NCBI GenBank assembly: GCA_028281285.1
Contig: JANQKF010000007.1
Location: 1-52,092 of the forward strand
Source: Cyclobacteriaceae bacterium
GTDB lineage: Bacteria; Bacteroidota; Bacteroidia; Cytophagales; Cyclobacteriaceae
Reading direction: 5' to 3'
Length of the DNA stretch: 52,092 nt
Shown: in pieces, positions 1 to 52,092 of the stretch
Position numbering within the stretch: position 1 is the stretch's first letter
Layout: each line of letters starts with the position of its first letter
Position numbers and translations under genes: made by a program
Notes under the pieces: generated by a model
Told to the model about the DNA's origin: nothing
The model's database searches: none
What the model saw: the letters and a program-made list of their open reading frames with translations, nothing else

Positions 1-1173
1 GACCAGGATTTTAATATTGTGGATGAAACCACTGACTTTGCCTATACCCGGGTTACAGCCGCTGCCCAGAATACCAAAACGGTCTATTCACTAAGTAGAA
101 CTATTCCAAGGGGTGGTTTTATGTATATCTATCTCTCCAATGAGAGCACTGATAACATGGAGGTCTACTTTGACGAATTAGAAATCACGCACACTAAAGG
201 AAAAATCCTGCAGGAAGATCATTACTATCCCTTTGGGATGAATATAAGTGCACTGAGTAGTACTGCGCCTTTAGCCAAACCCAATAGATATAAATTCAAT
301 GGAAACGAAGAACAACTAGACTTTGATTGGAATATCTATGATTTTAACTTCAGAATGTATGATGCTCAATTAGGTAGATTTTCGTCCATAGACCCAATGG
401 CAGAAGTTGATCATCAATTGGCTTGGACTCCTTATCATTTTAGCTATAACAATCCTGTCAACTTAAGTGATCCTACTGGGTTAGATGCTCTGGATTGGAG
501 TTGGAGTTTTGATGGAGGAGCCGATACATACAATGCAGCAGCTGCATATGGAGATTGGGCTAGAGCACGAGAGGAAAATGAAAAAACTGTGGACGATTGG
601 GTTAATAGAGTCAATGGTTATCACGTCACCATTGATAGTGAAACTGGTGAATCAACTATTAGACGAAGTGAAGTCACAAAAAAGGAAAGAACAAGTAGAA
701 GAGCATATCTCACCGTGGATTCCAAAGTTTATAAAGTTGATGCAGAAGGAAACATAACAGAAGTGACTGTAGGTCAAACTGAAATGGTTCTAGTGTATAG
801 TTGGGGAGAGGTCAGGTATGACAAAGACGCAAGCCAACAACTGAGCAGAGAAACAGTCAACATGTCTGACCCAAGTTTTTCTTCATATGCAGATGAGCTT
901 GTGGATACATTTAGCCAATTCATGAAATCTAATGATATAAGCGATATAAAAAGGGGCGAAATTCCTTATTTTGGTTTTTCAAACAGGGCTGAGAACTTCT
1001 TTGCCATACTAATCCCTAAAATAGTTTCTGGTTACACAAAAAATAAGTGGCTTGGAACAGGGACTGGTGTTTTGATAAATGAATCAAGAAAGGGACAGAT
1101 GATTAGACTTGTTAAGATTTCGTTAGATGAGGCTGAGGAAGCTGTAGAAAGGTTTAAAAAACGAAGTAACTAA
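1..1173 (+). CDS. Rhs repeat-associated core protein, C-terminal part with variable toxin domain (5' partial)
   Basis: The frame is open to the left edge, so this is only the 3' end of a much larger Rhs gene. The conserved core is clear: YYPFGM near residue 75, then NRYKFNGNEEQ, the RMYDAQLGRFSSIDP block, and the terminal YNNPVNLSDPTG near residue 158. In Rhs proteins everything after that last motif is a variable toxic tip released by autoproteolysis. Here the tip is about 230 residues and matches no toxin fold I recognise. It has no obvious HNH, deaminase or ADP-ribosyltransferase motif. The stop is one base before the next ATG (1175), the usual toxin/immunity spacing. Rhs assignment is firm; toxicity is inferred from the family. 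Confidence 0.9.
   Translation, partial: DQDFNIVDETTDFAYTRVTAAAQNTKTVYSLSRTIPRGGFMYIYLSNESTDNMEVYFDELEITHTKGKILQEDHYYPFGMNISALSSTAPLAKPNRYKFNGNEEQLDFDWNIYDFNFRMYDAQLGRFSSIDPMAEVDHQLAWTPYHFSYNNPVNLSDPTGLDALDWSWSFDGGADTYNAAAAYGDWARAREENEKTVDDWVNRVNGYHVTIDSETGESTIRRSEVTKKERTSRRAYLTVDSKVYKVDAEGNITEVTVGQTEMVLVYSWGEVRYDKDASQQLSRETVNMSDPSFSSYADELVDTFSQFMKSNDISDIKRGEIPYFGFSNRAENFFAILIPKIVSGYTKNKWLGTGTGVLINESRKGQMIRLVKISLDEAEEAVERFKKRSN
268..348 (+). repeat. Rhs core segment, copy 1 of a duplicated 81-bp block
   Basis: This 27-codon block inside the Rhs core is repeated at 4119-4199. The two copies differ at seven bases, all third-position synonymous changes, so the encoded peptide is identical. It marks the likely recombination point for swapping toxin tips. 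Confidence 0.85.
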
Positions 1174-1174
1174 G

Positions 1175-1399
1175 ATGTCTGAAATATTTGAACATGGTAC
1201 CACATTCTTCTGGAATGATATGTGCAATTATGTTGGAGCACTGGCTAGGTGGCTGTTGTTTAAAGGGAGAACCCAAACCAAGTTTAAGGAATATTTGAAT
1301 GTGGAGTCTTTCCGAAAGAGAAATCTATTAGTTGGAAATTGCATATTAATTGGGGCTATGTTGGTATCAGCCATAATTTCATACATAAAGTATGGTTGA
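1175..1399 (+). CDS. Small membrane protein, candidate immunity protein for the Rhs toxin
   Basis: A 74-residue protein starting one base after the Rhs stop codon, so almost certainly co-translated with it. The C-terminal third holds one clear hydrophobic segment (LLVGNCILIGAMLVSAIISY), and the middle (GALARWLLFKG) may form a second, weaker one. I recognise no family. Position directly behind a variable toxin tip is the standard place for a cognate immunity gene, and a membrane immunity protein would suggest a toxin acting at or through the inner membrane. This is inferred from context only. The next gene follows with TGA-ATG directly adjacent. Confidence 0.6.
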   Translation: MSEIFEHGTTFFWNDMCNYVGALARWLLFKGRTQTKFKEYLNVESFRKRNLLVGNCILIGAMLVSAIISYIKYG

Positions 1400-1747
1400 A
1401 TGAAAGCACGAATTTTCTTGATCATATTTTGTTGTTATGGGTGTTCTAATCCTGAAGAAAAGAGACTTGACAGTCTAGATATGGATTATCTGAATGACAA
1501 AAGTAAGTTTGATTCTACGATGGTAGAGCATTTTCCAAGGGAATTGAAGAACTCAGAATCTAGGTATCTCTTCACTGAGGAAACCGAGTATGGTCACCCT
1601 AGGTTTTGGCTTCAAATAAAATTAGAAGCACCCGATTTAAAAAAAATCGTGGATTTTGTGGAAGAAGAAGCATTGGGTACTTATTTGGGGAATGATGAAT
1701 GCATTTTGGCTATTGATGGCCACTTGACAAGTGATAATTGGATGTAA
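1400..1747 (+). CDS. Lipoprotein fragment, immunity-like, probably C-terminally truncated
   Basis: A 115-residue protein with a short lipoprotein signal peptide ending in YGC, giving an acylated Cys15. The start directly abuts the stop of the previous gene. The rest is acidic and soluble. It resembles small lipoproteins often found behind Bacteroidota Rhs genes, which are usually longer. Here the frame stops just as an unrelated toxin-tail frame begins (from 1728), so the last residues are probably junction sequence produced by recombination. It may be a decayed immunity gene. Its link to the upstream toxin rather than to an older one cannot be decided from sequence alone. Confidence 0.55.
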   Translation: MKARIFLIIFCCYGCSNPEEKRLDSLDMDYLNDKSKFDSTMVEHFPRELKNSESRYLFTEETEYGHPRFWLQIKLEAPDLKKIVDFVEEEALGTYLGNDECILAIDGHLTSDNWM

Positions 1748-1880
1748 AAGAAACTATATTAGAGCTGAGGCCTACAGAAGGGCTGGATGGACTAATCAGG
1801 CTGATATGCTAAATAGTATGACTGATAGAGCTGTGTATAATGCAAGATCACACCTAGTTAAGAAAATGGCCAGAAGATGA
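1728..1880 (+). pseudogene. Orphan C-terminal tail of a displaced Rhs toxin
   Basis: A frame without start codon opens after a stop at 1725 and runs to TGA at 1878-1880. It encodes about 50 residues containing NYIRAEAYRRAGWTNQAD and ending in SHLVKKMARR. The basic, helical character is that of a toxin C-terminus. Its stop codon overlaps the ATG of the next gene (ATGA at 1877-1880), the arrangement of a toxin and its immunity gene. I read it as the remains of a former toxin tip pushed downstream when a new tip was acquired. The exact toxin family is not identified. Confidence 0.6.
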
Positions 1881-2323
1881 TGTTGAAAGCCAAATTTATG
1901 AGAGTCAATTTAATAGTCTTGATAATGCTAATAGTGGCAGGTTGTGGGGGGCAACAATCTGATAGTAAATTGGATTACGAGCAGAACTTGGAGTTGGCAC
2001 TATCATACTATGAAAAAGACGAATTTCTACTTGCAAAGAAGAGCTTTTCCAATGCCATTAAGCAAGATTCTTCTCAAGGTTTACCGTATTTTAAAAGAGG
2101 CTACTGCTATATGCAGTTGGATATGTTTGACTCAGCAGAATATGACTATTTAATGTCAATTAATCTGGAATACAATCAACAGGATGCTCTTTATAATTTG
2201 ACCTTGATTCGAAGTATTGACCCAAAAGACACAATGAGTCTCTTTTACTTGAAGAAATGGGCAGTGTTGGAAATAGAAAAGATCAATGCTAGAAGGGATT
2301 CATTGAAGAAGTTGCTCAATTAG
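1877..2323 (+). CDS. TPR-type lipoprotein, candidate immunity protein of the displaced toxin
   Basis: A 148-residue protein with a lipoprotein signal peptide (hydrophobic stretch, then AGCGG; Cys near residue 23). It continues with helical repeats that look like two tetratricopeptide units: ALSYYEKDEFLLAKKSFSNA and YFKRGYCYMQLDMFDSAEYD. Three in-frame starts exist: ATG at 1877, ATG at 1880 and ATG at 1898; the third gives the most typical signal peptide. The ATGA overlap with the orphan toxin tail suggests it is that toxin's immunity partner, kept after the toxin was lost. That role is inferred; lipoprotein and TPR-like character are read from sequence. Confidence 0.65.
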   Translation: MMLKAKFMRVNLIVLIMLIVAGCGGQQSDSKLDYEQNLELALSYYEKDEFLLAKKSFSNAIKQDSSQGLPYFKRGYCYMQLDMFDSAEYDYLMSINLEYNQQDALYNLTLIRSIDPKDTMSLFYLKKWAVLEIEKINARRDSLKKLLN

Positions 2324-2361
2324 AAATGATGAATAAGTGATTATTGAAAAATGCGTTTCTA

Positions 2362-2601
2362 ATGAGTCTTCTTAATACCTTATTTGCGGTTGTCTATGGA
2401 TTGATGAAATCCATAGAAGGAGGATTTAGCTATCAAGTAGGGTCTTATACAGCTAATGGCTCAGTGATAATTATAAGCATGTTGCATACTGCAAATCTGG
2501 TGGTGTATTGGTCCAACTTTGAAAGTAAGTTTATAGCGTTATTCTTCTTTGCTATGTTAGTCTTGAACTATTTTCTTTTCAGTTACCGGAAGGAGTCTTA
2601 A
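2362..2601 (+). CDS. Small polytopic membrane protein of unknown function
   Basis: About 79 residues from ATG 2362; a TTG at 2344 would add six residues. Three hydrophobic stretches are visible: SLLNTLFAVVYGLM, SVIIISMLHTANLVVYW and FIALFFFAMLVLNYFLFSY. It ends in a short basic-acidic tail. No family is recognised. It lies between two other membrane or lipoprotein genes in the Rhs downstream array and is probably another immunity-like gene. Confidence that it is a real gene is moderate because it is short, but its hydrophobic pattern is coherent and it sits tidily between its neighbours. Confidence 0.5.
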   Translation: MSLLNTLFAVVYGLMKSIEGGFSYQVGSYTANGSVIIISMLHTANLVVYWSNFESKFIALFFFAMLVLNYFLFSYRKES

Positions 2602-2641
2602 TGCTAGAGGAAGAATATACTAGGTAGTTAACCAGAAAAAT

Positions 2642-3052
2642 ATGCTAAAGCAGTATAGATATCTCTACTATAGAATTTACTCATGGAATTTGAAAAAATG
2701 GGGTAAAAATGATGTCCCAGAGTTCAATACTGTTCTCGGGATGTCTTTAATTTTTCTATGTAATATGGCTAGTTTGATAGTTCTAATTGATATACTATCA
2801 GGATATCAAGGGTTTCTTTTGGGCTTAAAAAAATTGGAAGTAGGGACAGTTATAATTTCGATAGCATTATTCCATTATTTCCTGTTTATGCATAAAGGCA
2901 AATACAAGCAAATTGTTGAAGAGTTTGATGGAGAAGATCCGAACAATAGACGAAGAAAGGGTTGGCTTGTCTTTGCATATTCAATAGGTTCAGTGATATT
3001 TTTTATTTTGATACTCTTTTTAGGAGCTTATTTAAAGAATAATGGAATGTAG
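2642..3052 (+). CDS. Integral membrane protein, Rhs-cluster immunity-like
   Basis: A 136-residue protein with a polar, tyrosine-rich N-terminus (QYRYLYYRIYSWNLKKWGK) and three membrane segments, near residues 31-54, 71-86 and 108-130. Between the last two is a charged loop containing FDGEDPNNRRRKG. Proteins of this build are common behind Rhs genes in Bacteroidota, but their function is not established. It is followed by a strong terminator (3077-3107), closing the first transcription unit of the array. Confidence 0.65.
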   Translation: MLKQYRYLYYRIYSWNLKKWGKNDVPEFNTVLGMSLIFLCNMASLIVLIDILSGYQGFLLGLKKLEVGTVIISIALFHYFLFMHKGKYKQIVEEFDGEDPNNRRRKGWLVFAYSIGSVIFFILILFLGAYLKNNGM

Positions 3053-3076
3053 TTAGCATTTTCAATCAGATATTTA

Positions 3077-3107
3077 AAGCTCTCAGTCATTAACTGGGGG
3101 CTTTTTT
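3077..3107 (+). terminator. Intrinsic terminator 1 of the immunity array
   Basis: An 11-bp stem (AAGCTCTCAGT with ACTGGGGGCTT, three G-U pairs), a 5-base loop and a T-run. The same stem design returns at 3460, 3752 and 4084. Confidence 0.85.
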
Positions 3108-3139
3108 GTTAATTAGATTATTACCCAGAAGGATCAAAC

Positions 3140-3436
3140 ATGAAGATTTCAATTGAAGATTTAGAAAGTCTTTTTCAAAAACTAAAAGCTGAACTAATAA
3201 TTCACTTTGGGAACGAGGTTGAAATTAAGGCTGAAGATTTTTATTGGGAGGTAGACGAAAGTGAGATGTACAATCCTTCACAGAAACCTACTGATTTATC
3301 ACTTGGTCAATTATCTGATGATTGGAATGATTTACTAAGATTGAAGGATGATGATGAAATTCCAATATCATGGGATTTGAGAAGGTTAGCTGCAATTTTG
3401 CAAGCTATTCAAGCAAATAGTGCCAATAAGTGGTAA
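3140..3436 (+). CDS. Small acidic soluble protein, immunity-like
   Basis: A 98-residue acidic protein beginning MKISIEDLESLFQKLK, with EDFYWEVDESEMYNP in the middle and a helical C-terminus. No signal peptide or membrane segment is seen. I recall similar short proteins scattered through Bacteroidota polymorphic-toxin loci, without a described activity. It sits alone between terminator 1 and terminator 2, as an independent cassette. An immunity role is likely from setting; the toxin it would neutralise is not in this window. Confidence 0.6.
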   Translation: MKISIEDLESLFQKLKAELIIHFGNEVEIKAEDFYWEVDESEMYNPSQKPTDLSLGQLSDDWNDLLRLKDDDEIPISWDLRRLAAILQAIQANSANKW

Positions 3437-3459
3437 TACAAACAATCAGTTAAAACATA

Positions 3460-3486
3460 AAGCTCTCAGCCATTGACTGGGAGTTT
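3460..3486 (+). terminator. Terminator-like hairpin 2 of the immunity array
   Basis: A 10-bp stem (AAGCTCTCAG with CTGGGAGTTT) nearly identical to terminator 1, but followed by only three Ts, so termination may be partial. Confidence 0.6.
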
Positions 3487-3499
3487 AAGAACTATTGAA

Positions 3500-3730
3500 A
3501 TGCTTGAGTATGGTACTGAGGATCATGTACTGCATCATTGTGCTCAGAATAGCTCTAAATTCCTTGAAGCAGTATTAGTTGCTGTGAAATTTTTGAGCAA
3601 AAGGGGCACAGGAGACCCAAAATATGAAAGCCAAGAAGCTATTGATGTTGTGGCTGAGACCTGTAGTGATATTGCTGGGGGTAATCAGTTTCTTGACTTC
3701 TACAAAATGATGTTAGGCTCAGAAACCTAG
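3500..3730 (+). CDS. Small soluble protein, immunity-like, possibly truncated
   Basis: The frame opens with a TTG at 3473, but that lies inside the preceding hairpin, so I place the start at ATG 3500, giving 76 residues. The sequence contains HHCAQNSSKFLEAVL and ends GGNQFLDFYKMMLGSET. It has no signal peptide. The string of helices resembles the C-terminal part of a larger immunity protein, so this may be a fragment. No family is named with confidence. It lies between two terminators as its own cassette. Confidence 0.45.
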   Translation: MLEYGTEDHVLHHCAQNSSKFLEAVLVAVKFLSKRGTGDPKYESQEAIDVVAETCSDIAGGNQFLDFYKMMLGSET

Positions 3731-3751
3731 TTTAAAAACGAATAATAAATT

Positions 3752-3783
3752 AAAGCCTCTAGCTAATGGTTAGAGGTTTTTTT
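3752..3783 (+). terminator. Intrinsic terminator 3 of the immunity array
   Basis: Stem GCCTCTAGC/GTTAGAGGT with a 5-base loop, followed by seven Ts. Orientation fits the gene ending at 3730. Confidence 0.85.
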
Positions 3784-3803
3784 ATTTTCTATACATTGCA
3801 GAT

Positions 3804-4058
3804 ATGACAATGAAAGTCACAAGAATCATTGATGTCTTTGATAAGAAGTCAGAAAAATTGGTGAAAGACATCAATATTAACTCAGTATCATTAGAAACTC
3901 TGAAGGAAATATTCAATCCTCCTGAAGATGATCCTTTAATGTATAATCCTTACTGGATTCATGAAAAGGAAGCAAAGGAACTTAAAAAACATATTGATAT
4001 TGAATTTGAATTTGACAAATATGTCTATGATTTAGGTTGCTTTCGAGCTGGAACTTAA
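3804..4058 (+). CDS. Small acidic protein, DUF7683-like, immunity candidate
   Basis: An 84-residue soluble protein starting MTMKVTRIIDVFDKK. Its signature is EIFNPPEDDPLMYNPYWI followed by an aromatic C-terminus (FDKYVYDLGCF). I believe this matches a short domain of unknown function found as single-domain proteins near toxin loci, but I cannot confirm the accession. It is flanked by terminators 3 and 4. It is probably an orphan immunity gene. Confidence 0.6.
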   Translation: MTMKVTRIIDVFDKKSEKLVKDININSVSLETLKEIFNPPEDDPLMYNPYWIHEKEAKELKKHIDIEFEFDKYVYDLGCFRAGT

Positions 4059-4083
4059 AAAGCATTTTGATTTATAATTATCA

Positions 4084-4113
4084 AAACCTCTGACATTTTG
4101 TTAGGGGTTTTTT
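4084..4113 (+). terminator. Intrinsic terminator 4 of the immunity array
   Basis: An 11-bp stem (AAACCTCTGAC with GTTAGGGGTTT), loop ATTTT, then a T-run. It ends six bases before the Rhs core remnant. Confidence 0.85.
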
Positions 4114-4118
4114 CTTAC

Positions 4119-4244
4119 CCTTTAGCTAAACCCAATAGATATAAATTCAATGGCAATGAAGAGCAACTAGATTTTGATTGGAATATCTATGACTTTAATG
4201 CAAGCGTATTTTATTTTTCATCTGGCAGACGGGCCACCCACTGA
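4119..4244 (+). pseudogene. Rhs core remnant (copy 2 of the 81-bp block)
   Basis: Codons at 4119-4199 encode the same 27 residues as 268-348 (PLAKPNRYKFNGNEEQ and so on), with seven synonymous differences. After 4199 the frame leaves the Rhs sequence and stops at 4242-4244. There is no start codon. This is the shape of an orphan toxin cassette whose upstream core was reduced to a short homology arm. It marks the right end of the array. Confidence 0.8.
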
Positions 4245-4775
4245 AGAATAAGATGTGCTCACACACATCTGGCGGCTTAAGGGGATGGGTTAGGAGATTG
4301 GGGGATTTCTCGCTCCACCTACACCATGTTTCGGTGGACAAGTCCGCTCGAAATGACGTTATGCATTGGGGGGACCTCCTACCTTCGGTAGGTAAACTCA
4401 GTCACAGGTTCCTTCGAAGTGACGGAAAGCAAGGTTTGAAAGCACAGAAACAAAAAATCAGATCGTCACTTCGAGGCTTGCAAAGCAAACGAGAAGTCTC
4501 CTATTCGTGAAAACGACAAGGAGATTTCCTACCTCCGGTAGGTAAACTCTCTCCTGAGAACTCGGGATCGAAATGACGAGACAGGATGAGTAGATGCTGA
4601 AACAAGTCCAGCATGACGTGCTTTCTTTTTTGATGTCATCCTGAACTTGCTTTTGATTTATATAAGTCCAGTCGAAGTGAGAAAAAAAATCTTTTTCTGC
4701 TTACCTACCACTTCTTTTAACCACAAAGAGCAAAACAACCTGAAAAATGGGCTTTTCAACCGATTTTGACCTAAA
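4245..4775. repeat. Cluster of dispersed palindromic repeats, no gene
   Basis: About 530 bases without a credible gene. The stretch is a mosaic of short repeats with shared words: gagatttctc, tcgaaatgacg, cacttcgagg, and small hairpins such as CCTACCTTCGGTAGG (4380-4394) and CCTACCTCCGGTAGG (4529-4543). Related pieces occur at 6147-6330 and 6645-6815. The frame at 4253-4510 runs through these repeats and is not counted as a gene. This resembles the REP-like intergenic repeats of other Bacteroidota genomes. Confidence 0.7.
4464..4529. repeat. 66-bp dispersed repeat, copy A
   Basis: Matches 6703-6768 at 62 of 66 positions by eye. It begins cgtcacttcgaggcttgc and ends near caaggagatttcc. Confidence 0.8.
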
Positions 4776-4790
4776 TTGTCAATAACCAAA

Positions 4791-6146
4791 ATGAAAGCAT
4801 ACCTCTCCGGAATTGTCCTTTGCCTGCTCCTGTTCGGAAATAGTTTCTATGGCATCGCCCAGGAAACTCAACCCACCGTGACACCGGATGTCCATGTTGC
4901 CACCAAAAAGCTGGACAAGGTCAACGGTGCGCTCCAAAAGCATATCGCCCGAATCAAACAAAAGCTCGAAAAGAAGCTCTCCAAAAAATACCCCGACCTA
5001 CAACCGGCACAACTTGACTCACTACTTCAGGAAAAAGTCAGCTTCCTCCCCGACTCCCTTCGCCCCAACCTGTCCTCATTGTGTGAGGGCTGCCCTGACC
5101 TAAGCCAACTAAAGAACCAGCTGGAAAACGATATCAAACTCACTCCCCCTGACCTGGACATTACCAAAGAACTTAACGTCTCGGTCAAGGAACTCGAATC
5201 ACTCCAGGAACTCTATCAAAAGGTACAACTCCCCGATTTGAAAAATATCCAGGATGGCGCCTTAGGTGATCTGAAACCGGATGTGCCCATTTCAGAAGGT
5301 GATCTCAAAAAGCTCACTTCAAGTGTAAGCGATTTCAATAGTGCTTTTGAAGTCTATAAAAAGCAATTTGAGGGCTGGGGGGAAAAGTCCCTGGCCAAGG
5401 CCTTTGACCTGGAACAGGTGAAATACCTACAACAACTTAGAGACAAGCAGTCGAAGATGAAACCCATACCCGAAGGTTATGGACAACTGAGCGAGGGCAT
5501 GCAGACGAATGATTTCGTTAAGCAACAGCTTGAATCCAAGGCGGAGGAGCTGAAAAAAATGGGCGGAGAAAGCCTTCAGCAGAAATTCGATAAGGCTATG
5601 GTTGAAGTCAATAAGGCCAAAAGAAAGTATGCTGACTTGAAAGAAGGTCTTGGTGAGGCTCCCAAAAGGCCAAATCCATTGGCCTCAGAACCGTTTCACA
5701 AACGACTTCGTCTTGGGGGTAATTTACAGGTCAACCGGGAAAACCCAACCTCGGTGGATCTCGCTGCACGATTGGGGTATCAGCTAAATCCCAAAGCACA
5801 AATCGGTTTGGAAACTGCCTACCGGATTTCTACCGGAGATCGTTTCCGAAGCTTCGACTTCGATGATGAGCTGTTTTCCAGTCGGCTATTCTTCGATCAC
5901 TTTGTCTATAAGAGCTTCTTTATGCAGGCGGTGTTGGAATGGAATCGTCAACAGGTTACCGATCAGAATGATGTGAATATCGGTATTGAATGGGTACAAA
6001 GCGGGCTGATTGGAGTTGGCAAGGAGTTTCCGCTTGGCAAAAAACTCAGAGGGGCGATGACCATTTCTTACAATGTGCTTCACGATGAAAACAGTCCTTA
6101 CAGACGTCCATGGGTCTTCCGGTTTGGTTTCCGGTTTGTGAAGTGA
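4791..6146 (+). CDS. Secreted helical protein with a C-terminal outer-membrane beta-barrel-like domain
   Basis: About 451 residues from ATG 4791; a TTG at 4776 would only lengthen the signal peptide. The N-terminus is a clear signal peptide (MKAYLSGIVLCLLLFGNSFYG, cleaved near AQE). The middle is long, charged and helical, with recurring LPDL and PPDL turns and probable coiled coils. The last ~140 residues alternate polar and aromatic residues in about eight strands (for example LRLGGNLQV, AQIGLETAYRI, WVFRFGFRFVK) and end in an aromatic strand. That pattern is typical of a small outer-membrane barrel. I do not know the family. A periplasmic or surface helix anchored by a barrel is my inference. 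Confidence 0.8.
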   Translation: MKAYLSGIVLCLLLFGNSFYGIAQETQPTVTPDVHVATKKLDKVNGALQKHIARIKQKLEKKLSKKYPDLQPAQLDSLLQEKVSFLPDSLRPNLSSLCEGCPDLSQLKNQLENDIKLTPPDLDITKELNVSVKELESLQELYQKVQLPDLKNIQDGALGDLKPDVPISEGDLKKLTSSVSDFNSAFEVYKKQFEGWGEKSLAKAFDLEQVKYLQQLRDKQSKMKPIPEGYGQLSEGMQTNDFVKQQLESKAEELKKMGGESLQQKFDKAMVEVNKAKRKYADLKEGLGEAPKRPNPLASEPFHKRLRLGGNLQVNRENPTSVDLAARLGYQLNPKAQIGLETAYRISTGDRFRSFDFDDELFSSRLFFDHFVYKSFFMQAVLEWNRQQVTDQNDVNIGIEWVQSGLIGVGKEFPLGKKLRGAMTISYNVLHDENSPYRRPWVFRFGFRFVK

Positions 6147-6330
6147 GCAAGGGAGAAGATGCTGAAAGAACCCTGCCTTCGGCAGGCAGGTTCAGCATGA
6201 CATACTCTTTTAATTTCTAAAGTCATCCTGAACTTGGTTCAGGATCTGCTATGTCGAGAATCTGAATTAGGAGATTTCTCATTTCACTCGAAATGACGAA
6301 AAGGGAGGTTCGAAATGAAGTGAATTATTT
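6147..6330. repeat. Dispersed repeat cluster between genes
   Basis: Holds the hairpin CCTGCCTTCGGCAGG (6172-6186), the inverted pair cctgaacttggttcagg (6228-6244) and a ctcgaaatgacg terminus. These are the same building blocks as in 4245-4775. No gene is seen. Confidence 0.65.
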
Positions 6331-6340
6331 AACTTAAATC

Positions 6341-6640
6341 ATGATAAAGGGTGGGACTATATATATAATGACCAACCAACATCATTCCGTATTCTATACA
6401 GGCGTGACCTCTAACCTTCCTTCCAGGGTACAGGAACATAGAACAAGACAATTCCCGAACAGCTTTACAGCTCGATACAACATCAACAAGCTGGTTTACT
6501 TTGAAGCATTCCATTCTATTGAGGAAGCCATATCGAGGGAAAAACAAGTAAAGGATTATCGCAGAGAAAAGAAGTTCAGACTTATTGAATCTATGAATCC
6601 GCAATGGAATGACTTATTTGATGAGGTTATGAATTGGTAG
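6341..6640 (+). CDS. GIY-YIG domain nuclease-like protein
   Basis: A 99-residue single-domain protein of the GIY-YIG superfamily. The first strand reads GTIYIMTN and the second FYTGVTSNL, which replace GIY and YIG. They are followed by the conserved Arg in SRVQEHRT and the Glu of SREKQVKDYRREKK. Length and layout match the small stand-alone UPF0213/YhbQ-type members. Catalytic residues look intact, so DNA cleavage is plausible. It is embedded between blocks of dispersed repeats on both sides, which is suggestive of a link between nuclease and repeats but not proof. The start is supported by the family's usual MKGG-type N-terminus. Confidence 0.88.
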   Translation: MIKGGTIYIMTNQHHSVFYTGVTSNLPSRVQEHRTRQFPNSFTARYNINKLVYFEAFHSIEEAISREKQVKDYRREKKFRLIESMNPQWNDLFDEVMNW

Positions 6641-6644
6641 AACC

Positions 6645-6815
6645 AATTGGGGGACTTCTCGGTTGTAAACTCCCTCGAAGTGACGATAAGCTAAAATCAG
6701 AACGTCACTTCGAGGCTTGCAGAGCAAACGAGAAGCCTCCTGTTCGTGAAAACGACAAGGAGATTTCTTAGTCACAGGCTCCTTCGAAATGACGAAAAGA
6801 AAGGTTTGAAATGAC
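6645..6815. repeat. Dispersed repeat cluster after the GIY-YIG gene
   Basis: Contains copy B of the 66-bp repeat (6703-6768) flanked by ccctcgaagtgacg (6672-6685) and ccttcgaaatgacg (6781-6794). No gene is seen. Confidence 0.65.
6703..6768. repeat. 66-bp dispersed repeat, copy B
   Basis: Matches 4464-4529 with four mismatches. Same orientation as copy A. Confidence 0.8.
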
Positions 6816-6874
6816 AGTTTAAGATTTGCCAATCCCCTCCTATTCCGTAATTTCGGCATTGCAATAAAATTGAC

Positions 6875-7594
6875 ATGAGGAAATCAATAGTTTGGACCAC
6901 ACTACTCGCCCTGGCAATCATCGTCATGGCATGTGACAGCGGTTCATCAACCCAAGTAGCCGACAACGACTGGAGTACTGAGGGACTTAGAGGAAAGGTG
7001 AAATCCGTGACCCAACGCAACTACCAGGCACAGAACCAATTAGGCGGATGGGTGAAAGGCCCTTCCGGCCAAACCTACTTCATCAAACGCTTTACACCGG
7101 AAGGTTTCAACGAAACGGAAACCACCTATTACGTTACTGACAATAGCATCTATGGGGGTACTCTCTACGAATATGACGGACAAGGAAATCTTCTCAAAAT
7201 TAATCGTGTTGGCCCTGATGGCGGAATTACCAGCTACACCGAGATTACCGAACGTCAAGGCAAGATCAGACCATTGAAATTTGAAAACTATTTTGTTGCC
7301 CCGGAAGAAAACACACTTACCGGTTCCAGTACGATGACCTGGGAAAATGGCAGAGTAAAGGAAAGTCAGTTTTTCAACCCTAACGGTATTGAAGTCTCAA
7401 AATCTGGTTCTACCTACGATGATAACGGCCACATCGCTGAATTTACACGGGTGAGTTACGAGCAGAACAATTCCATGACGATGAAGTACACCTACCTGTC
7501 TTATGATGAGCAAGGCAACTGGACCTCAGCGGTGAAGGAAATTGTCGGTATGAACTATCGGGAGTATATCGAAAGGGCTTACGTCTACTACTAG
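6875..7594 (+). CDS. Lipoprotein with YD/MORN-like beta repeats, function unknown
   Basis: A 239-residue protein with a lipoprotein signal peptide (hydrophobic run, then VMACDS; Cys20). The body is beta-rich with repeated Tyr-Asp-x-x-Gly-Asn units (YEYDGQGNLLKI, TYDDNGHIAEF, SYDEQGNWTSA), as in the short wall-like repeats of Bacteroidota lipoproteins. A TAATTTCG box at 6848-6855 may be the -7 promoter element. It converges on the large minus-strand gene ending at 7596. No enzymatic motif is visible and no specific role can be assigned. Confidence 0.75.
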   Translation: MRKSIVWTTLLALAIIVMACDSGSSTQVADNDWSTEGLRGKVKSVTQRNYQAQNQLGGWVKGPSGQTYFIKRFTPEGFNETETTYYVTDNSIYGGTLYEYDGQGNLLKINRVGPDGGITSYTEITERQGKIRPLKFENYFVAPEENTLTGSSTMTWENGRVKESQFFNPNGIEVSKSGSTYDDNGHIAEFTRVSYEQNNSMTMKYTYLSYDEQGNWTSAVKEIVGMNYREYIERAYVYY

Positions 7595-7595
7595 T

Positions 7596-10013
7596 CTATC
7601 GGAATATCCGGATCATTCCGTTCAGAGATTCTTCCAGGACCTTCTCGTTTACATTCACACGATAGAAAGCGGTATACGAATAATTCCCTTCGGGAACGTC
7701 TTTTCCTTCGAAGGTACCGTCCCAAACCTGGTTTTGATCTTCGGTATAAAAGACGAGTTGTCCCCATCGGTTGTATAGCTTGAATACAAATTCAGGCAAT
7801 GGACAGCCCACCACTGCGCCAAACGTATCGTTGACACCATCTCCATTAGGACTAAAGGCGGTAGGAAAACTTACACGAGGTACGAATTCGGTCACCTCAA
7901 AATCAATGGACACCTCGCATCCATTTTGGTCCACAATCCGCAAACGGTAGTCTCCGGCCGTGAGCCCAGTGGCCGGTACTCCGGTTTGATTTGTACCAAG
8001 CGACCAGAAGAATTGATAATCAGGCACACCTCCCACTCCTGCAATATTGATTTCACCATCAGCCGTACCCGGACAAATCGGTTCATTGATCAGGGAATTC
8101 AAATCGGGCAGCAATTCTGGTGGTGATCCGATCGTGAAGTTCTGATTGGTAGTGCACCCATTTTCATCGGTGATCATCACATTATAAGTCCCGATGGCCA
8201 GCTCGTTGATCACGTTCGTTGTGGTTTGTCGGTTAAAATTAGCCCCTGTCCAGTTGTAGGTATAGCTGCCTGTACCTCCGGATACCGTTGCCCGTGCACT
8301 ACCATCACTGCTATCAAAACAGAGTGTCGGTAATTGCTCAATAGTATCAATCAACAGTTCATCCGGCTCGGTGACTTCAAGCTCCGCAACAATCGCACAA
8401 CCTGATTCATCGGTCACTGTGTACTCGTAAGTTCCTGCCCTCAGATTTTCCAAAAGATCACCTGCACCTCCGTTATTCCAGCTTATGGTTTTATCTCCCA
8501 CTCCACCGGTCACGGTGAGCTGAATACTGCCGTTCGCATCACCGTTACACAATGGTCTTGCAATTTGATTGGCAACAATGAGTTCCGGTAAGACCGTTAC
8601 ATCCAGTGTGTCCGAAAACCCTTCACAATCCGCGATCCCTGGGTTAAATTCCCTGAAAAACACCTTTCCCGGTGCATTTCCATTCCAATCTACCTCGACA
8701 AAGTTGTCCGTTCCGGTACTGACAATCGTACCGTTTTCTACCCCCCATTGATACTCTGAACCCGGAACAAAAGGAACCTCATATCGGACGGCATTCCTTT
8801 CCGCATAGCATACCTGCTGATTCCCCATAGGTGTTTCCGGCTCTAGTCGTTTGTTGATTTTCACATCATGAAAAACAGTGTCAGCTGTGCAGCCCGAAGA
8901 GTTACTTACCACCAGTTTGACCTGTGCATTATCGTTCGCTACTCCCCAGTCAACAGTGATTTGATCAGTGCCTTGTCCGGAGGCTATCGTTCCTCCTTCG
9001 ACTACCCAGGTATAGTTGTCTATATTGGTTCCACTGGTCGTATAAGGCACTCCGACCACAGATGGGCAAACGGATGCTGCTCCCGTTAGCTCATCTACGA
9101 CTGGCTGAGGATTTGTCTCTACCTGAAAACTGGTCAGTGACGAGCATCCACTGCCCGGGGTGGTAAGTCGCACATAGATCGTCTGAGGGTTGCTCGTATT
9201 GTTGAAAGCATTCCCGTTCAATGCCCTGTCTCCGGTGATGGCATCATCTTCGGTCACATGAAAGGTCACGTTCCCTGACTGACCATTTCTGATGACATCG
9301 ATATTGGCATTTAGATTAAAAGTGGTTAGCCCATCTCCATCGGGGTCACATTCCTGGAGATCGGGAGGTTGATTGGCCTCAGCCGGTCGGGAAATCCTTG
9401 CCGATCCTCCCCAACTGATCTGAAAGCCAGCATTGCTTCTGGAGAAATTGTCAATAAATATGATATACTCATCTCCTGCTTGTGCACTAATCGGACGCAC
9501 AAATCCATTTCCCTGCGCCCCCGGACCTTCGCTGTCATCACTTTCCCCGCTTCTCAAGCCTGTATCAGCTGGCACACCTGCTGATTGTGGATTTGTTGAG
9601 GAGCAACGAATTGAAGCCCCCAAATTATTACACGAAACATTAGGACCATACACGGCAAAGTCAAAATCGTCCGTACCGTTATTGGCCGAAATATTGAATT
9701 CCAGGGTCCCTGCTCGCTCAATGGGCACCTTCAACCAAAGGCTTTGGTTTTCAATAAAACCACAGGAAGGAAGAATGTTGTTGGCGTTGGCAAAGTCATT
9801 CTGACCTACGCCATTCGAGTTTAGACTAAGGCTCGTATTTCCGCAAACCACCAATAAGTTGGCACAGTCTGCCGTTCCCTGGGCATTAGATTGATGAGAA
9901 ATCATCAAAAAAAGGCACAAGCCAAACAGGCGGAGCCACCAGTTCTCCTGAACAAAAAAATCCCTTCTAATTATCACTAGTCTAAGGTGAAAATTCTTGT
10001 AATAATAACGCAT
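7596..10013 (-). CDS. Large T9SS-exported surface protein with SprB-like repeats and gliding-motility C-terminal domain
   Basis: About 805 residues from ATG 10013; ATG 10034 would add seven. A signal peptide (LRLFGLCLFLMISHQSNAQ) is followed by a domain resembling pre-peptidase C-terminal folds (SLWLKVPIERAGTLEFNI). Next come two PKD-like modules (NYTWVVEGGTI, EYQWGVENGTI) and three SprB-like repeats (LCNGDANGSIQLTVTGG, LCFDSSDGSARATVSGG, ICPGTADGEINIAGVGG). The end is the gliding-motility-associated, type B sorting domain: AFSPNGDGVNDTF, FKLYNRWGQLVF, VWDGTFEGKDVPEGNYSY. The family is exported by the type IX system and attached to or released from the cell surface; an adhesive role is inferred. 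Confidence 0.92.
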   Translation of the reverse strand: MRYYYKNFHLRLVIIRRDFFVQENWWLRLFGLCLFLMISHQSNAQGTADCANLLVVCGNTSLSLNSNGVGQNDFANANNILPSCGFIENQSLWLKVPIERAGTLEFNISANNGTDDFDFAVYGPNVSCNNLGASIRCSSTNPQSAGVPADTGLRSGESDDSEGPGAQGNGFVRPISAQAGDEYIIFIDNFSRSNAGFQISWGGSARISRPAEANQPPDLQECDPDGDGLTTFNLNANIDVIRNGQSGNVTFHVTEDDAITGDRALNGNAFNNTSNPQTIYVRLTTPGSGCSSLTSFQVETNPQPVVDELTGAASVCPSVVGVPYTTSGTNIDNYTWVVEGGTIASGQGTDQITVDWGVANDNAQVKLVVSNSSGCTADTVFHDVKINKRLEPETPMGNQQVCYAERNAVRYEVPFVPGSEYQWGVENGTIVSTGTDNFVEVDWNGNAPGKVFFREFNPGIADCEGFSDTLDVTVLPELIVANQIARPLCNGDANGSIQLTVTGGVGDKTISWNNGGAGDLLENLRAGTYEYTVTDESGCAIVAELEVTEPDELLIDTIEQLPTLCFDSSDGSARATVSGGTGSYTYNWTGANFNRQTTTNVINELAIGTYNVMITDENGCTTNQNFTIGSPPELLPDLNSLINEPICPGTADGEINIAGVGGVPDYQFFWSLGTNQTGVPATGLTAGDYRLRIVDQNGCEVSIDFEVTEFVPRVSFPTAFSPNGDGVNDTFGAVVGCPLPEFVFKLYNRWGQLVFYTEDQNQVWDGTFEGKDVPEGNYSYTAFYRVNVNEKVLEESLNGMIRIFR

Positions 10014-10059
10014 GATAGTATTCCAGCTACACATACCATGAAGAATAAATCAGGAAACG

Positions 10060-10067
10060 TACCTTTA
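10060..10067 (+). promoter_or_regulatory. Possible -7 box for the GSCFA gene
   Basis: TACCTTTA, 29 bases before the ATG at 10097; seven of eight positions match the Bacteroidota TAnnTTTG box. No clear -33 element seen. Confidence 0.35.
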
Positions 10068-10096
10068 CAGACGAAAATCGGTCTCCACCACTGATA

Positions 10097-11068
10097 ATGT
10101 TTAGAACAGAGCTATCACATATTCATGCTACCCGCAAAATTCAAACCAGCGAACGACTGGTGAGTTTTGGATCATGCTTCGCGGAGAACATAGGACAGCA
10201 ATTGGCAACCTATAAGTTTCAAATTGTGCACAACCCTACCGGAATTTTATTCAACCCGCTGTCGATCTACCAACAGTTTACCTATACATTGAATGGCGAG
10301 CGACCCGATCATGAATCATTCCTCGAGCATGATGGCGTTTACTTAAATTATGAGTTCCATTCTCAAGTTCACGCTAACTCTAAAAATGAGCTGGAGGACC
10401 GAATTGATGTATTATTGACCCGACTTAGGTCTCAACTTGTACAAGCCAACCATCTTATCCTCACATTTGGCACGAGCTGGGTTCATGAATTGAAATCGAA
10501 TGGAAAACTTGTGGCCAATTGTCACAAGACATCCCAGTCAGCGTTCAGTAAACGACTCCTGTCTGTCAAAGAAATTGTCGATGGATTTAAATCCGTCAAG
10601 TCAATCCTCGATGGCTTAAATCCTGATCTTCATATTATCCTGACCGTCAGCCCAATCAGACATACCCGAGAGGGGTTGGCAAATAATAATTTGAGCAAGT
10701 CTGTCCTGCGATTAGCTTGCCACGAAATTGCAAGTACTACTAATGACGCGGATTATTTTCCCGCCTACGAGCTGCTTGTAGATGACTTAAGAGATTATCG
10801 GTTTTATGAAAAGGACCTCATTCACCCCAATGAGTTGGCCAAAGATTATATATGGAAGAAGTTTGGTGAAGCCTATTTTGATGATTCAACCCACCATTTC
10901 TGCAATGAGTGGGAATCCATACGGAATGATCTGAATCACAAGCCTTTTCATCCTCATTCTGACAGTCATCAGAAATTTCTGAAATCGGTATTGTCCAAAT
11001 TGGAAAACTTAAAGGACCAGGTTGATGTTAGTGATGAAATTCGAAAGATTAACGAGCAGATGATTTAA
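10097..11068 (+). CDS. GSCFA domain protein (SGNH-hydrolase-like)
   Basis: A 323-residue cytoplasmic protein with the name-giving motif FGSCFAENIGQQL at about residue 24. Further family marks are HNPTGILFNPLSI, the LILTFGTSWVHE strand and the late DLIHPNELAKDYIW block with a Ser/His arrangement like SGNH hydrolases. The substrate of GSCFA proteins is not established; an esterase-type or polysaccharide-modifying role is guessed from the fold. It is followed four bases later by the YyaL-type gene, so the two probably form an operon. Confidence 0.9.
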   Translation: MFRTELSHIHATRKIQTSERLVSFGSCFAENIGQQLATYKFQIVHNPTGILFNPLSIYQQFTYTLNGERPDHESFLEHDGVYLNYEFHSQVHANSKNELEDRIDVLLTRLRSQLVQANHLILTFGTSWVHELKSNGKLVANCHKTSQSAFSKRLLSVKEIVDGFKSVKSILDGLNPDLHIILTVSPIRHTREGLANNNLSKSVLRLACHEIASTTNDADYFPAYELLVDDLRDYRFYEKDLIHPNELAKDYIWKKFGEAYFDDSTHHFCNEWESIRNDLNHKPFHPHSDSHQKFLKSVLSKLENLKDQVDVSDEIRKINEQMI

Positions 11069-11072
11069 GCTT

Positions 11073-13109
11073 ATGACTGAGCATTCACACACCAACCAAC
11101 TGATCCATTCCTCCTCCCCTTACTTATTACAACATGCGCATAACCCTGTCGATTGGAAAGAATGGAATGCTGCCAGCCTACAGGAGGCCATGGAACAGGA
11201 CAAGCCAATCATTGTGAGCATTGGTTATTCGGCTTGCCATTGGTGTCATGTGATGGAACGTGAGAGCTTCGAAAATGAGCAGATTGCTCAGATCATGAAT
11301 GAGCATTTTGTTTGTATCAAAGTAGACCGAGAAGAACGCCCTGATGTGGATCAAATTTATATGGATGCTGTCCATGCGATGGGCTTACAAGGTGGTTGGC
11401 CACTAAATGTATTCTTAATGCCGGACCAACGCCCCTTTTACGGAGGCACCTATTTCCCTCCACAAGGATGGGCGAATCTGCTACGGCAGATAGGCAAAGT
11501 TTATAAGGAAAAGCGATCGGAGCTTGAAAAAAGTGCTACGGGTTTTATGCGCTCGATTGGAGCGAGTGAAATCAAAAAATATGGTCTGAGCCCTTCAGAA
11601 CAAAGCTTTTCTTCTGATGAGATGACCAGGATGTTCAGGCAATTGGCTGAGAATTTTGATCACGAACAAGGAGGAATGAATCGAGCTCCCAAGTTTCCTA
11701 TGCCAGTGATCTACGAATTCCTTTTGAGAGAGTTTACCACCAACGACAACAAGGAGGCCCTGAATCACACAACGCTCACCTTGGACAAAATGGCTATGGG
11801 CGGCTTATATGACCAGATCGGTGGTGGTTTTACCCGCTACTCCACTGATGCCGATTGGTTTGTTCCTCACTTTGAGAAAATGCTTTATGACAACGGGCAG
11901 CTTGTAAGCCTTTATTCGGAAGCCTATTCTATTACCAATAAGGCGTTATACAAAGAAATTGTCTATCAAACCATCGATTGGCTCGAGCGCGAAATGACGG
12001 ACTCGGAGGGAGGTTTCTATGCAGCCCTGGATGCAGACAGTGAAGGAGAAGAAGGTAAGTTCTATCTATGGACCCCTGAGGAATTCAAAGAGGTGCTCGG
12101 TCCGGATGCCCAACTGTTAATTGACTACTACAACATCAATGAAGGGAACTGGGAACCTGGCAAGAATATCCCTTTCAGGGATCAATCAGATTCCGAATTT
12201 GCCGAACACCATGGTTTGGAGCTGGGTGAGCTTCAAGACCTTGTCAAAATCGCCAATCTCAAATTACTGGAAAAAAGAGCCGAACGGATCCGACCCGGGT
12301 TAGATGACAAAATTCTCTCCGGATGGAATGGATTGATGCTCAAAGGGCTGGCAGATGCCTATGCTGCATTCAACGAACCCAAATTTCTGGATATGGCTGT
12401 AACCAATGCCAATTTTATTCTACACAGGATGAAAGACGGAGCAAAGCTTTTTCGGAATTACAAAGATGGAAAAGCCTCAATTGATGCCTACCTGGAAGAT
12501 TATGCAGCAGTAGGCGCAGGATTCATAGCCCTGTATCAGATCACCTTTGATGAAAAGTGGCTGCACGAAGCCAACCAATTGGTTGACTATTCGATTGATA
12601 ATTTCTTTGATGAGGAAGAAGGGTTCTTCTTCTTTACCGACACCAATTCCGAGTCGTTGATCACTCGCAAAAAAGAGATTTTTGACAACGTGATCCCCGG
12701 TTCAAACTCCCTGATGGCCACCAACCTTTATTGGTTGAGCGTTCTCTTAGATAAACCAGACTATCGTGACAAAGTGAGCCGAATGCTCAATATCGTGAAT
12801 AAGCTTTTGATGTCAGACCCCCAGTATCTATCGAAGTGGGGCAGCCTTTACTCCTACTTTCTTGAGCCGACTGTGGAAGTCGTTATTATCGGTGATGATT
12901 TGGAAGAAAATGCCGCAATCATCCATCGAGAATTTATTCCTAATATGGTACTTCTTGGTGCTCTGGATCAAAGTGAAAGTCAGCTGGCTCTTTTAGAAAA
13001 CAGGAGTAAAATAAATGACGAAACCACATTTTACGTTTGCAGAAATAAGACCTGCCAGTTGCCGGTTAACTCGATTTCAGAAGCAATGACCCAGATTCGA
13101 CAGCACTAG
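11073..13109 (+). CDS. YyaL/SSP411-type thioredoxin-domain protein
   Basis: A 678-residue protein of the DUF255 family. The N-terminal thioredoxin-like domain begins SPYLLQHAHNPVDW and carries CHWC (Cys55, Cys58) inside SIGYSACHWCHVMERESF. The rest is an (alpha/alpha)6 barrel like N-acylglucosamine 2-epimerases, with GGLYDQIGGGFTRYSTD, DADSEGEEGKFY and KILSGWNGLMLKGLA. Length and order match the family. The function is not settled; roles in thiol redox or sugar metabolism have been proposed for members. It follows the GSCFA gene closely. Confidence 0.92.
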   Translation: MTEHSHTNQLIHSSSPYLLQHAHNPVDWKEWNAASLQEAMEQDKPIIVSIGYSACHWCHVMERESFENEQIAQIMNEHFVCIKVDREERPDVDQIYMDAVHAMGLQGGWPLNVFLMPDQRPFYGGTYFPPQGWANLLRQIGKVYKEKRSELEKSATGFMRSIGASEIKKYGLSPSEQSFSSDEMTRMFRQLAENFDHEQGGMNRAPKFPMPVIYEFLLREFTTNDNKEALNHTTLTLDKMAMGGLYDQIGGGFTRYSTDADWFVPHFEKMLYDNGQLVSLYSEAYSITNKALYKEIVYQTIDWLEREMTDSEGGFYAALDADSEGEEGKFYLWTPEEFKEVLGPDAQLLIDYYNINEGNWEPGKNIPFRDQSDSEFAEHHGLELGELQDLVKIANLKLLEKRAERIRPGLDDKILSGWNGLMLKGLADAYAAFNEPKFLDMAVTNANFILHRMKDGAKLFRNYKDGKASIDAYLEDYAAVGAGFIALYQITFDEKWLHEANQLVDYSIDNFFDEEEGFFFFTDTNSESLITRKKEIFDNVIPGSNSLMATNLYWLSVLLDKPDYRDKVSRMLNIVNKLLMSDPQYLSKWGSLYSYFLEPTVEVVIIGDDLEENAAIIHREFIPNMVLLGALDQSESQLALLENRSKINDETTFYVCRNKTCQLPVNSISEAMTQIRQH

Positions 13110-13145
13110 GTTTTTGGTCTGTTAATTATTTCTAAATTCGGGTAC

Positions 13146-15659
13146 TTGTCATCTTTACAACTCAATATTGACGCACCTGAAGGGGAATCTACCTTCTTCG
13201 CAGACATCGCTCTTCCGGTGCCGATTCCAAAACTTTTCACTTATCGGATTCCTAATGAATTCAAGGAGGTAATTGTAACCGGAGCCAGGGTAATTGTTCA
13301 ATTCGGTCGTCAAAAAGTGGTCACAGGAATTGTGGAGAAGGTCCATACGACTCCTCCTGAATTATATGCGGCCAAGCCCATTCTGGAACTGCTGGATACC
13401 GAACCTGTCGTCACTCCACTTCAGGTGGATGTAATGAAATGGATGGCAGAATACTACATGTGCACCCTTGGTGAAGTAGTAAATGCAGCATTGCCTTCCG
13501 GTTTAAAGCTAAGCAGCGAGTCGCGCATTCAGTTACATCCCGAAAAGAATTGGTCGGAGCTGGATATGCCCTTCGATGATCGGGAATTGATATTATTGAA
13601 TGCCCTGGACAATAACGAATCTCTGACTTACCGGGAAGCAGCCGATTACCTACAACTCAAAAGTGCCTACAAGTACATTAAATCGCTGGTACAAAAGGAG
13701 GTGATACTCATTTATGAGGAAGTCAAGGAAAAATACCGCCCCCGAAGGGTCAAGCGCATCAAACTGACTGAAGAATTCGCCTCTGAGGAAGCCCTGGAAT
13801 CACTGTTTGCCCGGCTTGAGAAAAAGCCTAAACAGACTGATGTTATTCTCGCTTATCTGCGTGAAGTCCCGGTATTCCAGCAACCAGAGCTGAACTCTGA
13901 CGGGGTTCCAAAATCTTATTTTACACAAGGTGAACATTCAAATTCTTCATTAAACACGCTCATCAAAAATGGAATTTTGGAAGAGTTCGAAGAAATCGTT
14001 TCAAGATTCGGAGCGTTTGAAGAAGATCCCCAACACCAACTTCAATTAACCGAAGACCAGCAAAGAGCATTCGATGAATCTCTAGGTCATTTCGAATCTA
14101 AGAGTACAGTCCTACTTCATGGCATCACAGGTAGCGGGAAAACGGAAATCTATATTTCTCTGATCAAAGAAATTCTGGAAAATGGAAGGCAAGTACTCTA
14201 CCTCCTTCCTGAAATTGCCCTTACTGCACAAATTGTAAATCGGCTTCAGGCCGTATTCGGGAGTCGGATGGGTGTTTATCATTCCAAGTTTTCGGACAAT
14301 GAACGAGTGGAAGTTTGGCAAGGACTACTTGAAGGAAGGCTTGACTTTATTGTGGGTGTGCGCAGTTCGGTATTTCTACCTTTTTCAAATTTGGGACTTG
14401 TTGTGGTAGATGAGGAACACGAAAATTCCTACAAACAATACGATCCTGCACCCCGCTATCATGCAAGGGATGTAGCACTCTATCTGGCGCATGTGCATCA
14501 AGGCAAAACCATTCTGGGAACCGCGACACCATCATTGGAATCATACAGCAATGCCATTCAGGGTAAATATGCCTTGGTCACACTTGATTCCAGGTTTGGA
14601 GATGCTCAACTTCCCGAATTAAAAACAGCCGATACCCGAACGGAAAGGAAAAGAAAAACGATCCATGGCAATTTCAGTTCTGTGTTGTTGGAAGCGTTAA
14701 AATCCACCCTGGACAAAAAGGAACAAGCCATCATCTTCCAAAATAGAAGAGGATATTCCAACTACCTGTCATGTGATGATTGTGGCTTTATTCCTGAATG
14801 CCATCGATGTTCGGTAAGTCTCACTTATCACCAATACAAAAATCAGCTCAATTGTCATTACTGTGGCCATAAAGAGGCAGTACCGGCCGTTTGTCCAGCA
14901 TGTGGCAGTACTAAAATCAGGACAATAGGCTATGGTACGGAGAAAATTGAAGAGGATCTGAAGCTATTGTTGCCCGATGCGAGAATTCAACGTATGGACC
15001 TTGAGACGACACGTGCCAAAAATGCCTACCAAAACATTATCAGGGATTTCGAGCAAGGTGAAATCGATATCCTTGTAGGAACACAAATGGTGACCAAGGG
15101 ACTCGACTTTGATCGAGTGAGTTTAGTTGGGGTTTTTGATACGGACAGGATGATCCACTTCCCTGACTTCCGGTCGATTGAAAGAACCTACCAATTAGTC
15201 ACCCAGGTAAGCGGGCGAGCCGGTAGAAATGAATTTCCAGGTCAGGTGATTATACAGACCGATGATCCGGAGCAAGCCATCATCCAATTAATTCTCAGTC
15301 AGGACTTTGAAGCGTTTTATCATCGCGAAATGCAGGAACGTGAAAAGTACAACTACCCTCCTTTTTCGAGAATGATCAAATTGACGACTCGTAACAAGGA
15401 CAAAAAATTGGGACAAGATGCGGCTTACTTCATCAGCAATATCCTGAAAGAGGATTTGAAAGGATCGCGCGTGTTGGGACCTCAGGAACCCGTGATTAAC
15501 AAAATCAGGGATCGTTACCTCATGGATATCTTTTTGAAAATCGAACGGAAGTACAATATAAATGCGGTTAAGGCAAAGATTTCTGCGGCCCAGATCGAAC
15601 TTTTGAAGGAAAAACGATACTCTAATGTAGAACTAATTGTTGATGTAGACCCCTATTGA
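13146..15659 (+). CDS. priA: Primosomal replication protein N' (PriA helicase)
   Basis: An 837-residue superfamily 2 helicase that restarts stalled replication forks. The N-terminal 3'-DNA-binding domain (VPIPKLFTYRIP) is followed by Walker A GITGSGKTE near residue 325, motif II DEEH near 421, GTATPS, and the eight-cysteine zinc region (CDDC, CHRC, CHYC, CPAC; residues ~541-590). Motifs V and VI are GTQMVTKGLDF and QVSGRAGR. The frame has no upstream ATG or GTG before a stop at 13107, so TTG 13146 is the likely start. The next gene's ATG follows the TGA stop directly. Confidence 0.95.
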   Translation: MSSLQLNIDAPEGESTFFADIALPVPIPKLFTYRIPNEFKEVIVTGARVIVQFGRQKVVTGIVEKVHTTPPELYAAKPILELLDTEPVVTPLQVDVMKWMAEYYMCTLGEVVNAALPSGLKLSSESRIQLHPEKNWSELDMPFDDRELILLNALDNNESLTYREAADYLQLKSAYKYIKSLVQKEVILIYEEVKEKYRPRRVKRIKLTEEFASEEALESLFARLEKKPKQTDVILAYLREVPVFQQPELNSDGVPKSYFTQGEHSNSSLNTLIKNGILEEFEEIVSRFGAFEEDPQHQLQLTEDQQRAFDESLGHFESKSTVLLHGITGSGKTEIYISLIKEILENGRQVLYLLPEIALTAQIVNRLQAVFGSRMGVYHSKFSDNERVEVWQGLLEGRLDFIVGVRSSVFLPFSNLGLVVVDEEHENSYKQYDPAPRYHARDVALYLAHVHQGKTILGTATPSLESYSNAIQGKYALVTLDSRFGDAQLPELKTADTRTERKRKTIHGNFSSVLLEALKSTLDKKEQAIIFQNRRGYSNYLSCDDCGFIPECHRCSVSLTYHQYKNQLNCHYCGHKEAVPAVCPACGSTKIRTIGYGTEKIEEDLKLLLPDARIQRMDLETTRAKNAYQNIIRDFEQGEIDILVGTQMVTKGLDFDRVSLVGVFDTDRMIHFPDFRSIERTYQLVTQVSGRAGRNEFPGQVIIQTDDPEQAIIQLILSQDFEAFYHREMQEREKYNYPPFSRMIKLTTRNKDKKLGQDAAYFISNILKEDLKGSRVLGPQEPVINKIRDRYLMDIFLKIERKYNINAVKAKISAAQIELLKEKRYSNVELIVDVDPY

Positions 15660-16247
15660 ATGTTTGAATCCTTTTTTGCTCCACTATTGCTTGTTGGCCA
15701 TTCCCTGCTCTTTGCATTTGGTTGGTGGATAGGAGGCTTAATCTATTCCAAGAATAAGCTCCTTCAAAAGAGCGGAAAAAAATTGATTGAAACAAAAACC
15801 AAGGCATTGCAAACTAATCCTGTCATCCGTCAATTTGCTCATAAGGTTGAAAACGGGCAGCTTACAAACGCCAGTGTCTTTTTGTTTTTCCTCATCACAG
15901 TGAAGTCGATAGGAATGATATTACTGGGCTTTGTGGGTTTGAGTATCCTGGTAATGCCCTTTCAAGGAAGTATGATGTTGGCGATGGTCAGAGAAATGCA
16001 GAATTCAGATTTAAAGCCAGACCGACAATTTTATTCCGTGACGATCTCTCAACTCTTTGCTCATCTGAGCCTTGGCGTAATTGGTAACTGGCTCGGTTAT
16101 CGATACTTCCTGGTTGACAACGCTTCACTTCGACTTATTGAATTCGATTGGTTATTCCCACTCATAGGCTTGTTTATTATTACTGCCGGAATTGCAGCGC
16201 ATAATGAAACAAGGTTCTTCCAGAGAAATAAGACGCTTATTGGCTAG
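15660..16247 (+). CDS. Integral membrane protein of unknown function
   Basis: A 195-residue protein with about four to five hydrophobic segments, near residues 5-28, 73-100, 128-150 and 160-182. The longer loops are basic. The stretch IGMILLGFVGLSILVMPFQGSMM has a faint likeness to SpoIIM/Stage II sporulation M-type membrane proteins, but the usual asparagine signature is missing, so I do not assign it. It starts directly after the priA stop and its 3' end overlaps the antiporter gene on the other strand by 11 bases. Confidence 0.75.
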   Translation: MFESFFAPLLLVGHSLLFAFGWWIGGLIYSKNKLLQKSGKKLIETKTKALQTNPVIRQFAHKVENGQLTNASVFLFFLITVKSIGMILLGFVGLSILVMPFQGSMMLAMVREMQNSDLKPDRQFYSVTISQLFAHLSLGVIGNWLGYRYFLVDNASLRLIEFDWLFPLIGLFIITAGIAAHNETRFFQRNKTLIG

Positions 16248-17568
16248 TATCGTCTTCTGTTTGGCTCTCCGTTTCGGATGATTCTTCGGAATCGTAAGAC
16301 CCATCACTCATTCGTTCCACGAAGTACGGGAGTGGTGCGGAAGAGGCCTTTCCATCAAGATTGAGTGTGAATTTAGGATCCTGCCCGATTTTCTTACCAT
16401 ACCGGATCAATCCCCAGGTCATTACCACGCTGGTTGCTAATATCACGATCAGGATGATATCGGCATTGAACAAGTTGGATTTCAGTTCTTCTGGTATTGA
16501 AAAGAACAAGAGTACAGTAATCAAGCCTCTTGGAGTTATGAACAGCTCAGGCTGAATCGACTTGCCCCAAAGAAAAAGCTTCAACATAATGAACCTGACG
16601 ATAAAAAATGAAGCTACGATCAGTAGGCTGATCCCTACAATCTTAAGATTCAACAAAGCGGCCAAATCAATGGTTGTTCCGAACACCACGAAGAAGAAGG
16701 TTCGAATCACAAAGGCCGACTCTCGGGTCACCAAATGAAGATCTTCCAGAATATGACTGACGGCCTTTTTGTTAATCCATGACTTGAGTTTGCCGATAAA
16801 GAAGAGTTGGCTATTGTTGATCAGAATCCCAAATACCAGGATGATAACCAGTGACGACAGGTGCAATTTTTTACCTAGTGCATAGAGCAATATCAAGATA
16901 GCAATAAGCAAAAACAGCTTCACTTCGCTTTCAATGCGCTGGAAAAGCATCACTAACCCGTAGCTTACCACAAAGGAGACGATAACGGTGATAAAGATAT
17001 TCCCTACAATACTGTAGACTACGGCACTCGTGCTTTCTGCTCCTGCATTCTGGGTCAGGAAATAAAAGAACATAATCCCAAGAATATCAGAAAAAGTACT
17101 TTCATAGATCATGAACTCCTTTTTCTCCTTTACAAGTGCTCCAACACTGGGGATCACTATAGCACTACTCACAACCGCCAGCGGAATGGCATAAACCAGA
17201 GAAATGAAAGGATCTTCTCTGAAAAACTGGTTGATAATGAAGGAAATAATGAATGCACAGCCCACCAGTGATATCAGGGCTACTAATAGCGATTTCCATA
17301 TAATGGGCCATTTTTCCCTGGTGAGTTCCAGGTCTATTGCAGCCTCCAGAACAATCATAATTAAGCCTACAATTCCCAAAATCTCGAGAGTGCCAAAAAT
17401 CAGCTCATCCTGATTGTATCCATAATAGTCCATCACATACTTCACTCCTATCCCCAAAATGATGAGAAGGATTACACTCGGAACATTCGTCTTTTTGGAA
17501 AAAATGTTGAAGAGATGAGAAAAAATAATCACGCAGGAAAGCGCAATTACGAGGGTATACGGATTCAT
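16237..17568 (-). CDS. Monovalent cation/proton antiporter (CPA family)
   Basis: A 443-residue polytopic protein with about 12 membrane helices in the Na+/H+ exchanger order. The N-terminus MNPYTLVIALSCVIIFSHLF is the first helix. Conserved points include VPSVILLIILGIGV, the EAAIDLELTREKW segment, and VSSAIVIPSVGAL, which corresponds to the core unwound helix of CPA antiporters. The C-terminal ~45 residues are acidic and serine-rich and probably cytoplasmic. The transported ion (Na+ or K+) cannot be told from sequence. It converges with the preceding membrane gene. Confidence 0.88.
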   Translation of the reverse strand: MNPYTLVIALSCVIIFSHLFNIFSKKTNVPSVILLIILGIGVKYVMDYYGYNQDELIFGTLEILGIVGLIMIVLEAAIDLELTREKWPIIWKSLLVALISLVGCAFIISFIINQFFREDPFISLVYAIPLAVVSSAIVIPSVGALVKEKKEFMIYESTFSDILGIMFFYFLTQNAGAESTSAVVYSIVGNIFITVIVSFVVSYGLVMLFQRIESEVKLFLLIAILILLYALGKKLHLSSLVIILVFGILINNSQLFFIGKLKSWINKKAVSHILEDLHLVTRESAFVIRTFFFVVFGTTIDLAALLNLKIVGISLLIVASFFIVRFIMLKLFLWGKSIQPELFITPRGLITVLLFFSIPEELKSNLFNADIILIVILATSVVMTWGLIRYGKKIGQDPKFTLNLDGKASSAPLPYFVERMSDGSYDSEESSETESQTEDDTSQ

Positions 17569-17690
17569 AATCTAATAATAGCGAAAAGACCTCATATTTG
17601 ATTTCTCAATTGAATTTTTAATTGGAAAAACAGGTTATTCCATCATCGATTCTAATCAATCGTTAATTTTAATCATACTGGAATAAGTCG

Positions 17691-17698
17691 TACTTTTG
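17691..17698 (+). promoter_or_regulatory. -7 promoter box for folE
   Basis: TACTTTTG is an exact match to the Bacteroidota TAnnTTTG element, 59 bases before the folE ATG, followed by CA as a likely start site. Confidence 0.65.
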
Positions 17699-17757
17699 CA
17701 CAACTTTTCTGTACTTCAAATAGTATAGGAGATTTAAGAACGGTAAGCGTAGGAGAA

Positions 17758-18444
17758 ATGAAAAACGGAAATTTAACTGAAGAGCTATTGAAAGACCTGG
17801 ATCTGATTGGTGACAATCATATCATGACCTCTATAGAAACACCCTTAAGGGGAGATGCATTTAAACTTTCTGACGAGGAGAAAATTGCGATCATTGAGCA
17901 ACATTTTGAGAAAATCATGCTCGCTCTGGGGCTGGATCTTACAGATGACAGTTTGAAAGGCACACCTAGGCGAGTGGCCAAGATGTACGTTAAAGAGCTA
18001 TTCAAAGGGCTTGATCCAAAGAATAAACCTTCCATGTCCACATTTGACAACAAGTACAACTATAATCAAATGTTGGTGGAAAAAAATATTACCATTTACT
18101 CAAATTGCGAGCATCACTTCTTGCCAATTGTGGGTAAAGCACATGTGGCCTATATACCAAACGGTAAGGTGATCGGTCTTTCCAAAATCAACCGAATAGT
18201 AGATTATTTTGCACGAAGGCCACAGGTCCAGGAGCGCCTAGCTTTGCAGATTTTGAATGAAATGAAATCTGCTCTAGGCACTGAAGATGTGGCAGTGTAT
18301 GTAGACGCTGAGCACATGTGTGTAAGCTCAAGAGGGGTCCAAGATCAAACTTCCTCGACCGTGACTGTAGAGTATAGCGGAAAATTCAAGGAAGAAAATA
18401 CCAAAAATGAATTCCTGACTTATGTAAATGACAAGCTCAAATGA
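17758..18444 (+). CDS. folE: GTP cyclohydrolase I
   Basis: A 228-residue FolE that converts GTP to dihydroneopterin triphosphate, the first step of folate (and pterin) synthesis. The active-site block is SNCEHHFLPIVGKAHVAYIP, with zinc ligands Cys ~117 and His ~120 and the third at Cys ~187 in EHMCVSSRGVQ. GLSKINRIVDYFARRPQVQE and QDQTSST are family signatures. An N-terminal extension of ~40 residues is normal. GGAG-like bases (aggagaa) precede the ATG. The stop overlaps the cysS start as ATGA. Confidence 0.96.
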   Translation: MKNGNLTEELLKDLDLIGDNHIMTSIETPLRGDAFKLSDEEKIAIIEQHFEKIMLALGLDLTDDSLKGTPRRVAKMYVKELFKGLDPKNKPSMSTFDNKYNYNQMLVEKNITIYSNCEHHFLPIVGKAHVAYIPNGKVIGLSKINRIVDYFARRPQVQERLALQILNEMKSALGTEDVAVYVDAEHMCVSSRGVQDQTSSTVTVEYSGKFKEENTKNEFLTYVNDKLK

Positions 18445-19952
18445 GCCTATACGAGCAGTTTCCGGTAACCCTTACCAATTCACTTACTAAGAAAAAAGAG
18501 CAATTCGAACCCGTAGTAGCCGGGCATGTTGGCATATATGTCTGTGGGCCAACGGTTTACAGTGATGTTCACCTTGGCAATGTCCGAACCTTCCAATCCT
18601 TTGATGTGATTGTTAGGTACTTCAAATATCTTGGCTATAAGGTTCGCTATGTACGGAACATCACCGATGTGGGTCACTTAGTTGGCGATGTTGATGATGG
18701 CGAAGACAAAATTGCAAAACGTGCTCGACTCGAAGCATTGGAACCCATGGAGATCGTCCAGAAGTATACCAATGGATTCCATGATGTTATGCGCTTGTTC
18801 AATATTCAACCTCCGTCCATCGAGCCGACTGCCACAGGGCATATCGTAGAACAAATTGAGTTCATCAAAAAGATCATCGACAATGGCTATGCTTATGAAA
18901 AAGATGGATCGGTTTATTTTGATGTGCGCAAGTACAACGAGTCCAACAATTATGGTGAATTGTCAGGGCGCAATGTGGATGAAATGCTTTCTAACACCCG
19001 CGAACTAGCGGGTCAGGATCAAAAGGAGGATCCGCTCGATTTTGCACTTTGGAAGAAGGCGGAAGGCGGCCATTTGATGCACTGGCCCTCACCATGGAGC
19101 GAAGGGTTTCCGGGATGGCACTTAGAATGTTCCGCGATGAGCACCAAGTATTTGGGTCAAATCTTCGACATTCATGGAGGAGGAATGGACTTAAAATTTC
19201 CGCACCACGAAGCAGAGATTGCCCAAAATAAAGGATGTTGTCAAAAAGGTGGTGCCAACTACTGGATGCATGGTAACATGCTTACGGTCAATGGTCGGAA
19301 AATGGCCAAAAGTGAAGGCAACGGTTTTACCCCGGAGGAATTACTGACAGGAAATCATAAGTTATTGGAAAGAGGATATAGTGCTATGACGGTACGGTTC
19401 TTTATGCTTATGAGTCATTATGCCAGCACACTTGATTTTAGTAATGCTGCATTGCAAGCTGCCGAAAAAGGCTACAAGCGCTTGATGGCCAGTTTTGCAT
19501 TGCTGGACAAACTTCCTGAAGCGGGTACTACCACAATCAATGAGGTAAGATCGAATGAATTGAAGTCACTGATCAATGACGCCTTCCTTAATTTGAGCGA
19601 TGATTTTAATACCGCTAAGGCATTGGCATCATTGTTCGAAGTTGGTTCACGAATCAATACGTTTTACCAGGATCCCGATCAATTGGCCGAAATGGATAAG
19701 GAAGCATGGGACTATGTCATGACTCATTTTAAAGGCATCATTACGGAGGTCCTTGGTCTAAGACAAGAAGCAGAAGCCTCTGGAAGTAATTCGGCACTAG
19801 AGGGAGCAATGAGTGTGTTGATTGAGTTGAGAAAGCATGCTAAGTTTTCTAAGAACTACGAGTTATCCGACAAAATCCGAGATGACCTCAAAGCGGCCGG
19901 GATTCAAATTAAAGATGAAAAAGGGGGCGAAATGTCCTACACAATAGACTAA
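18441..19952 (+). CDS. cysS: Cysteinyl-tRNA synthetase
   Basis: A 503-residue class I synthetase that charges tRNA-Cys. The HIGH motif appears as HLGN near residue 46 in [16 protein letters not shown], and the KMSKS loop as KMAKSEGN near 286. The zinc ligands are present: Cys in VCGPTVY, Cys in LECSAMS, and the HHEAE pair. The C-terminal helical anticodon-binding domain is complete. Its ATG overlaps the folE stop by four bases, so the two are co-translated. Confidence 0.97.
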
Positions 19953-19957
19953 AAGAT

Positions 19958-20476
19958 ATGATCCTTTCGGGAAAAGAGATTCATAAAGAAATTGGCAAGG
20001 GTATTAATATCGAACCCTACAATAAAGAACAGCTCAATCCTAACAGCTATAACCTAAGACTTCATCAGGATCTTCTGGTATATGAAAACAAGGAGCTGGA
20101 CATGAAAAAACCCAATCCGACCACGCCATTGACCATTCCGGAAGAGGGGCTTTTGTTGGAAACCGGAAAACTCTATTTGGGACGAACTATTGAGCATACG
20201 GAAACCTCCAAATACGTTCCTATGTTGGAGGGCAGATCTTCTATTGGAAGACTGGGACTATTCATTCACGTAACTGCCGGCTTTGGCGATGTGGGATTCA
20301 ATGGATTCTGGACGCTGGAAATCTTCTGCATTCAACCGATTCGTATTTATGCAGGAGTTGAAATTTGCCAAATTTTCTATCATAACATTGCGGGTGATTA
20401 TGACACCTATAAGCATGGCAAGTACCAGAACAACAAGGGTATCCAGGCCAGTATGCTTTATAAGGATTTTAAATAA
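19958..20476 (+). CDS. dcd: dCTP deaminase
   Basis: A 172-residue enzyme of the dUTPase superfamily that deaminates dCTP to dUTP for thymidylate synthesis. The signatures are [30 protein letters not shown] and FWTLEI, whose Glu is the catalytic residue. Slightly shorter than the E. coli enzyme, but all core strands are present. It begins five bases after cysS and its stop overlaps the yidD ATG by one base, so it is part of the folE-cysS-dcd-yidD run. Confidence 0.93.
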
Positions 20477-20742
20477 TGAATAAGGTCCTAAAGGCCATAT
20501 TCATTTTCCCTATTCGTATTTACCAGTACGCGATCTCTCCATTATTGGGGGCAAGTTGTCGCTTCTCTCCTACTTGTTCTTCCTATGCAGTTCAGGCCAT
20601 CGAAGAATGGGGCGTAATCAAGGGTACATGGCTCGGGATCAAACGAATCGCAAAGTGTCATCCTTGGGGAGGAAGCGGTTATGATCCTGTTCCGAAAAAA
20701 GGGATATCTTCAAAGAAAAACTGTGGTCAATGTTCGGATTAA
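20476..20742 (+). CDS. yidD: Membrane protein insertion efficiency factor YidD
   Basis: An 88-residue protein matching YidD, which assists YidC-dependent membrane insertion. The motif [22 protein letters not shown] and the following [13 protein letters not shown] are diagnostic. An amphipathic N-terminus anchors it at the inner membrane. The C-terminal lysine-rich tail overlaps the start of the next gene by 13 bases. Confidence 0.95.
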
Positions 20743-21269
20743 AACTCACGTTTTATACCATCTTGCTCATCGGCATTCCTATCGGACTGTCACTTTTAAT
20801 TCTCTGGTTTATAAAGAAAAGAAACTACCCGGGCAAGTATCGAATAATTGCACTTTTTCCTTTGCTTTTTGTGGCCTATGGAATCTATGAAGGCTTTACA
20901 AGACCCTATAGTCGCTATCAGGAAAATTTCAAAGAAATCACAGGAATTGAACTCCCTGTGAGTAGTGAATTTTTAGGTTATACCAATTGGGGCTATGGTA
21001 CTTACCCTGCAGAGAACAATAGTCTTTTTCATGTGAAAGTCGATCCTGAATTTTATACTGACCTAAAAGGACAACTAAATCCTTCAGGTGAAAACATAGC
21101 CGGCATGTATCAGGAAGCCATTCCAAGGTTTGAGGCGATGTTTGGTGAAAACTTCATGACCACGATCGACTATCAGTTTTCCAAATATGACCAACACGGG
21201 TCTTTGATTGCGGTAATCGGCTTTTTTGAAGAGGATAATTCACTTCTTGTGTTTAGTTGGAAAGATTGA
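20730..21269 (+). CDS. Membrane-anchored protein of unknown function
   Basis: A 179-residue protein with two N-terminal membrane helices ([20 protein letters not shown] and [15 protein letters not shown]), then a soluble domain of about 125 residues outside the membrane. The domain contains [16 protein letters not shown] and ends in a beta hairpin ([16 protein letters not shown]). No family is recognised. It overlaps yidD by 13 bases and is the last gene of that transcription unit. Confidence 0.75.
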
Positions 21270-21468
21270 TTCCAAGTCTCCAAAATACTTTCCGGACCTA
21301 TTTTAAGGTAATTGATCAATTACCCGTTGTTCTCAATAATAAGATCGGGCAACAAATGTCCATTCAAATAGACTGAACAATCAACTTTTTGAAACATATC
21401 CGGACTAAAATATACCAAAGGCAATGCCACGCCTGTCTTTTATCGTAGGGAATCAATTAGTTTGTTCT

Positions 21469-24400
21469 TCAAGTCTCCATTGATCCTTTGTAGATCTTCC
21501 TACTAGAGGGAATGTATTCCGAAAGCCCACCTTCAATCCGAATTCTGCTCGCCAGAAATGCACAAACCAATAGTAGAACGCTGGATAAGACAATGTCGGC
21601 TTCCATTATCCCTGTGACATTTTGCAGCTGCAATTCAAACCAAACAACTTGCACAAGAGCATTGAACAGAAAATAAACCCCCAATAACATTCCCATACGA
21701 TGTTTTGGGATGAGCTCTGCCAAAATGACTAAACTGAGTACTTCCATTACTATTCCTAAAGAGTCCTGCAGTATGACTTGGGTAATTAAAACCTCATAAC
21801 TACTCCTGACCAGTGGCAAGGTCCCTCCTAGTAGCGCAGAAATAATGAACACCCATATGAAGAGTCGTTTAATAGAAACTCTATGTATAAGCCTCTTCAG
21901 GAATACTAACCAGACTATTCCCAAAATCATGCTGATATTGTATCGATTGATCGTCAGCCACTCTGTTCTCTCCTCTAAAAGGGTATTCGCAGGGCTCCAA
22001 TGCATGTTGTAAGACAAATTGAATAAGAGATATATTACACATAGTATGTAAAATCCCGTATTGATGGGTTTCCCTGTCAATTGGTCTGCTCCGTAATCTA
22101 AGGCCCAGGTGCTCACCCCCGAACTGTCTGCGGTCAACCTTCTAATCGTGGTCAACCCAAAGAGCATAATCAGAACACCCCCGATAATAGCAACAATCAT
22201 ATAGGTTTCTCCTGTGAAGTCTATCACGGAGCTAATCCATTCGGGCAATAAATGAGCCACCGGAAGGGTTGCACTGACTAGAATACCTAAAGTACCAAAA
22301 CCAATGATGCGTTGTTCGCGATTTGATAAGCGTAAGATGTAAATTCTTAATAGAGTCAAGACGGCATAATAAGCCATAGAAACCAATGAGGTTGTAAGCA
22401 CATAGGACAACGATTCGTTCAAGAAAAAACTCGATAAAATGCTTGCAGCAGCACCTACAATTACAAAGGCAACAAGCAGTCTCTTTGAGACATCAACTCC
22501 TCTTATCAGGAAGCGATCCACGATGTATCCAATTGCCAAAGGAGCAATCACTCCCACAATCAATTTAACCGATAGAGCAGATTGATAGAGGGAGATATAA
22601 TCAAACTCCTCAAGTTTAGTGTTTTCAAGCTGAAATAGTAATATGCTTAAAAATCGTTCCTGGAACGTCAGTCCAACAACTGCCAACAATGAAATAAGAG
22701 TGGCCCAAATCGCAAGAGGATTATATTCATCAATATGAATCCCAAAAAACTTGATTTGATTCGGTGGTTTGATTCGATCTTCTTCAACTGTCTTTTCAAA
22801 GGCACTCGTTTGTTCCTGTTTTTGGGCACCCGGTTCTACCGGCACTTTTTGGGTATCATGATAGAATGTCTGTCCTTTATTGACTTTGGCATTGGAATAT
22901 ACGGTGACTACCAGAGATATTAACATTACGACCACAAAGACAATAACCAACCCAATCCCAGACAACAAGAGTAATAACTCGTTGTCGGCTTCTAGAATCG
23001 CAGAGATGACAATAAATATGGAGGCCACTCCTGCCGGAATCAATCCGGTAAACAATCCCGGGAGCCAAATTCTGCCGTACGTCAGTTTTCTTGGAAACTG
23101 ATCTACGAATTTATCTTGGGCACGCCTCATAAATACTACAGTAGCGATCAGGTACAAGCCCAGGTAGAGTTCGACACCTCCATTTTCCCACAAGATCGCT
23201 GGAGATGCAACAGTCAGGATCAATGTCAATAGCCCTCCTTCCACAAGGCTTATTCTTCTGACCAACGCCTGTTTCGGTGTCTTCTTTTCCTTTATTTTCT
23301 TCTCGAATTTTATGAATGATGCAGTTACCAGCCAGAATACCGCCACTATGAACGCAGCAAGAAGAATCCAATAGACATTAAAATTTGGGGAGTTGCTTAC
23401 AATTAGGCCAAACAATGCCCCCATGACAATGCCGGCAAACAAACACTTATTGAGTAGCGAGTAATTTGCAGAAGTCTGCTTCTGTTCGTGAAGGTATTTA
23501 ATAATGCTTTGTGTGCCGGCTGATGACCACAATACATACAACAAGCCTCCGGCTACGGTAATCCCGATTCCTGCAAGCCCGAGAGTGCCATCGTCTGTGG
23601 TGTATTCTGAATTGATGAGCCAAACAATAGCCAACAGGATCAAAGCTCCTACAGTGCCTGGGGCCAGGCGAATAGCCGTATTCATGCTAGCTCCTGAGTC
23701 GAATAATTGAACTATTAAACGCATTGCCACGGCCAGTGCCCCAATCACCAGTACAAACAGAATGACGAATGTATCAGAATCTAACTGATAGAATGCGGCC
23801 AAATCCCATTGGTAGGACATGGTGGTGTGAAGAATAGCCATCAATATGCCCGCAAAAAGGACATAGTAGATTGTTCGAGCCATTACTGGTTGACTCAATG
23901 TTCCGAAAAAGGTTAGCCTTTTGTTGCCAACGCTTCGGATAATCAGTGTTGCCGGATCGACTGGTCTTCTTAGGAGCGATAATATAAAGGCCAATCCCAG
24001 AAAAACTCCTGCAATAGTCGGCATAGGCCCTTGTTGGAGCTTAAAAACCAAAATTACAATTATGGCCAACAAGCCAAAGACCAACTGGAATGATGTCGAA
24101 TGTTTTAAGTCTTTCTTGCTTCTGGCAAAACCAATCAACGAGGCGCCAAACCCCAATGTATTAGTTGCAGCCAGTAACGCCCCCAAAGCAAAGGCCCCAA
24201 AGGCTTCATCATACATGATTTCAATTCCCTGAATTGTGAACTCAAAAACATCATACAACTCAAGAATGACTGAAAGTATTCCGGTGATCGCCAATGGGCT
24301 TAAGAAAAAGGCCGATACGGTGAATCGATAGGTAAACACTCTGACCATTGCTCGAAACAAAGTCAACGTAAGCCAACCACCAAGTCCTGCAAACATTAGG

Positions 24401-26433
24401 TAAATTGATACGACTCCAATGACATTGGTCGAATCAACAAAGGTATACAGGTACATCAAGACGGCCAGTACACTGAACACCAATGCGTTGGACCAAAGAA
24501 AATCAAATACGCGAGACCATATCCAATCAACGGTGACCGTTTTTCTGGAAGCTTTTACGATTTTCTCAACCGTCTGGCCGAATTTTTCGGGGATTTTGAC
24601 CGATAGACGGTCGTCCATGAAATTCAGAAAGATCTTTTCTTGCAACGGATTTTCCTCCACCCCTTTCGACCTCCCGATTGAACTCAAAATCTGCCTTCCC
24701 ACCCTGGCTATCCATCGTTCGTCCTGAACACTGATTTCTAGCTTTATTCCAGCGATCGGATCATCCTTTGCAGCGCCTAATAAGTTGAATATTTTTCTAC
24801 GGATGTTTCTCTCCTGCCCGAAGGGGATCTCTCGGATCAGGCGATCGCGCAACCAGTCGGGCATCCTTCCCGCCCTAAACCATGGAAGACGAATCAATGC
24901 TTCCAGCAGTTTCTGACAGTAAAGCATGTCATCATTGAGCTTTATGTTATGACCAAAGTAAAGCGTCAGGTTCCAGTTCAGTTCGGGATACACTGCACAG
25001 GCACAGATCCATAGAAATCCGGCTTCACCCAAATACACCTTCAGTTCCTGAACCAATCGATCGATGTACTTCCCGTTGGGGGCATCATCCTTTAACCAAT
25101 ATTCGGCATTATTGTCAAGAGTGGTCGAGAGGTCACGCTCCCTGTCCTCTGTTTTCAAATTCATTTGAATCTCCTGCACCAAACCTAACAAGCCTTTCTC
25201 GTTAGCCGGGAGTAATCGGAAACGACCCTGTGTCAGGGCTTGCTCTTTGTGGTGCCACTGATCTGGTGTGCGCAATGTAAGCAGTGTCGGATCCTCCCAG
25301 AAATGAAGTTGATCGGTCCATTGGGCTACCTCTTCGGTCAGCGGATTGATAAAATCATGGCCATCACTGAAAATTACCAGTCGGTGATCGGGGTACTTTA
25401 CCCGTAAGTCGAGCAGGGTGAAAGCACCACCACCGGATTGGGTAGCGAAGCAGCTTCGAGGGTCCTTATCAAAATAGAACTTATCAATATAGACCTCATT
25501 GGAACTAAGTTCGGCCAAAAGTGAATCGATGAATTGCGAATGGTGATCCTGGTAATTTGATTTGTCAATCAGCACCAGGTATTCCGGACTAATCAGTCGC
25601 TGCCCACCTATCCTTGTAAATAATCCACCCTTTTTAATGGTTTCTCTTACCGTGTTGGCCACATCAATTTCAGGGGATTCAACCAGCACATGCTTTCTGA
25701 GTTCCTGGGCGGTTTTAAGTAAGGCCATCGAACGAAATACCTGGCTTGTTTTCTTAGGTACAAACAGGTCAATCGATCGGAATTTCTCCCTGGTTTGATC
25801 TCTGCGCAGATAGTTCTGGCGAACTTTCTTTTTTTCCAAATAACCCCATATGCTGAAAAAACTGACACCCGCAACAAAAATGAGAATAGCATAGGTGTAG
25901 CTGGTGTTCGCGTTGGTGTTGTCAATCGGATCGTTTTCACCTTCCGGAGGCACCAAAGGCTCCGTCACCGTAGAGGTATCATCAGGGGTCGGGTCATCCG
26001 GATTACGGCCTGAAGAACTGATGATAGTGATATACGTAAACAGCCCGACCAGCAGGATCACCATACCGCTCATTATTATCCGCCCCGTCCGTTTGATTGG
26101 TCTGACCTCTTCCTTTAATTCAGTGGGATCATATTCTAAAAATTCCTGTTCATTGGACTCTTCATGTTGGCGATAATGTGCGGTCAGGTAGCTTGAAGTC
26201 CAGTTTTTGAATCGCTCCGGGAAATCAAATTGTTGCTCTTTCGACTTACAAAGAAGGGGAGCTATCAGCGACTGGAGGTCATCATAGTTAGTCGGGAGAC
26301 TCCCTTCCGCTGAAAGCTTTACTAGTAAATCCTGAACGCTCAAGTATTCCGCAGTACCCACACCATAGTCATGAAGGCGCAGGTCTTCAATCAGATGATA
26401 GAGATTATCAAGTACTTCGGAATAGAGGTTCAT
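21469..26433 (-). CDS. Giant membrane protein: CoxE-type N-terminus, vWA-like domain, ~28 membrane segments ending in an MFS-like module
   Basis: A 1654-residue protein. Residues 1-80 (LRLHDYGVGTAEYLSVQDLL) resemble the helical N-terminus of CoxE/vWA partners of MoxR ATPases. Two membrane helices flank residues 121-198. Residues ~285-420 look like a vWA fold: LVLIDKSNY (Asp290, Ser292 of a partial metal site), then LVIFSDGHDF. Residues ~450-560 (YLGEAGFLWICACAVYPEL) form a helical domain. From ~645 to 1180 are about 16 membrane helices. Residues ~1230-1640 add 12 more, with an MFS motif-A-like GYIVDRF. It is the last gene of the Trypco1-protease-MoxR operon, six bases after MoxR. The membrane part may be a sensor, channel or anchor; which one is unknown. 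Confidence 0.85.
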   Translation of the reverse strand: MNLYSEVLDNLYHLIEDLRLHDYGVGTAEYLSVQDLLVKLSAEGSLPTNYDDLQSLIAPLLCKSKEQQFDFPERFKNWTSSYLTAHYRQHEESNEQEFLEYDPTELKEEVRPIKRTGRIIMSGMVILLVGLFTYITIISSSGRNPDDPTPDDTSTVTEPLVPPEGENDPIDNTNANTSYTYAILIFVAGVSFFSIWGYLEKKKVRQNYLRRDQTREKFRSIDLFVPKKTSQVFRSMALLKTAQELRKHVLVESPEIDVANTVRETIKKGGLFTRIGGQRLISPEYLVLIDKSNYQDHHSQFIDSLLAELSSNEVYIDKFYFDKDPRSCFATQSGGGAFTLLDLRVKYPDHRLVIFSDGHDFINPLTEEVAQWTDQLHFWEDPTLLTLRTPDQWHHKEQALTQGRFRLLPANEKGLLGLVQEIQMNLKTEDRERDLSTTLDNNAEYWLKDDAPNGKYIDRLVQELKVYLGEAGFLWICACAVYPELNWNLTLYFGHNIKLNDDMLYCQKLLEALIRLPWFRAGRMPDWLRDRLIREIPFGQERNIRRKIFNLLGAAKDDPIAGIKLEISVQDERWIARVGRQILSSIGRSKGVEENPLQEKIFLNFMDDRLSVKIPEKFGQTVEKIVKASRKTVTVDWIWSRVFDFLWSNALVFSVLAVLMYLYTFVDSTNVIGVVSIYLMFAGLGGWLTLTLFRAMVRVFTYRFTVSAFFLSPLAITGILSVILELYDVFEFTIQGIEIMYDEAFGAFALGALLAATNTLGFGASLIGFARSKKDLKHSTSFQLVFGLLAIIVILVFKLQQGPMPTIAGVFLGLAFILSLLRRPVDPATLIIRSVGNKRLTFFGTLSQPVMARTIYYVLFAGILMAILHTTMSYQWDLAAFYQLDSDTFVILFVLVIGALAVAMRLIVQLFDSGASMNTAIRLAPGTVGALILLAIVWLINSEYTTDDGTLGLAGIGITVAGGLLYVLWSSAGTQSIIKYLHEQKQTSANYSLLNKCLFAGIVMGALFGLIVSNSPNFNVYWILLAAFIVAVFWLVTASFIKFEKKIKEKKTPKQALVRRISLVEGGLLTLILTVASPAILWENGGVELYLGLYLIATVVFMRRAQDKFVDQFPRKLTYGRIWLPGLFTGLIPAGVASIFIVISAILEADNELLLLLSGIGLVIVFVVVMLISLVVTVYSNAKVNKGQTFYHDTQKVPVEPGAQKQEQTSAFEKTVEEDRIKPPNQIKFFGIHIDEYNPLAIWATLISLLAVVGLTFQERFLSILLFQLENTKLEEFDYISLYQSALSVKLIVGVIAPLAIGYIVDRFLIRGVDVSKRLLVAFVIVGAAASILSSFFLNESLSYVLTTSLVSMAYYAVLTLLRIYILRLSNREQRIIGFGTLGILVSATLPVAHLLPEWISSVIDFTGETYMIVAIIGGVLIMLFGLTTIRRLTADSSGVSTWALDYGADQLTGKPINTGFYILCVIYLLFNLSYNMHWSPANTLLEERTEWLTINRYNISMILGIVWLVFLKRLIHRVSIKRLFIWVFIISALLGGTLPLVRSSYEVLITQVILQDSLGIVMEVLSLVILAELIPKHRMGMLLGVYFLFNALVQVVWFELQLQNVTGIMEADIVLSSVLLLVCAFLASRIRIEGGLSEYIPSSRKIYKGSMET

Positions 26434-26439
26434 AAATGA

Positions 26440-27450
26440 TTATGCTTCCTTCCACTTATCAATATAGCTCTTCACCAAAGCCAGATCATCGCGTGATTTT
26501 GCCAGCGTACTAACGGTTGCTTCGAGGTGTTCAACATTCTGTTGAAGTGGCTTTTGAAGTGCGTCTGCATTCATTCTATGACGTAGCGCATCTAACCACA
26601 CCAGTAATTCAGCAGTGGCAGGCTTTTTTCGTATCCCGTTGATACCTCTGACATTTTGAAAGAATTCGATCGCTTCATTCAGAAGACCTGTTCCCATCTC
26701 ACGATTTTCACCTTCCAAAGGCTCGAAATCGGCAATTCTGGCCATGGCGATCTTAGCCAGTTTTTCCTTGTCAGGAAATTTGATGTGATGAAAAACGCAC
26801 CTACGCAAAAATGCATCAGGCAAATGCTTTTCAGAATTGCTGGTGATTACCACGATCGGGCTGTATTCTTTGTCGGCCCTTACTGCTTCATTCTTCAACT
26901 CAGGAATTCTGAAATACATTTCCTCAATCTCATTTAGAATGTCGTTGGGAAAATCCCTTGGGGCCTTATCAATTTCATCAATCAGTACCACCGACCTGGC
27001 TCTTTTGCCTACGTCAAAACCTTCTGGCAAGAGATGGTTTATTTCCTTGGGGTCTTTTGTCTTTAGAATGGCTAGCCCAAGCGCATTATAGGTAATATAA
27101 TCTGCTGCCTTGCCGCTGGCTTCCTGGTTATAATGGGCATTGAATAATCCCAGCGAATTAAACTGGTAAAAAAGCTCGTTGGCAGTACTTGCCGAACGAG
27201 TTTCAAACTTGAGTGGACCCTCCAATCCGAGTTCCCAAGCAATTCTATTGGCCAATTGAGTTTTACCCGTACCTGGCTCTCCTGTAAGAAGAAGCGGTTG
27301 ACTAGTAAGAATGGCCACATTGATCGCATTGATTAAGTCCTTATCGTCTTCTATTGTATAATTAGCCGGATTGGTACGAGAACGATGTTTATTCGAAGGT
27401 AATGAAGTCTTGTCCTTCTTAGTAATTCCGTCAAAGAATGGATAATCCAT
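26440..27450 (-). CDS. MoxR-family AAA+ ATPase
   Basis: A 336-residue AAA+ ATPase. Walker A is GEPGTGKT (57-64), Walker B VVLIDEIDKAP (154-164), sensor 1 is ITSNS (202-206), and LRRCVFHHIKFP supplies the arginine region. MoxR proteins remodel partner proteins together with vWA-domain proteins, which fits the vWA-like gene immediately downstream. It lies third in a four-gene minus-strand operon, 28 bases after the protease gene. The catalytic residues are all present, so it should hydrolyse ATP. Confidence 0.93.
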   Translation of the reverse strand: MDYPFFDGITKKDKTSLPSNKHRSRTNPANYTIEDDKDLINAINVAILTSQPLLLTGEPGTGKTQLANRIAWELGLEGPLKFETRSASTANELFYQFNSLGLFNAHYNQEASGKAADYITYNALGLAILKTKDPKEINHLLPEGFDVGKRARSVVLIDEIDKAPRDFPNDILNEIEEMYFRIPELKNEAVRADKEYSPIVVITSNSEKHLPDAFLRRCVFHHIKFPDKEKLAKIAMARIADFEPLEGENREMGTGLLNEAIEFFQNVRGINGIRKKPATAELLVWLDALRHRMNADALQKPLQQNVEHLEATVSTLAKSRDDLALVKSYIDKWKEA

Positions 27451-27478
27451 ATCGGTTAATTTTTATTTAGTTTTTACC

Positions 27479-29002
27479 CTATCTGAGGGTTTCCTTAATT
27501 TTATTTACCACTTTTTCCAAAGGCATCAATGCCTCTTCCCCTTGCCCCTTATTATTATCAAAGTAGGCGAGAATAGTCTCTCGAAATTTGGAGAGATCCG
27601 TTCTCATCTTAAGCGCTTTTCGTTCACTTTGTTCTTCAAACCACTGGAGGAAGTGATCGCGGTCTATGCCTGTTAGTCGAGGAAATACGAAGCCACTAAA
27701 ATTCTGTAGCGCTCCAAAATCAAAATTTTCGATAGCCATCTTCACTGCAGCCTCCTCCTCTTCTGAAAGCTCACCTTCAGCCTCTCCACCATAAATCACT
27801 TGTAGTATGACCATCATGACTCCCTGGTTGCTACGCGCAGGCCATTGTTCCCAAAAACCACAGAAGTCCTCCTGAAACTCAGGCGTTAACTTATCAAGAG
27901 ATACATTGGTGTGAAAGACAATGACTCCATTGTGCACCCCATAGAGGTGCTTTGATAACGCCTCGATAGTGAAATTGCCAATCAACTCTTTGGCATGTTT
28001 AGAAGAAATATCATAGACCACTTTCTTGGTAAGCTCATCGATATCCTTGTATTGACGTGGCCAGAGAAAACCCATGAATTTTGGTTTGGAGAGGTGTTCT
28101 CCCTTATTGAACATTTCGTCAAGTTTAAAATGCCTGAGCCGATTTCTGTAGATCTCATGCCCTTGCAAGCGCATACCGTGCAATATTCCTATTCCGTGAG
28201 TGGGTTCTCTGAGTGTATGCTTCGATTGCAGCTTCTCCAGTAATTTAATATCCTGCTCATTGCGGTCGATCAAACAGGTGATTTCCCGTTGTTCATGTTC
28301 GAAAGGATCAAATCCATCTTCAGCCTCCTCGTCCTCACTTGCCAGCTTCTTTTGGGTCCATTTAATGAGTCCCCCAAGTTTTTCCTCCAGATGCTGTGGC
28401 TTTATTCCGTAAGAAATATCCTGTAGCCTAAACAGAAAATCTCTTTTCTGGATGGCCCTTAACATACCAACCACCTTCAATTCATCGCCTTCTTCAAGGT
28501 GCTCCGTTTCGACAAAAATTGGCCCACCACTAAACCCTAAGGTGATTCCATCGGTATCGTCCAATTGGGTCTCAATGATAACCCTATTACGTCTTACCTG
28601 ATCCCTGATCAAACCATAAGCATTCAGCCCCTCTGGTTTTTCTTTAGGAAACCCAAACGCGGTGAATTGTTGGTTGATGTGATCACCGGGGTTATCAAAA
28701 ACCACCGAATATGCCGACTGAGGAAGAGCACCTTCAACTTTCAATACCGCCATATCTCCATCAGCCGAATCGACCCAAAGTTGTGTAAGTAATTTGGCGG
28801 TAAAAGGCTTGATATCAGGAAAGATCCAACTGCAGGTCACAGTATTGGGCAAGGTGAAATTGCCAGTACGCTGCAATTTTGAAGGAACAATCACATGGGC
28901 ACATGTAAGTATATGACCTTCATCAGAGATTAGAAAGCCTGTACCTACAGGCTTACCATCACTTGCATGGATGCGCACTATGCTCCGTTGAAATAAACTC
29001 AA
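27479..29002 (-). CDS. Trypsin-like serine protease with iSTAND-like C-terminal region
   Basis: A 507-residue protein. The N-terminal ~200 residues are a chymotrypsin-fold protease with the full triad: His36 in TCAHV, Asp83 in DGDMAVL and Ser158 in GFSGGP. An acidic linker (~220-238) leads to CLIDRNEQDIKLLEKL and GIGILHGMRLQGHEIYRNRL. This pattern looks like the inactive-STAND (iSTAND) domain known from bacterial conflict systems: it keeps the DRxxQ and GH marks but has no usable Walker A. There is no signal peptide, so the protease is cytoplasmic. With Trypco1 and MoxR beside it, a regulated effector protease is the natural reading. The iSTAND label is by eye. Confidence 0.85.
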   Translation of the reverse strand: MSLFQRSIVRIHASDGKPVGTGFLISDEGHILTCAHVIVPSKLQRTGNFTLPNTVTCSWIFPDIKPFTAKLLTQLWVDSADGDMAVLKVEGALPQSAYSVVFDNPGDHINQQFTAFGFPKEKPEGLNAYGLIRDQVRRNRVIIETQLDDTDGITLGFSGGPIFVETEHLEEGDELKVVGMLRAIQKRDFLFRLQDISYGIKPQHLEEKLGGLIKWTQKKLASEDEEAEDGFDPFEHEQREITCLIDRNEQDIKLLEKLQSKHTLREPTHGIGILHGMRLQGHEIYRNRLRHFKLDEMFNKGEHLSKPKFMGFLWPRQYKDIDELTKKVVYDISSKHAKELIGNFTIEALSKHLYGVHNGVIVFHTNVSLDKLTPEFQEDFCGFWEQWPARSNQGVMMVILQVIYGGEAEGELSEEEEAAVKMAIENFDFGALQNFSGFVFPRLTGIDRDHFLQWFEEQSERKALKMRTDLSKFRETILAYFDNNKGQGEEALMPLEKVVNKIKETLR

Positions 29003-29019
29003 GGGTGGCTACTTTTGCT

Positions 29020-29343
29020 CTACTTTTTCCAGACTAAGGTCACATTGAGGTGTGCTTCTGTACCCGCCTTGGCGAGCAAGGCACCGGCACCCGCGCTGAA
29101 CTTCACACCAAATTCCACTGTGATTTCATTGGGCTTATTTACGGTTTCACCGAGTGTTTTGACCACTTTGGAAGAAACCAAATTGATCATTCCAAGTGCT
29201 GACTCGAATTTCTTTGTAGCACGCCCTGTAATTCCATCATGCGCACTAATTTCAAGCTCACCACCAATTGGCTCATCATCGCTAAGGTCGATCATTATAG
29301 AATCAGAACCATCTTCTAATTCATATTCAATTATCATAGACAT
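29020..29343 (-). CDS. Trypsin-co-occurring domain protein (Trypco1-like)
   Basis: A 107-residue beta-rich protein starting IIEYELEDGSDSIMIDL and ending FGVKFSAGAGALLAKAGTEA followed by LNVTLVWKK. That C-terminal pattern (EVxFGxKxSAxAGAxxAKAGxEAxxxVTLxW) is, as I recall it, that of the Trypco1 domain, which occurs next to trypsin-like proteases in conflict systems. It would act as an adaptor or regulator of the protease 18 bases downstream. It is the first gene of the operon. Function is known only by association. Confidence 0.85.
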   Translation of the reverse strand: MSMIIEYELEDGSDSIMIDLSDDEPIGGELEISAHDGITGRATKKFESALGMINLVSSKVVKTLGETVNKPNEITVEFGVKFSAGAGALLAKAGTEAHLNVTLVWKK

Positions 29344-29383
29344 AGTTAGGTCGAGGTTAAATGGATTTGACTATAATTTCTGA

Positions 29384-29391
29384 AAAAGATA
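29384..29391 (-). promoter_or_regulatory. Possible -7 box for the protease/MoxR operon
   Basis: On the minus strand this reads TATCTTTT, one mismatch to TAnnTTTG, 40 bases before the Trypco1 start. Confidence 0.3.
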
Positions 29392-29591
29392 CTATTTTTA
29401 TATGAAAAAACTACTCAAAATTATTCACTGAAGTGGAAAGCATTAAAGGCATTGAGGCCACCATTTCACTCAAAGAAAAGGAGAAACCCACGAATCAACT
29501 CGAGAGACTAAAAGCCAGTCCAATCGCACTATAATGACCGGAAATCCAGTCCCGTTCGTAAATCGTTGCTGGAAATTTGTTCGACTTTGAA

Positions 29592-29599
29592 TAACTTTA
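29592..29599 (+). promoter_or_regulatory. Possible -7 box immediately before the gene at 29604
   Basis: TAACTTTA, one mismatch to TAnnTTTG, four bases before the ATG. If used, the transcript would be leaderless or nearly so. Confidence 0.35.
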
Positions 29600-29603
29600 G
29601 TCT

Positions 29604-30125
29604 ATGGACCCATCTGTTGAAGATCACCTCCCATCCTATAGGGTCAGGCCAAGATTCAGAGTAACCTCTGATAAGTCGATCAAAGAGATAACCTCCGATT
29701 TTGCCCGTTCATTGGATCAGGAAAACGGACCATGCATCGGCAAGGTCCGAGAAGGCTACGTAGCACTCAATGTAGTACCGGACGATCAGCACTACTGGTC
29801 CCCTCAACTAACTCTTAGCATGGAAGATCTGGATGATGGAAAAACACTGATAAGAGGCTTGTACAGCCCAAGGCCAGCCGTTTGGACACTCTTCGTATTT
29901 TTCTACTCCGTAATTGGGTTGGCTGTCCTGGTGATAGGAACGTTGGGCCTTAGCTACTATACACTTGATAAGCCGACTACGGTACTTTGGTGGATTCCCG
30001 TGCTTACCGGTGTATTTCTTACCCTCTACTTAGTCGCCTATTTTGGACAAAAAGTAGGACACGATCAAATGCTTACCATTCACCAGTTTTTTGAGGATAC
30101 TGCCGAAGTTGTAACAGAAAAATAA
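29604..30125 (+). CDS. Two-helix membrane protein of unknown function
   Basis: A 173-residue protein. The N-terminal half is soluble and beta-rich (VRPRFRVTSDKS, GPCIGKVREGYVALNV). Two membrane helices lie at about residues 95-116 and 125-145 (VWTLFVFFYSVIGLAVLVIG, VLWWIPVLTGVFLTLYLVAY). The short C-terminus is helical. No family is recognised. It is transcribed away from the defence-like operon and converges on surE. The start is supported by the -7-like box just upstream. Confidence 0.7.
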   Translation: MDPSVEDHLPSYRVRPRFRVTSDKSIKEITSDFARSLDQENGPCIGKVREGYVALNVVPDDQHYWSPQLTLSMEDLDDGKTLIRGLYSPRPAVWTLFVFFYSVIGLAVLVIGTLGLSYYTLDKPTTVLWWIPVLTGVFLTLYLVAYFGQKVGHDQMLTIHQFFEDTAEVVTEK

Positions 30126-30132
30126 AGGCTAA

Positions 30133-30909
30133 TTATATATCCCAATCATCATTGATTTGGGCAATGGTATGATGTGCTGTCATATCGTATTGGCAGGGTA
30201 CTACAGAAATATAATTGTGGTCAACGGCCCAAACATCGGTGTCCTCTCCTTTATCGTTGTTTACAAAATTCCCCTGAAGCCAAAAGTAAGGCCTTCCGTA
30301 AGGGTCTTTGCGATGATCAAATTCCTCCTCCCAATGTGCTTTGGCTTGCCTGCAAATCTTAATACCCCTTATGGATTGATTCTGCTTTGGAGGAATATTC
30401 ACACTTAATGCCACTCCTGGCATTAGGCCTTTTTTGAGCACCTCATTTGCAATATGCTTAACATGCTCCAATGAATGCGTAAAATCAGCCTTATAGGAAA
30501 AATCACATAACGAAAAACCAATGGCTTTGTACCCTTCTATCGCTCCTTCGATGGCAGCCGACATAGTACCTGAATACAGTACACTTACTGCAAGATTACT
30601 TCCATGATTGACCCCACTTACCACCAGGTCAGGGTTTCGTTCCTTCAACACATGGTGCTTGGCAAGTTTTACACAATCTGCCGGGGTTCCGGAACACTTA
30701 TAGGCCAAGACACCTAAGTCTTGAAATATATCCGTTTCGGTCAGCCTTAACGTATTACCAATTGTAATGGCATGTCCCATTCCCGATTGAGGGCTGTCAG
30801 GAGCAACAACTATAACCTCGCCTAGTTCAACCATCACCTCCACCAAATGGCGGATTCCCCTGGCAGTGATACCATCGTCATTGGAAACAAGAATAAGAGG
30901 CTTGGCCAT
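30133..30909 (-). CDS. surE: 5'/3'-nucleotidase SurE
   Basis: A 258-residue metal-dependent phosphatase acting on nucleoside monophosphates. The metal site LVSNDDG (residues 7-13) opens the protein. PDSPQSGMGHAIT and SGVNHGSNLAVSVLYSGTMSAA follow as in the family. The length is normal. The start directly abuts the stop of the upstream gene (TAA then ATG), so the two are in one operon. Confidence 0.95.
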   Translation of the reverse strand: MAKPLILVSNDDGITARGIRHLVEVMVELGEVIVVAPDSPQSGMGHAITIGNTLRLTETDIFQDLGVLAYKCSGTPADCVKLAKHHVLKERNPDLVVSGVNHGSNLAVSVLYSGTMSAAIEGAIEGYKAIGFSLCDFSYKADFTHSLEHVKHIANEVLKKGLMPGVALSVNIPPKQNQSIRGIKICRQAKAHWEEEFDHRKDPYGRPYFWLQGNFVNNDKGEDTDVWAVDHNYISVVPCQYDMTAHHTIAQINDDWDI

Positions 30910-31554
30910 TTAGATCAATGTGTTGTAATGAGCGACCAATTTCGCAACATCTTCCAACTTATCAATCTTTAGTCGATTAGTTTTTACAAATTTCTTTAGC
31001 TCTCCCTGGCTCTCATTCAAAACGTAGTACAGGTCCTTCTTTCGACCTCCGTATTCTGTGAGATTTCCCTTGTGATCCAGGAAGAACATTTTATAAGTGA
31101 GGTAATTTCTGGTAACCGTGGAAGGGGTCGTTCTGGCCAAGGGATGATTCCGATAGCGATTGAAACGTGCTCCACCGGTGCTGGTAGTAATCTGAGCAAC
31201 ATACTCCCTTGCCAGCAGTGTCATTTTACCTTCAATAATGACCTCAAAAAACCTTGGAATCGATTTATATCCGGGCTGATTGGCATACGGCAGGGTGTAA
31301 AACGTGCGGATCAGCTCTATATCATCTTGCAGAAAAGAGAATTTGAACACTAACTGAGAACTATAGGTTTGTATTTTGCCATCAACTATCACCTGAATGG
31401 CATCATGTTCCAAATCATAGCGTAGTTGTCCTTGAATGATGGAATTATCCTTCAAAACAGCTTCACCTTCATGCCACCGCTGTGAAGGAAAAGCCTGAGC
31501 CAACACAAGGGTCGGAACTAGCATCAAAAGTAATATTGTCGTGATCCTTCGCAC
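30910..31554 (-). CDS. Secreted protein of unknown function
   Basis: A 214-residue protein with a signal peptide (ITTILLLMLVPTLVLAQA). The mature part is beta-rich at first (GEAVLKDNSIIQGQLRYD) and helical at the end (GELKKFVKTNRLKIDKLEDV). It resembles conserved periplasmic proteins of Bacteroidota without known function. It precedes surE with no gap, so its expression is tied to that gene. Confidence 0.75.
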   Translation of the reverse strand: MRRITTILLLMLVPTLVLAQAFPSQRWHEGEAVLKDNSIIQGQLRYDLEHDAIQVIVDGKIQTYSSQLVFKFSFLQDDIELIRTFYTLPYANQPGYKSIPRFFEVIIEGKMTLLAREYVAQITTSTGGARFNRYRNHPLARTTPSTVTRNYLTYKMFFLDHKGNLTEYGGRKKDLYYVLNESQGELKKFVKTNRLKIDKLEDVAKLVAHYNTLI

Positions 31555-31601
31555 TACAATAATAAAACGATTTAACTGGAAAATGTTTTAACAAGATCAC
31601 C

Positions 31602-32732
31602 TTAATTCGTCTCCAAGGCAACATATTCTTTGATCTCCAGGCCATATCCTATTAGACCAACTCGCTTTTTAGGGTTATTGGAAATGAGCCTTAATTTCTT
31701 AACACCGAGGTCTCTTAGAATCTGTGCACCTACTCCGTAATCCTTCTGGTCCATTTTCAGACCATACCTACCTGAGTCGTTGACACCCGATTTTTCAAGT
31801 GATTTTAATTCGTCCAGAAGTCGGCCACCACGTGTACCCTGATTCATATAAAGCACCACTCCTTTGCCTTCCTTTTCGATCATTTTCAAGGCGTATTTAA
31901 TCGGGTTTCCCAAATCAAGGTTAAACCCGAATATATCCCCAAGTGTGCTGCTGGAGTGTACGCGAACCAAAACAGGTTCTTCGGGTTGCCATTCGCCCTT
32001 AACAACTGCCAGATGCACTTCCCCGGAGTTTTTCTGAATATAGGCTTGTAAATGAAAATCACCGTATTCGGTAGGCAGATCAATGCCTATTTCCTTCTCA
32101 ATAAGGCTTTCCTTTTCTATTCGATACGAAATCAAATCGGCTATGGAGCAAATCTTCAATCCAAAGCGATCGGCCACCTTGTAAAGGTCCGGCAAGCGAG
32201 CCATAGTGCCGTCCTCGTTCATGATTTCAACAAGCACGCCTCCGGGAGCTAAACCTGCAAGACGAGCAAAGTCGATGGCAGCTTCTGTATGTCCTGTTCT
32301 CCGCAGAACCCCACCCTTTTGGGCTTTAAGAGGGAATATATGCCCGGGTTTGCCCAGTTCTTCCGGTTTGGTATTTGGGTCGACTAAGGCCTTAATGGTC
32401 TTTGCTCTGTCGCTGGCAGAAATACCTGTGGTGCACCCATGCCCCTGTAAATCCACTGAAACTGTGAAGGGAGTCTCGTGAAGCACTGTATTCTTACCTA
32501 CCATTAAATCTAACCCCAACTCTTCACATCGGTCCGCAACTAAAGGGGCACAGATCAATCCCCTTCCATGGGTTGCCATGAAGTTCACAATTTCGGGAGT
32601 AATCTTCTCTGCTGCACAAATGAAGTCGCCTTCATTTTCTCTGTCCTCATCATCAACAACAATGATCACTTCACCATTCCTGATCGCCTCAATCGCTTCT
32701 TCTATTGGATCTAGTTGGGTTTTTACTGCCAT
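31602..32732 (-). CDS. ribB: 3,4-dihydroxy-2-butanone-4-phosphate synthase with degenerate GTP cyclohydrolase II-like domain
   Basis: A 376-residue RibBA-like protein in riboflavin synthesis. Residues ~8-205 are the butanone-phosphate synthase, intact: VDDEDRENEGDF, ATHGRGLICAP, GHTEAAIDFARLAG. The second half is folded like GTP cyclohydrolase II but its zinc ligands are gone. Where active enzymes have SECLTG and LRCDCG, it has SSSTLG and NLDLG. Later motifs (DYGVGAQILRDLGV, LISNNPKK) remain. So the cyclohydrolase step is probably done by another protein, or the half is regulatory. From memory this decay is common in Bacteroidota. Confidence 0.92.
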   Translation of the reverse strand: MAVKTQLDPIEEAIEAIRNGEVIIVVDDEDRENEGDFICAAEKITPEIVNFMATHGRGLICAPLVADRCEELGLDLMVGKNTVLHETPFTVSVDLQGHGCTTGISASDRAKTIKALVDPNTKPEELGKPGHIFPLKAQKGGVLRRTGHTEAAIDFARLAGLAPGGVLVEIMNEDGTMARLPDLYKVADRFGLKICSIADLISYRIEKESLIEKEIGIDLPTEYGDFHLQAYIQKNSGEVHLAVVKGEWQPEEPVLVRVHSSSTLGDIFGFNLDLGNPIKYALKMIEKEGKGVVLYMNQGTRGGRLLDELKSLEKSGVNDSGRYGLKMDQKDYGVGAQILRDLGVKKLRLISNNPKKRVGLIGYGLEIKEYVALETN

Positions 32733-32751
32733 GCTAAAATTTTGAACGGCA

Positions 32752-32759
32752 CAAAGGTA
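32752..32759 (-). promoter_or_regulatory. -7 promoter box for ribB
   Basis: Minus-strand TACCTTTG followed by TGCC, an exact TAnnTTTG match, 20 bases before the ribB ATG. Confidence 0.65.
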
Positions 32760-32783
32760 GTAAGGAATGTCTGGGTGAAAAAA

Positions 32784-34703
32784 TTACTTGGAAACTACGA
32801 TACCCAATTGTGAAGATACCTCATCAAACAGCGTTTTGAGATGCATTCTCATCTTCAAAAGCTCTTCCTGCAGAGTAATGTCTTTGGTCGATTTAAGTTC
32901 TTCGTCATTCTCTGTCAAAAGAGCCTCTAACTTCTTTCGCTTCAGTCTCAAAACTGTTTTGAATACAGCTGTAGGCAAGTCCTCAGATTCATGAGAAATA
33001 TGAATCCTGTGCTTTTCATACCAACCCTCACTCACGAAGTACTTAACATCTAAAAGACCTATTACAAACTGGCTCGTCTTCGGGTCTTCAGCTGAAATAA
33101 AAGCGTCCGGCTGAATTTTTTGGCCCTTATTCACTTTTTCAGAAACCCTATCGAAAACCTCTTTAATCTCCGGGTGCTCGAATTCGATATCGGCAGTTTC
33201 CTGGATAATAAACTGCCCTATGCTCAATCGTTCATCATATTCTTCATTACCATAATTGATGAGCATACGAAGACATTCCCTCTCAACATAGAAAGTGGTA
33301 TGAGGTACTTCTTTGGGCTGCGGAGTTGCCAGAACTTCCTGTATTTGCTCTTCTACTTGTTGTTCTCGCTGGGCTTGTTGACGGTTCTTTCTTTGATTGG
33401 CAATCAGAATCTTGTTCAACTCTGAAATAAGAACCTGCTCCTCAATCTGGAGTTGATCGCTGCAAGATTTGATATAGACGGATCTTTTAATACCATCGGG
33501 AATCAATGCAATACTTTCCACAACTTCCCTGATCACCTTTACTTTTTGAACCGGGTCAATTTGGCTACCACCTTCGGTCAGAACATTCGTTTTGAAGGTG
33601 ATAAAGTCTTGAGCATTCTCCCTGAGGTAGTTTTCGAACTCTTCCGAGCCCAGTTGCCGAGAATAGCTATCCGGATCCTCTCCTTCTGGAAAAACTACCG
33701 CACGAACGTTGAGGTCATGCTCCAAAATGAGGTCTATCCCTCTGAATGACGCCTTGATGCCAGCACTATCTCCATCATAGAGTACCGTGATGTTCTTTGT
33801 ATACCGACCAATTAGTTGTATTTGCTCCTTGGTCAAGGATGTACCTGACGAAGCCACCACATTCGCCACACCCGCTTGATGAAGAGAAATGACATCGGTG
33901 TATCCCTCCACCAGATAACAAGCGTCTTCATTTCGGATGGCTTGTCGTGCCTGATGAATACCATAGAGGATATTACTCTTATGGTAGACATCGGTTTCTG
34001 GAGAATTAATGTATTTGGGTTGCTTTTTATCCTTCCTTAGTGTTCTGGCACCAAAGGCAATCACCTTACCTGCTACATTATGAATAGGGAACATTACCCT
34101 GCCTCTAAAGCGATCGTAGGTCTTATTTTCCGATTTTAGTATCAGACCGGCCTTTTCCAGGATTTCCTCCTTGAAACCCTTTTCTTTAGCAGCCTTCATC
34201 AATCCATCCCAGGCCTCCACACTATAACCCAAATCGAATTGCTTCATGGTAGACTCAAGAAAGCCTCGCTCTTTAAAGTAGCTTAGCCCTATAGATCGAC
34301 CCTCTTCATGCTCCCACAGGAGATTGGAGAAATAATCCTTAGCGAAGTTCAAGACAATGAAAAGACTATCTCTTTCATTCTGGGCCTGAATTTGTTCGTC
34401 TGTTTGTTCTTCCTCTTCTATCTCAATTCCGTACTTGGCTGCTAGATACCGCATGGCCTCAATGTAATTAATGCCTTCAATTTCCATCACAAATGAAATA
34501 GCATCCCCTCCCTTGCTGGAGCTGAAGCATTTATAAATTTCTTTGGAGGGAGATACGTAAAATGAGGGTGTCTTCTCATTGGTAAATGGACTGAGTGCGC
34601 GATAATTACTTCCTACCTTCTTGAGCGACACAAAATCACTAATCACTTCGACAATGTCGATTCGATTCTTGATTTCATTAATGGTTTGTTGACTTATAGA
34701 CAC
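32784..34703 (-). CDS. dnaG: DNA primase
   Basis: A 639-residue DnaG that makes RNA primers for replication. The N-terminal zinc-ribbon region is recognisable (LSPFTNEKTPSFYVSP, then YKCFSSSKGGDAISF), but three of the four usual zinc ligands are replaced: Ser38, Thr41 and Ser62, with only Cys59 left. The catalytic and TOPRIM parts are intact: RFRGRVMFPIHN, YLVEGYTDVISLHQAG, SSGTSLT and VLYDGDSAGIKAS. The C-terminal helicase-binding region follows. The ligand loss also occurs, from memory, in other Bacteroidota primases, so it is not a pseudogene sign. Confidence 0.95.
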   Translation of the reverse strand: MSISQQTINEIKNRIDIVEVISDFVSLKKVGSNYRALSPFTNEKTPSFYVSPSKEIYKCFSSSKGGDAISFVMEIEGINYIEAMRYLAAKYGIEIEEEEQTDEQIQAQNERDSLFIVLNFAKDYFSNLLWEHEEGRSIGLSYFKERGFLESTMKQFDLGYSVEAWDGLMKAAKEKGFKEEILEKAGLILKSENKTYDRFRGRVMFPIHNVAGKVIAFGARTLRKDKKQPKYINSPETDVYHKSNILYGIHQARQAIRNEDACYLVEGYTDVISLHQAGVANVVASSGTSLTKEQIQLIGRYTKNITVLYDGDSAGIKASFRGIDLILEHDLNVRAVVFPEGEDPDSYSRQLGSEEFENYLRENAQDFITFKTNVLTEGGSQIDPVQKVKVIREVVESIALIPDGIKRSVYIKSCSDQLQIEEQVLISELNKILIANQRKNRQQAQREQQVEEQIQEVLATPQPKEVPHTTFYVERECLRMLINYGNEEYDERLSIGQFIIQETADIEFEHPEIKEVFDRVSEKVNKGQKIQPDAFISAEDPKTSQFVIGLLDVKYFVSEGWYEKHRIHISHESEDLPTAVFKTVLRLKRKKLEALLTENDEELKSTKDITLQEELLKMRMHLKTLFDEVSSQLGIVVSK

Positions 34704-34727
34704 CTTTGGCAGTAATCAGTCGAAGCT

Positions 34728-34735
34728 CAAATTTA
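34728..34735 (-). promoter_or_regulatory. -7 promoter box for dnaG
   Basis: Minus-strand TAAATTTG, an exact TAnnTTTG match, 25 bases before the dnaG ATG. Confidence 0.6.
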
Positions 34736-34826
34736 CCGAGAGATTCAATATACAAATATGAACCATTTTTCCAGATCGCTGTTATTCGATTAAGCTTTAT
34801 GATTAGATAAAATCAAAGTGAAGCGC

Positions 34827-34834
34827 TTAATTTG
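34827..34834 (+). promoter_or_regulatory. Possible -7 box for mrp
   Basis: TTAATTTG, one mismatch to TAnnTTTG, 18 bases before the ATG at 34853. Confidence 0.4.
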
Positions 34835-34852
34835 CAGGGCAATTTTTCGAAT

Positions 34853-35947
34853 ATGTCGTTGACCAAAGAAAATGTACTCAAAGCACTAAGCAATGTGCTC
34901 GATCCGGACATCAAACAAGACCTCGTTACCTTGAACATGATCCAGGATATTGAGATTGAAGGCAATAAGCTTTCATTCACTGTCATGCTCACTACTCCGG
35001 CCTGTCCATTAAAAGAGGTCATCAAGAATGATTGTTTGGGCACTATAGAATCTCACCTGGGTTCTGATATAGAAGTGGATATCACCATGAGCTCTCATGT
35101 TACTTCCACAAGAAGTAATGCTCCACTGCTACCAGAAGTGAAGAACATTATCGCGGTAGCATCAGGAAAAGGCGGTGTTGGAAAATCGACAGTAACAGCG
35201 AATCTCGCGGTTGCCCTGGCCAAAACAGGAGCGAAAGTGGGTATTATTGATGCCGACATATTTGGCCCTTCAATGCCAACCATGTTCAACTGTGAAAAAG
35301 AACAACCCGGCATTCGCAAGGAAGGAGAAAAGAATAAGATCATTCCAATCGAACAATATGGAGTAAAGCTAATCTCCATCGGGTTCCTTACCGATTCGGA
35401 GAACGCAGTAGTTTGGAGAGGCCCGATGGCAAGTAGCGCTTTGAAACAATTCATTGGAGATACTGATTGGGGCGAATTGGATTACTTACTCATTGATTTG
35501 CCACCGGGGACAAGTGATATTCATTTGACTTTGGTGCAGACCGTACCCGTTACAGGGGCTGTCCTGGTGACCACTCCTCAAAAAGTGGCCCTGGCCGATG
35601 CTCAGAAAGGTCTGTCCATGTTTAAGCAACCACAGATCAATGTTCCGATCCTGGGCGTAGTAGAGAACATGGCCTTTTTCACGCCAGAGGAACTACCGGA
35701 TAACAAGTATTATATTTTTGGACAAGACGGGGGTAAAAAGCTTGCAGAAAAGTTCGATGTGCCCTTTTTGGGAGAAATTCCTTTGGTTCAGAATATAAGA
35801 GAAGCTGGTGATATCGGTTACCCTGCTGTAATGCGAGATGATATTACTGCTGAGGCATTCCAGTCATTGGCCCGAAGCACCGCTCAACGAATTGCAATTA
35901 GAAATGCGGAACTCGCTGAAACAAAAAAGGTTGAATTAAAGGTTTAA
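34853..35947 (+). CDS. mrp: Mrp/ApbC-type iron-sulfur cluster carrier ATPase
   Basis: About 364 residues from ATG 34853; the frame also has a TTG at 34832. An N-terminal MIP18/DUF59 domain (VLKALSNVLDPDIKQDLVTL) precedes the deviant Walker A GKGGVGKS near residue 105 and the DADIFGPSMPTMF switch. The family carries Fe-S clusters to apoproteins. The C-terminal CxxC found in many members is absent (ENMAFFTPEELPDNKYYIFG instead), which I recall as usual in this phylum. It is 19 bases upstream of a NifU-like scaffold, matching its role. Confidence 0.94.
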   Translation: MSLTKENVLKALSNVLDPDIKQDLVTLNMIQDIEIEGNKLSFTVMLTTPACPLKEVIKNDCLGTIESHLGSDIEVDITMSSHVTSTRSNAPLLPEVKNIIAVASGKGGVGKSTVTANLAVALAKTGAKVGIIDADIFGPSMPTMFNCEKEQPGIRKEGEKNKIIPIEQYGVKLISIGFLTDSENAVVWRGPMASSALKQFIGDTDWGELDYLLIDLPPGTSDIHLTLVQTVPVTGAVLVTTPQKVALADAQKGLSMFKQPQINVPILGVVENMAFFTPEELPDNKYYIFGQDGGKKLAEKFDVPFLGEIPLVQNIREAGDIGYPAVMRDDITAEAFQSLARSTAQRIAIRNAELAETKKVELKV

Positions 35948-35966
35948 TAGATACATCTTTGTGGAT

Positions 35967-36203
35967 ATGATTGATAGAGTAGAGTCAGCTTTGGAGAAAA
36001 TCAGGCCATTTCTAATAGCCGATGGTGGTGATGTGAAAGTGCTTGAAGTCACTAAGGATATGGTGGTCAAGCTCGAACTGGTTGGTGCCTGTGAGACTTG
36101 TCCCATGTCACCCATGACCATGAAGGCGGGGGTTGAGGAGGCTATTAAACGTGAAATCCCTGAAATAAAATCAGTTGTAGCCGTAAATGTCGAACCGGCA
36201 TAA
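35967..36203 (+). CDS. NifU C-terminal-domain Fe-S scaffold
   Basis: 78 residues from ATG 35967, or 80 from GTG 35961. The single domain carries RPFLIADGGDVKVLEV and the cluster-binding CETCPMSPMTMK (CxxCP). It matches NifU-like/NfuA C-terminal proteins that hold a [4Fe-4S] cluster for transfer. Placed directly behind mrp, the pair forms a small Fe-S assembly operon. Confidence 0.93.
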   Translation: MIDRVESALEKIRPFLIADGGDVKVLEVTKDMVVKLELVGACETCPMSPMTMKAGVEEAIKREIPEIKSVVAVNVEPA

Positions 36204-36290
36204 AGCTGAAAAACCGTACTAGTCAAATACCTTTTCCAGTGAAACTTCGTTAGTTTCTTGATGAATTCACGCTTTTGAGCGTAGTGTTTT

Positions 36291-36298
36291 TAAATTTG
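36291..36298 (+). promoter_or_regulatory. -7 promoter box for the PASTA gene
   Basis: TAAATTTG, an exact match to TAnnTTTG, 60 bases before the ATG at 36359. Confidence 0.55.
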
Positions 36299-36358
36299 TC
36301 GCAGAAAGTTGGATTTATGATAAACAATCCACTTTAATCAACCGAGTTTTACCCAATT

Positions 36359-37162
36359 ATGAGTAGCGATAATTTTACGTTCTTAAAGTTTCTGAAGAAT
36401 GTAGGAATCATGGTGGGAATAGGTGGCCTATTCTTATTGATATTCTTCTACATCTACCTACCCTCCACCACCAATCATAAAGAAACCATTACTGTTCCTG
36501 AATTGATTGGTTTGTCATTCGAAGACATTGATGAGTATGTCACCAATAGAAATCTCAGATATGAGATCATGGCAGATTCCGGTTACTCTGAAGTACTCAA
36601 TCCACTTACCATCCTCACTCAGAATCCAAAGGCCGGTTCAAAGGTGAAGGAAAACAGAAAAATATACCTAACACTCAACGCCAAAGTGCCCCCAAAGGTG
36701 CGGATGCCCAATTTGATCAACACCAGCAGGGCAAATGCCGAAGACATATTGATCAGCAATGGGCTGAAGTTGGGTGAAATTGAATATGTACCCAACATTG
36801 CTCTCAATGCTGTTCTGGAACAGAAGTTGGAGGGTGGCGAAGTGGCTGCTGACTCTATGATTGCCAAGGGTTCCGTTATCGACCTGGTAATTGGTGATGG
36901 AAAGGGAAATCAAGAGTTTGAAACACCCGACTTCTACGGAGTCAGTCTCGATGAAGCTAAATTCATCATCACTTCTGAAAAATTGGTACTTGGAGAGGTG
37001 AACTATGTCAAAGTGGATTCTTTATCCAGTAACACGAGAAATCGGGTTTATAGACAGCTGCCCCCGGCCGGTTCTGAAAATAGTTCCGGAGGTGTGATCG
37101 AACTGTGGATCAATGCAGACCCACCTAAGAAAAACGATGATAGCGGTGTACGCATGAAATAG
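36359..37162 (+). CDS. PASTA-domain membrane protein
   Basis: A 267-residue protein with one membrane helix (VGIMVGIGGLFLLIFFYIYL, ~15-34). It then has three PASTA domains: ~41-107 (TVPELIGLSFEDIDEYV), ~113-180 (RMPNLINTSRANAEDIL) and ~188-255 (ETPDFYGVSLDEAKFII). PASTA domains bind cell-wall fragments in kinases and penicillin-binding proteins. Here there is no kinase or transpeptidase part, as in the stand-alone PASTA proteins of Bacteroidota. A cell-envelope role is likely but unproven. The T9SS cargo gene starts four bases later. Confidence 0.9.
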   Translation: MSSDNFTFLKFLKNVGIMVGIGGLFLLIFFYIYLPSTTNHKETITVPELIGLSFEDIDEYVTNRNLRYEIMADSGYSEVLNPLTILTQNPKAGSKVKENRKIYLTLNAKVPPKVRMPNLINTSRANAEDILISNGLKLGEIEYVPNIALNAVLEQKLEGGEVAADSMIAKGSVIDLVIGDGKGNQEFETPDFYGVSLDEAKFIITSEKLVLGEVNYVKVDSLSSNTRNRVYRQLPPAGSENSSGGVIELWINADPPKKNDDSGVRMK

Positions 37163-37166
37163 AAGT

Positions 37167-39050
37167 TTGATTCAGCGATTCACCATATCGACCCTTCTTC
37201 TTTCCTTCTTCGTCCATCTAAGCTTCGGTCAATTCACTGAAAGACCATTAAAGAAGCAACTCAGCTCAGCAGTTGAACCAATTCAGGGTGTTGCTGGAGA
37301 TGGTAGTGGTACACCGGTCACCGTACTCCCTTTCTGGGATGATTTTTCTACCTCTGTCAAAGTCCCGGGAAATTTGAAATGGTTCGACTCTGATGCCGTA
37401 AGAATTGCTTCTAACGTTGGAATCAACCCACCCACTCTTAATGTAGCGGTATTCGATGGAGTCGATGAAAACGGTGCAGCTTACAATCCTGGTACCCTAT
37501 TAATCGGACAGGCGGATTGCTTGACTTCAGCGATTATCGATTTGAATCAGGTCGATGCCTCCCAGGCCGACTCTGTTTTTATGAGTTTCTTTTGGCAATT
37601 AAAAGGGAATGGTGAATTAGCAGATCCGGAGGACTCATTAGTGCTTGAATTTCTCAACCCCGAAATGGAATGGGAATCGGTGTGGCGCATGATCGGTGGT
37701 ATCGAGCTTTTTGATGAAGATTTTCGCCAGGTATTGCTTCAAATCCCTCCCTCCTTTTTCCATGAAAACTTTCAGTTTCGATTCCGGTCGTTTTCCAGAT
37801 TGTCGGGCCCCTTCGATACCTGGTTGCTAGACTATGTCTACATCAACGAGGGACGTCATGCTGCCGATATTGCCTACCTCGATCGGGCATTGACTACACC
37901 CGGAAATTTTCTCATCGAACCCTATTCGGCAATGCCGACAGAACAGTTCTTTGCCAACCCCGATGACTATCTGGTTCCACTATCGGTGGGTTTCTACAAC
38001 CTCAATTCCTTTTTTCAGCCCATCCTGTTTTCGGCCAATGTAAAGGATTTGGTTACCGGTAATGATATCGAATCGTTGAGTGACGAGGCCGTTGCGAGTC
38101 CATTGCCAGGAGCTTTCGAGCGAAGGGTCTTTACATCACCAGCTCTTAACTCATCTAACCTTGATGATCAGGCGGATTCTCTTTGGTTGGAAAGCACCAT
38201 CTTCCTGAGAACGGGTGATGTTTTCTTTATCGAAGGAATAAGTAGCACGAACGATACCACCTTTAATGAACAAATTGACTATCGGGTCAACGACACGGTT
38301 CGAAATGTTACTATCATTGACGATTACCTTGCGTATGACGATCATGAAGTGGACTTTGCTGCTGGGATCAATCAGAATGGTGGGAAGCTCGCTTATCGAT
38401 ACGTTTTGGAAACCAGGGCACTTTTGACCCATATCGACATCAACTTCCCATTCACTAATCAAACGGGTGAACCCATTCAATTGACAGTTTGGAAGACCCT
38501 TGGAGAGGATGAACCAGATTCGGTGATGTTCAGAGATCCCTACAGCGTTCAGCGATCAAGTGCTGTCAGCGAGTTAAGACCCTACCAGTTGGACACACCC
38601 ATTTTCGTACAGGACACCATATACATAGGCTTTGAACAGGCCACCAATGAATTCTTGGCTGTAGGGCTTGACAAAAACACGGATTCTGGCAATCATATTT
38701 TCTTTAATGTGGATGGTACCTGGAGAGAAAATGAACTTGTTCAGGGAAGTTTGTTAATGCGACCAAGGTTTGACAAGGAAATCGCAGCCACCTTTGTCCC
38801 GCCATCAGGTAGTGGTGAAGTAAATGACATTGGCATCTACCCCAACCCAACCAATGGGATTTTCACACTTCAAGGCCATTTTGACCAGATTTTAATATTT
38901 GATAGTTGGGGTAAACAAACCAATTTCTCCGGTAATGAAAATGGGGAGAATACAGTGCTCGATTTGTCAGGCAATGAAAGTGGTATATATTTGCTGAAGC
39001 TGACCAGGGATGGTCGGACTTCAACCAAACGTATCATACTGAACAACTAA
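37167..39050 (+). CDS. T9SS type A sorting-domain protein, large secreted
   Basis: A 627-residue protein from TTG 37167. A signal peptide (FTISTLLLSFFVHLSFGQ) leads to a long beta-rich body (for example WDDFSTSVKVPGNLKWFDS, FRFRSFSRLSGPFDTWLLDY) that resembles lectin-like or jelly-roll folds. The last ~80 residues are a type A sorting domain: GIYPNPTNGIFTL, ILIFDSWGK, GIYLLKLTRDGRTSTKRIIL. It should be exported by the type IX system and anchored at the surface. It follows the PASTA gene without a gap, and a rhodanese gene starts three bases after it. The specific function is unknown. Confidence 0.88.
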   Translation: MIQRFTISTLLLSFFVHLSFGQFTERPLKKQLSSAVEPIQGVAGDGSGTPVTVLPFWDDFSTSVKVPGNLKWFDSDAVRIASNVGINPPTLNVAVFDGVDENGAAYNPGTLLIGQADCLTSAIIDLNQVDASQADSVFMSFFWQLKGNGELADPEDSLVLEFLNPEMEWESVWRMIGGIELFDEDFRQVLLQIPPSFFHENFQFRFRSFSRLSGPFDTWLLDYVYINEGRHAADIAYLDRALTTPGNFLIEPYSAMPTEQFFANPDDYLVPLSVGFYNLNSFFQPILFSANVKDLVTGNDIESLSDEAVASPLPGAFERRVFTSPALNSSNLDDQADSLWLESTIFLRTGDVFFIEGISSTNDTTFNEQIDYRVNDTVRNVTIIDDYLAYDDHEVDFAAGINQNGGKLAYRYVLETRALLTHIDINFPFTNQTGEPIQLTVWKTLGEDEPDSVMFRDPYSVQRSSAVSELRPYQLDTPIFVQDTIYIGFEQATNEFLAVGLDKNTDSGNHIFFNVDGTWRENELVQGSLLMRPRFDKEIAATFVPPSGSGEVNDIGIYPNPTNGIFTLQGHFDQILIFDSWGKQTNFSGNENGENTVLDLSGNESGIYLLKLTRDGRTSTKRIILNN

Positions 39051-39053
39051 CCT

Positions 39054-39350
39054 ATGTCTGACATTACTGTCGAAGAACTTAAAGAGCGACAAGCCAACAA
39101 CGAATCATTGAACGTGATCGATGTTCGTGAACAATGGGAACATGAAGAGGATAATATTGGAGCCCAACTTCTTCCATTAGGTGATATTCCTTCAAGGCTT
39201 TCTGAGATAGCACACCTCAAAGACGAAGAGGTCATTGTGCATTGTAAGACTGGTGGACGTTCATCGAGAGCCCAAAAATACCTTCAGTCACAAGGCTTCT
39301 CGAATGTGAGAAATTTAATAGGAGGTATCGAAGGCTATAGAGAGTCCTAA
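39054..39350 (+). CDS. Rhodanese-like sulfurtransferase
   Basis: A 98-residue single rhodanese domain. The strand NVIDVREQWEHEEDNIGA and the active loop VHCKTGGRSS carry the catalytic Cys near residue 66. This size is typical of the GlpE-like class. It starts three bases after the T9SS cargo gene and its 3' end overlaps the HAD gene on the other strand by four bases. The sulfur acceptor is unknown. Confidence 0.92.
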   Translation: MSDITVEELKERQANNESLNVIDVREQWEHEEDNIGAQLLPLGDIPSRLSEIAHLKDEEVIVHCKTGGRSSRAQKYLQSQGFSNVRNLIGGIEGYRES

Positions 39351-39970
39351 AACAGGCTCATCCAATCATCGGATTTGATATTATGAAAGGTCCGTAGCCC
39401 CAACTCAGCGGCTGCTTCAATGTTCTCCTTCCTATCATCAATAAACAGCGTTTTTGTCGTATCAAGTTGATTTTCATCGATGATTAATTGCCAGGCTCGT
39501 TTATCCGGTTTGGCCATTCTGATCTCATGAGAAAGGTAGACTTTCTCAAAATGATCATCGAAAGACTTAGTGTTGGTAGTACTATCCAACAGCTTATTGA
39601 AATTCCTGGCGTGAATAGCATTGGTATTGCTGAGTACAAAAAGTCTGAATTGACCAGATATCCTATTAACCAAATCCATTTTGATCTGAGGGATTTTCAA
39701 TAGCATTTGATTCCATGCCAAGTCGATGGTCTCATCTGAGGCACTGATCGACAAATACTTACGAAATTCATCTCTGAATTCTTCGTCTGAAATATCTCCC
39801 GTTTCATAATCTTGAAGAAACTGATTGCTATAATAAGCTTCGACAAGTGACTCTAAAGACTTCCCGCCTAGCTCTCCAAAAGCGCGGGCTGTGCGATTTC
39901 GATCAAGATCGATAATCACCTCACCCAGATCAAAGATTATAGCGTCAAGGTAGGAAGTTTCTAAGGACAT
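39347..39970 (-). CDS. HAD-family phosphatase, YihX-like
   Basis: A 207-residue HAD hydrolase. The nucleophile is Asp14 in FDLGEVIIDLDRNR. The second acid position is Gly rather than Asp, as in the YihX group (FDLGNVIVDID). Motif II is LFVLSNTNAIHARNF, and motif IV is LFIDDRKENIEAA. A sugar-phosphate phosphatase is the best guess. It overlaps the rhodanese gene tail to tail. Confidence 0.9.
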   Translation of the reverse strand: MSLETSYLDAIIFDLGEVIIDLDRNRTARAFGELGGKSLESLVEAYYSNQFLQDYETGDISDEEFRDEFRKYLSISASDETIDLAWNQMLLKIPQIKMDLVNRISGQFRLFVLSNTNAIHARNFNKLLDSTTNTKSFDDHFEKVYLSHEIRMAKPDKRAWQLIIDENQLDTTKTLFIDDRKENIEAAAELGLRTFHNIKSDDWMSLF

Positions 39971-40044
39971 GCTTGTTGTTTAATTAGCGCCAAATATGTA
40001 ACATTGCAATCCAATTTTCAAGAGTATTTCAATGCTTTTGGAAA

Positions 40045-40118
40045 GGGCCTATAACTCAGTTGGTTAGAGTATCTGACTCATAATCAGAAAGTCCCTGGTT
40101 CGAGCCCAGGTGGGCCCA
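40045..40118 (+). tRNA. tRNA with CAU anticodon, probably tRNA-Ile2 (lysidine-modified)
   Basis: A complete cloverleaf: acceptor GGGCCTA/TGGGCCC, D stem ACTC/GAGT, anticodon stem TCTGA/TCAGA with loop CTCATAA, and T stem CCTGG/CCAGG with loop TTCGAGC. The CAU anticodon is either Met or Ile2. The acceptor pairs C4-G69 and C5-G68 are those recognised by the lysidine synthetase TilS, so I favour tRNA-Ile2. CCA is not encoded. TGCTTTTG at 40033-40040 is a likely -7 box. A terminator follows at 40129. Confidence 0.9.
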
Positions 40119-40119
40119 C
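40109..40119. repeat. 11-bp tRNA 3'-end repeat, left copy
   Basis: ggtgggcccac, spanning the end of the tRNA acceptor stem; identical to 40258-40268. Confidence 0.8.
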
Positions 40120-40128
40120 AAAATAATT

Positions 40129-40157
40129 AACCCCGACCACAGGTTGGGGTTTGTTAT
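40129..40157 (+). terminator. Terminator-like hairpin after the tRNA
   Basis: A 10-bp stem AACCCCGACC/GGTTGGGGTT, loop ACA, then a T-rich stretch. It probably ends tRNA transcription. Confidence 0.75.
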
Positions 40158-40180
40158 TTTAAGGCCTTTGGGCGAGAAGC

Positions 40181-40257
40181 CCTGTCTGCCGACAGGCAGG
40201 CTGTCCCGATGAAGCAAAGCGGATATCGGGACAGCCCAGCTTGCCCGCCTTTGGCGG
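40181..40257. repeat. Palindromic REP-like repeats between the tRNA end copies
   Basis: Holds the inverted repeat CTGTCTGCCGACAG (40182-40195) and a 12-bp perfect stem GGCTGTCCCGAT/ATCGGGACAGCC (40199-40210 with 40225-40236). A third small hairpin, GCCCGCCTTTGGCGGG, is near 40243-40258. Confidence 0.7.
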
Positions 40258-40268
40258 GGTGGGCCCAC
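40258..40268. repeat. 11-bp tRNA 3'-end repeat, right copy
   Basis: Second ggtgggcccac, 149 bases after the first, just before another terminator. The two copies frame the palindromic insertion. Confidence 0.8.
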
Positions 40269-40276
40269 TGAAATAC

Positions 40277-40307
40277 AGCCAGTTACAAAAGTGACTGGCT
40301 TTTTTTA
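40277..40307 (+). terminator. Strong intrinsic terminator
   Basis: Stem AGCCAGTTAC/GTGACTGGCT, loop AAAA, then seven Ts. It may be the original tRNA terminator, now separated from the tRNA by the palindromic insertion. Confidence 0.85.
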
Positions 40308-40415
40308 TTGAATTAGGCATATTGTAACCCGAAAAGTAGTCGTTGGGAAAATCCGCTACTATTTGTACGCAGGATCCCTAACCACGAGCTAAACACACCT
40401 CCTTGGATTAAAGAC

Positions 40416-41330
40416 GTGAAGTCAAGAATTAAAACATACAACTCAGAAGATTTTCGGAATGAATATTTTAACGCAAGTCCGGAGTTGGAAAAACTTTTTG
40501 AGAAAAGCGTAGAAGATTTTTTCTGCTTGCGAATAGAAGACGTAAGTGAAAGGGTTCTCAAACCGATATTGCCTTCAAGGGAAGAAAGCCACACAATAAT
40601 CTTTGTGACAGAAGGCTCCTATAAAACCAAAATCGGTTTCAAGGAATATACAGTTAAACCCAACCAAATTGTAATATATCAAGCAGGTGCAGTTTTTTCG
40701 ACAGAACATATCCATAATAAAGTGAATGGCTTTACTTGCCATTTTCATCCTGATATACTTATCGGCAAATTTGGAAATCACACGTTACTCACGGACTTTG
40801 AGTTTTTGAATGTTGGCAACCATCCGCTAATCAATGTAAAGAAAGGTTCGAAACCTGCGATTCTGAACTTACTTGAAAGACTGTGTTCCGAATTCAAATC
40901 TGATGGCCGACCAAACCCAACTATTGTACATTCATACCTGTACACACTACTTGCCGAATTGCAACAATTAGTTGGCAAAAATAGCCTGGTCGATCAAAGT
41001 GCTTCATTTCAAATTACTTCCCAATTCAGAAAATTGGCTTACCAAAACGTGAAGAAAAACCTGAAAGTAAGTGACTTTGCCAAAATGATGAATATCAGTC
41101 CAAATCATTTGAACAAATCAGTAAAAGACATTACGTCCAAGTCCGCTTCTGAAATCAACGATGAAATAAAACTTATTGAAATCAAATTCTTGCTTTATCA
41201 ATCGGGCTTATCAATTAGCGAGATTGCTTTTGAAATGGGATATTTGGATGCTTCCTACTTCACTCGGTTCTTTAGAAAGCGCACTAATCATTCGCCAACA
41301 GAATTTCGAAAAATGATTGAAAAATCCTAA
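40416..41330 (+). CDS. AraC-family transcriptional regulator
   Basis: A 304-residue protein from GTG 40416. The N-terminal half is a cupin-like sensor domain (IIFVTEGSYKTKIGFKEYTV). The C-terminal ~100 residues are the double helix-turn-helix: VSDFAKMMNISPNHLNK and LSISEIAFEMGYLDASYFT followed by RFFRKRTNHSPTEFR. It sits at the head of a run of four small genes and probably regulates them. The ligand is unknown. Confidence 0.92.
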   Translation: MKSRIKTYNSEDFRNEYFNASPELEKLFEKSVEDFFCLRIEDVSERVLKPILPSREESHTIIFVTEGSYKTKIGFKEYTVKPNQIVIYQAGAVFSTEHIHNKVNGFTCHFHPDILIGKFGNHTLLTDFEFLNVGNHPLINVKKGSKPAILNLLERLCSEFKSDGRPNPTIVHSYLYTLLAELQQLVGKNSLVDQSASFQITSQFRKLAYQNVKKNLKVSDFAKMMNISPNHLNKSVKDITSKSASEINDEIKLIEIKFLLYQSGLSISEIAFEMGYLDASYFTRFFRKRTNHSPTEFRKMIEKS

Positions 41331-41398
41331 TCATGGAATGATTGTTCATAGCCATTTTTCGAGAATGTAAAGAGCTTTGCCTTTGACGATTAAGGGCT

Positions 41399-41863
41399 AT
41401 GTATTCAACAGTCTTAACACTGCATTCCATATTCAGATGGCTTGTATTACTCTCATTATGCTACGCAATCTTTAGGGCGTATAAAGGGTATACTTCCAAG
41501 TCTGACTTTTCATTTTTGGACAATAAAGTACGGCATTGGACGGCAACAATCGCCCACGTCCAGCTGACTTTGGGCATTCTCGTTTACGTCAAAAGTCCAA
41601 TAATCAAGTACTACTTCTCTGACTTCAAGAATTTAGTTGCCAATTGGAATTTGACTTTTTTCGGTCTTTTCCATTTCATCCTTATGATTGGTGCCATAGT
41701 ACTCATCACTATAGGTTCTGCAAAAGCCAAGCGAAAAAAAACAGCGACTGAAAAGTTCAGAACAATTCTCGTGATGTATTCCATTGCCTTCGTATTAATC
41801 CTTATTGCCATTCCCTGGCCATTTTCGCCTTTAGCCAGTCGACCCTACATAAGAACATTTTAA
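41399..41863 (+). CDS. Four-helix membrane protein, cytochrome b-like
   Basis: A 154-residue protein with four membrane helices. His residues at about 9 (LTLHSIFRW), 47 and 54 (VRHWTATIAHVQ) and 92 (LFHFILM) sit in or near helices, so haem binding is possible. Proteins of this kind are often labelled cytochrome B in databases; I have not verified a haem site. The next gene's ATG follows its stop directly. A role in redox or stress is a guess. Confidence 0.65.
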   Translation: MYSTVLTLHSIFRWLVLLSLCYAIFRAYKGYTSKSDFSFLDNKVRHWTATIAHVQLTLGILVYVKSPIIKYYFSDFKNLVANWNLTFFGLFHFILMIGAIVLITIGSAKAKRKKTATEKFRTILVMYSIAFVLILIAIPWPFSPLASRPYIRTF

Positions 41864-42166
41864 ATGAATAGGTTCGTTAACTCGAGTATCGGCAGACTTA
41901 GATTGTTGGCAATCTTGGAAGGGCTATCATTATTGCTGCTGGTCTTTGTATCAGTTCCACTCAAATACATTTTCGGAATACCTCAACTGTCTTCAGTTCT
42001 AGGTCCAATTCACGGAATACTCTTTTTGCTATTCGTTTTTATCACAATCAGTGTTGGAGTAGAATACAACTGGAAGTTCAAGCAAACAACGTGGAAGGTA
42101 TTAATAGCCTGTATCATACCTTTTGGTACATTTTACATTGACCGTAAGATTTTAAGTAAGATATGA
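41864..42166 (+). CDS. DUF3817 membrane protein
   Basis: A 100-residue protein with three membrane helices. The pattern RLRLLAILEGLSLLLLVFVS, PLKYIFGIP, GPIHGILFLLFVF and IIPFGTFYIDRKIL is that of DUF3817. The function of the family is not known. It is directly adjacent to the upstream gene and overlaps the next by four bases. Confidence 0.8.
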   Translation: MNRFVNSSIGRLRLLAILEGLSLLLLVFVSVPLKYIFGIPQLSSVLGPIHGILFLLFVFITISVGVEYNWKFKQTTWKVLIACIIPFGTFYIDRKILSKI

Positions 42167-42546
42167 AAACGGTATACATCGTTCTTAGCATTACTGTAGG
42201 GATAGTCGTTCTTTTCGTTGTCATTAATCGTATTTATCGTAGCAAAACACTAGATAAAGGATTAGAAAAAAAGATTGTAAAAGACGCCATCATCCTAGAC
42301 GTCAGGACCGAGAGAGAATTTAGAAGAGGACATATTGAAGGCTCCTTGAATATCTCTTTGGGTACAATTAAGGAACGCTACATTGAATTAGATTCCTCCA
42401 AAACTTACATCACCTATTGCTCACACGGCATACGCAGTATGGAAGTAAAAGCAATTTTGAAAGACAAGGGCTTTCGGAAAGTTTATAACGGTGGAGCAAT
42501 GTCTGATTTAGAAGATTTTATCGAAAAAGCGCAAGAGGATAAATGA
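42163..42546 (+). CDS. Membrane-anchored rhodanese-like protein
   Basis: A 127-residue protein with an N-terminal membrane helix (VLSITVGIVVLFVVINRIY), then one rhodanese domain. The strand AIILDVRTEREFRRGHIEG and active loop TYCSHGIRSMEV carry the catalytic Cys. The domain probably faces the periplasm. ATGA overlaps join it to both neighbours. Confidence 0.88.
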   Translation: MKTVYIVLSITVGIVVLFVVINRIYRSKTLDKGLEKKIVKDAIILDVRTEREFRRGHIEGSLNISLGTIKERYIELDSSKTYITYCSHGIRSMEVKAILKDKGFRKVYNGGAMSDLEDFIEKAQEDK

Positions 42547-42752
42547 TTCATGTATTTAAAACAACCGTCAGTACAGAAACTCAGGTACAGGAATTAAAAC
42601 CATACCTTGATAAACTTTTTCCCTTATCAAAATGGAGTTTTGACCTGGAAGATTGCGATAGTATTTTCAGGATTGAAACCACCGAGAACAAATGCATATT
42701 GATCGAATTTGTATTCATAGTTTGCGGCTTTAATTGTGAAGAATTAGAATGA
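42543..42752 (+). CDS. Small HMA-like protein lacking the metal-binding cysteines
   Basis: A 69-residue protein with a ferredoxin-like beta-alpha-beta order (HVFKTTVSTETQVQELKPYL, KWSFDLEDCDSIFRIE, CILIEFVFIVCGFNCEELE). It looks like the heavy-metal-associated fold but has no CxxC at the usual loop. It overlaps the rhodanese stop by four bases and is the last gene of the AraC-led run. Confidence 0.65.
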   Translation: MIHVFKTTVSTETQVQELKPYLDKLFPLSKWSFDLEDCDSIFRIETTENKCILIEFVFIVCGFNCEELE

Positions 42753-43257
42753 AGCCTTCGTTGTTACTGGAAGGTTGTTACTGGAAGAAAGCGTACTAAG
42801 GCCCGTCCTTACCTTACCTCTTTTTGCTGCTCGAGGCAGCATAGCATTTAATAATGATTAAGAAGCATAAGTCCTATAAGGAATACCCTTAGTATAATTT
42901 AATATTACATTAATTCGATAAGTGTAACTTACTGTTTAGTTGTTATTCATTATAACTAGTGAAGAATTGCACTGAATGGAATGGCAAGCCCAATGCCGAA
43001 AGCAATAAAGCATCAAATTCAAGTATTCTTCTAACAGGTTTTCTATAAATTTTTATTAGTAGAAATAAATTTTTACTACATAAAATTCATTTAGGAATGA
43101 TTTTTATTTAGTCAAAACAAACATTTTATTAAAATAAATGTTAAGCTAATCAAATAAGTATCTTTTAAAATATTATTCGTTGTTTAACTAATATCAGTTT
43201 AAACTATTTTGTGTTAAAAAAGATACTCAGGATAGTAACTCAGATCAATACATTAGA
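42753..43257. other. AT-rich intergenic region with a tandem 14-bp repeat, no gene
   Basis: About 505 bases without a credible gene. It starts with two tandem copies of gttgttactggaag (42760-42787). A small hairpin TGCTGC/GCAGCA lies at 42825-42841. The rest, from ~42845, is strongly AT-rich with many TAAT and TTTA runs, and probably holds the promoter of the peptide cluster. I cannot place an exact -7 box. Confidence 0.6.
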
Positions 43258-44862
43258 ATGGAAGAACTAAGAAATCCTTTACAAAAACTGTTCAGCCACA
43301 TCAAATCTAAAATGGTTTTTAAGGACTTCTTCCATGAAGTCAAAAGCCACCCCGACTATCCTACTCTAAAATCCATTTCGGATACACTGGAGAAGTTTGG
43401 AATTGACAATAGCCCTGTACGCATAAAACCGGAGGACCTGTACAATTTAGATGATCCGTTTTTGGCCTATGTTAATAACAAAGGGCATAATGAATTTGCA
43501 TATGTTCATCCTTTACCGAGCCAGAAAATAAAATTCACTACTGAGAATAGAGCAGAGAGCACAGTACCTATTGATGAGTTTGCAGGTCAGTTTAATGGAA
43601 TTGCCGTATTGCTTGACCTAAAGAAAGCAAAGCCTTCTATTGTGAATCTCGAGCGTTCAAAAAGTCAACGGTTCTTCGGCTTTCTAATTGCCACAATTGC
43701 TGTGAGCACCTTGACCCTATTAGCATTCAATTTCTACAAAAGTTCAGGCTCCTTTTTTGTCAATAGTACTTCTATTGTTTTCCTGACCGCCCATCTGGTG
43801 GGGCTCTCATTGGCCATAGCTTTGGTGTTGAAAGGTTTGGGTGAATCAGGTACCCTACTTAACAAAGTCTGTCGTGTGGGCAAGAAAGCAGATTGCGACA
43901 GTGTGATCAAAAGCAAATATTCAACGGTTTATGCCGGAATCAAATGGAGCGATATAGGCTTCATTTATTTTTTAATTGCACTATACCTGATGAGCGTGAA
44001 CAGTATGGGGTTTGTAACACTTATGGCCTTTGTCGCTTTTCCCTATGTATTTGTGTCTTTATACCAACAGGTATTCCTTATTAAAAAGCTTTGTCCATTG
44101 TGCCTGGGGGTTGTTACGGTGCTCACCATAAACTTCGTCATCGCTCTTGCCTTGATATCAGATCTTAACTTATCTCTCGATCAGGCATTTGAATCCGGAC
44201 TTACCGTAGCCCTCATAGGCGTTTTGTACCTGATCGTCAAGTCGCATATAGAATCCAGGGGAGCAAATACTGTGTTGCTTCAACGCTATAATCGTTTAAA
44301 GCGAATTCCTGATGTCATTCAAACTGTTCTTAAGCGTGAAGAAATATTAGTGATTCCAGAAAAAGCACCATTGCAATCCATGACGTTTGGAAGCAACGAA
44401 GAAGATACGATCAGAATCCAAGCGTTGTTAAGCCTACATTGTGGATATTGCGCGAATGTTTTCAAAAAACTTGACTCTCTGTTAGAAAATAACAATATAA
44501 ACGTAGCACTTTACTTAAGCCTGAAAGCCAATAACCATAGTCAGGTTTCTACCCTGGAAAACATTGTGAATGCCTATTATTCCGGTCATACCACATTGGC
44601 CTGGAGCTTACTTAGAGGTTGGTATCAAAAACCTAATAATTCAAAAAAAACATGGACTGGTGAGCCCAATGAACTGGTAAAGAAAATTGTCTTTTCGACC
44701 CGTTACATTATGCAATCCAATCAAATTTCTTCATTACCCAAACTGTTTGTTGAAGGTATTGAGAAATCCTCGCACTACAGCCTGACCGAATATGCGAAGT
44801 ACGCAAGGACGGTCAAAAGTCTAAGTGCAATACCTAAAAGAGAAATGATCATTAATACATAG
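43258..44862 (+). CDS. VKOR-thioredoxin fusion with a C39-like N-terminal domain
   Basis: A 534-residue protein. Residues ~1-120 look like the fold of C39 peptidases (HPDYPTLKSISDTLEKFGID, then FLAYVNNKG) but without a catalytic Cys, so they may bind peptides only. Residues ~140-330 form a vitamin K epoxide reductase domain with the full cysteine set: C205 and C213 eight apart, and CPLC (279-282). The C-terminal thioredoxin-like domain has CGYC (395-398). Such fusions make disulfide bonds. It precedes a cysteine-rich exported peptide, which is the likely substrate. The pairing is inferred from order and chemistry. Confidence 0.85.
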   Translation: MEELRNPLQKLFSHIKSKMVFKDFFHEVKSHPDYPTLKSISDTLEKFGIDNSPVRIKPEDLYNLDDPFLAYVNNKGHNEFAYVHPLPSQKIKFTTENRAESTVPIDEFAGQFNGIAVLLDLKKAKPSIVNLERSKSQRFFGFLIATIAVSTLTLLAFNFYKSSGSFFVNSTSIVFLTAHLVGLSLAIALVLKGLGESGTLLNKVCRVGKKADCDSVIKSKYSTVYAGIKWSDIGFIYFLIALYLMSVNSMGFVTLMAFVAFPYVFVSLYQQVFLIKKLCPLCLGVVTVLTINFVIALALISDLNLSLDQAFESGLTVALIGVLYLIVKSHIESRGANTVLLQRYNRLKRIPDVIQTVLKREEILVIPEKAPLQSMTFGSNEEDTIRIQALLSLHCGYCANVFKKLDSLLENNNINVALYLSLKANNHSQVSTLENIVNAYYSGHTTLAWSLLRGWYQKPNNSKKTWTGEPNELVKKIVFSTRYIMQSNQISSLPKLFVEGIEKSSHYSLTEYAKYARTVKSLSAIPKREMIINT

Positions 44863-44904
44863 TACTAGTACTCACAATTATTTCAAATTTTAAATTTTAA
44901 AAAC

Positions 44905-45123
44905 ATGAAAATTATTGGAGAAAAATTAACTCAAAACGAATTACTTCTCATTAAAGGTGGAGTAGAAGAATGTTGGTCTTGCTATTGTTACGATGGATCT
45001 GCCAACTGGGTAGGTAACTATAGCCATGCAGCAACTGCCAATGCAACAACGAATACGTATTGTTATTCTGGTGGTAATTGTAATTATGGAGAGTATGACG
45101 CTTGTGAATTATTGCAAGAGTAA
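44905..45123 (+). CDS. Double-glycine leader precursor of a six-cysteine peptide
   Basis: A 72-residue precursor. The leader (1-19) is the classical LTQNELLLIKGG, cut after Gly18-Gly19 by C39-peptidase exporters. The core (20-72, 53 residues) has cysteines at 23, 26, 28, 53, 59 and 67. It is rich in Tyr, Ala, Thr and Asn and has no lanthipeptide or thiopeptide enzyme beside it. Six cysteines suit three disulfides. The adjacent VKOR-thioredoxin and C39 exporter fit. Bioactivity is unknown; it could be a bacteriocin, signal or structural peptide. It is small, but the leader and setting make it convincing. Confidence 0.85.
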   Translation: MKIIGEKLTQNELLLIKGGVEECWSCYCYDGSANWVGNYSHAATANATTNTYCYSGGNCNYGEYDACELLQE

Positions 45124-45137
45124 TTCACAGTAACTAC

Positions 45138-45170
45138 TTGGACCCCCGGTTAACCAGATTGGGGGTCCAA
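45138..45170 (+). promoter_or_regulatory. Strong hairpin between the peptide gene and the propeller gene
   Basis: A perfect 10-bp stem TTGGACCCCC/GGGGGTCCAA with a 13-base loop, 14 bases after the peptide stop. There is no T-run, so it is not a clean terminator. It may protect the peptide mRNA or lower expression of the genes behind it. Confidence 0.6.
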
Positions 45171-45184
45171 TAGGTAATCTTCTC

Positions 45185-46360
45185 ATGACAAAAACCATTA
45201 CTTACGCTTGGCTGCTGCCAATTATATTCTTCACATCATGTAGCAATACGAGTTTACAGGGTGAATTAATTCGCATTCCAGTCGCAGAAGAATTCTCAAA
45301 TAAAGCCGATGGTAGTATCAGCCTAAAAAAGCTATTCACAAACATAGAATATATAAGACTTGAAACTTCGCCCGAAACACTCTACAAGTTTGAGCCAAAA
45401 GTGTATACCTATAATGACTACTTAGTTGTAAAAAGCCATAAAAGAATTTCTCTGTTCAGCAGAAAAGATGGCTCTTATCTAAGAGAAATAGGTCATTTTG
45501 GAAATGACCCTAACGGTTATATGAATTCATTACCTTTTCAAGAAATCAACGCGTTTGATGGATCTTTATATGCCCAAGGATGGCGTTACGATCTCTTGAA
45601 ATATTCAATACTGGAGGGTAAGCTAATTAGCTCAGTTCCTAACCCTTTGAGCGAATTCGATAAAGTTGAAGGAATCCTTACGTCTTATGCCAGTATCAAA
45701 AGTGATACACTAGTCGGGTTTTTAACCAATGACTCAGGTAACCAAGATGTGAAGTTGTTGAAATTCGACAAAAATGGAAAAATATTGGCCATTTACGAGA
45801 ATCATCTCTCTTTTATTGATAACCCAAAAAAAATGTCTTTCGATCCGCTGGAAGCACATTTTTTTAGCTTCAATGGTCGATTAAAATTTAAAGAAACTTT
45901 TAATGACACATTATTTGTAGTGAATACAACTAAGCTTGAACCCGACTATTACTTTGAACTAGGTAAGTATAGCCCGGACTATTCCATGAAAGAGAACATT
46001 AATCGATTTACCGACAAATCGCACATTTTTGTTTCCGACATATTAGAAACCAATAACACCTTGTATTTTTCATTAGAGCTTAATCAAGAGCGCCATATTG
46101 GGGTTTTTGACAAGACTGAAGGAGACCTGGCAATTACTAGAGGTAATGGCATTGTAAATGACATCGATAATTTTGTTTCGTTCTCTCCAGATTATCTCAA
46201 TGATAAAAATGAAGTAATTGGTGTAATTCCAGCCGAAAGCGTCAACCTGTGGTTTCAAAATAACCCCGATAAAATCAGTCAACTACCCGAAAAGCTAAAG
46301 CAGTTTCGTAGCATACAACCGGAAGATAACCCAGTAGTCATGATCGCAAAGTTAAGGTGA
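45185..46360 (+). CDS. 6-bladed beta-propeller lipoprotein
   Basis: A 391-residue lipoprotein (signal peptide ending FFTSC, Cys19). The body has the repeats of the Bacteroidota 6-bladed beta-propeller family: SISLKKLFTNIEYIRLETS, ISLFSRKDGSYLREIGHFG and similar blades. These lipoproteins often lie in gene clusters with double-glycine peptides, and this one follows the precursor. It may bind the peptide or act in its export or immunity. That role is not shown by sequence alone. Confidence 0.85.
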   Translation: MTKTITYAWLLPIIFFTSCSNTSLQGELIRIPVAEEFSNKADGSISLKKLFTNIEYIRLETSPETLYKFEPKVYTYNDYLVVKSHKRISLFSRKDGSYLREIGHFGNDPNGYMNSLPFQEINAFDGSLYAQGWRYDLLKYSILEGKLISSVPNPLSEFDKVEGILTSYASIKSDTLVGFLTNDSGNQDVKLLKFDKNGKILAIYENHLSFIDNPKKMSFDPLEAHFFSFNGRLKFKETFNDTLFVVNTTKLEPDYYFELGKYSPDYSMKENINRFTDKSHIFVSDILETNNTLYFSLELNQERHIGVFDKTEGDLAITRGNGIVNDIDNFVSFSPDYLNDKNEVIGVIPAESVNLWFQNNPDKISQLPEKLKQFRSIQPEDNPVVMIAKLR

Positions 46361-46497
46361 ACACTCTTTGACCATCTGACCATTGCGTTCGGTCATTATT
46401 AAAAAAACTTTAAGGAGATATTCAGCAATACTGATTTGACCCGATTTATTGAAAAAATTGTTTTTGAAAACCGTACTAATCCATAACAAGTAACCCA

Positions 46498-48699
46498 TTG
46501 AAATTTCCATTCTATCGACAACCAGACACCATGGACTGTGGGCCAACTTGTTTAAAAATGGTCGCGCAACACTATGGCAAAACTTATAGTATTCCCAGAC
46601 TAAGAGAACTTAGCTACCTGACAAGGGAAGGCGTCTCGATGATGGGGATAAGCTACGCAGCCGAAGCCATTGGGCTGCATACCCAAGGTGTTAAACTCAC
46701 TTATGAGCAGCTCAGGAATGAAGCTACACTTCCGGTAATCGTTCATTGGGGCCAAAACCACTTTGTAGTGGTTTATAAGATAAAAAAGGGCAAGAATCAG
46801 AACGACACTATTTTTGTTGCCGATCCAGCCCATGGACTGCTGAAATACACCAAAGAACAGTTTCTCAATAAATGGAAACAAGATAAAATCAAAGGTTCAG
46901 GCAAAGGTATTTCGCTACTTATAGAACCTACACCCGATTTCTATAAAGAGAATCCACATGAAGAAGGAAAGCTAAGTGCGAAGTATCTCCTTGGTTATTT
47001 AAAACCTCACCGAAAATACATTATTCAACTGGTTCTTGGATTACTTACGGGAAGCCTTATCAGTCTAATCTTCCCCTACCTTACGCAGTCCATTGTTGAT
47101 GTCGGTATAAACAACAAGGACATGGGCTTTGTTGTGCTGATCTTAATAGCACAACTGGTCCTTACTTTTGGCCAGACAGCCAATGGCTTGATACGAAACT
47201 GGATTTCTCTGCATGTTACTACCAGAGTGAGCATTTCCTTGATTGCCAACTTTCTGGCAAAGCTTATGCGCTTACCTATTGCATTTTTCGATGCTAAGAT
47301 GATTGGTGACATTATGCAAAGGATCAGTGACCACAATAGAATTCAATCCTTTCTAACCAAGTCGTTAATAGATATCGTTTTTGCTGTAATCACTTTGGTC
47401 CTGTACAGCTTTGTATTGGCCACTTATAATTATAGTATTCTCGGTGTGTTCTACCTTGGAAGCATACTTTATGTGGGTTGGATTTTAATATTCCTGAAAA
47501 AAAGAAGAGATCTCGATTACAAAAGGTTCACTCAAGCCTCGGAGAATCAAAACAGCATTGTACAATTGATTACGGGCATGCAAGAAATAAAGCTCAACAA
47601 TGCAGAAAAGAGAAAAAGATGGGAATGGGAACGTATTCAAGCAAAGCTTTTTAAAGTAAGTGTTGGTGGTTTAATCCTAAATCAGAATCAACAATTAGGT
47701 TCTACGTTCATTGATCAAACCAAGAATATTTTCATTTCCTTCCTTTCAGTTCAAGCAGTCATTAACGGAGAAATGACTTTGGGAATGCTTGTGGCCATAC
47801 AATATATTATTGGTCAATTAAATGCTCCTATTCAGCAGTTCATAGGGTTTACTCAAGTCACTCAAGATGCCAAAATAAGCCTGGAGCGATTAAGCGAAAT
47901 TCATGAAAAATCAGATGAGGAAAAACCCGAAGATCAAAGACTGCAAAAGACCCCAAAAAACGCTTCAATACAGGTAAAGAACCTTACCTATCAATACGAA
48001 GGTCCTGCATCAGAGAAGGTGCTGAATGATGTTTCAATAGAAATTCCGGCCAACAAAGTTACAGCCATAGTTGGTGCAAGCGGTAGTGGAAAGACCACCT
48101 TAATTAAACTACTTCTCGGTTTCTATCAGCCCGTAGGTGGGAGCATCATGTTAGGTCCTTTTCCATTGGACAGGTATAGCCCATCTGAATGGAGGCGCAG
48201 GTGCGGAGTTGTAATGCAAGATGGCTTTATTTTCTCGGACAATATCTTAAATAACATTGGTATAATTGACGATATCCCGGATATCGAAAAGGTTGATCAG
48301 GCACTCGAAGCCTCAAACATTAAGGAATTTGTAAACTCACTCCCACTGGGATATAATACCAAAATTGGAAATGACGGTAAAGGGATTAGTTCAGGCCAAA
48401 AGCAAAGGCTTCTAATTGCCAGAGCTATTTACAAAGATCCCGAATACCTGTTTTTGGATGAAGCGACAAATGCGTTGGACGCAAATAACGAAAAGGTAAT
48501 TATGGAAAACCTCAACAAATTCTTCAAGGGAAGAACGGTTGTTGTTGTAGCCCATAGACTGAGTACGGTCAAAAATGCAGATCAAATCATTGTATTGGAC
48601 AAAGGCAAGGTGGCTGAAATTGGAGATCACCAGCAGCTTGTTGATTCGAAAGGAGCCTATTTCGAACTGGTTAAGAACCAACTGGAACTCGGAAATTAA
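46498..48699 (+). CDS. C39-peptidase-containing ABC exporter
   Basis: A 733-residue exporter from TTG 46498. The N-terminal C39 peptidase has the triad Cys14 (MDCGPTCL), His88 (GQNHFVV) and Asp109 (VADPAHG), so it can cleave double-glycine leaders. About six membrane helices follow (~165-450). The ATPase has Walker A GASGSGKTT (~525), signature SSGQKQR (~630) and Walker B LFLDEATN (~651), with the His switch AHRLST. It should cut and export the 72-residue precursor. The HlyD-family gene follows 11 bases later. Confidence 0.95.
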   Translation: MKFPFYRQPDTMDCGPTCLKMVAQHYGKTYSIPRLRELSYLTREGVSMMGISYAAEAIGLHTQGVKLTYEQLRNEATLPVIVHWGQNHFVVVYKIKKGKNQNDTIFVADPAHGLLKYTKEQFLNKWKQDKIKGSGKGISLLIEPTPDFYKENPHEEGKLSAKYLLGYLKPHRKYIIQLVLGLLTGSLISLIFPYLTQSIVDVGINNKDMGFVVLILIAQLVLTFGQTANGLIRNWISLHVTTRVSISLIANFLAKLMRLPIAFFDAKMIGDIMQRISDHNRIQSFLTKSLIDIVFAVITLVLYSFVLATYNYSILGVFYLGSILYVGWILIFLKKRRDLDYKRFTQASENQNSIVQLITGMQEIKLNNAEKRKRWEWERIQAKLFKVSVGGLILNQNQQLGSTFIDQTKNIFISFLSVQAVINGEMTLGMLVAIQYIIGQLNAPIQQFIGFTQVTQDAKISLERLSEIHEKSDEEKPEDQRLQKTPKNASIQVKNLTYQYEGPASEKVLNDVSIEIPANKVTAIVGASGSGKTTLIKLLLGFYQPVGGSIMLGPFPLDRYSPSEWRRRCGVVMQDGFIFSDNILNNIGIIDDIPDIEKVDQALEASNIKEFVNSLPLGYNTKIGNDGKGISSGQKQRLLIARAIYKDPEYLFLDEATNALDANNEKVIMENLNKFFKGRTVVVVAHRLSTVKNADQIIVLDKGKVAEIGDHQQLVDSKGAYFELVKNQLELGN

Positions 48700-48710
48700 A
48701 TGAAACTGAA

Positions 48711-49970
48711 ATGCCTGAGATTAATTTAGAAGACCATAGCGAAGAAGTACAAGAGATTTTGGGCCATATACCTAAATGGATTATTAGATGGGGAATATCT
48801 ATCCTCTTTATCATTGTGGCTATAATTTTTTTTGGCAGTAGTTTTATTCCCTATCCTGAAAAAACCACCGTTCCGATTAAAATCACTTCTCAAAACGCGC
48901 CAGCTACATTAGTTGCTAAACAAGCAAGCAATCGCATCGCTCAATGGTTCAAGAAAGATGGAGAAACAGTGCAGAAAGGTGATGTGCTTGCCGTTTGGGA
49001 AACCAATGAAGAATACACCGATATTCTAACACTTCAAAAACTACTAGGACCAAAAAAAGAGACTCCACTCCCCTTGCCGAATGAATTGACCCTTCCAGGT
49101 TTCCAGACCGAAATTCGGGAATTCAATAAAACATTAAATCATTTGGCTTCTATTCAGAATTCTCAAAAACACTTTGTAGAAATAAAAAAAATAGAAGCTG
49201 ATATAAAGAAGAAGACTCGTGCTATTGAATTATCTAAAAGGCAGCAGGTAATTAAAGAAAGGGAGTTTGAGTTACTCGAGAATAAGTTCAAGCAAGATTC
49301 CATCTACTACCATGATGGCAGCTACGGTATAGTAAAAAGTGAATACGAAGCTGAAGTGTTGAAATTCTTAAGACAAAAATCCACCTTCCTGGAATATCAA
49401 ACTTCTTTGCTGGACCTGGACGAATCACTTGCTGCTTTAAAGAATCAAATATCAGAGATTAAAGATGACCGCAAAGACCAAATCTTGACTGCAAAATCGG
49501 ATATGAATGAAGCCCTGTTTGCATTACAGCAAAGAATCGACAAATGGAAACTGGACAATCTGCTAGTCGCTCCAACAAACGGAAAACTAGACAGGTCCTC
49601 ATTTTGGAGCGAAAATCAATTCATACCCAGTGGAGAAATGCTTGCAGCGGTATTGCCCAAGGATCCAGAGCGTGTTGTTTGCAGAGCCATTGTGGACGCA
49701 AATATGATTGGGTCGATCAGCAAAGGACAGAGTGTATTCCTTAAGCTAGATGGCTTTAATTCTATGGAGATGGGATCTATTAAAGGACAAATCGAATCTG
49801 TTTCCAATATCCCATTTGACGGGAAATATTTCGTTAATATCAATTTACCTAACGGCTTAATAACTATGGAGAATAAAACACTGCCATTGATTCAGGAAAT
49901 GACAGGAATAGCGGAAATCATAATCTCCGAGGGAACGCTTCTAGACAGGCTTGTGAAGATAGGGCTTTGA
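48711..49970 (+). CDS. HlyD-family periplasmic adaptor subunit
   Basis: A 419-residue membrane-fusion protein. One membrane helix lies near residues 24-45 (WGISILFIIVAIIFFGSSF). The barrel-sandwich half reads IAQWFKKDGETVQKGDVLAVWE, a long coiled-coil arm follows (~150-265), and the second half returns at VAPTNGKLDRSSF. It couples the ABC exporter to an outer-membrane exit. No TolC-like gene is in the window, so an outer-membrane partner must lie elsewhere. It is the last gene of the peptide cluster. Confidence 0.92.
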   Translation: MPEINLEDHSEEVQEILGHIPKWIIRWGISILFIIVAIIFFGSSFIPYPEKTTVPIKITSQNAPATLVAKQASNRIAQWFKKDGETVQKGDVLAVWETNEEYTDILTLQKLLGPKKETPLPLPNELTLPGFQTEIREFNKTLNHLASIQNSQKHFVEIKKIEADIKKKTRAIELSKRQQVIKEREFELLENKFKQDSIYYHDGSYGIVKSEYEAEVLKFLRQKSTFLEYQTSLLDLDESLAALKNQISEIKDDRKDQILTAKSDMNEALFALQQRIDKWKLDNLLVAPTNGKLDRSSFWSENQFIPSGEMLAAVLPKDPERVVCRAIVDANMIGSISKGQSVFLKLDGFNSMEMGSIKGQIESVSNIPFDGKYFVNINLPNGLITMENKTLPLIQEMTGIAEIIISEGTLLDRLVKIGL

Positions 49971-50013
49971 CTTCTATCTCAAACGACAATGAGAAAAGAA
50001 CCTATGGAGCACC

Positions 50014-52092
50014 CTATTTCCAACTTATTTTTTTAGCATCTACCTTAGCTTTAAAAGGCTCCCAAGCCTTGGTTAGGTGGTTTTGATAACTTTGAATAAA
50101 GGAATTGACCATTTTACGAGCTTGTTTGATTGATTCAAGCTCTTGCTCTGAAGGCATGGCATGTCCGGACATGAATTTACGTTCGGCTTCCCTAATCTTC
50201 TTAACAGGAGTTTCTTCGAACGTCTGCCAGGCACCAACTTGCTTTTTGACAGGTTGACCTAATGCCTCATAGCGCACAAGATCGATTTTACCTGCGAGCG
50301 ACAGAGCTTCTTTCAGAAGTTCCTGATGATTTGATTGATCCAGTTTGCTGATCAGGCGGGCTAAGTCTTGTTTGTTCCGTGACAATGCACTCAACTTCTC
50401 ATTCAATTGTTTCCTGATCAAGTCCAGTTCTTTTTGCCCCTGATACAGGGCCTTGTCTATTTCAGGATCAAAGTCAAAGCGAGGGTCGGCAATCACTTCG
50501 ATGTCAACCGAAGCCTTTCTACCCCGATAGGTCAGCACCATGCGGTACTTTCCGGGTAAAACCGGAATCCCCCGGGACTCCTCGTTAACCCAACTCCCCG
50601 GTAAGCGGTTGATTTGTTCATCAAGCCGCCATGTCAAGTAGTTTAATCCTTTTATAGGGAGTTCCGAATTTTCAAATTCCATGATGACTTTATTGGAAGC
50701 ATCAAAAACTTGTGCCTTCAGAAACTCATTCTCTATTGGGTTATTCAGAAAGTAAGGAATATCCACTTGCCGGAATGGACGATTGTCACCCTGAAACGTG
50801 GTGTGAAACCCTGACCAAATGTTTCCGGGAGCATTGATAAAGATGCCTTTCACCTGTACCGCAACATTGACTTTTGCAGCCATGAGGTTTGACTTTAATC
50901 CCTTACCTGCGTAAGCCCTGAGTGCCTCAAGATCATCAATGATCCAGATTGACCGACCAAATGTACCCACAACCAATGCTGATTCTCGTTTTTGAATCTT
51001 TAGGTCCATGGTTGAGACTGACGGGAAGCCATTGCGAAATCGTTCCCAATTCTCACCCTCATCGAAGCTAATCCATAGTCCATTCTCTGTACCCAGAAAC
51101 ACAAGCTTGGGTTCAACCGGATCTTGAATAAAGCTCAAACTATAGCCGAAAACCGGTGACTTCTCCGTGACCATTGATTTCCAGGTTCGTCCATAGTCTT
51201 CAGTTTTAAACAGGTAAGGGGTATAATCACCCTTGCGATAGTTATTGGCCACCACCCATGCGGTACCGGCCTCGTGCGTTGAAGCATGAATTCGGGCAAT
51301 CCAACTGCCTTCAGGAAGGCCCTTGATGTTTTGGCCCACTTCATTCCAGGTCTCTCCCTGATCTTGAGAAATTTGTACCAATCCATCATCTGTTCCTACC
51401 CAGAGCACCTTTTTGTCAATCGCACTCGGTTCGATGGCCAGAATGCAATTGTAAAACTCCGCCCCGGAGGCATCGGGCGTCAAGCCTCCATAATCTCTTT
51501 TTTGCTGCTCAGGACGGTTGGTAGTGAGGTCTGGTGAAATTACCGACCAACTCTTGCCTTTGTCTTTACTGACATGAACAAATTGGCTACCATAGTAAAC
51601 TGCTTTGACATCATGGGGATCTTGAGCAAAAGCAGCATTCCAATGAAACCTCAATCTGGGGAAACCCTCAGGCTTGGGCGGCTTGATGCTGCTGTAGTAT
51701 CCGCCAACCTTGTCGTACCTGTAAAGACTACCGTTTTGAGACGTTCCATAACCAAACCGTGGGTCTTCAGCATCCGGTGAAATATAGAAGCCGTCTCCCC
51801 CTACAAGATATTGCCAATAGAGTGTGCGGATCCCTCCTCTTCTCCAAACATAGCCGGGACCATACCAATTGCCATTATCCTGGAGGCCTCCATAAACATG
51901 ATAAGGCAATTCTTCATCCACGTTCACTTGGTAGAACTGGCCCACAGGAATATTCTCAGGGAAAAACCAGCTTTTGCCCCTGTCCCTGGTAATACCAATA
52001 CCGCCATCTCCTCCAATGATGTAGAAATCGGCATCGTCCGGTGACATCCAAAAAGCATGAAAGTCAGCATGAATTCCTCTGGTCTCATCGGC
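50014..52092 (-). CDS. VPS10/sortilin-type BNR-repeat protein (5' partial)
   Basis: The frame is open to the right edge: codons before ATG 52047 continue (TRGIHADFHAFW), so at least 693 residues of a larger protein are seen. BNR/Asp-box beta-propeller repeats are plain: GGIGITRDRGKSWF, VHVSKDKGKSWSVI, VQISQDQGETWNEV, FKTEDYGRTWKSMV, WISFDEGENWERF. GTFGRSIWIIDD closes the propeller. The C-terminus is a helical region (~565-677) with many Lys/Glu. Bacteroidota members are about 1000 residues, secreted, and of unknown substrate. Convergent with the peptide cluster. Confidence 0.9.
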   Translation of the reverse strand, partial: ADETRGIHADFHAFWMSPDDADFYIIGGDGGIGITRDRGKSWFFPENIPVGQFYQVNVDEELPYHVYGGLQDNGNWYGPGYVWRRGGIRTLYWQYLVGGDGFYISPDAEDPRFGYGTSQNGSLYRYDKVGGYYSSIKPPKPEGFPRLRFHWNAAFAQDPHDVKAVYYGSQFVHVSKDKGKSWSVISPDLTTNRPEQQKRDYGGLTPDASGAEFYNCILAIEPSAIDKKVLWVGTDDGLVQISQDQGETWNEVGQNIKGLPEGSWIARIHASTHEAGTAWVVANNYRKGDYTPYLFKTEDYGRTWKSMVTEKSPVFGYSLSFIQDPVEPKLVFLGTENGLWISFDEGENWERFRNGFPSVSTMDLKIQKRESALVVGTFGRSIWIIDDLEALRAYAGKGLKSNLMAAKVNVAVQVKGIFINAPGNIWSGFHTTFQGDNRPFRQVDIPYFLNNPIENEFLKAQVFDASNKVIMEFENSELPIKGLNYLTWRLDEQINRLPGSWVNEESRGIPVLPGKYRMVLTYRGRKASVDIEVIADPRFDFDPEIDKALYQGQKELDLIRKQLNEKLSALSRNKQDLARLISKLDQSNHQELLKEALSLAGKIDLVRYEALGQPVKKQVGAWQTFEETPVKKIREAERKFMSGHAMPSEQELESIKQARKMVNSFIQSYQNHLTKAWEPFKAKVDAKKISWK

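Follow-up and report, generated by a model that had tools for sequence, protein, structure and literature searches.

The window, a stretch of 52,092 nucleotides of contig JANQKF010000007.1 from a Cyclobacteriaceae bacterium (GCA_028281285.1), carries a four-gene operon on its minus strand (29343–21469) that encodes a Trypco1 protein, a trypsin-like protease with an iSTAND tail, a MoxR AAA+ ATPase, and a vWA protein of 1,654 residues (Table 1). As judged from sequence, the operon is probably an iSTAND-type vWA–MoxR ternary conflict system that works as a general ATP-driven switch; the assignment of sensing and killing to its two ends is much less secure than the membership and the general switch. 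Most of the testable sequence features fit the ternary system of this type described in PMC7159879 (Kaur et al. 2020), which makes this the most likely assignment, with the vWA fold falling short of proof. This reading follows from the domain content, the gene order, and the kinship with ternary systems in other phyla. Membership in the class is well supported, and an anti-invader function and a role for the membrane module are predicted. The ternary class itself was already known, and what appears to be new is that the vWA protein ends in a polytopic, MFS-like membrane module of very large size. The initial annotation had described four tightly spaced genes and had proposed an NTP-dependent conflict system from the combination of Trypco, trypsin, iSTAND, MoxR, and vWA; the first observation was confirmed, and the proposal gained support from profile scans, both direct and iterated, from the gene order seen in distant genomes, and from a patchy distribution. 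Promoter and terminator scans of the operon gave no more signals than were obtained with shuffled sequences.

Table 1. Features of the four-gene operon, in window coordinates
Feature	Position	Strand	Evidence
Trypco1 protein, 107 aa, first operon gene	29020..29343	-	PF19493 80 bits; CU044_2847 family 71.8 bits
Third component (507 aa): trypsin-like protease with iSTAND tail	27479..29002	-	
Trypsin/HtrA-like domain, ~residues 1-215, His36/Asp83/Ser158	28358..29002	-	
Diverged iSTAND domain, ~residues 243-507, without Walker A motif	27482..28276	-	Iterated profile; relatives score PF19995
MoxR-type AAA+ ATPase, 336 aa, Walker A Lys63	26440..27450	-	AAA 41.3 bits, AAA_5 36.7 bits
vWA giant, 1654 aa: helical N-terminus, membrane hairpin, vWA, conserved linker domain, polytopic membrane C-terminus	21469..26433	-	
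N-terminal helical domain, residues 1-95	26149..26433	-	AlphaFold helices 3-20, 27-42, 50-61, 65-95
Two predicted membrane helices, ~residues 119-137 and 181-199, acidic loop between	25834..26079	-	Hydropathy, loop charges
vWA domain (residues 235-425), with Asp290 following strand 1 and Asp357 following strand 4	25159..25731	-	
Conserved helical linker domain after vWA (ACAVYPE, LPWFRxGxMPDWLR), residues 435-560	24754..25131	-	Conserved columns, model
Membrane block 1 (residues 621-1199), ~14 helices predicted, family unassigned	22837..24573	-	Hydropathy
Membrane block 2, residues 1200-1654, MFS-like	21472..22836	-	PF07690

Of the two domains whose absence from profile searches the initial annotation would have counted against its proposal, Trypco1 was recovered directly, and the iSTAND tail was missed by the direct Pfam scan and recovered by an iterated profile. 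A family search of the whole genome likewise gave no iSTAND at the operon locus. Since iSTAND was unseen by direct scans even though the precomputed domain list of the protein database assigns PF19995 to the trypsin-iSTAND protein (P0121, window 27479-29002), a profile of the tail was built by iteration and run on the ORFs of the 83 loci brought in by the vWA core, which set its scope. It grew from 16 to 65 ORFs, 56 of which were strong matches (E ≤ 1e-8 over >200 residues) outside the operon's own locus. Among ten whole relatives, whose N-termini were trypsin, caspase, TIR, CHAT, or DUF4062 or were simply short, eight scored iSTAND above the Pfam cut-off of 24 bits (49 to 81 bits), and the two that did not were from L049 and L074. 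Alignment A2, which was used for the model, held 43 rows (39 relatives with the tail, three protease-only proteins, and the window's own protein); when its rows were scanned, 30 of the 39 tail-bearing relatives matched iSTAND at E ≤ 1e-3 and the window's own row was negative. BLASTP of residues 380-506 against the iSTAND-bearing protein P0025 gave an E value of 2e-4 for that single comparison. The canonical P-loop, GxxxxGK[ST], was absent from the tail and from the 56 relatives, which fits the expectation for an inactive STAND. The precomputed list used PF19995.6, which sees P0121, and the scans used PF19995.5, which does not; the two model versions seem to differ in reach.

The protease half of the same protein has an intact catalytic triad at the positions claimed from the letters alone, and it matched Trypsin_2 with 47 bits. 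A structure search with the whole trypsin-iSTAND model (one model) returned match lists filled by the protease domain. PADLOC detected a similarity to the Lamassu effector LmuA (50 bits) that was restricted to the protease domain, and no LmuB was found among the PADLOC matches of the four operon proteins at E ≤ 1; a Lamassu system was rejected. The MoxR protein, for which a full set of motifs had been claimed, has intact Walker motifs (GEPGTGKT and LIDEID) in addition to its family matches. Its N-terminus does not have the aromatic motifs of the VMAP type, there being no Trp before residue 72 of 336. A VMAP ternary system was also rejected, with no VMAP family at E ≤ 1 and a tail that groups with iSTAND proteins.

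The core of the vWA giant (residues 1-620) matched 236 proteins at E ≤ 1e-3 among 7,993 scored, and the 119 other vWA-core proteins listed were 28-38% identical to it. Asp290 was kept in all 21 rows of alignment A1 and in 34 of the 38 rows of A3, and Asp357 was kept in 18 and 28 of them, respectively. The VWA_CoxE family was scored in 3 of 38 relatives and not in the window's own protein. With the vWA core as query, Foldseek placed a NorQD chain first, but this match was weak and tied with other Rossmann-like folds, and a PDB sequence search with the vWA profile gave nothing useful. The AlphaFold model contains a four-helix domain at the N-terminus. Beyond the core, the C-termini are exchanged among relatives, with caspase, FGE-type, CHASE2, WD40, and PASTA domains among those listed.

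To place the operon among its relatives, gene order was counted at 80 loci from public genomes that carry a related vWA gene, many on short contigs, with partners counted when upstream and on the same strand. MoxR lay upstream of vWA in 62 of these loci and an ORF with the iSTAND profile in 61; both were upstream in 57, where the third component preceded MoxR in every case (57/57) and the spacing was tight in 46. Partners were found elsewhere in two loci, L055, where the sole MoxR gene is downstream, and L060, where a further pair is on the other strand. The complete order of the window, Trypco1, trypsin-tail, MoxR, and vWA, recurred in L035 (Candidatus Parabeggiatoa) and L049 (Magnetococcales), with the Trypco1 relatives adjoining the trypsin-tail genes. 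A chance gene cluster was rejected because the same gene order was found again in distant genomes.

About 25 helices were predicted after the core of the window's vWA protein, a number that none of the 119 others listed reaches (the next, P0034, has 20), as counted with a simple hydropathy window of 19 residues and a threshold of 1.6 rather than with a topology predictor. The last 455 residues matched MFS_1 (PF07690) with 39.0 bits against a cut-off of 33.4, over profile positions 31-345 of 347. Membrane block 1 had no Pfam match at E ≤ 1. When 295 other genomes of the phylum were searched, block 1 matched nothing and membrane block 2 matched once, weakly and over just 82 residues (E 3.5e-4). 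Residues 630-1654 matched themselves alone in the protein database, among 7,987 scored candidates of ~0.55-1.75 times 1,654 residues. Neither block was similar to the other, and a comparison with the ORFs of the loci and with the other 119 proteins listed showed no resemblance of either block to anything beyond itself; a PDB sequence search with block 2 gave nothing useful. A core that is common to other phyla and a C-terminus for which no relative was found amount to the module exchange expected of such systems.

Multi-helix C-termini were also found on other vWA proteins, with at least four predicted helices after the core in 17 of 64 complete vWA ORFs. A Pfam scan covered 26 multi-helix vWA proteins (19 from the loci and 7 from the database) and found a transporter family above the cut-off in three: L018 from a Saprospiraceae MAG (vWA–POT–caspase; PTR2 210.8 bits, caspase 58.8 bits), L080 from a Bacteroidota MAG (vWA–POT, 200.9 bits), and P0029 (vWA–MFS_1, 82.6 bits). 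L006 had a sub-threshold ABC-2 match, and the remaining 22 had none or other domains; transporters are therefore a minority among the multi-helix C-termini, the majority of which have no assignment. The vWA proteins L012, L017, L019, L070, P0034, P0066, and P0076 end in polytopic membrane regions that fall below every Pfam cut-off and form an unassigned class. Both POT modules (L018 and L080) keep an ExxERFSYY stretch, which we take to be the POT proton-coupling motif, and their iSTAND proteins have just 46 and 49 residues, respectively, ahead of iSTAND. More generally, the third component had an N-terminus of <150 residues in 10 of 13 multi-helix systems versus 14 of 34 others (Fisher p 0.049, rank test p 0.013; based on the 47 loci that were usable among the 80, kinship and cut-off choice uncorrected). 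This is a weak tendency, and the window, which carries a trypsin, opposes it. The iSTAND proteins and small neighbors of the two vWA–POT systems lie at L080:7049-7843 and 8049-8957 (+) and at L018:14189-14620 (-) and 7894-8913 (+). These iSTAND proteins start with a short KNIVDxSxI...GxVxIGD stretch, and the small neighbor protein has GNxxIGD-like copies; the two may form a homotypic adaptor pair, perhaps of the bacterial amyloid-signaling kind.

The operon sits between housekeeping genes, at a junction of variable content, as an accessory insertion. The trypsin-iSTAND protein was found in none of 58 other relatives and the vWA core in none of 117, with the 18 congeners in both sets; these two were the queries. 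Across the phylum, the vWA core profile was matched in 15 of 394 other genomes, none of them in the organism's own class, and three of the matches (G120, G167, and G465) were restricted to ~80 N-terminal profile positions. In the genus, including the organism's own genome, surE was found in 17 of 19 genomes and cysS in 19 of 19, and the junction could be read in 11 of the 18 other congeners, where surE and cysS are close on one contig. The seven left out had the two genes far apart or on different contigs, or surE was not found. The four genes of the operon were absent from all 11 junctions. Ten of these held other ORFs between dcd and surE, and the two genes were neighbors in L124. Since its protease-iSTAND protein and vWA core are absent from the relatives searched, and the whole operon from the same junction in 11 congeners, it is accessory and not housekeeping. 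Conservation in all relatives as a core locus, which the initial annotation had set against its own proposal, was looked for and not found, and a core housekeeping locus was rejected on these counts. The closest relative has, between surE and dcd where the operon would be, an AAA/STAND-like ATPase of 443 residues (L114:1791-3119, +; AAA_16 28.1 bits, cut-off 32.6), and the junction may therefore be a landing site for defense-like genes; the cargo of other relatives was not defense-like by eye. Elsewhere in the window, a low-GC cluster at 43258-49970 (+) encodes a VKOR protein that also matches C39 peptidase below the threshold, a DUF5128 protein (6-bladed propeller), a C39-peptidase ABC exporter, and HlyD; it looks like a bacteriocin-type system for peptide maturation and export.

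Compared with the iSTAND-type ternary systems in the main text of PMC7159879, the operon shares MoxR, a vWA protein with a helical N-terminus and a variable C-terminus, a third component that may carry trypsin, and N-terminal membrane segments, present there in ~28% of cases; it differs in the very large polytopic MFS-like module. The terms MFS, permease, facilitator, and multi-TM are absent from that main text, and transporter occurs in one reference title. In the available text of PMC8195603, no membrane or transporter C-terminus on ternary systems was found, and MFS occurs once, for another system. POT and MFS modules recurring on vWA C-termini were thus not found in the main text of PMC7159879, and an earlier listing in its supplementary data is possible. 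The VMAP ternary systems described there have in common with the operon the pairing of Trypco1 with trypsin and the order third component–MoxR–vWA, whereas the operon's third component is iSTAND-like rather than VMAP-C and its MoxR has no VMAP-type aromatic N-terminal motifs. The iSTAND2/TERNS3 systems, as described in PMC8195603, follow the same logic with an inactive STAND third component (iSTAND2) and trypsin, but in the window the vWA and its C-terminus are in one gene and the third component has relatives that match the iSTAND model PF19995. NorQ/NorD (PMC9976466 as available) is likewise a MoxR/vWA couple, and it tops the Foldseek list of the vWA core; it has neither protease nor iSTAND, and its client is a separate protein, whereas the putative client is fused in the window. 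For the wider family, an independent context is given in the text seen of PMC10910872, in which vWA–MoxR–VMAP modules occur with CARF-type proteins near type III CRISPR loci.

The operon is best read as a membrane-anchored, ATP-driven, protease-armed defense switch, for which we infer triggering by an invader, activation of the protease, action of the membrane module, and arrest or death of the cell. The inner membrane would hold the giant, whose N-terminal domain and vWA would face the cytoplasm, the MoxR hexamer would bind to vWA, and the iSTAND-trypsin protein, bound with Trypco1, would be the sensor/adaptor carrying an unfired protease. Upon invasion, MoxR would consume ATP and remodel the vWA complex; the remodeled complex would release the protease, which would cleave a partner or target, and would also cause a change in the membrane module fused to vWA, so that the action of both would lead to arrest or death of the infected cell. 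By analogy, the vWA motor fused in cis to a transporter-like module would act on its client as NorQ/NorD do on cNOR, which is membrane-embedded. Activation of cNOR requires ATP hydrolysis by NorQ and the VWA domain of NorD (PMC9976466, in the text available). The main text of PMC7159879 predicts that ATP drives a reorganization of the complex and that, in a subset of systems, effectors are released by proteolysis, with the protease as their processor. A more specific form of the proposal, tentative and rather unlikely as it stands, is that of a class of conflict systems whose MoxR/vWA motor mechanically opens or rewires the cis-fused transporter (MFS-like here and POT in L018 and L080), in which case the effector would be a membrane leak or proton shunt, triggered by the ATPase and here also by the protease, rather than a soluble toxin.

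With the same class membership, the signal could also run in the opposite direction, the transporter-like C-terminus acting as sensor or decoy (e.g., for a loss of membrane potential or the entry of a phage) and the killing falling to the trypsin that is fused to iSTAND. This is a real possibility, if short of an even chance. For related vWA-lectin systems, the available text of PMC10907252 proposes such a flow, in which the vWA protein senses and the protease acts as effector. The protease triad is intact, and variability is highest in the C-terminus, as would be expected for a part in recognition. However, with 46-49 residues before iSTAND, the iSTAND proteins of the two vWA–POT systems would have no enzyme to serve as effector, a point qualified by the caspase on the vWA protein itself in L018 and by the adaptor-like neighbor in L080.

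The same architecture would serve a housekeeping chaperone in which the fused transporter is the client that MoxR/vWA matures or regulates, the protease is in charge of quality control, and there is no role in conflict. NorQ/NorD and similar couples do mature metabolic enzymes, and the L018 and L080 modules, in keeping what we take to be a POT-like motif, could be working transporters; yet none of the close relatives searched has the trypsin-iSTAND protein or the vWA core, the operon is missing from the 11 junctions, the C-terminus varies between systems, and the Trypco1, trypsin, and iSTAND partners are those of predicted conflict systems, and this explanation appears improbable. It is very improbable that the operon is a degenerate, inactive copy in which the membrane region persists as a functionless fused remnant. 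The C-terminus for which no relative was found and the unusually diverged iSTAND part would agree with decay, but the open frame of 1,654 codons, the intact catalytic motifs of the protease and MoxR, and the tight spacing speak against it.

Predicted vWA–MoxR ternary systems are numerous, and no experiment on those of the iSTAND type was found in the literature searched. The operon is compact, Ser158 and Lys63 are obvious residues to mutate, and the membrane module could be cleanly removed, so that the question of which end senses and which end kills can be addressed. If the transporter-like module is indeed the effector, membrane energetics would join the outputs of vWA–MoxR ternary systems.
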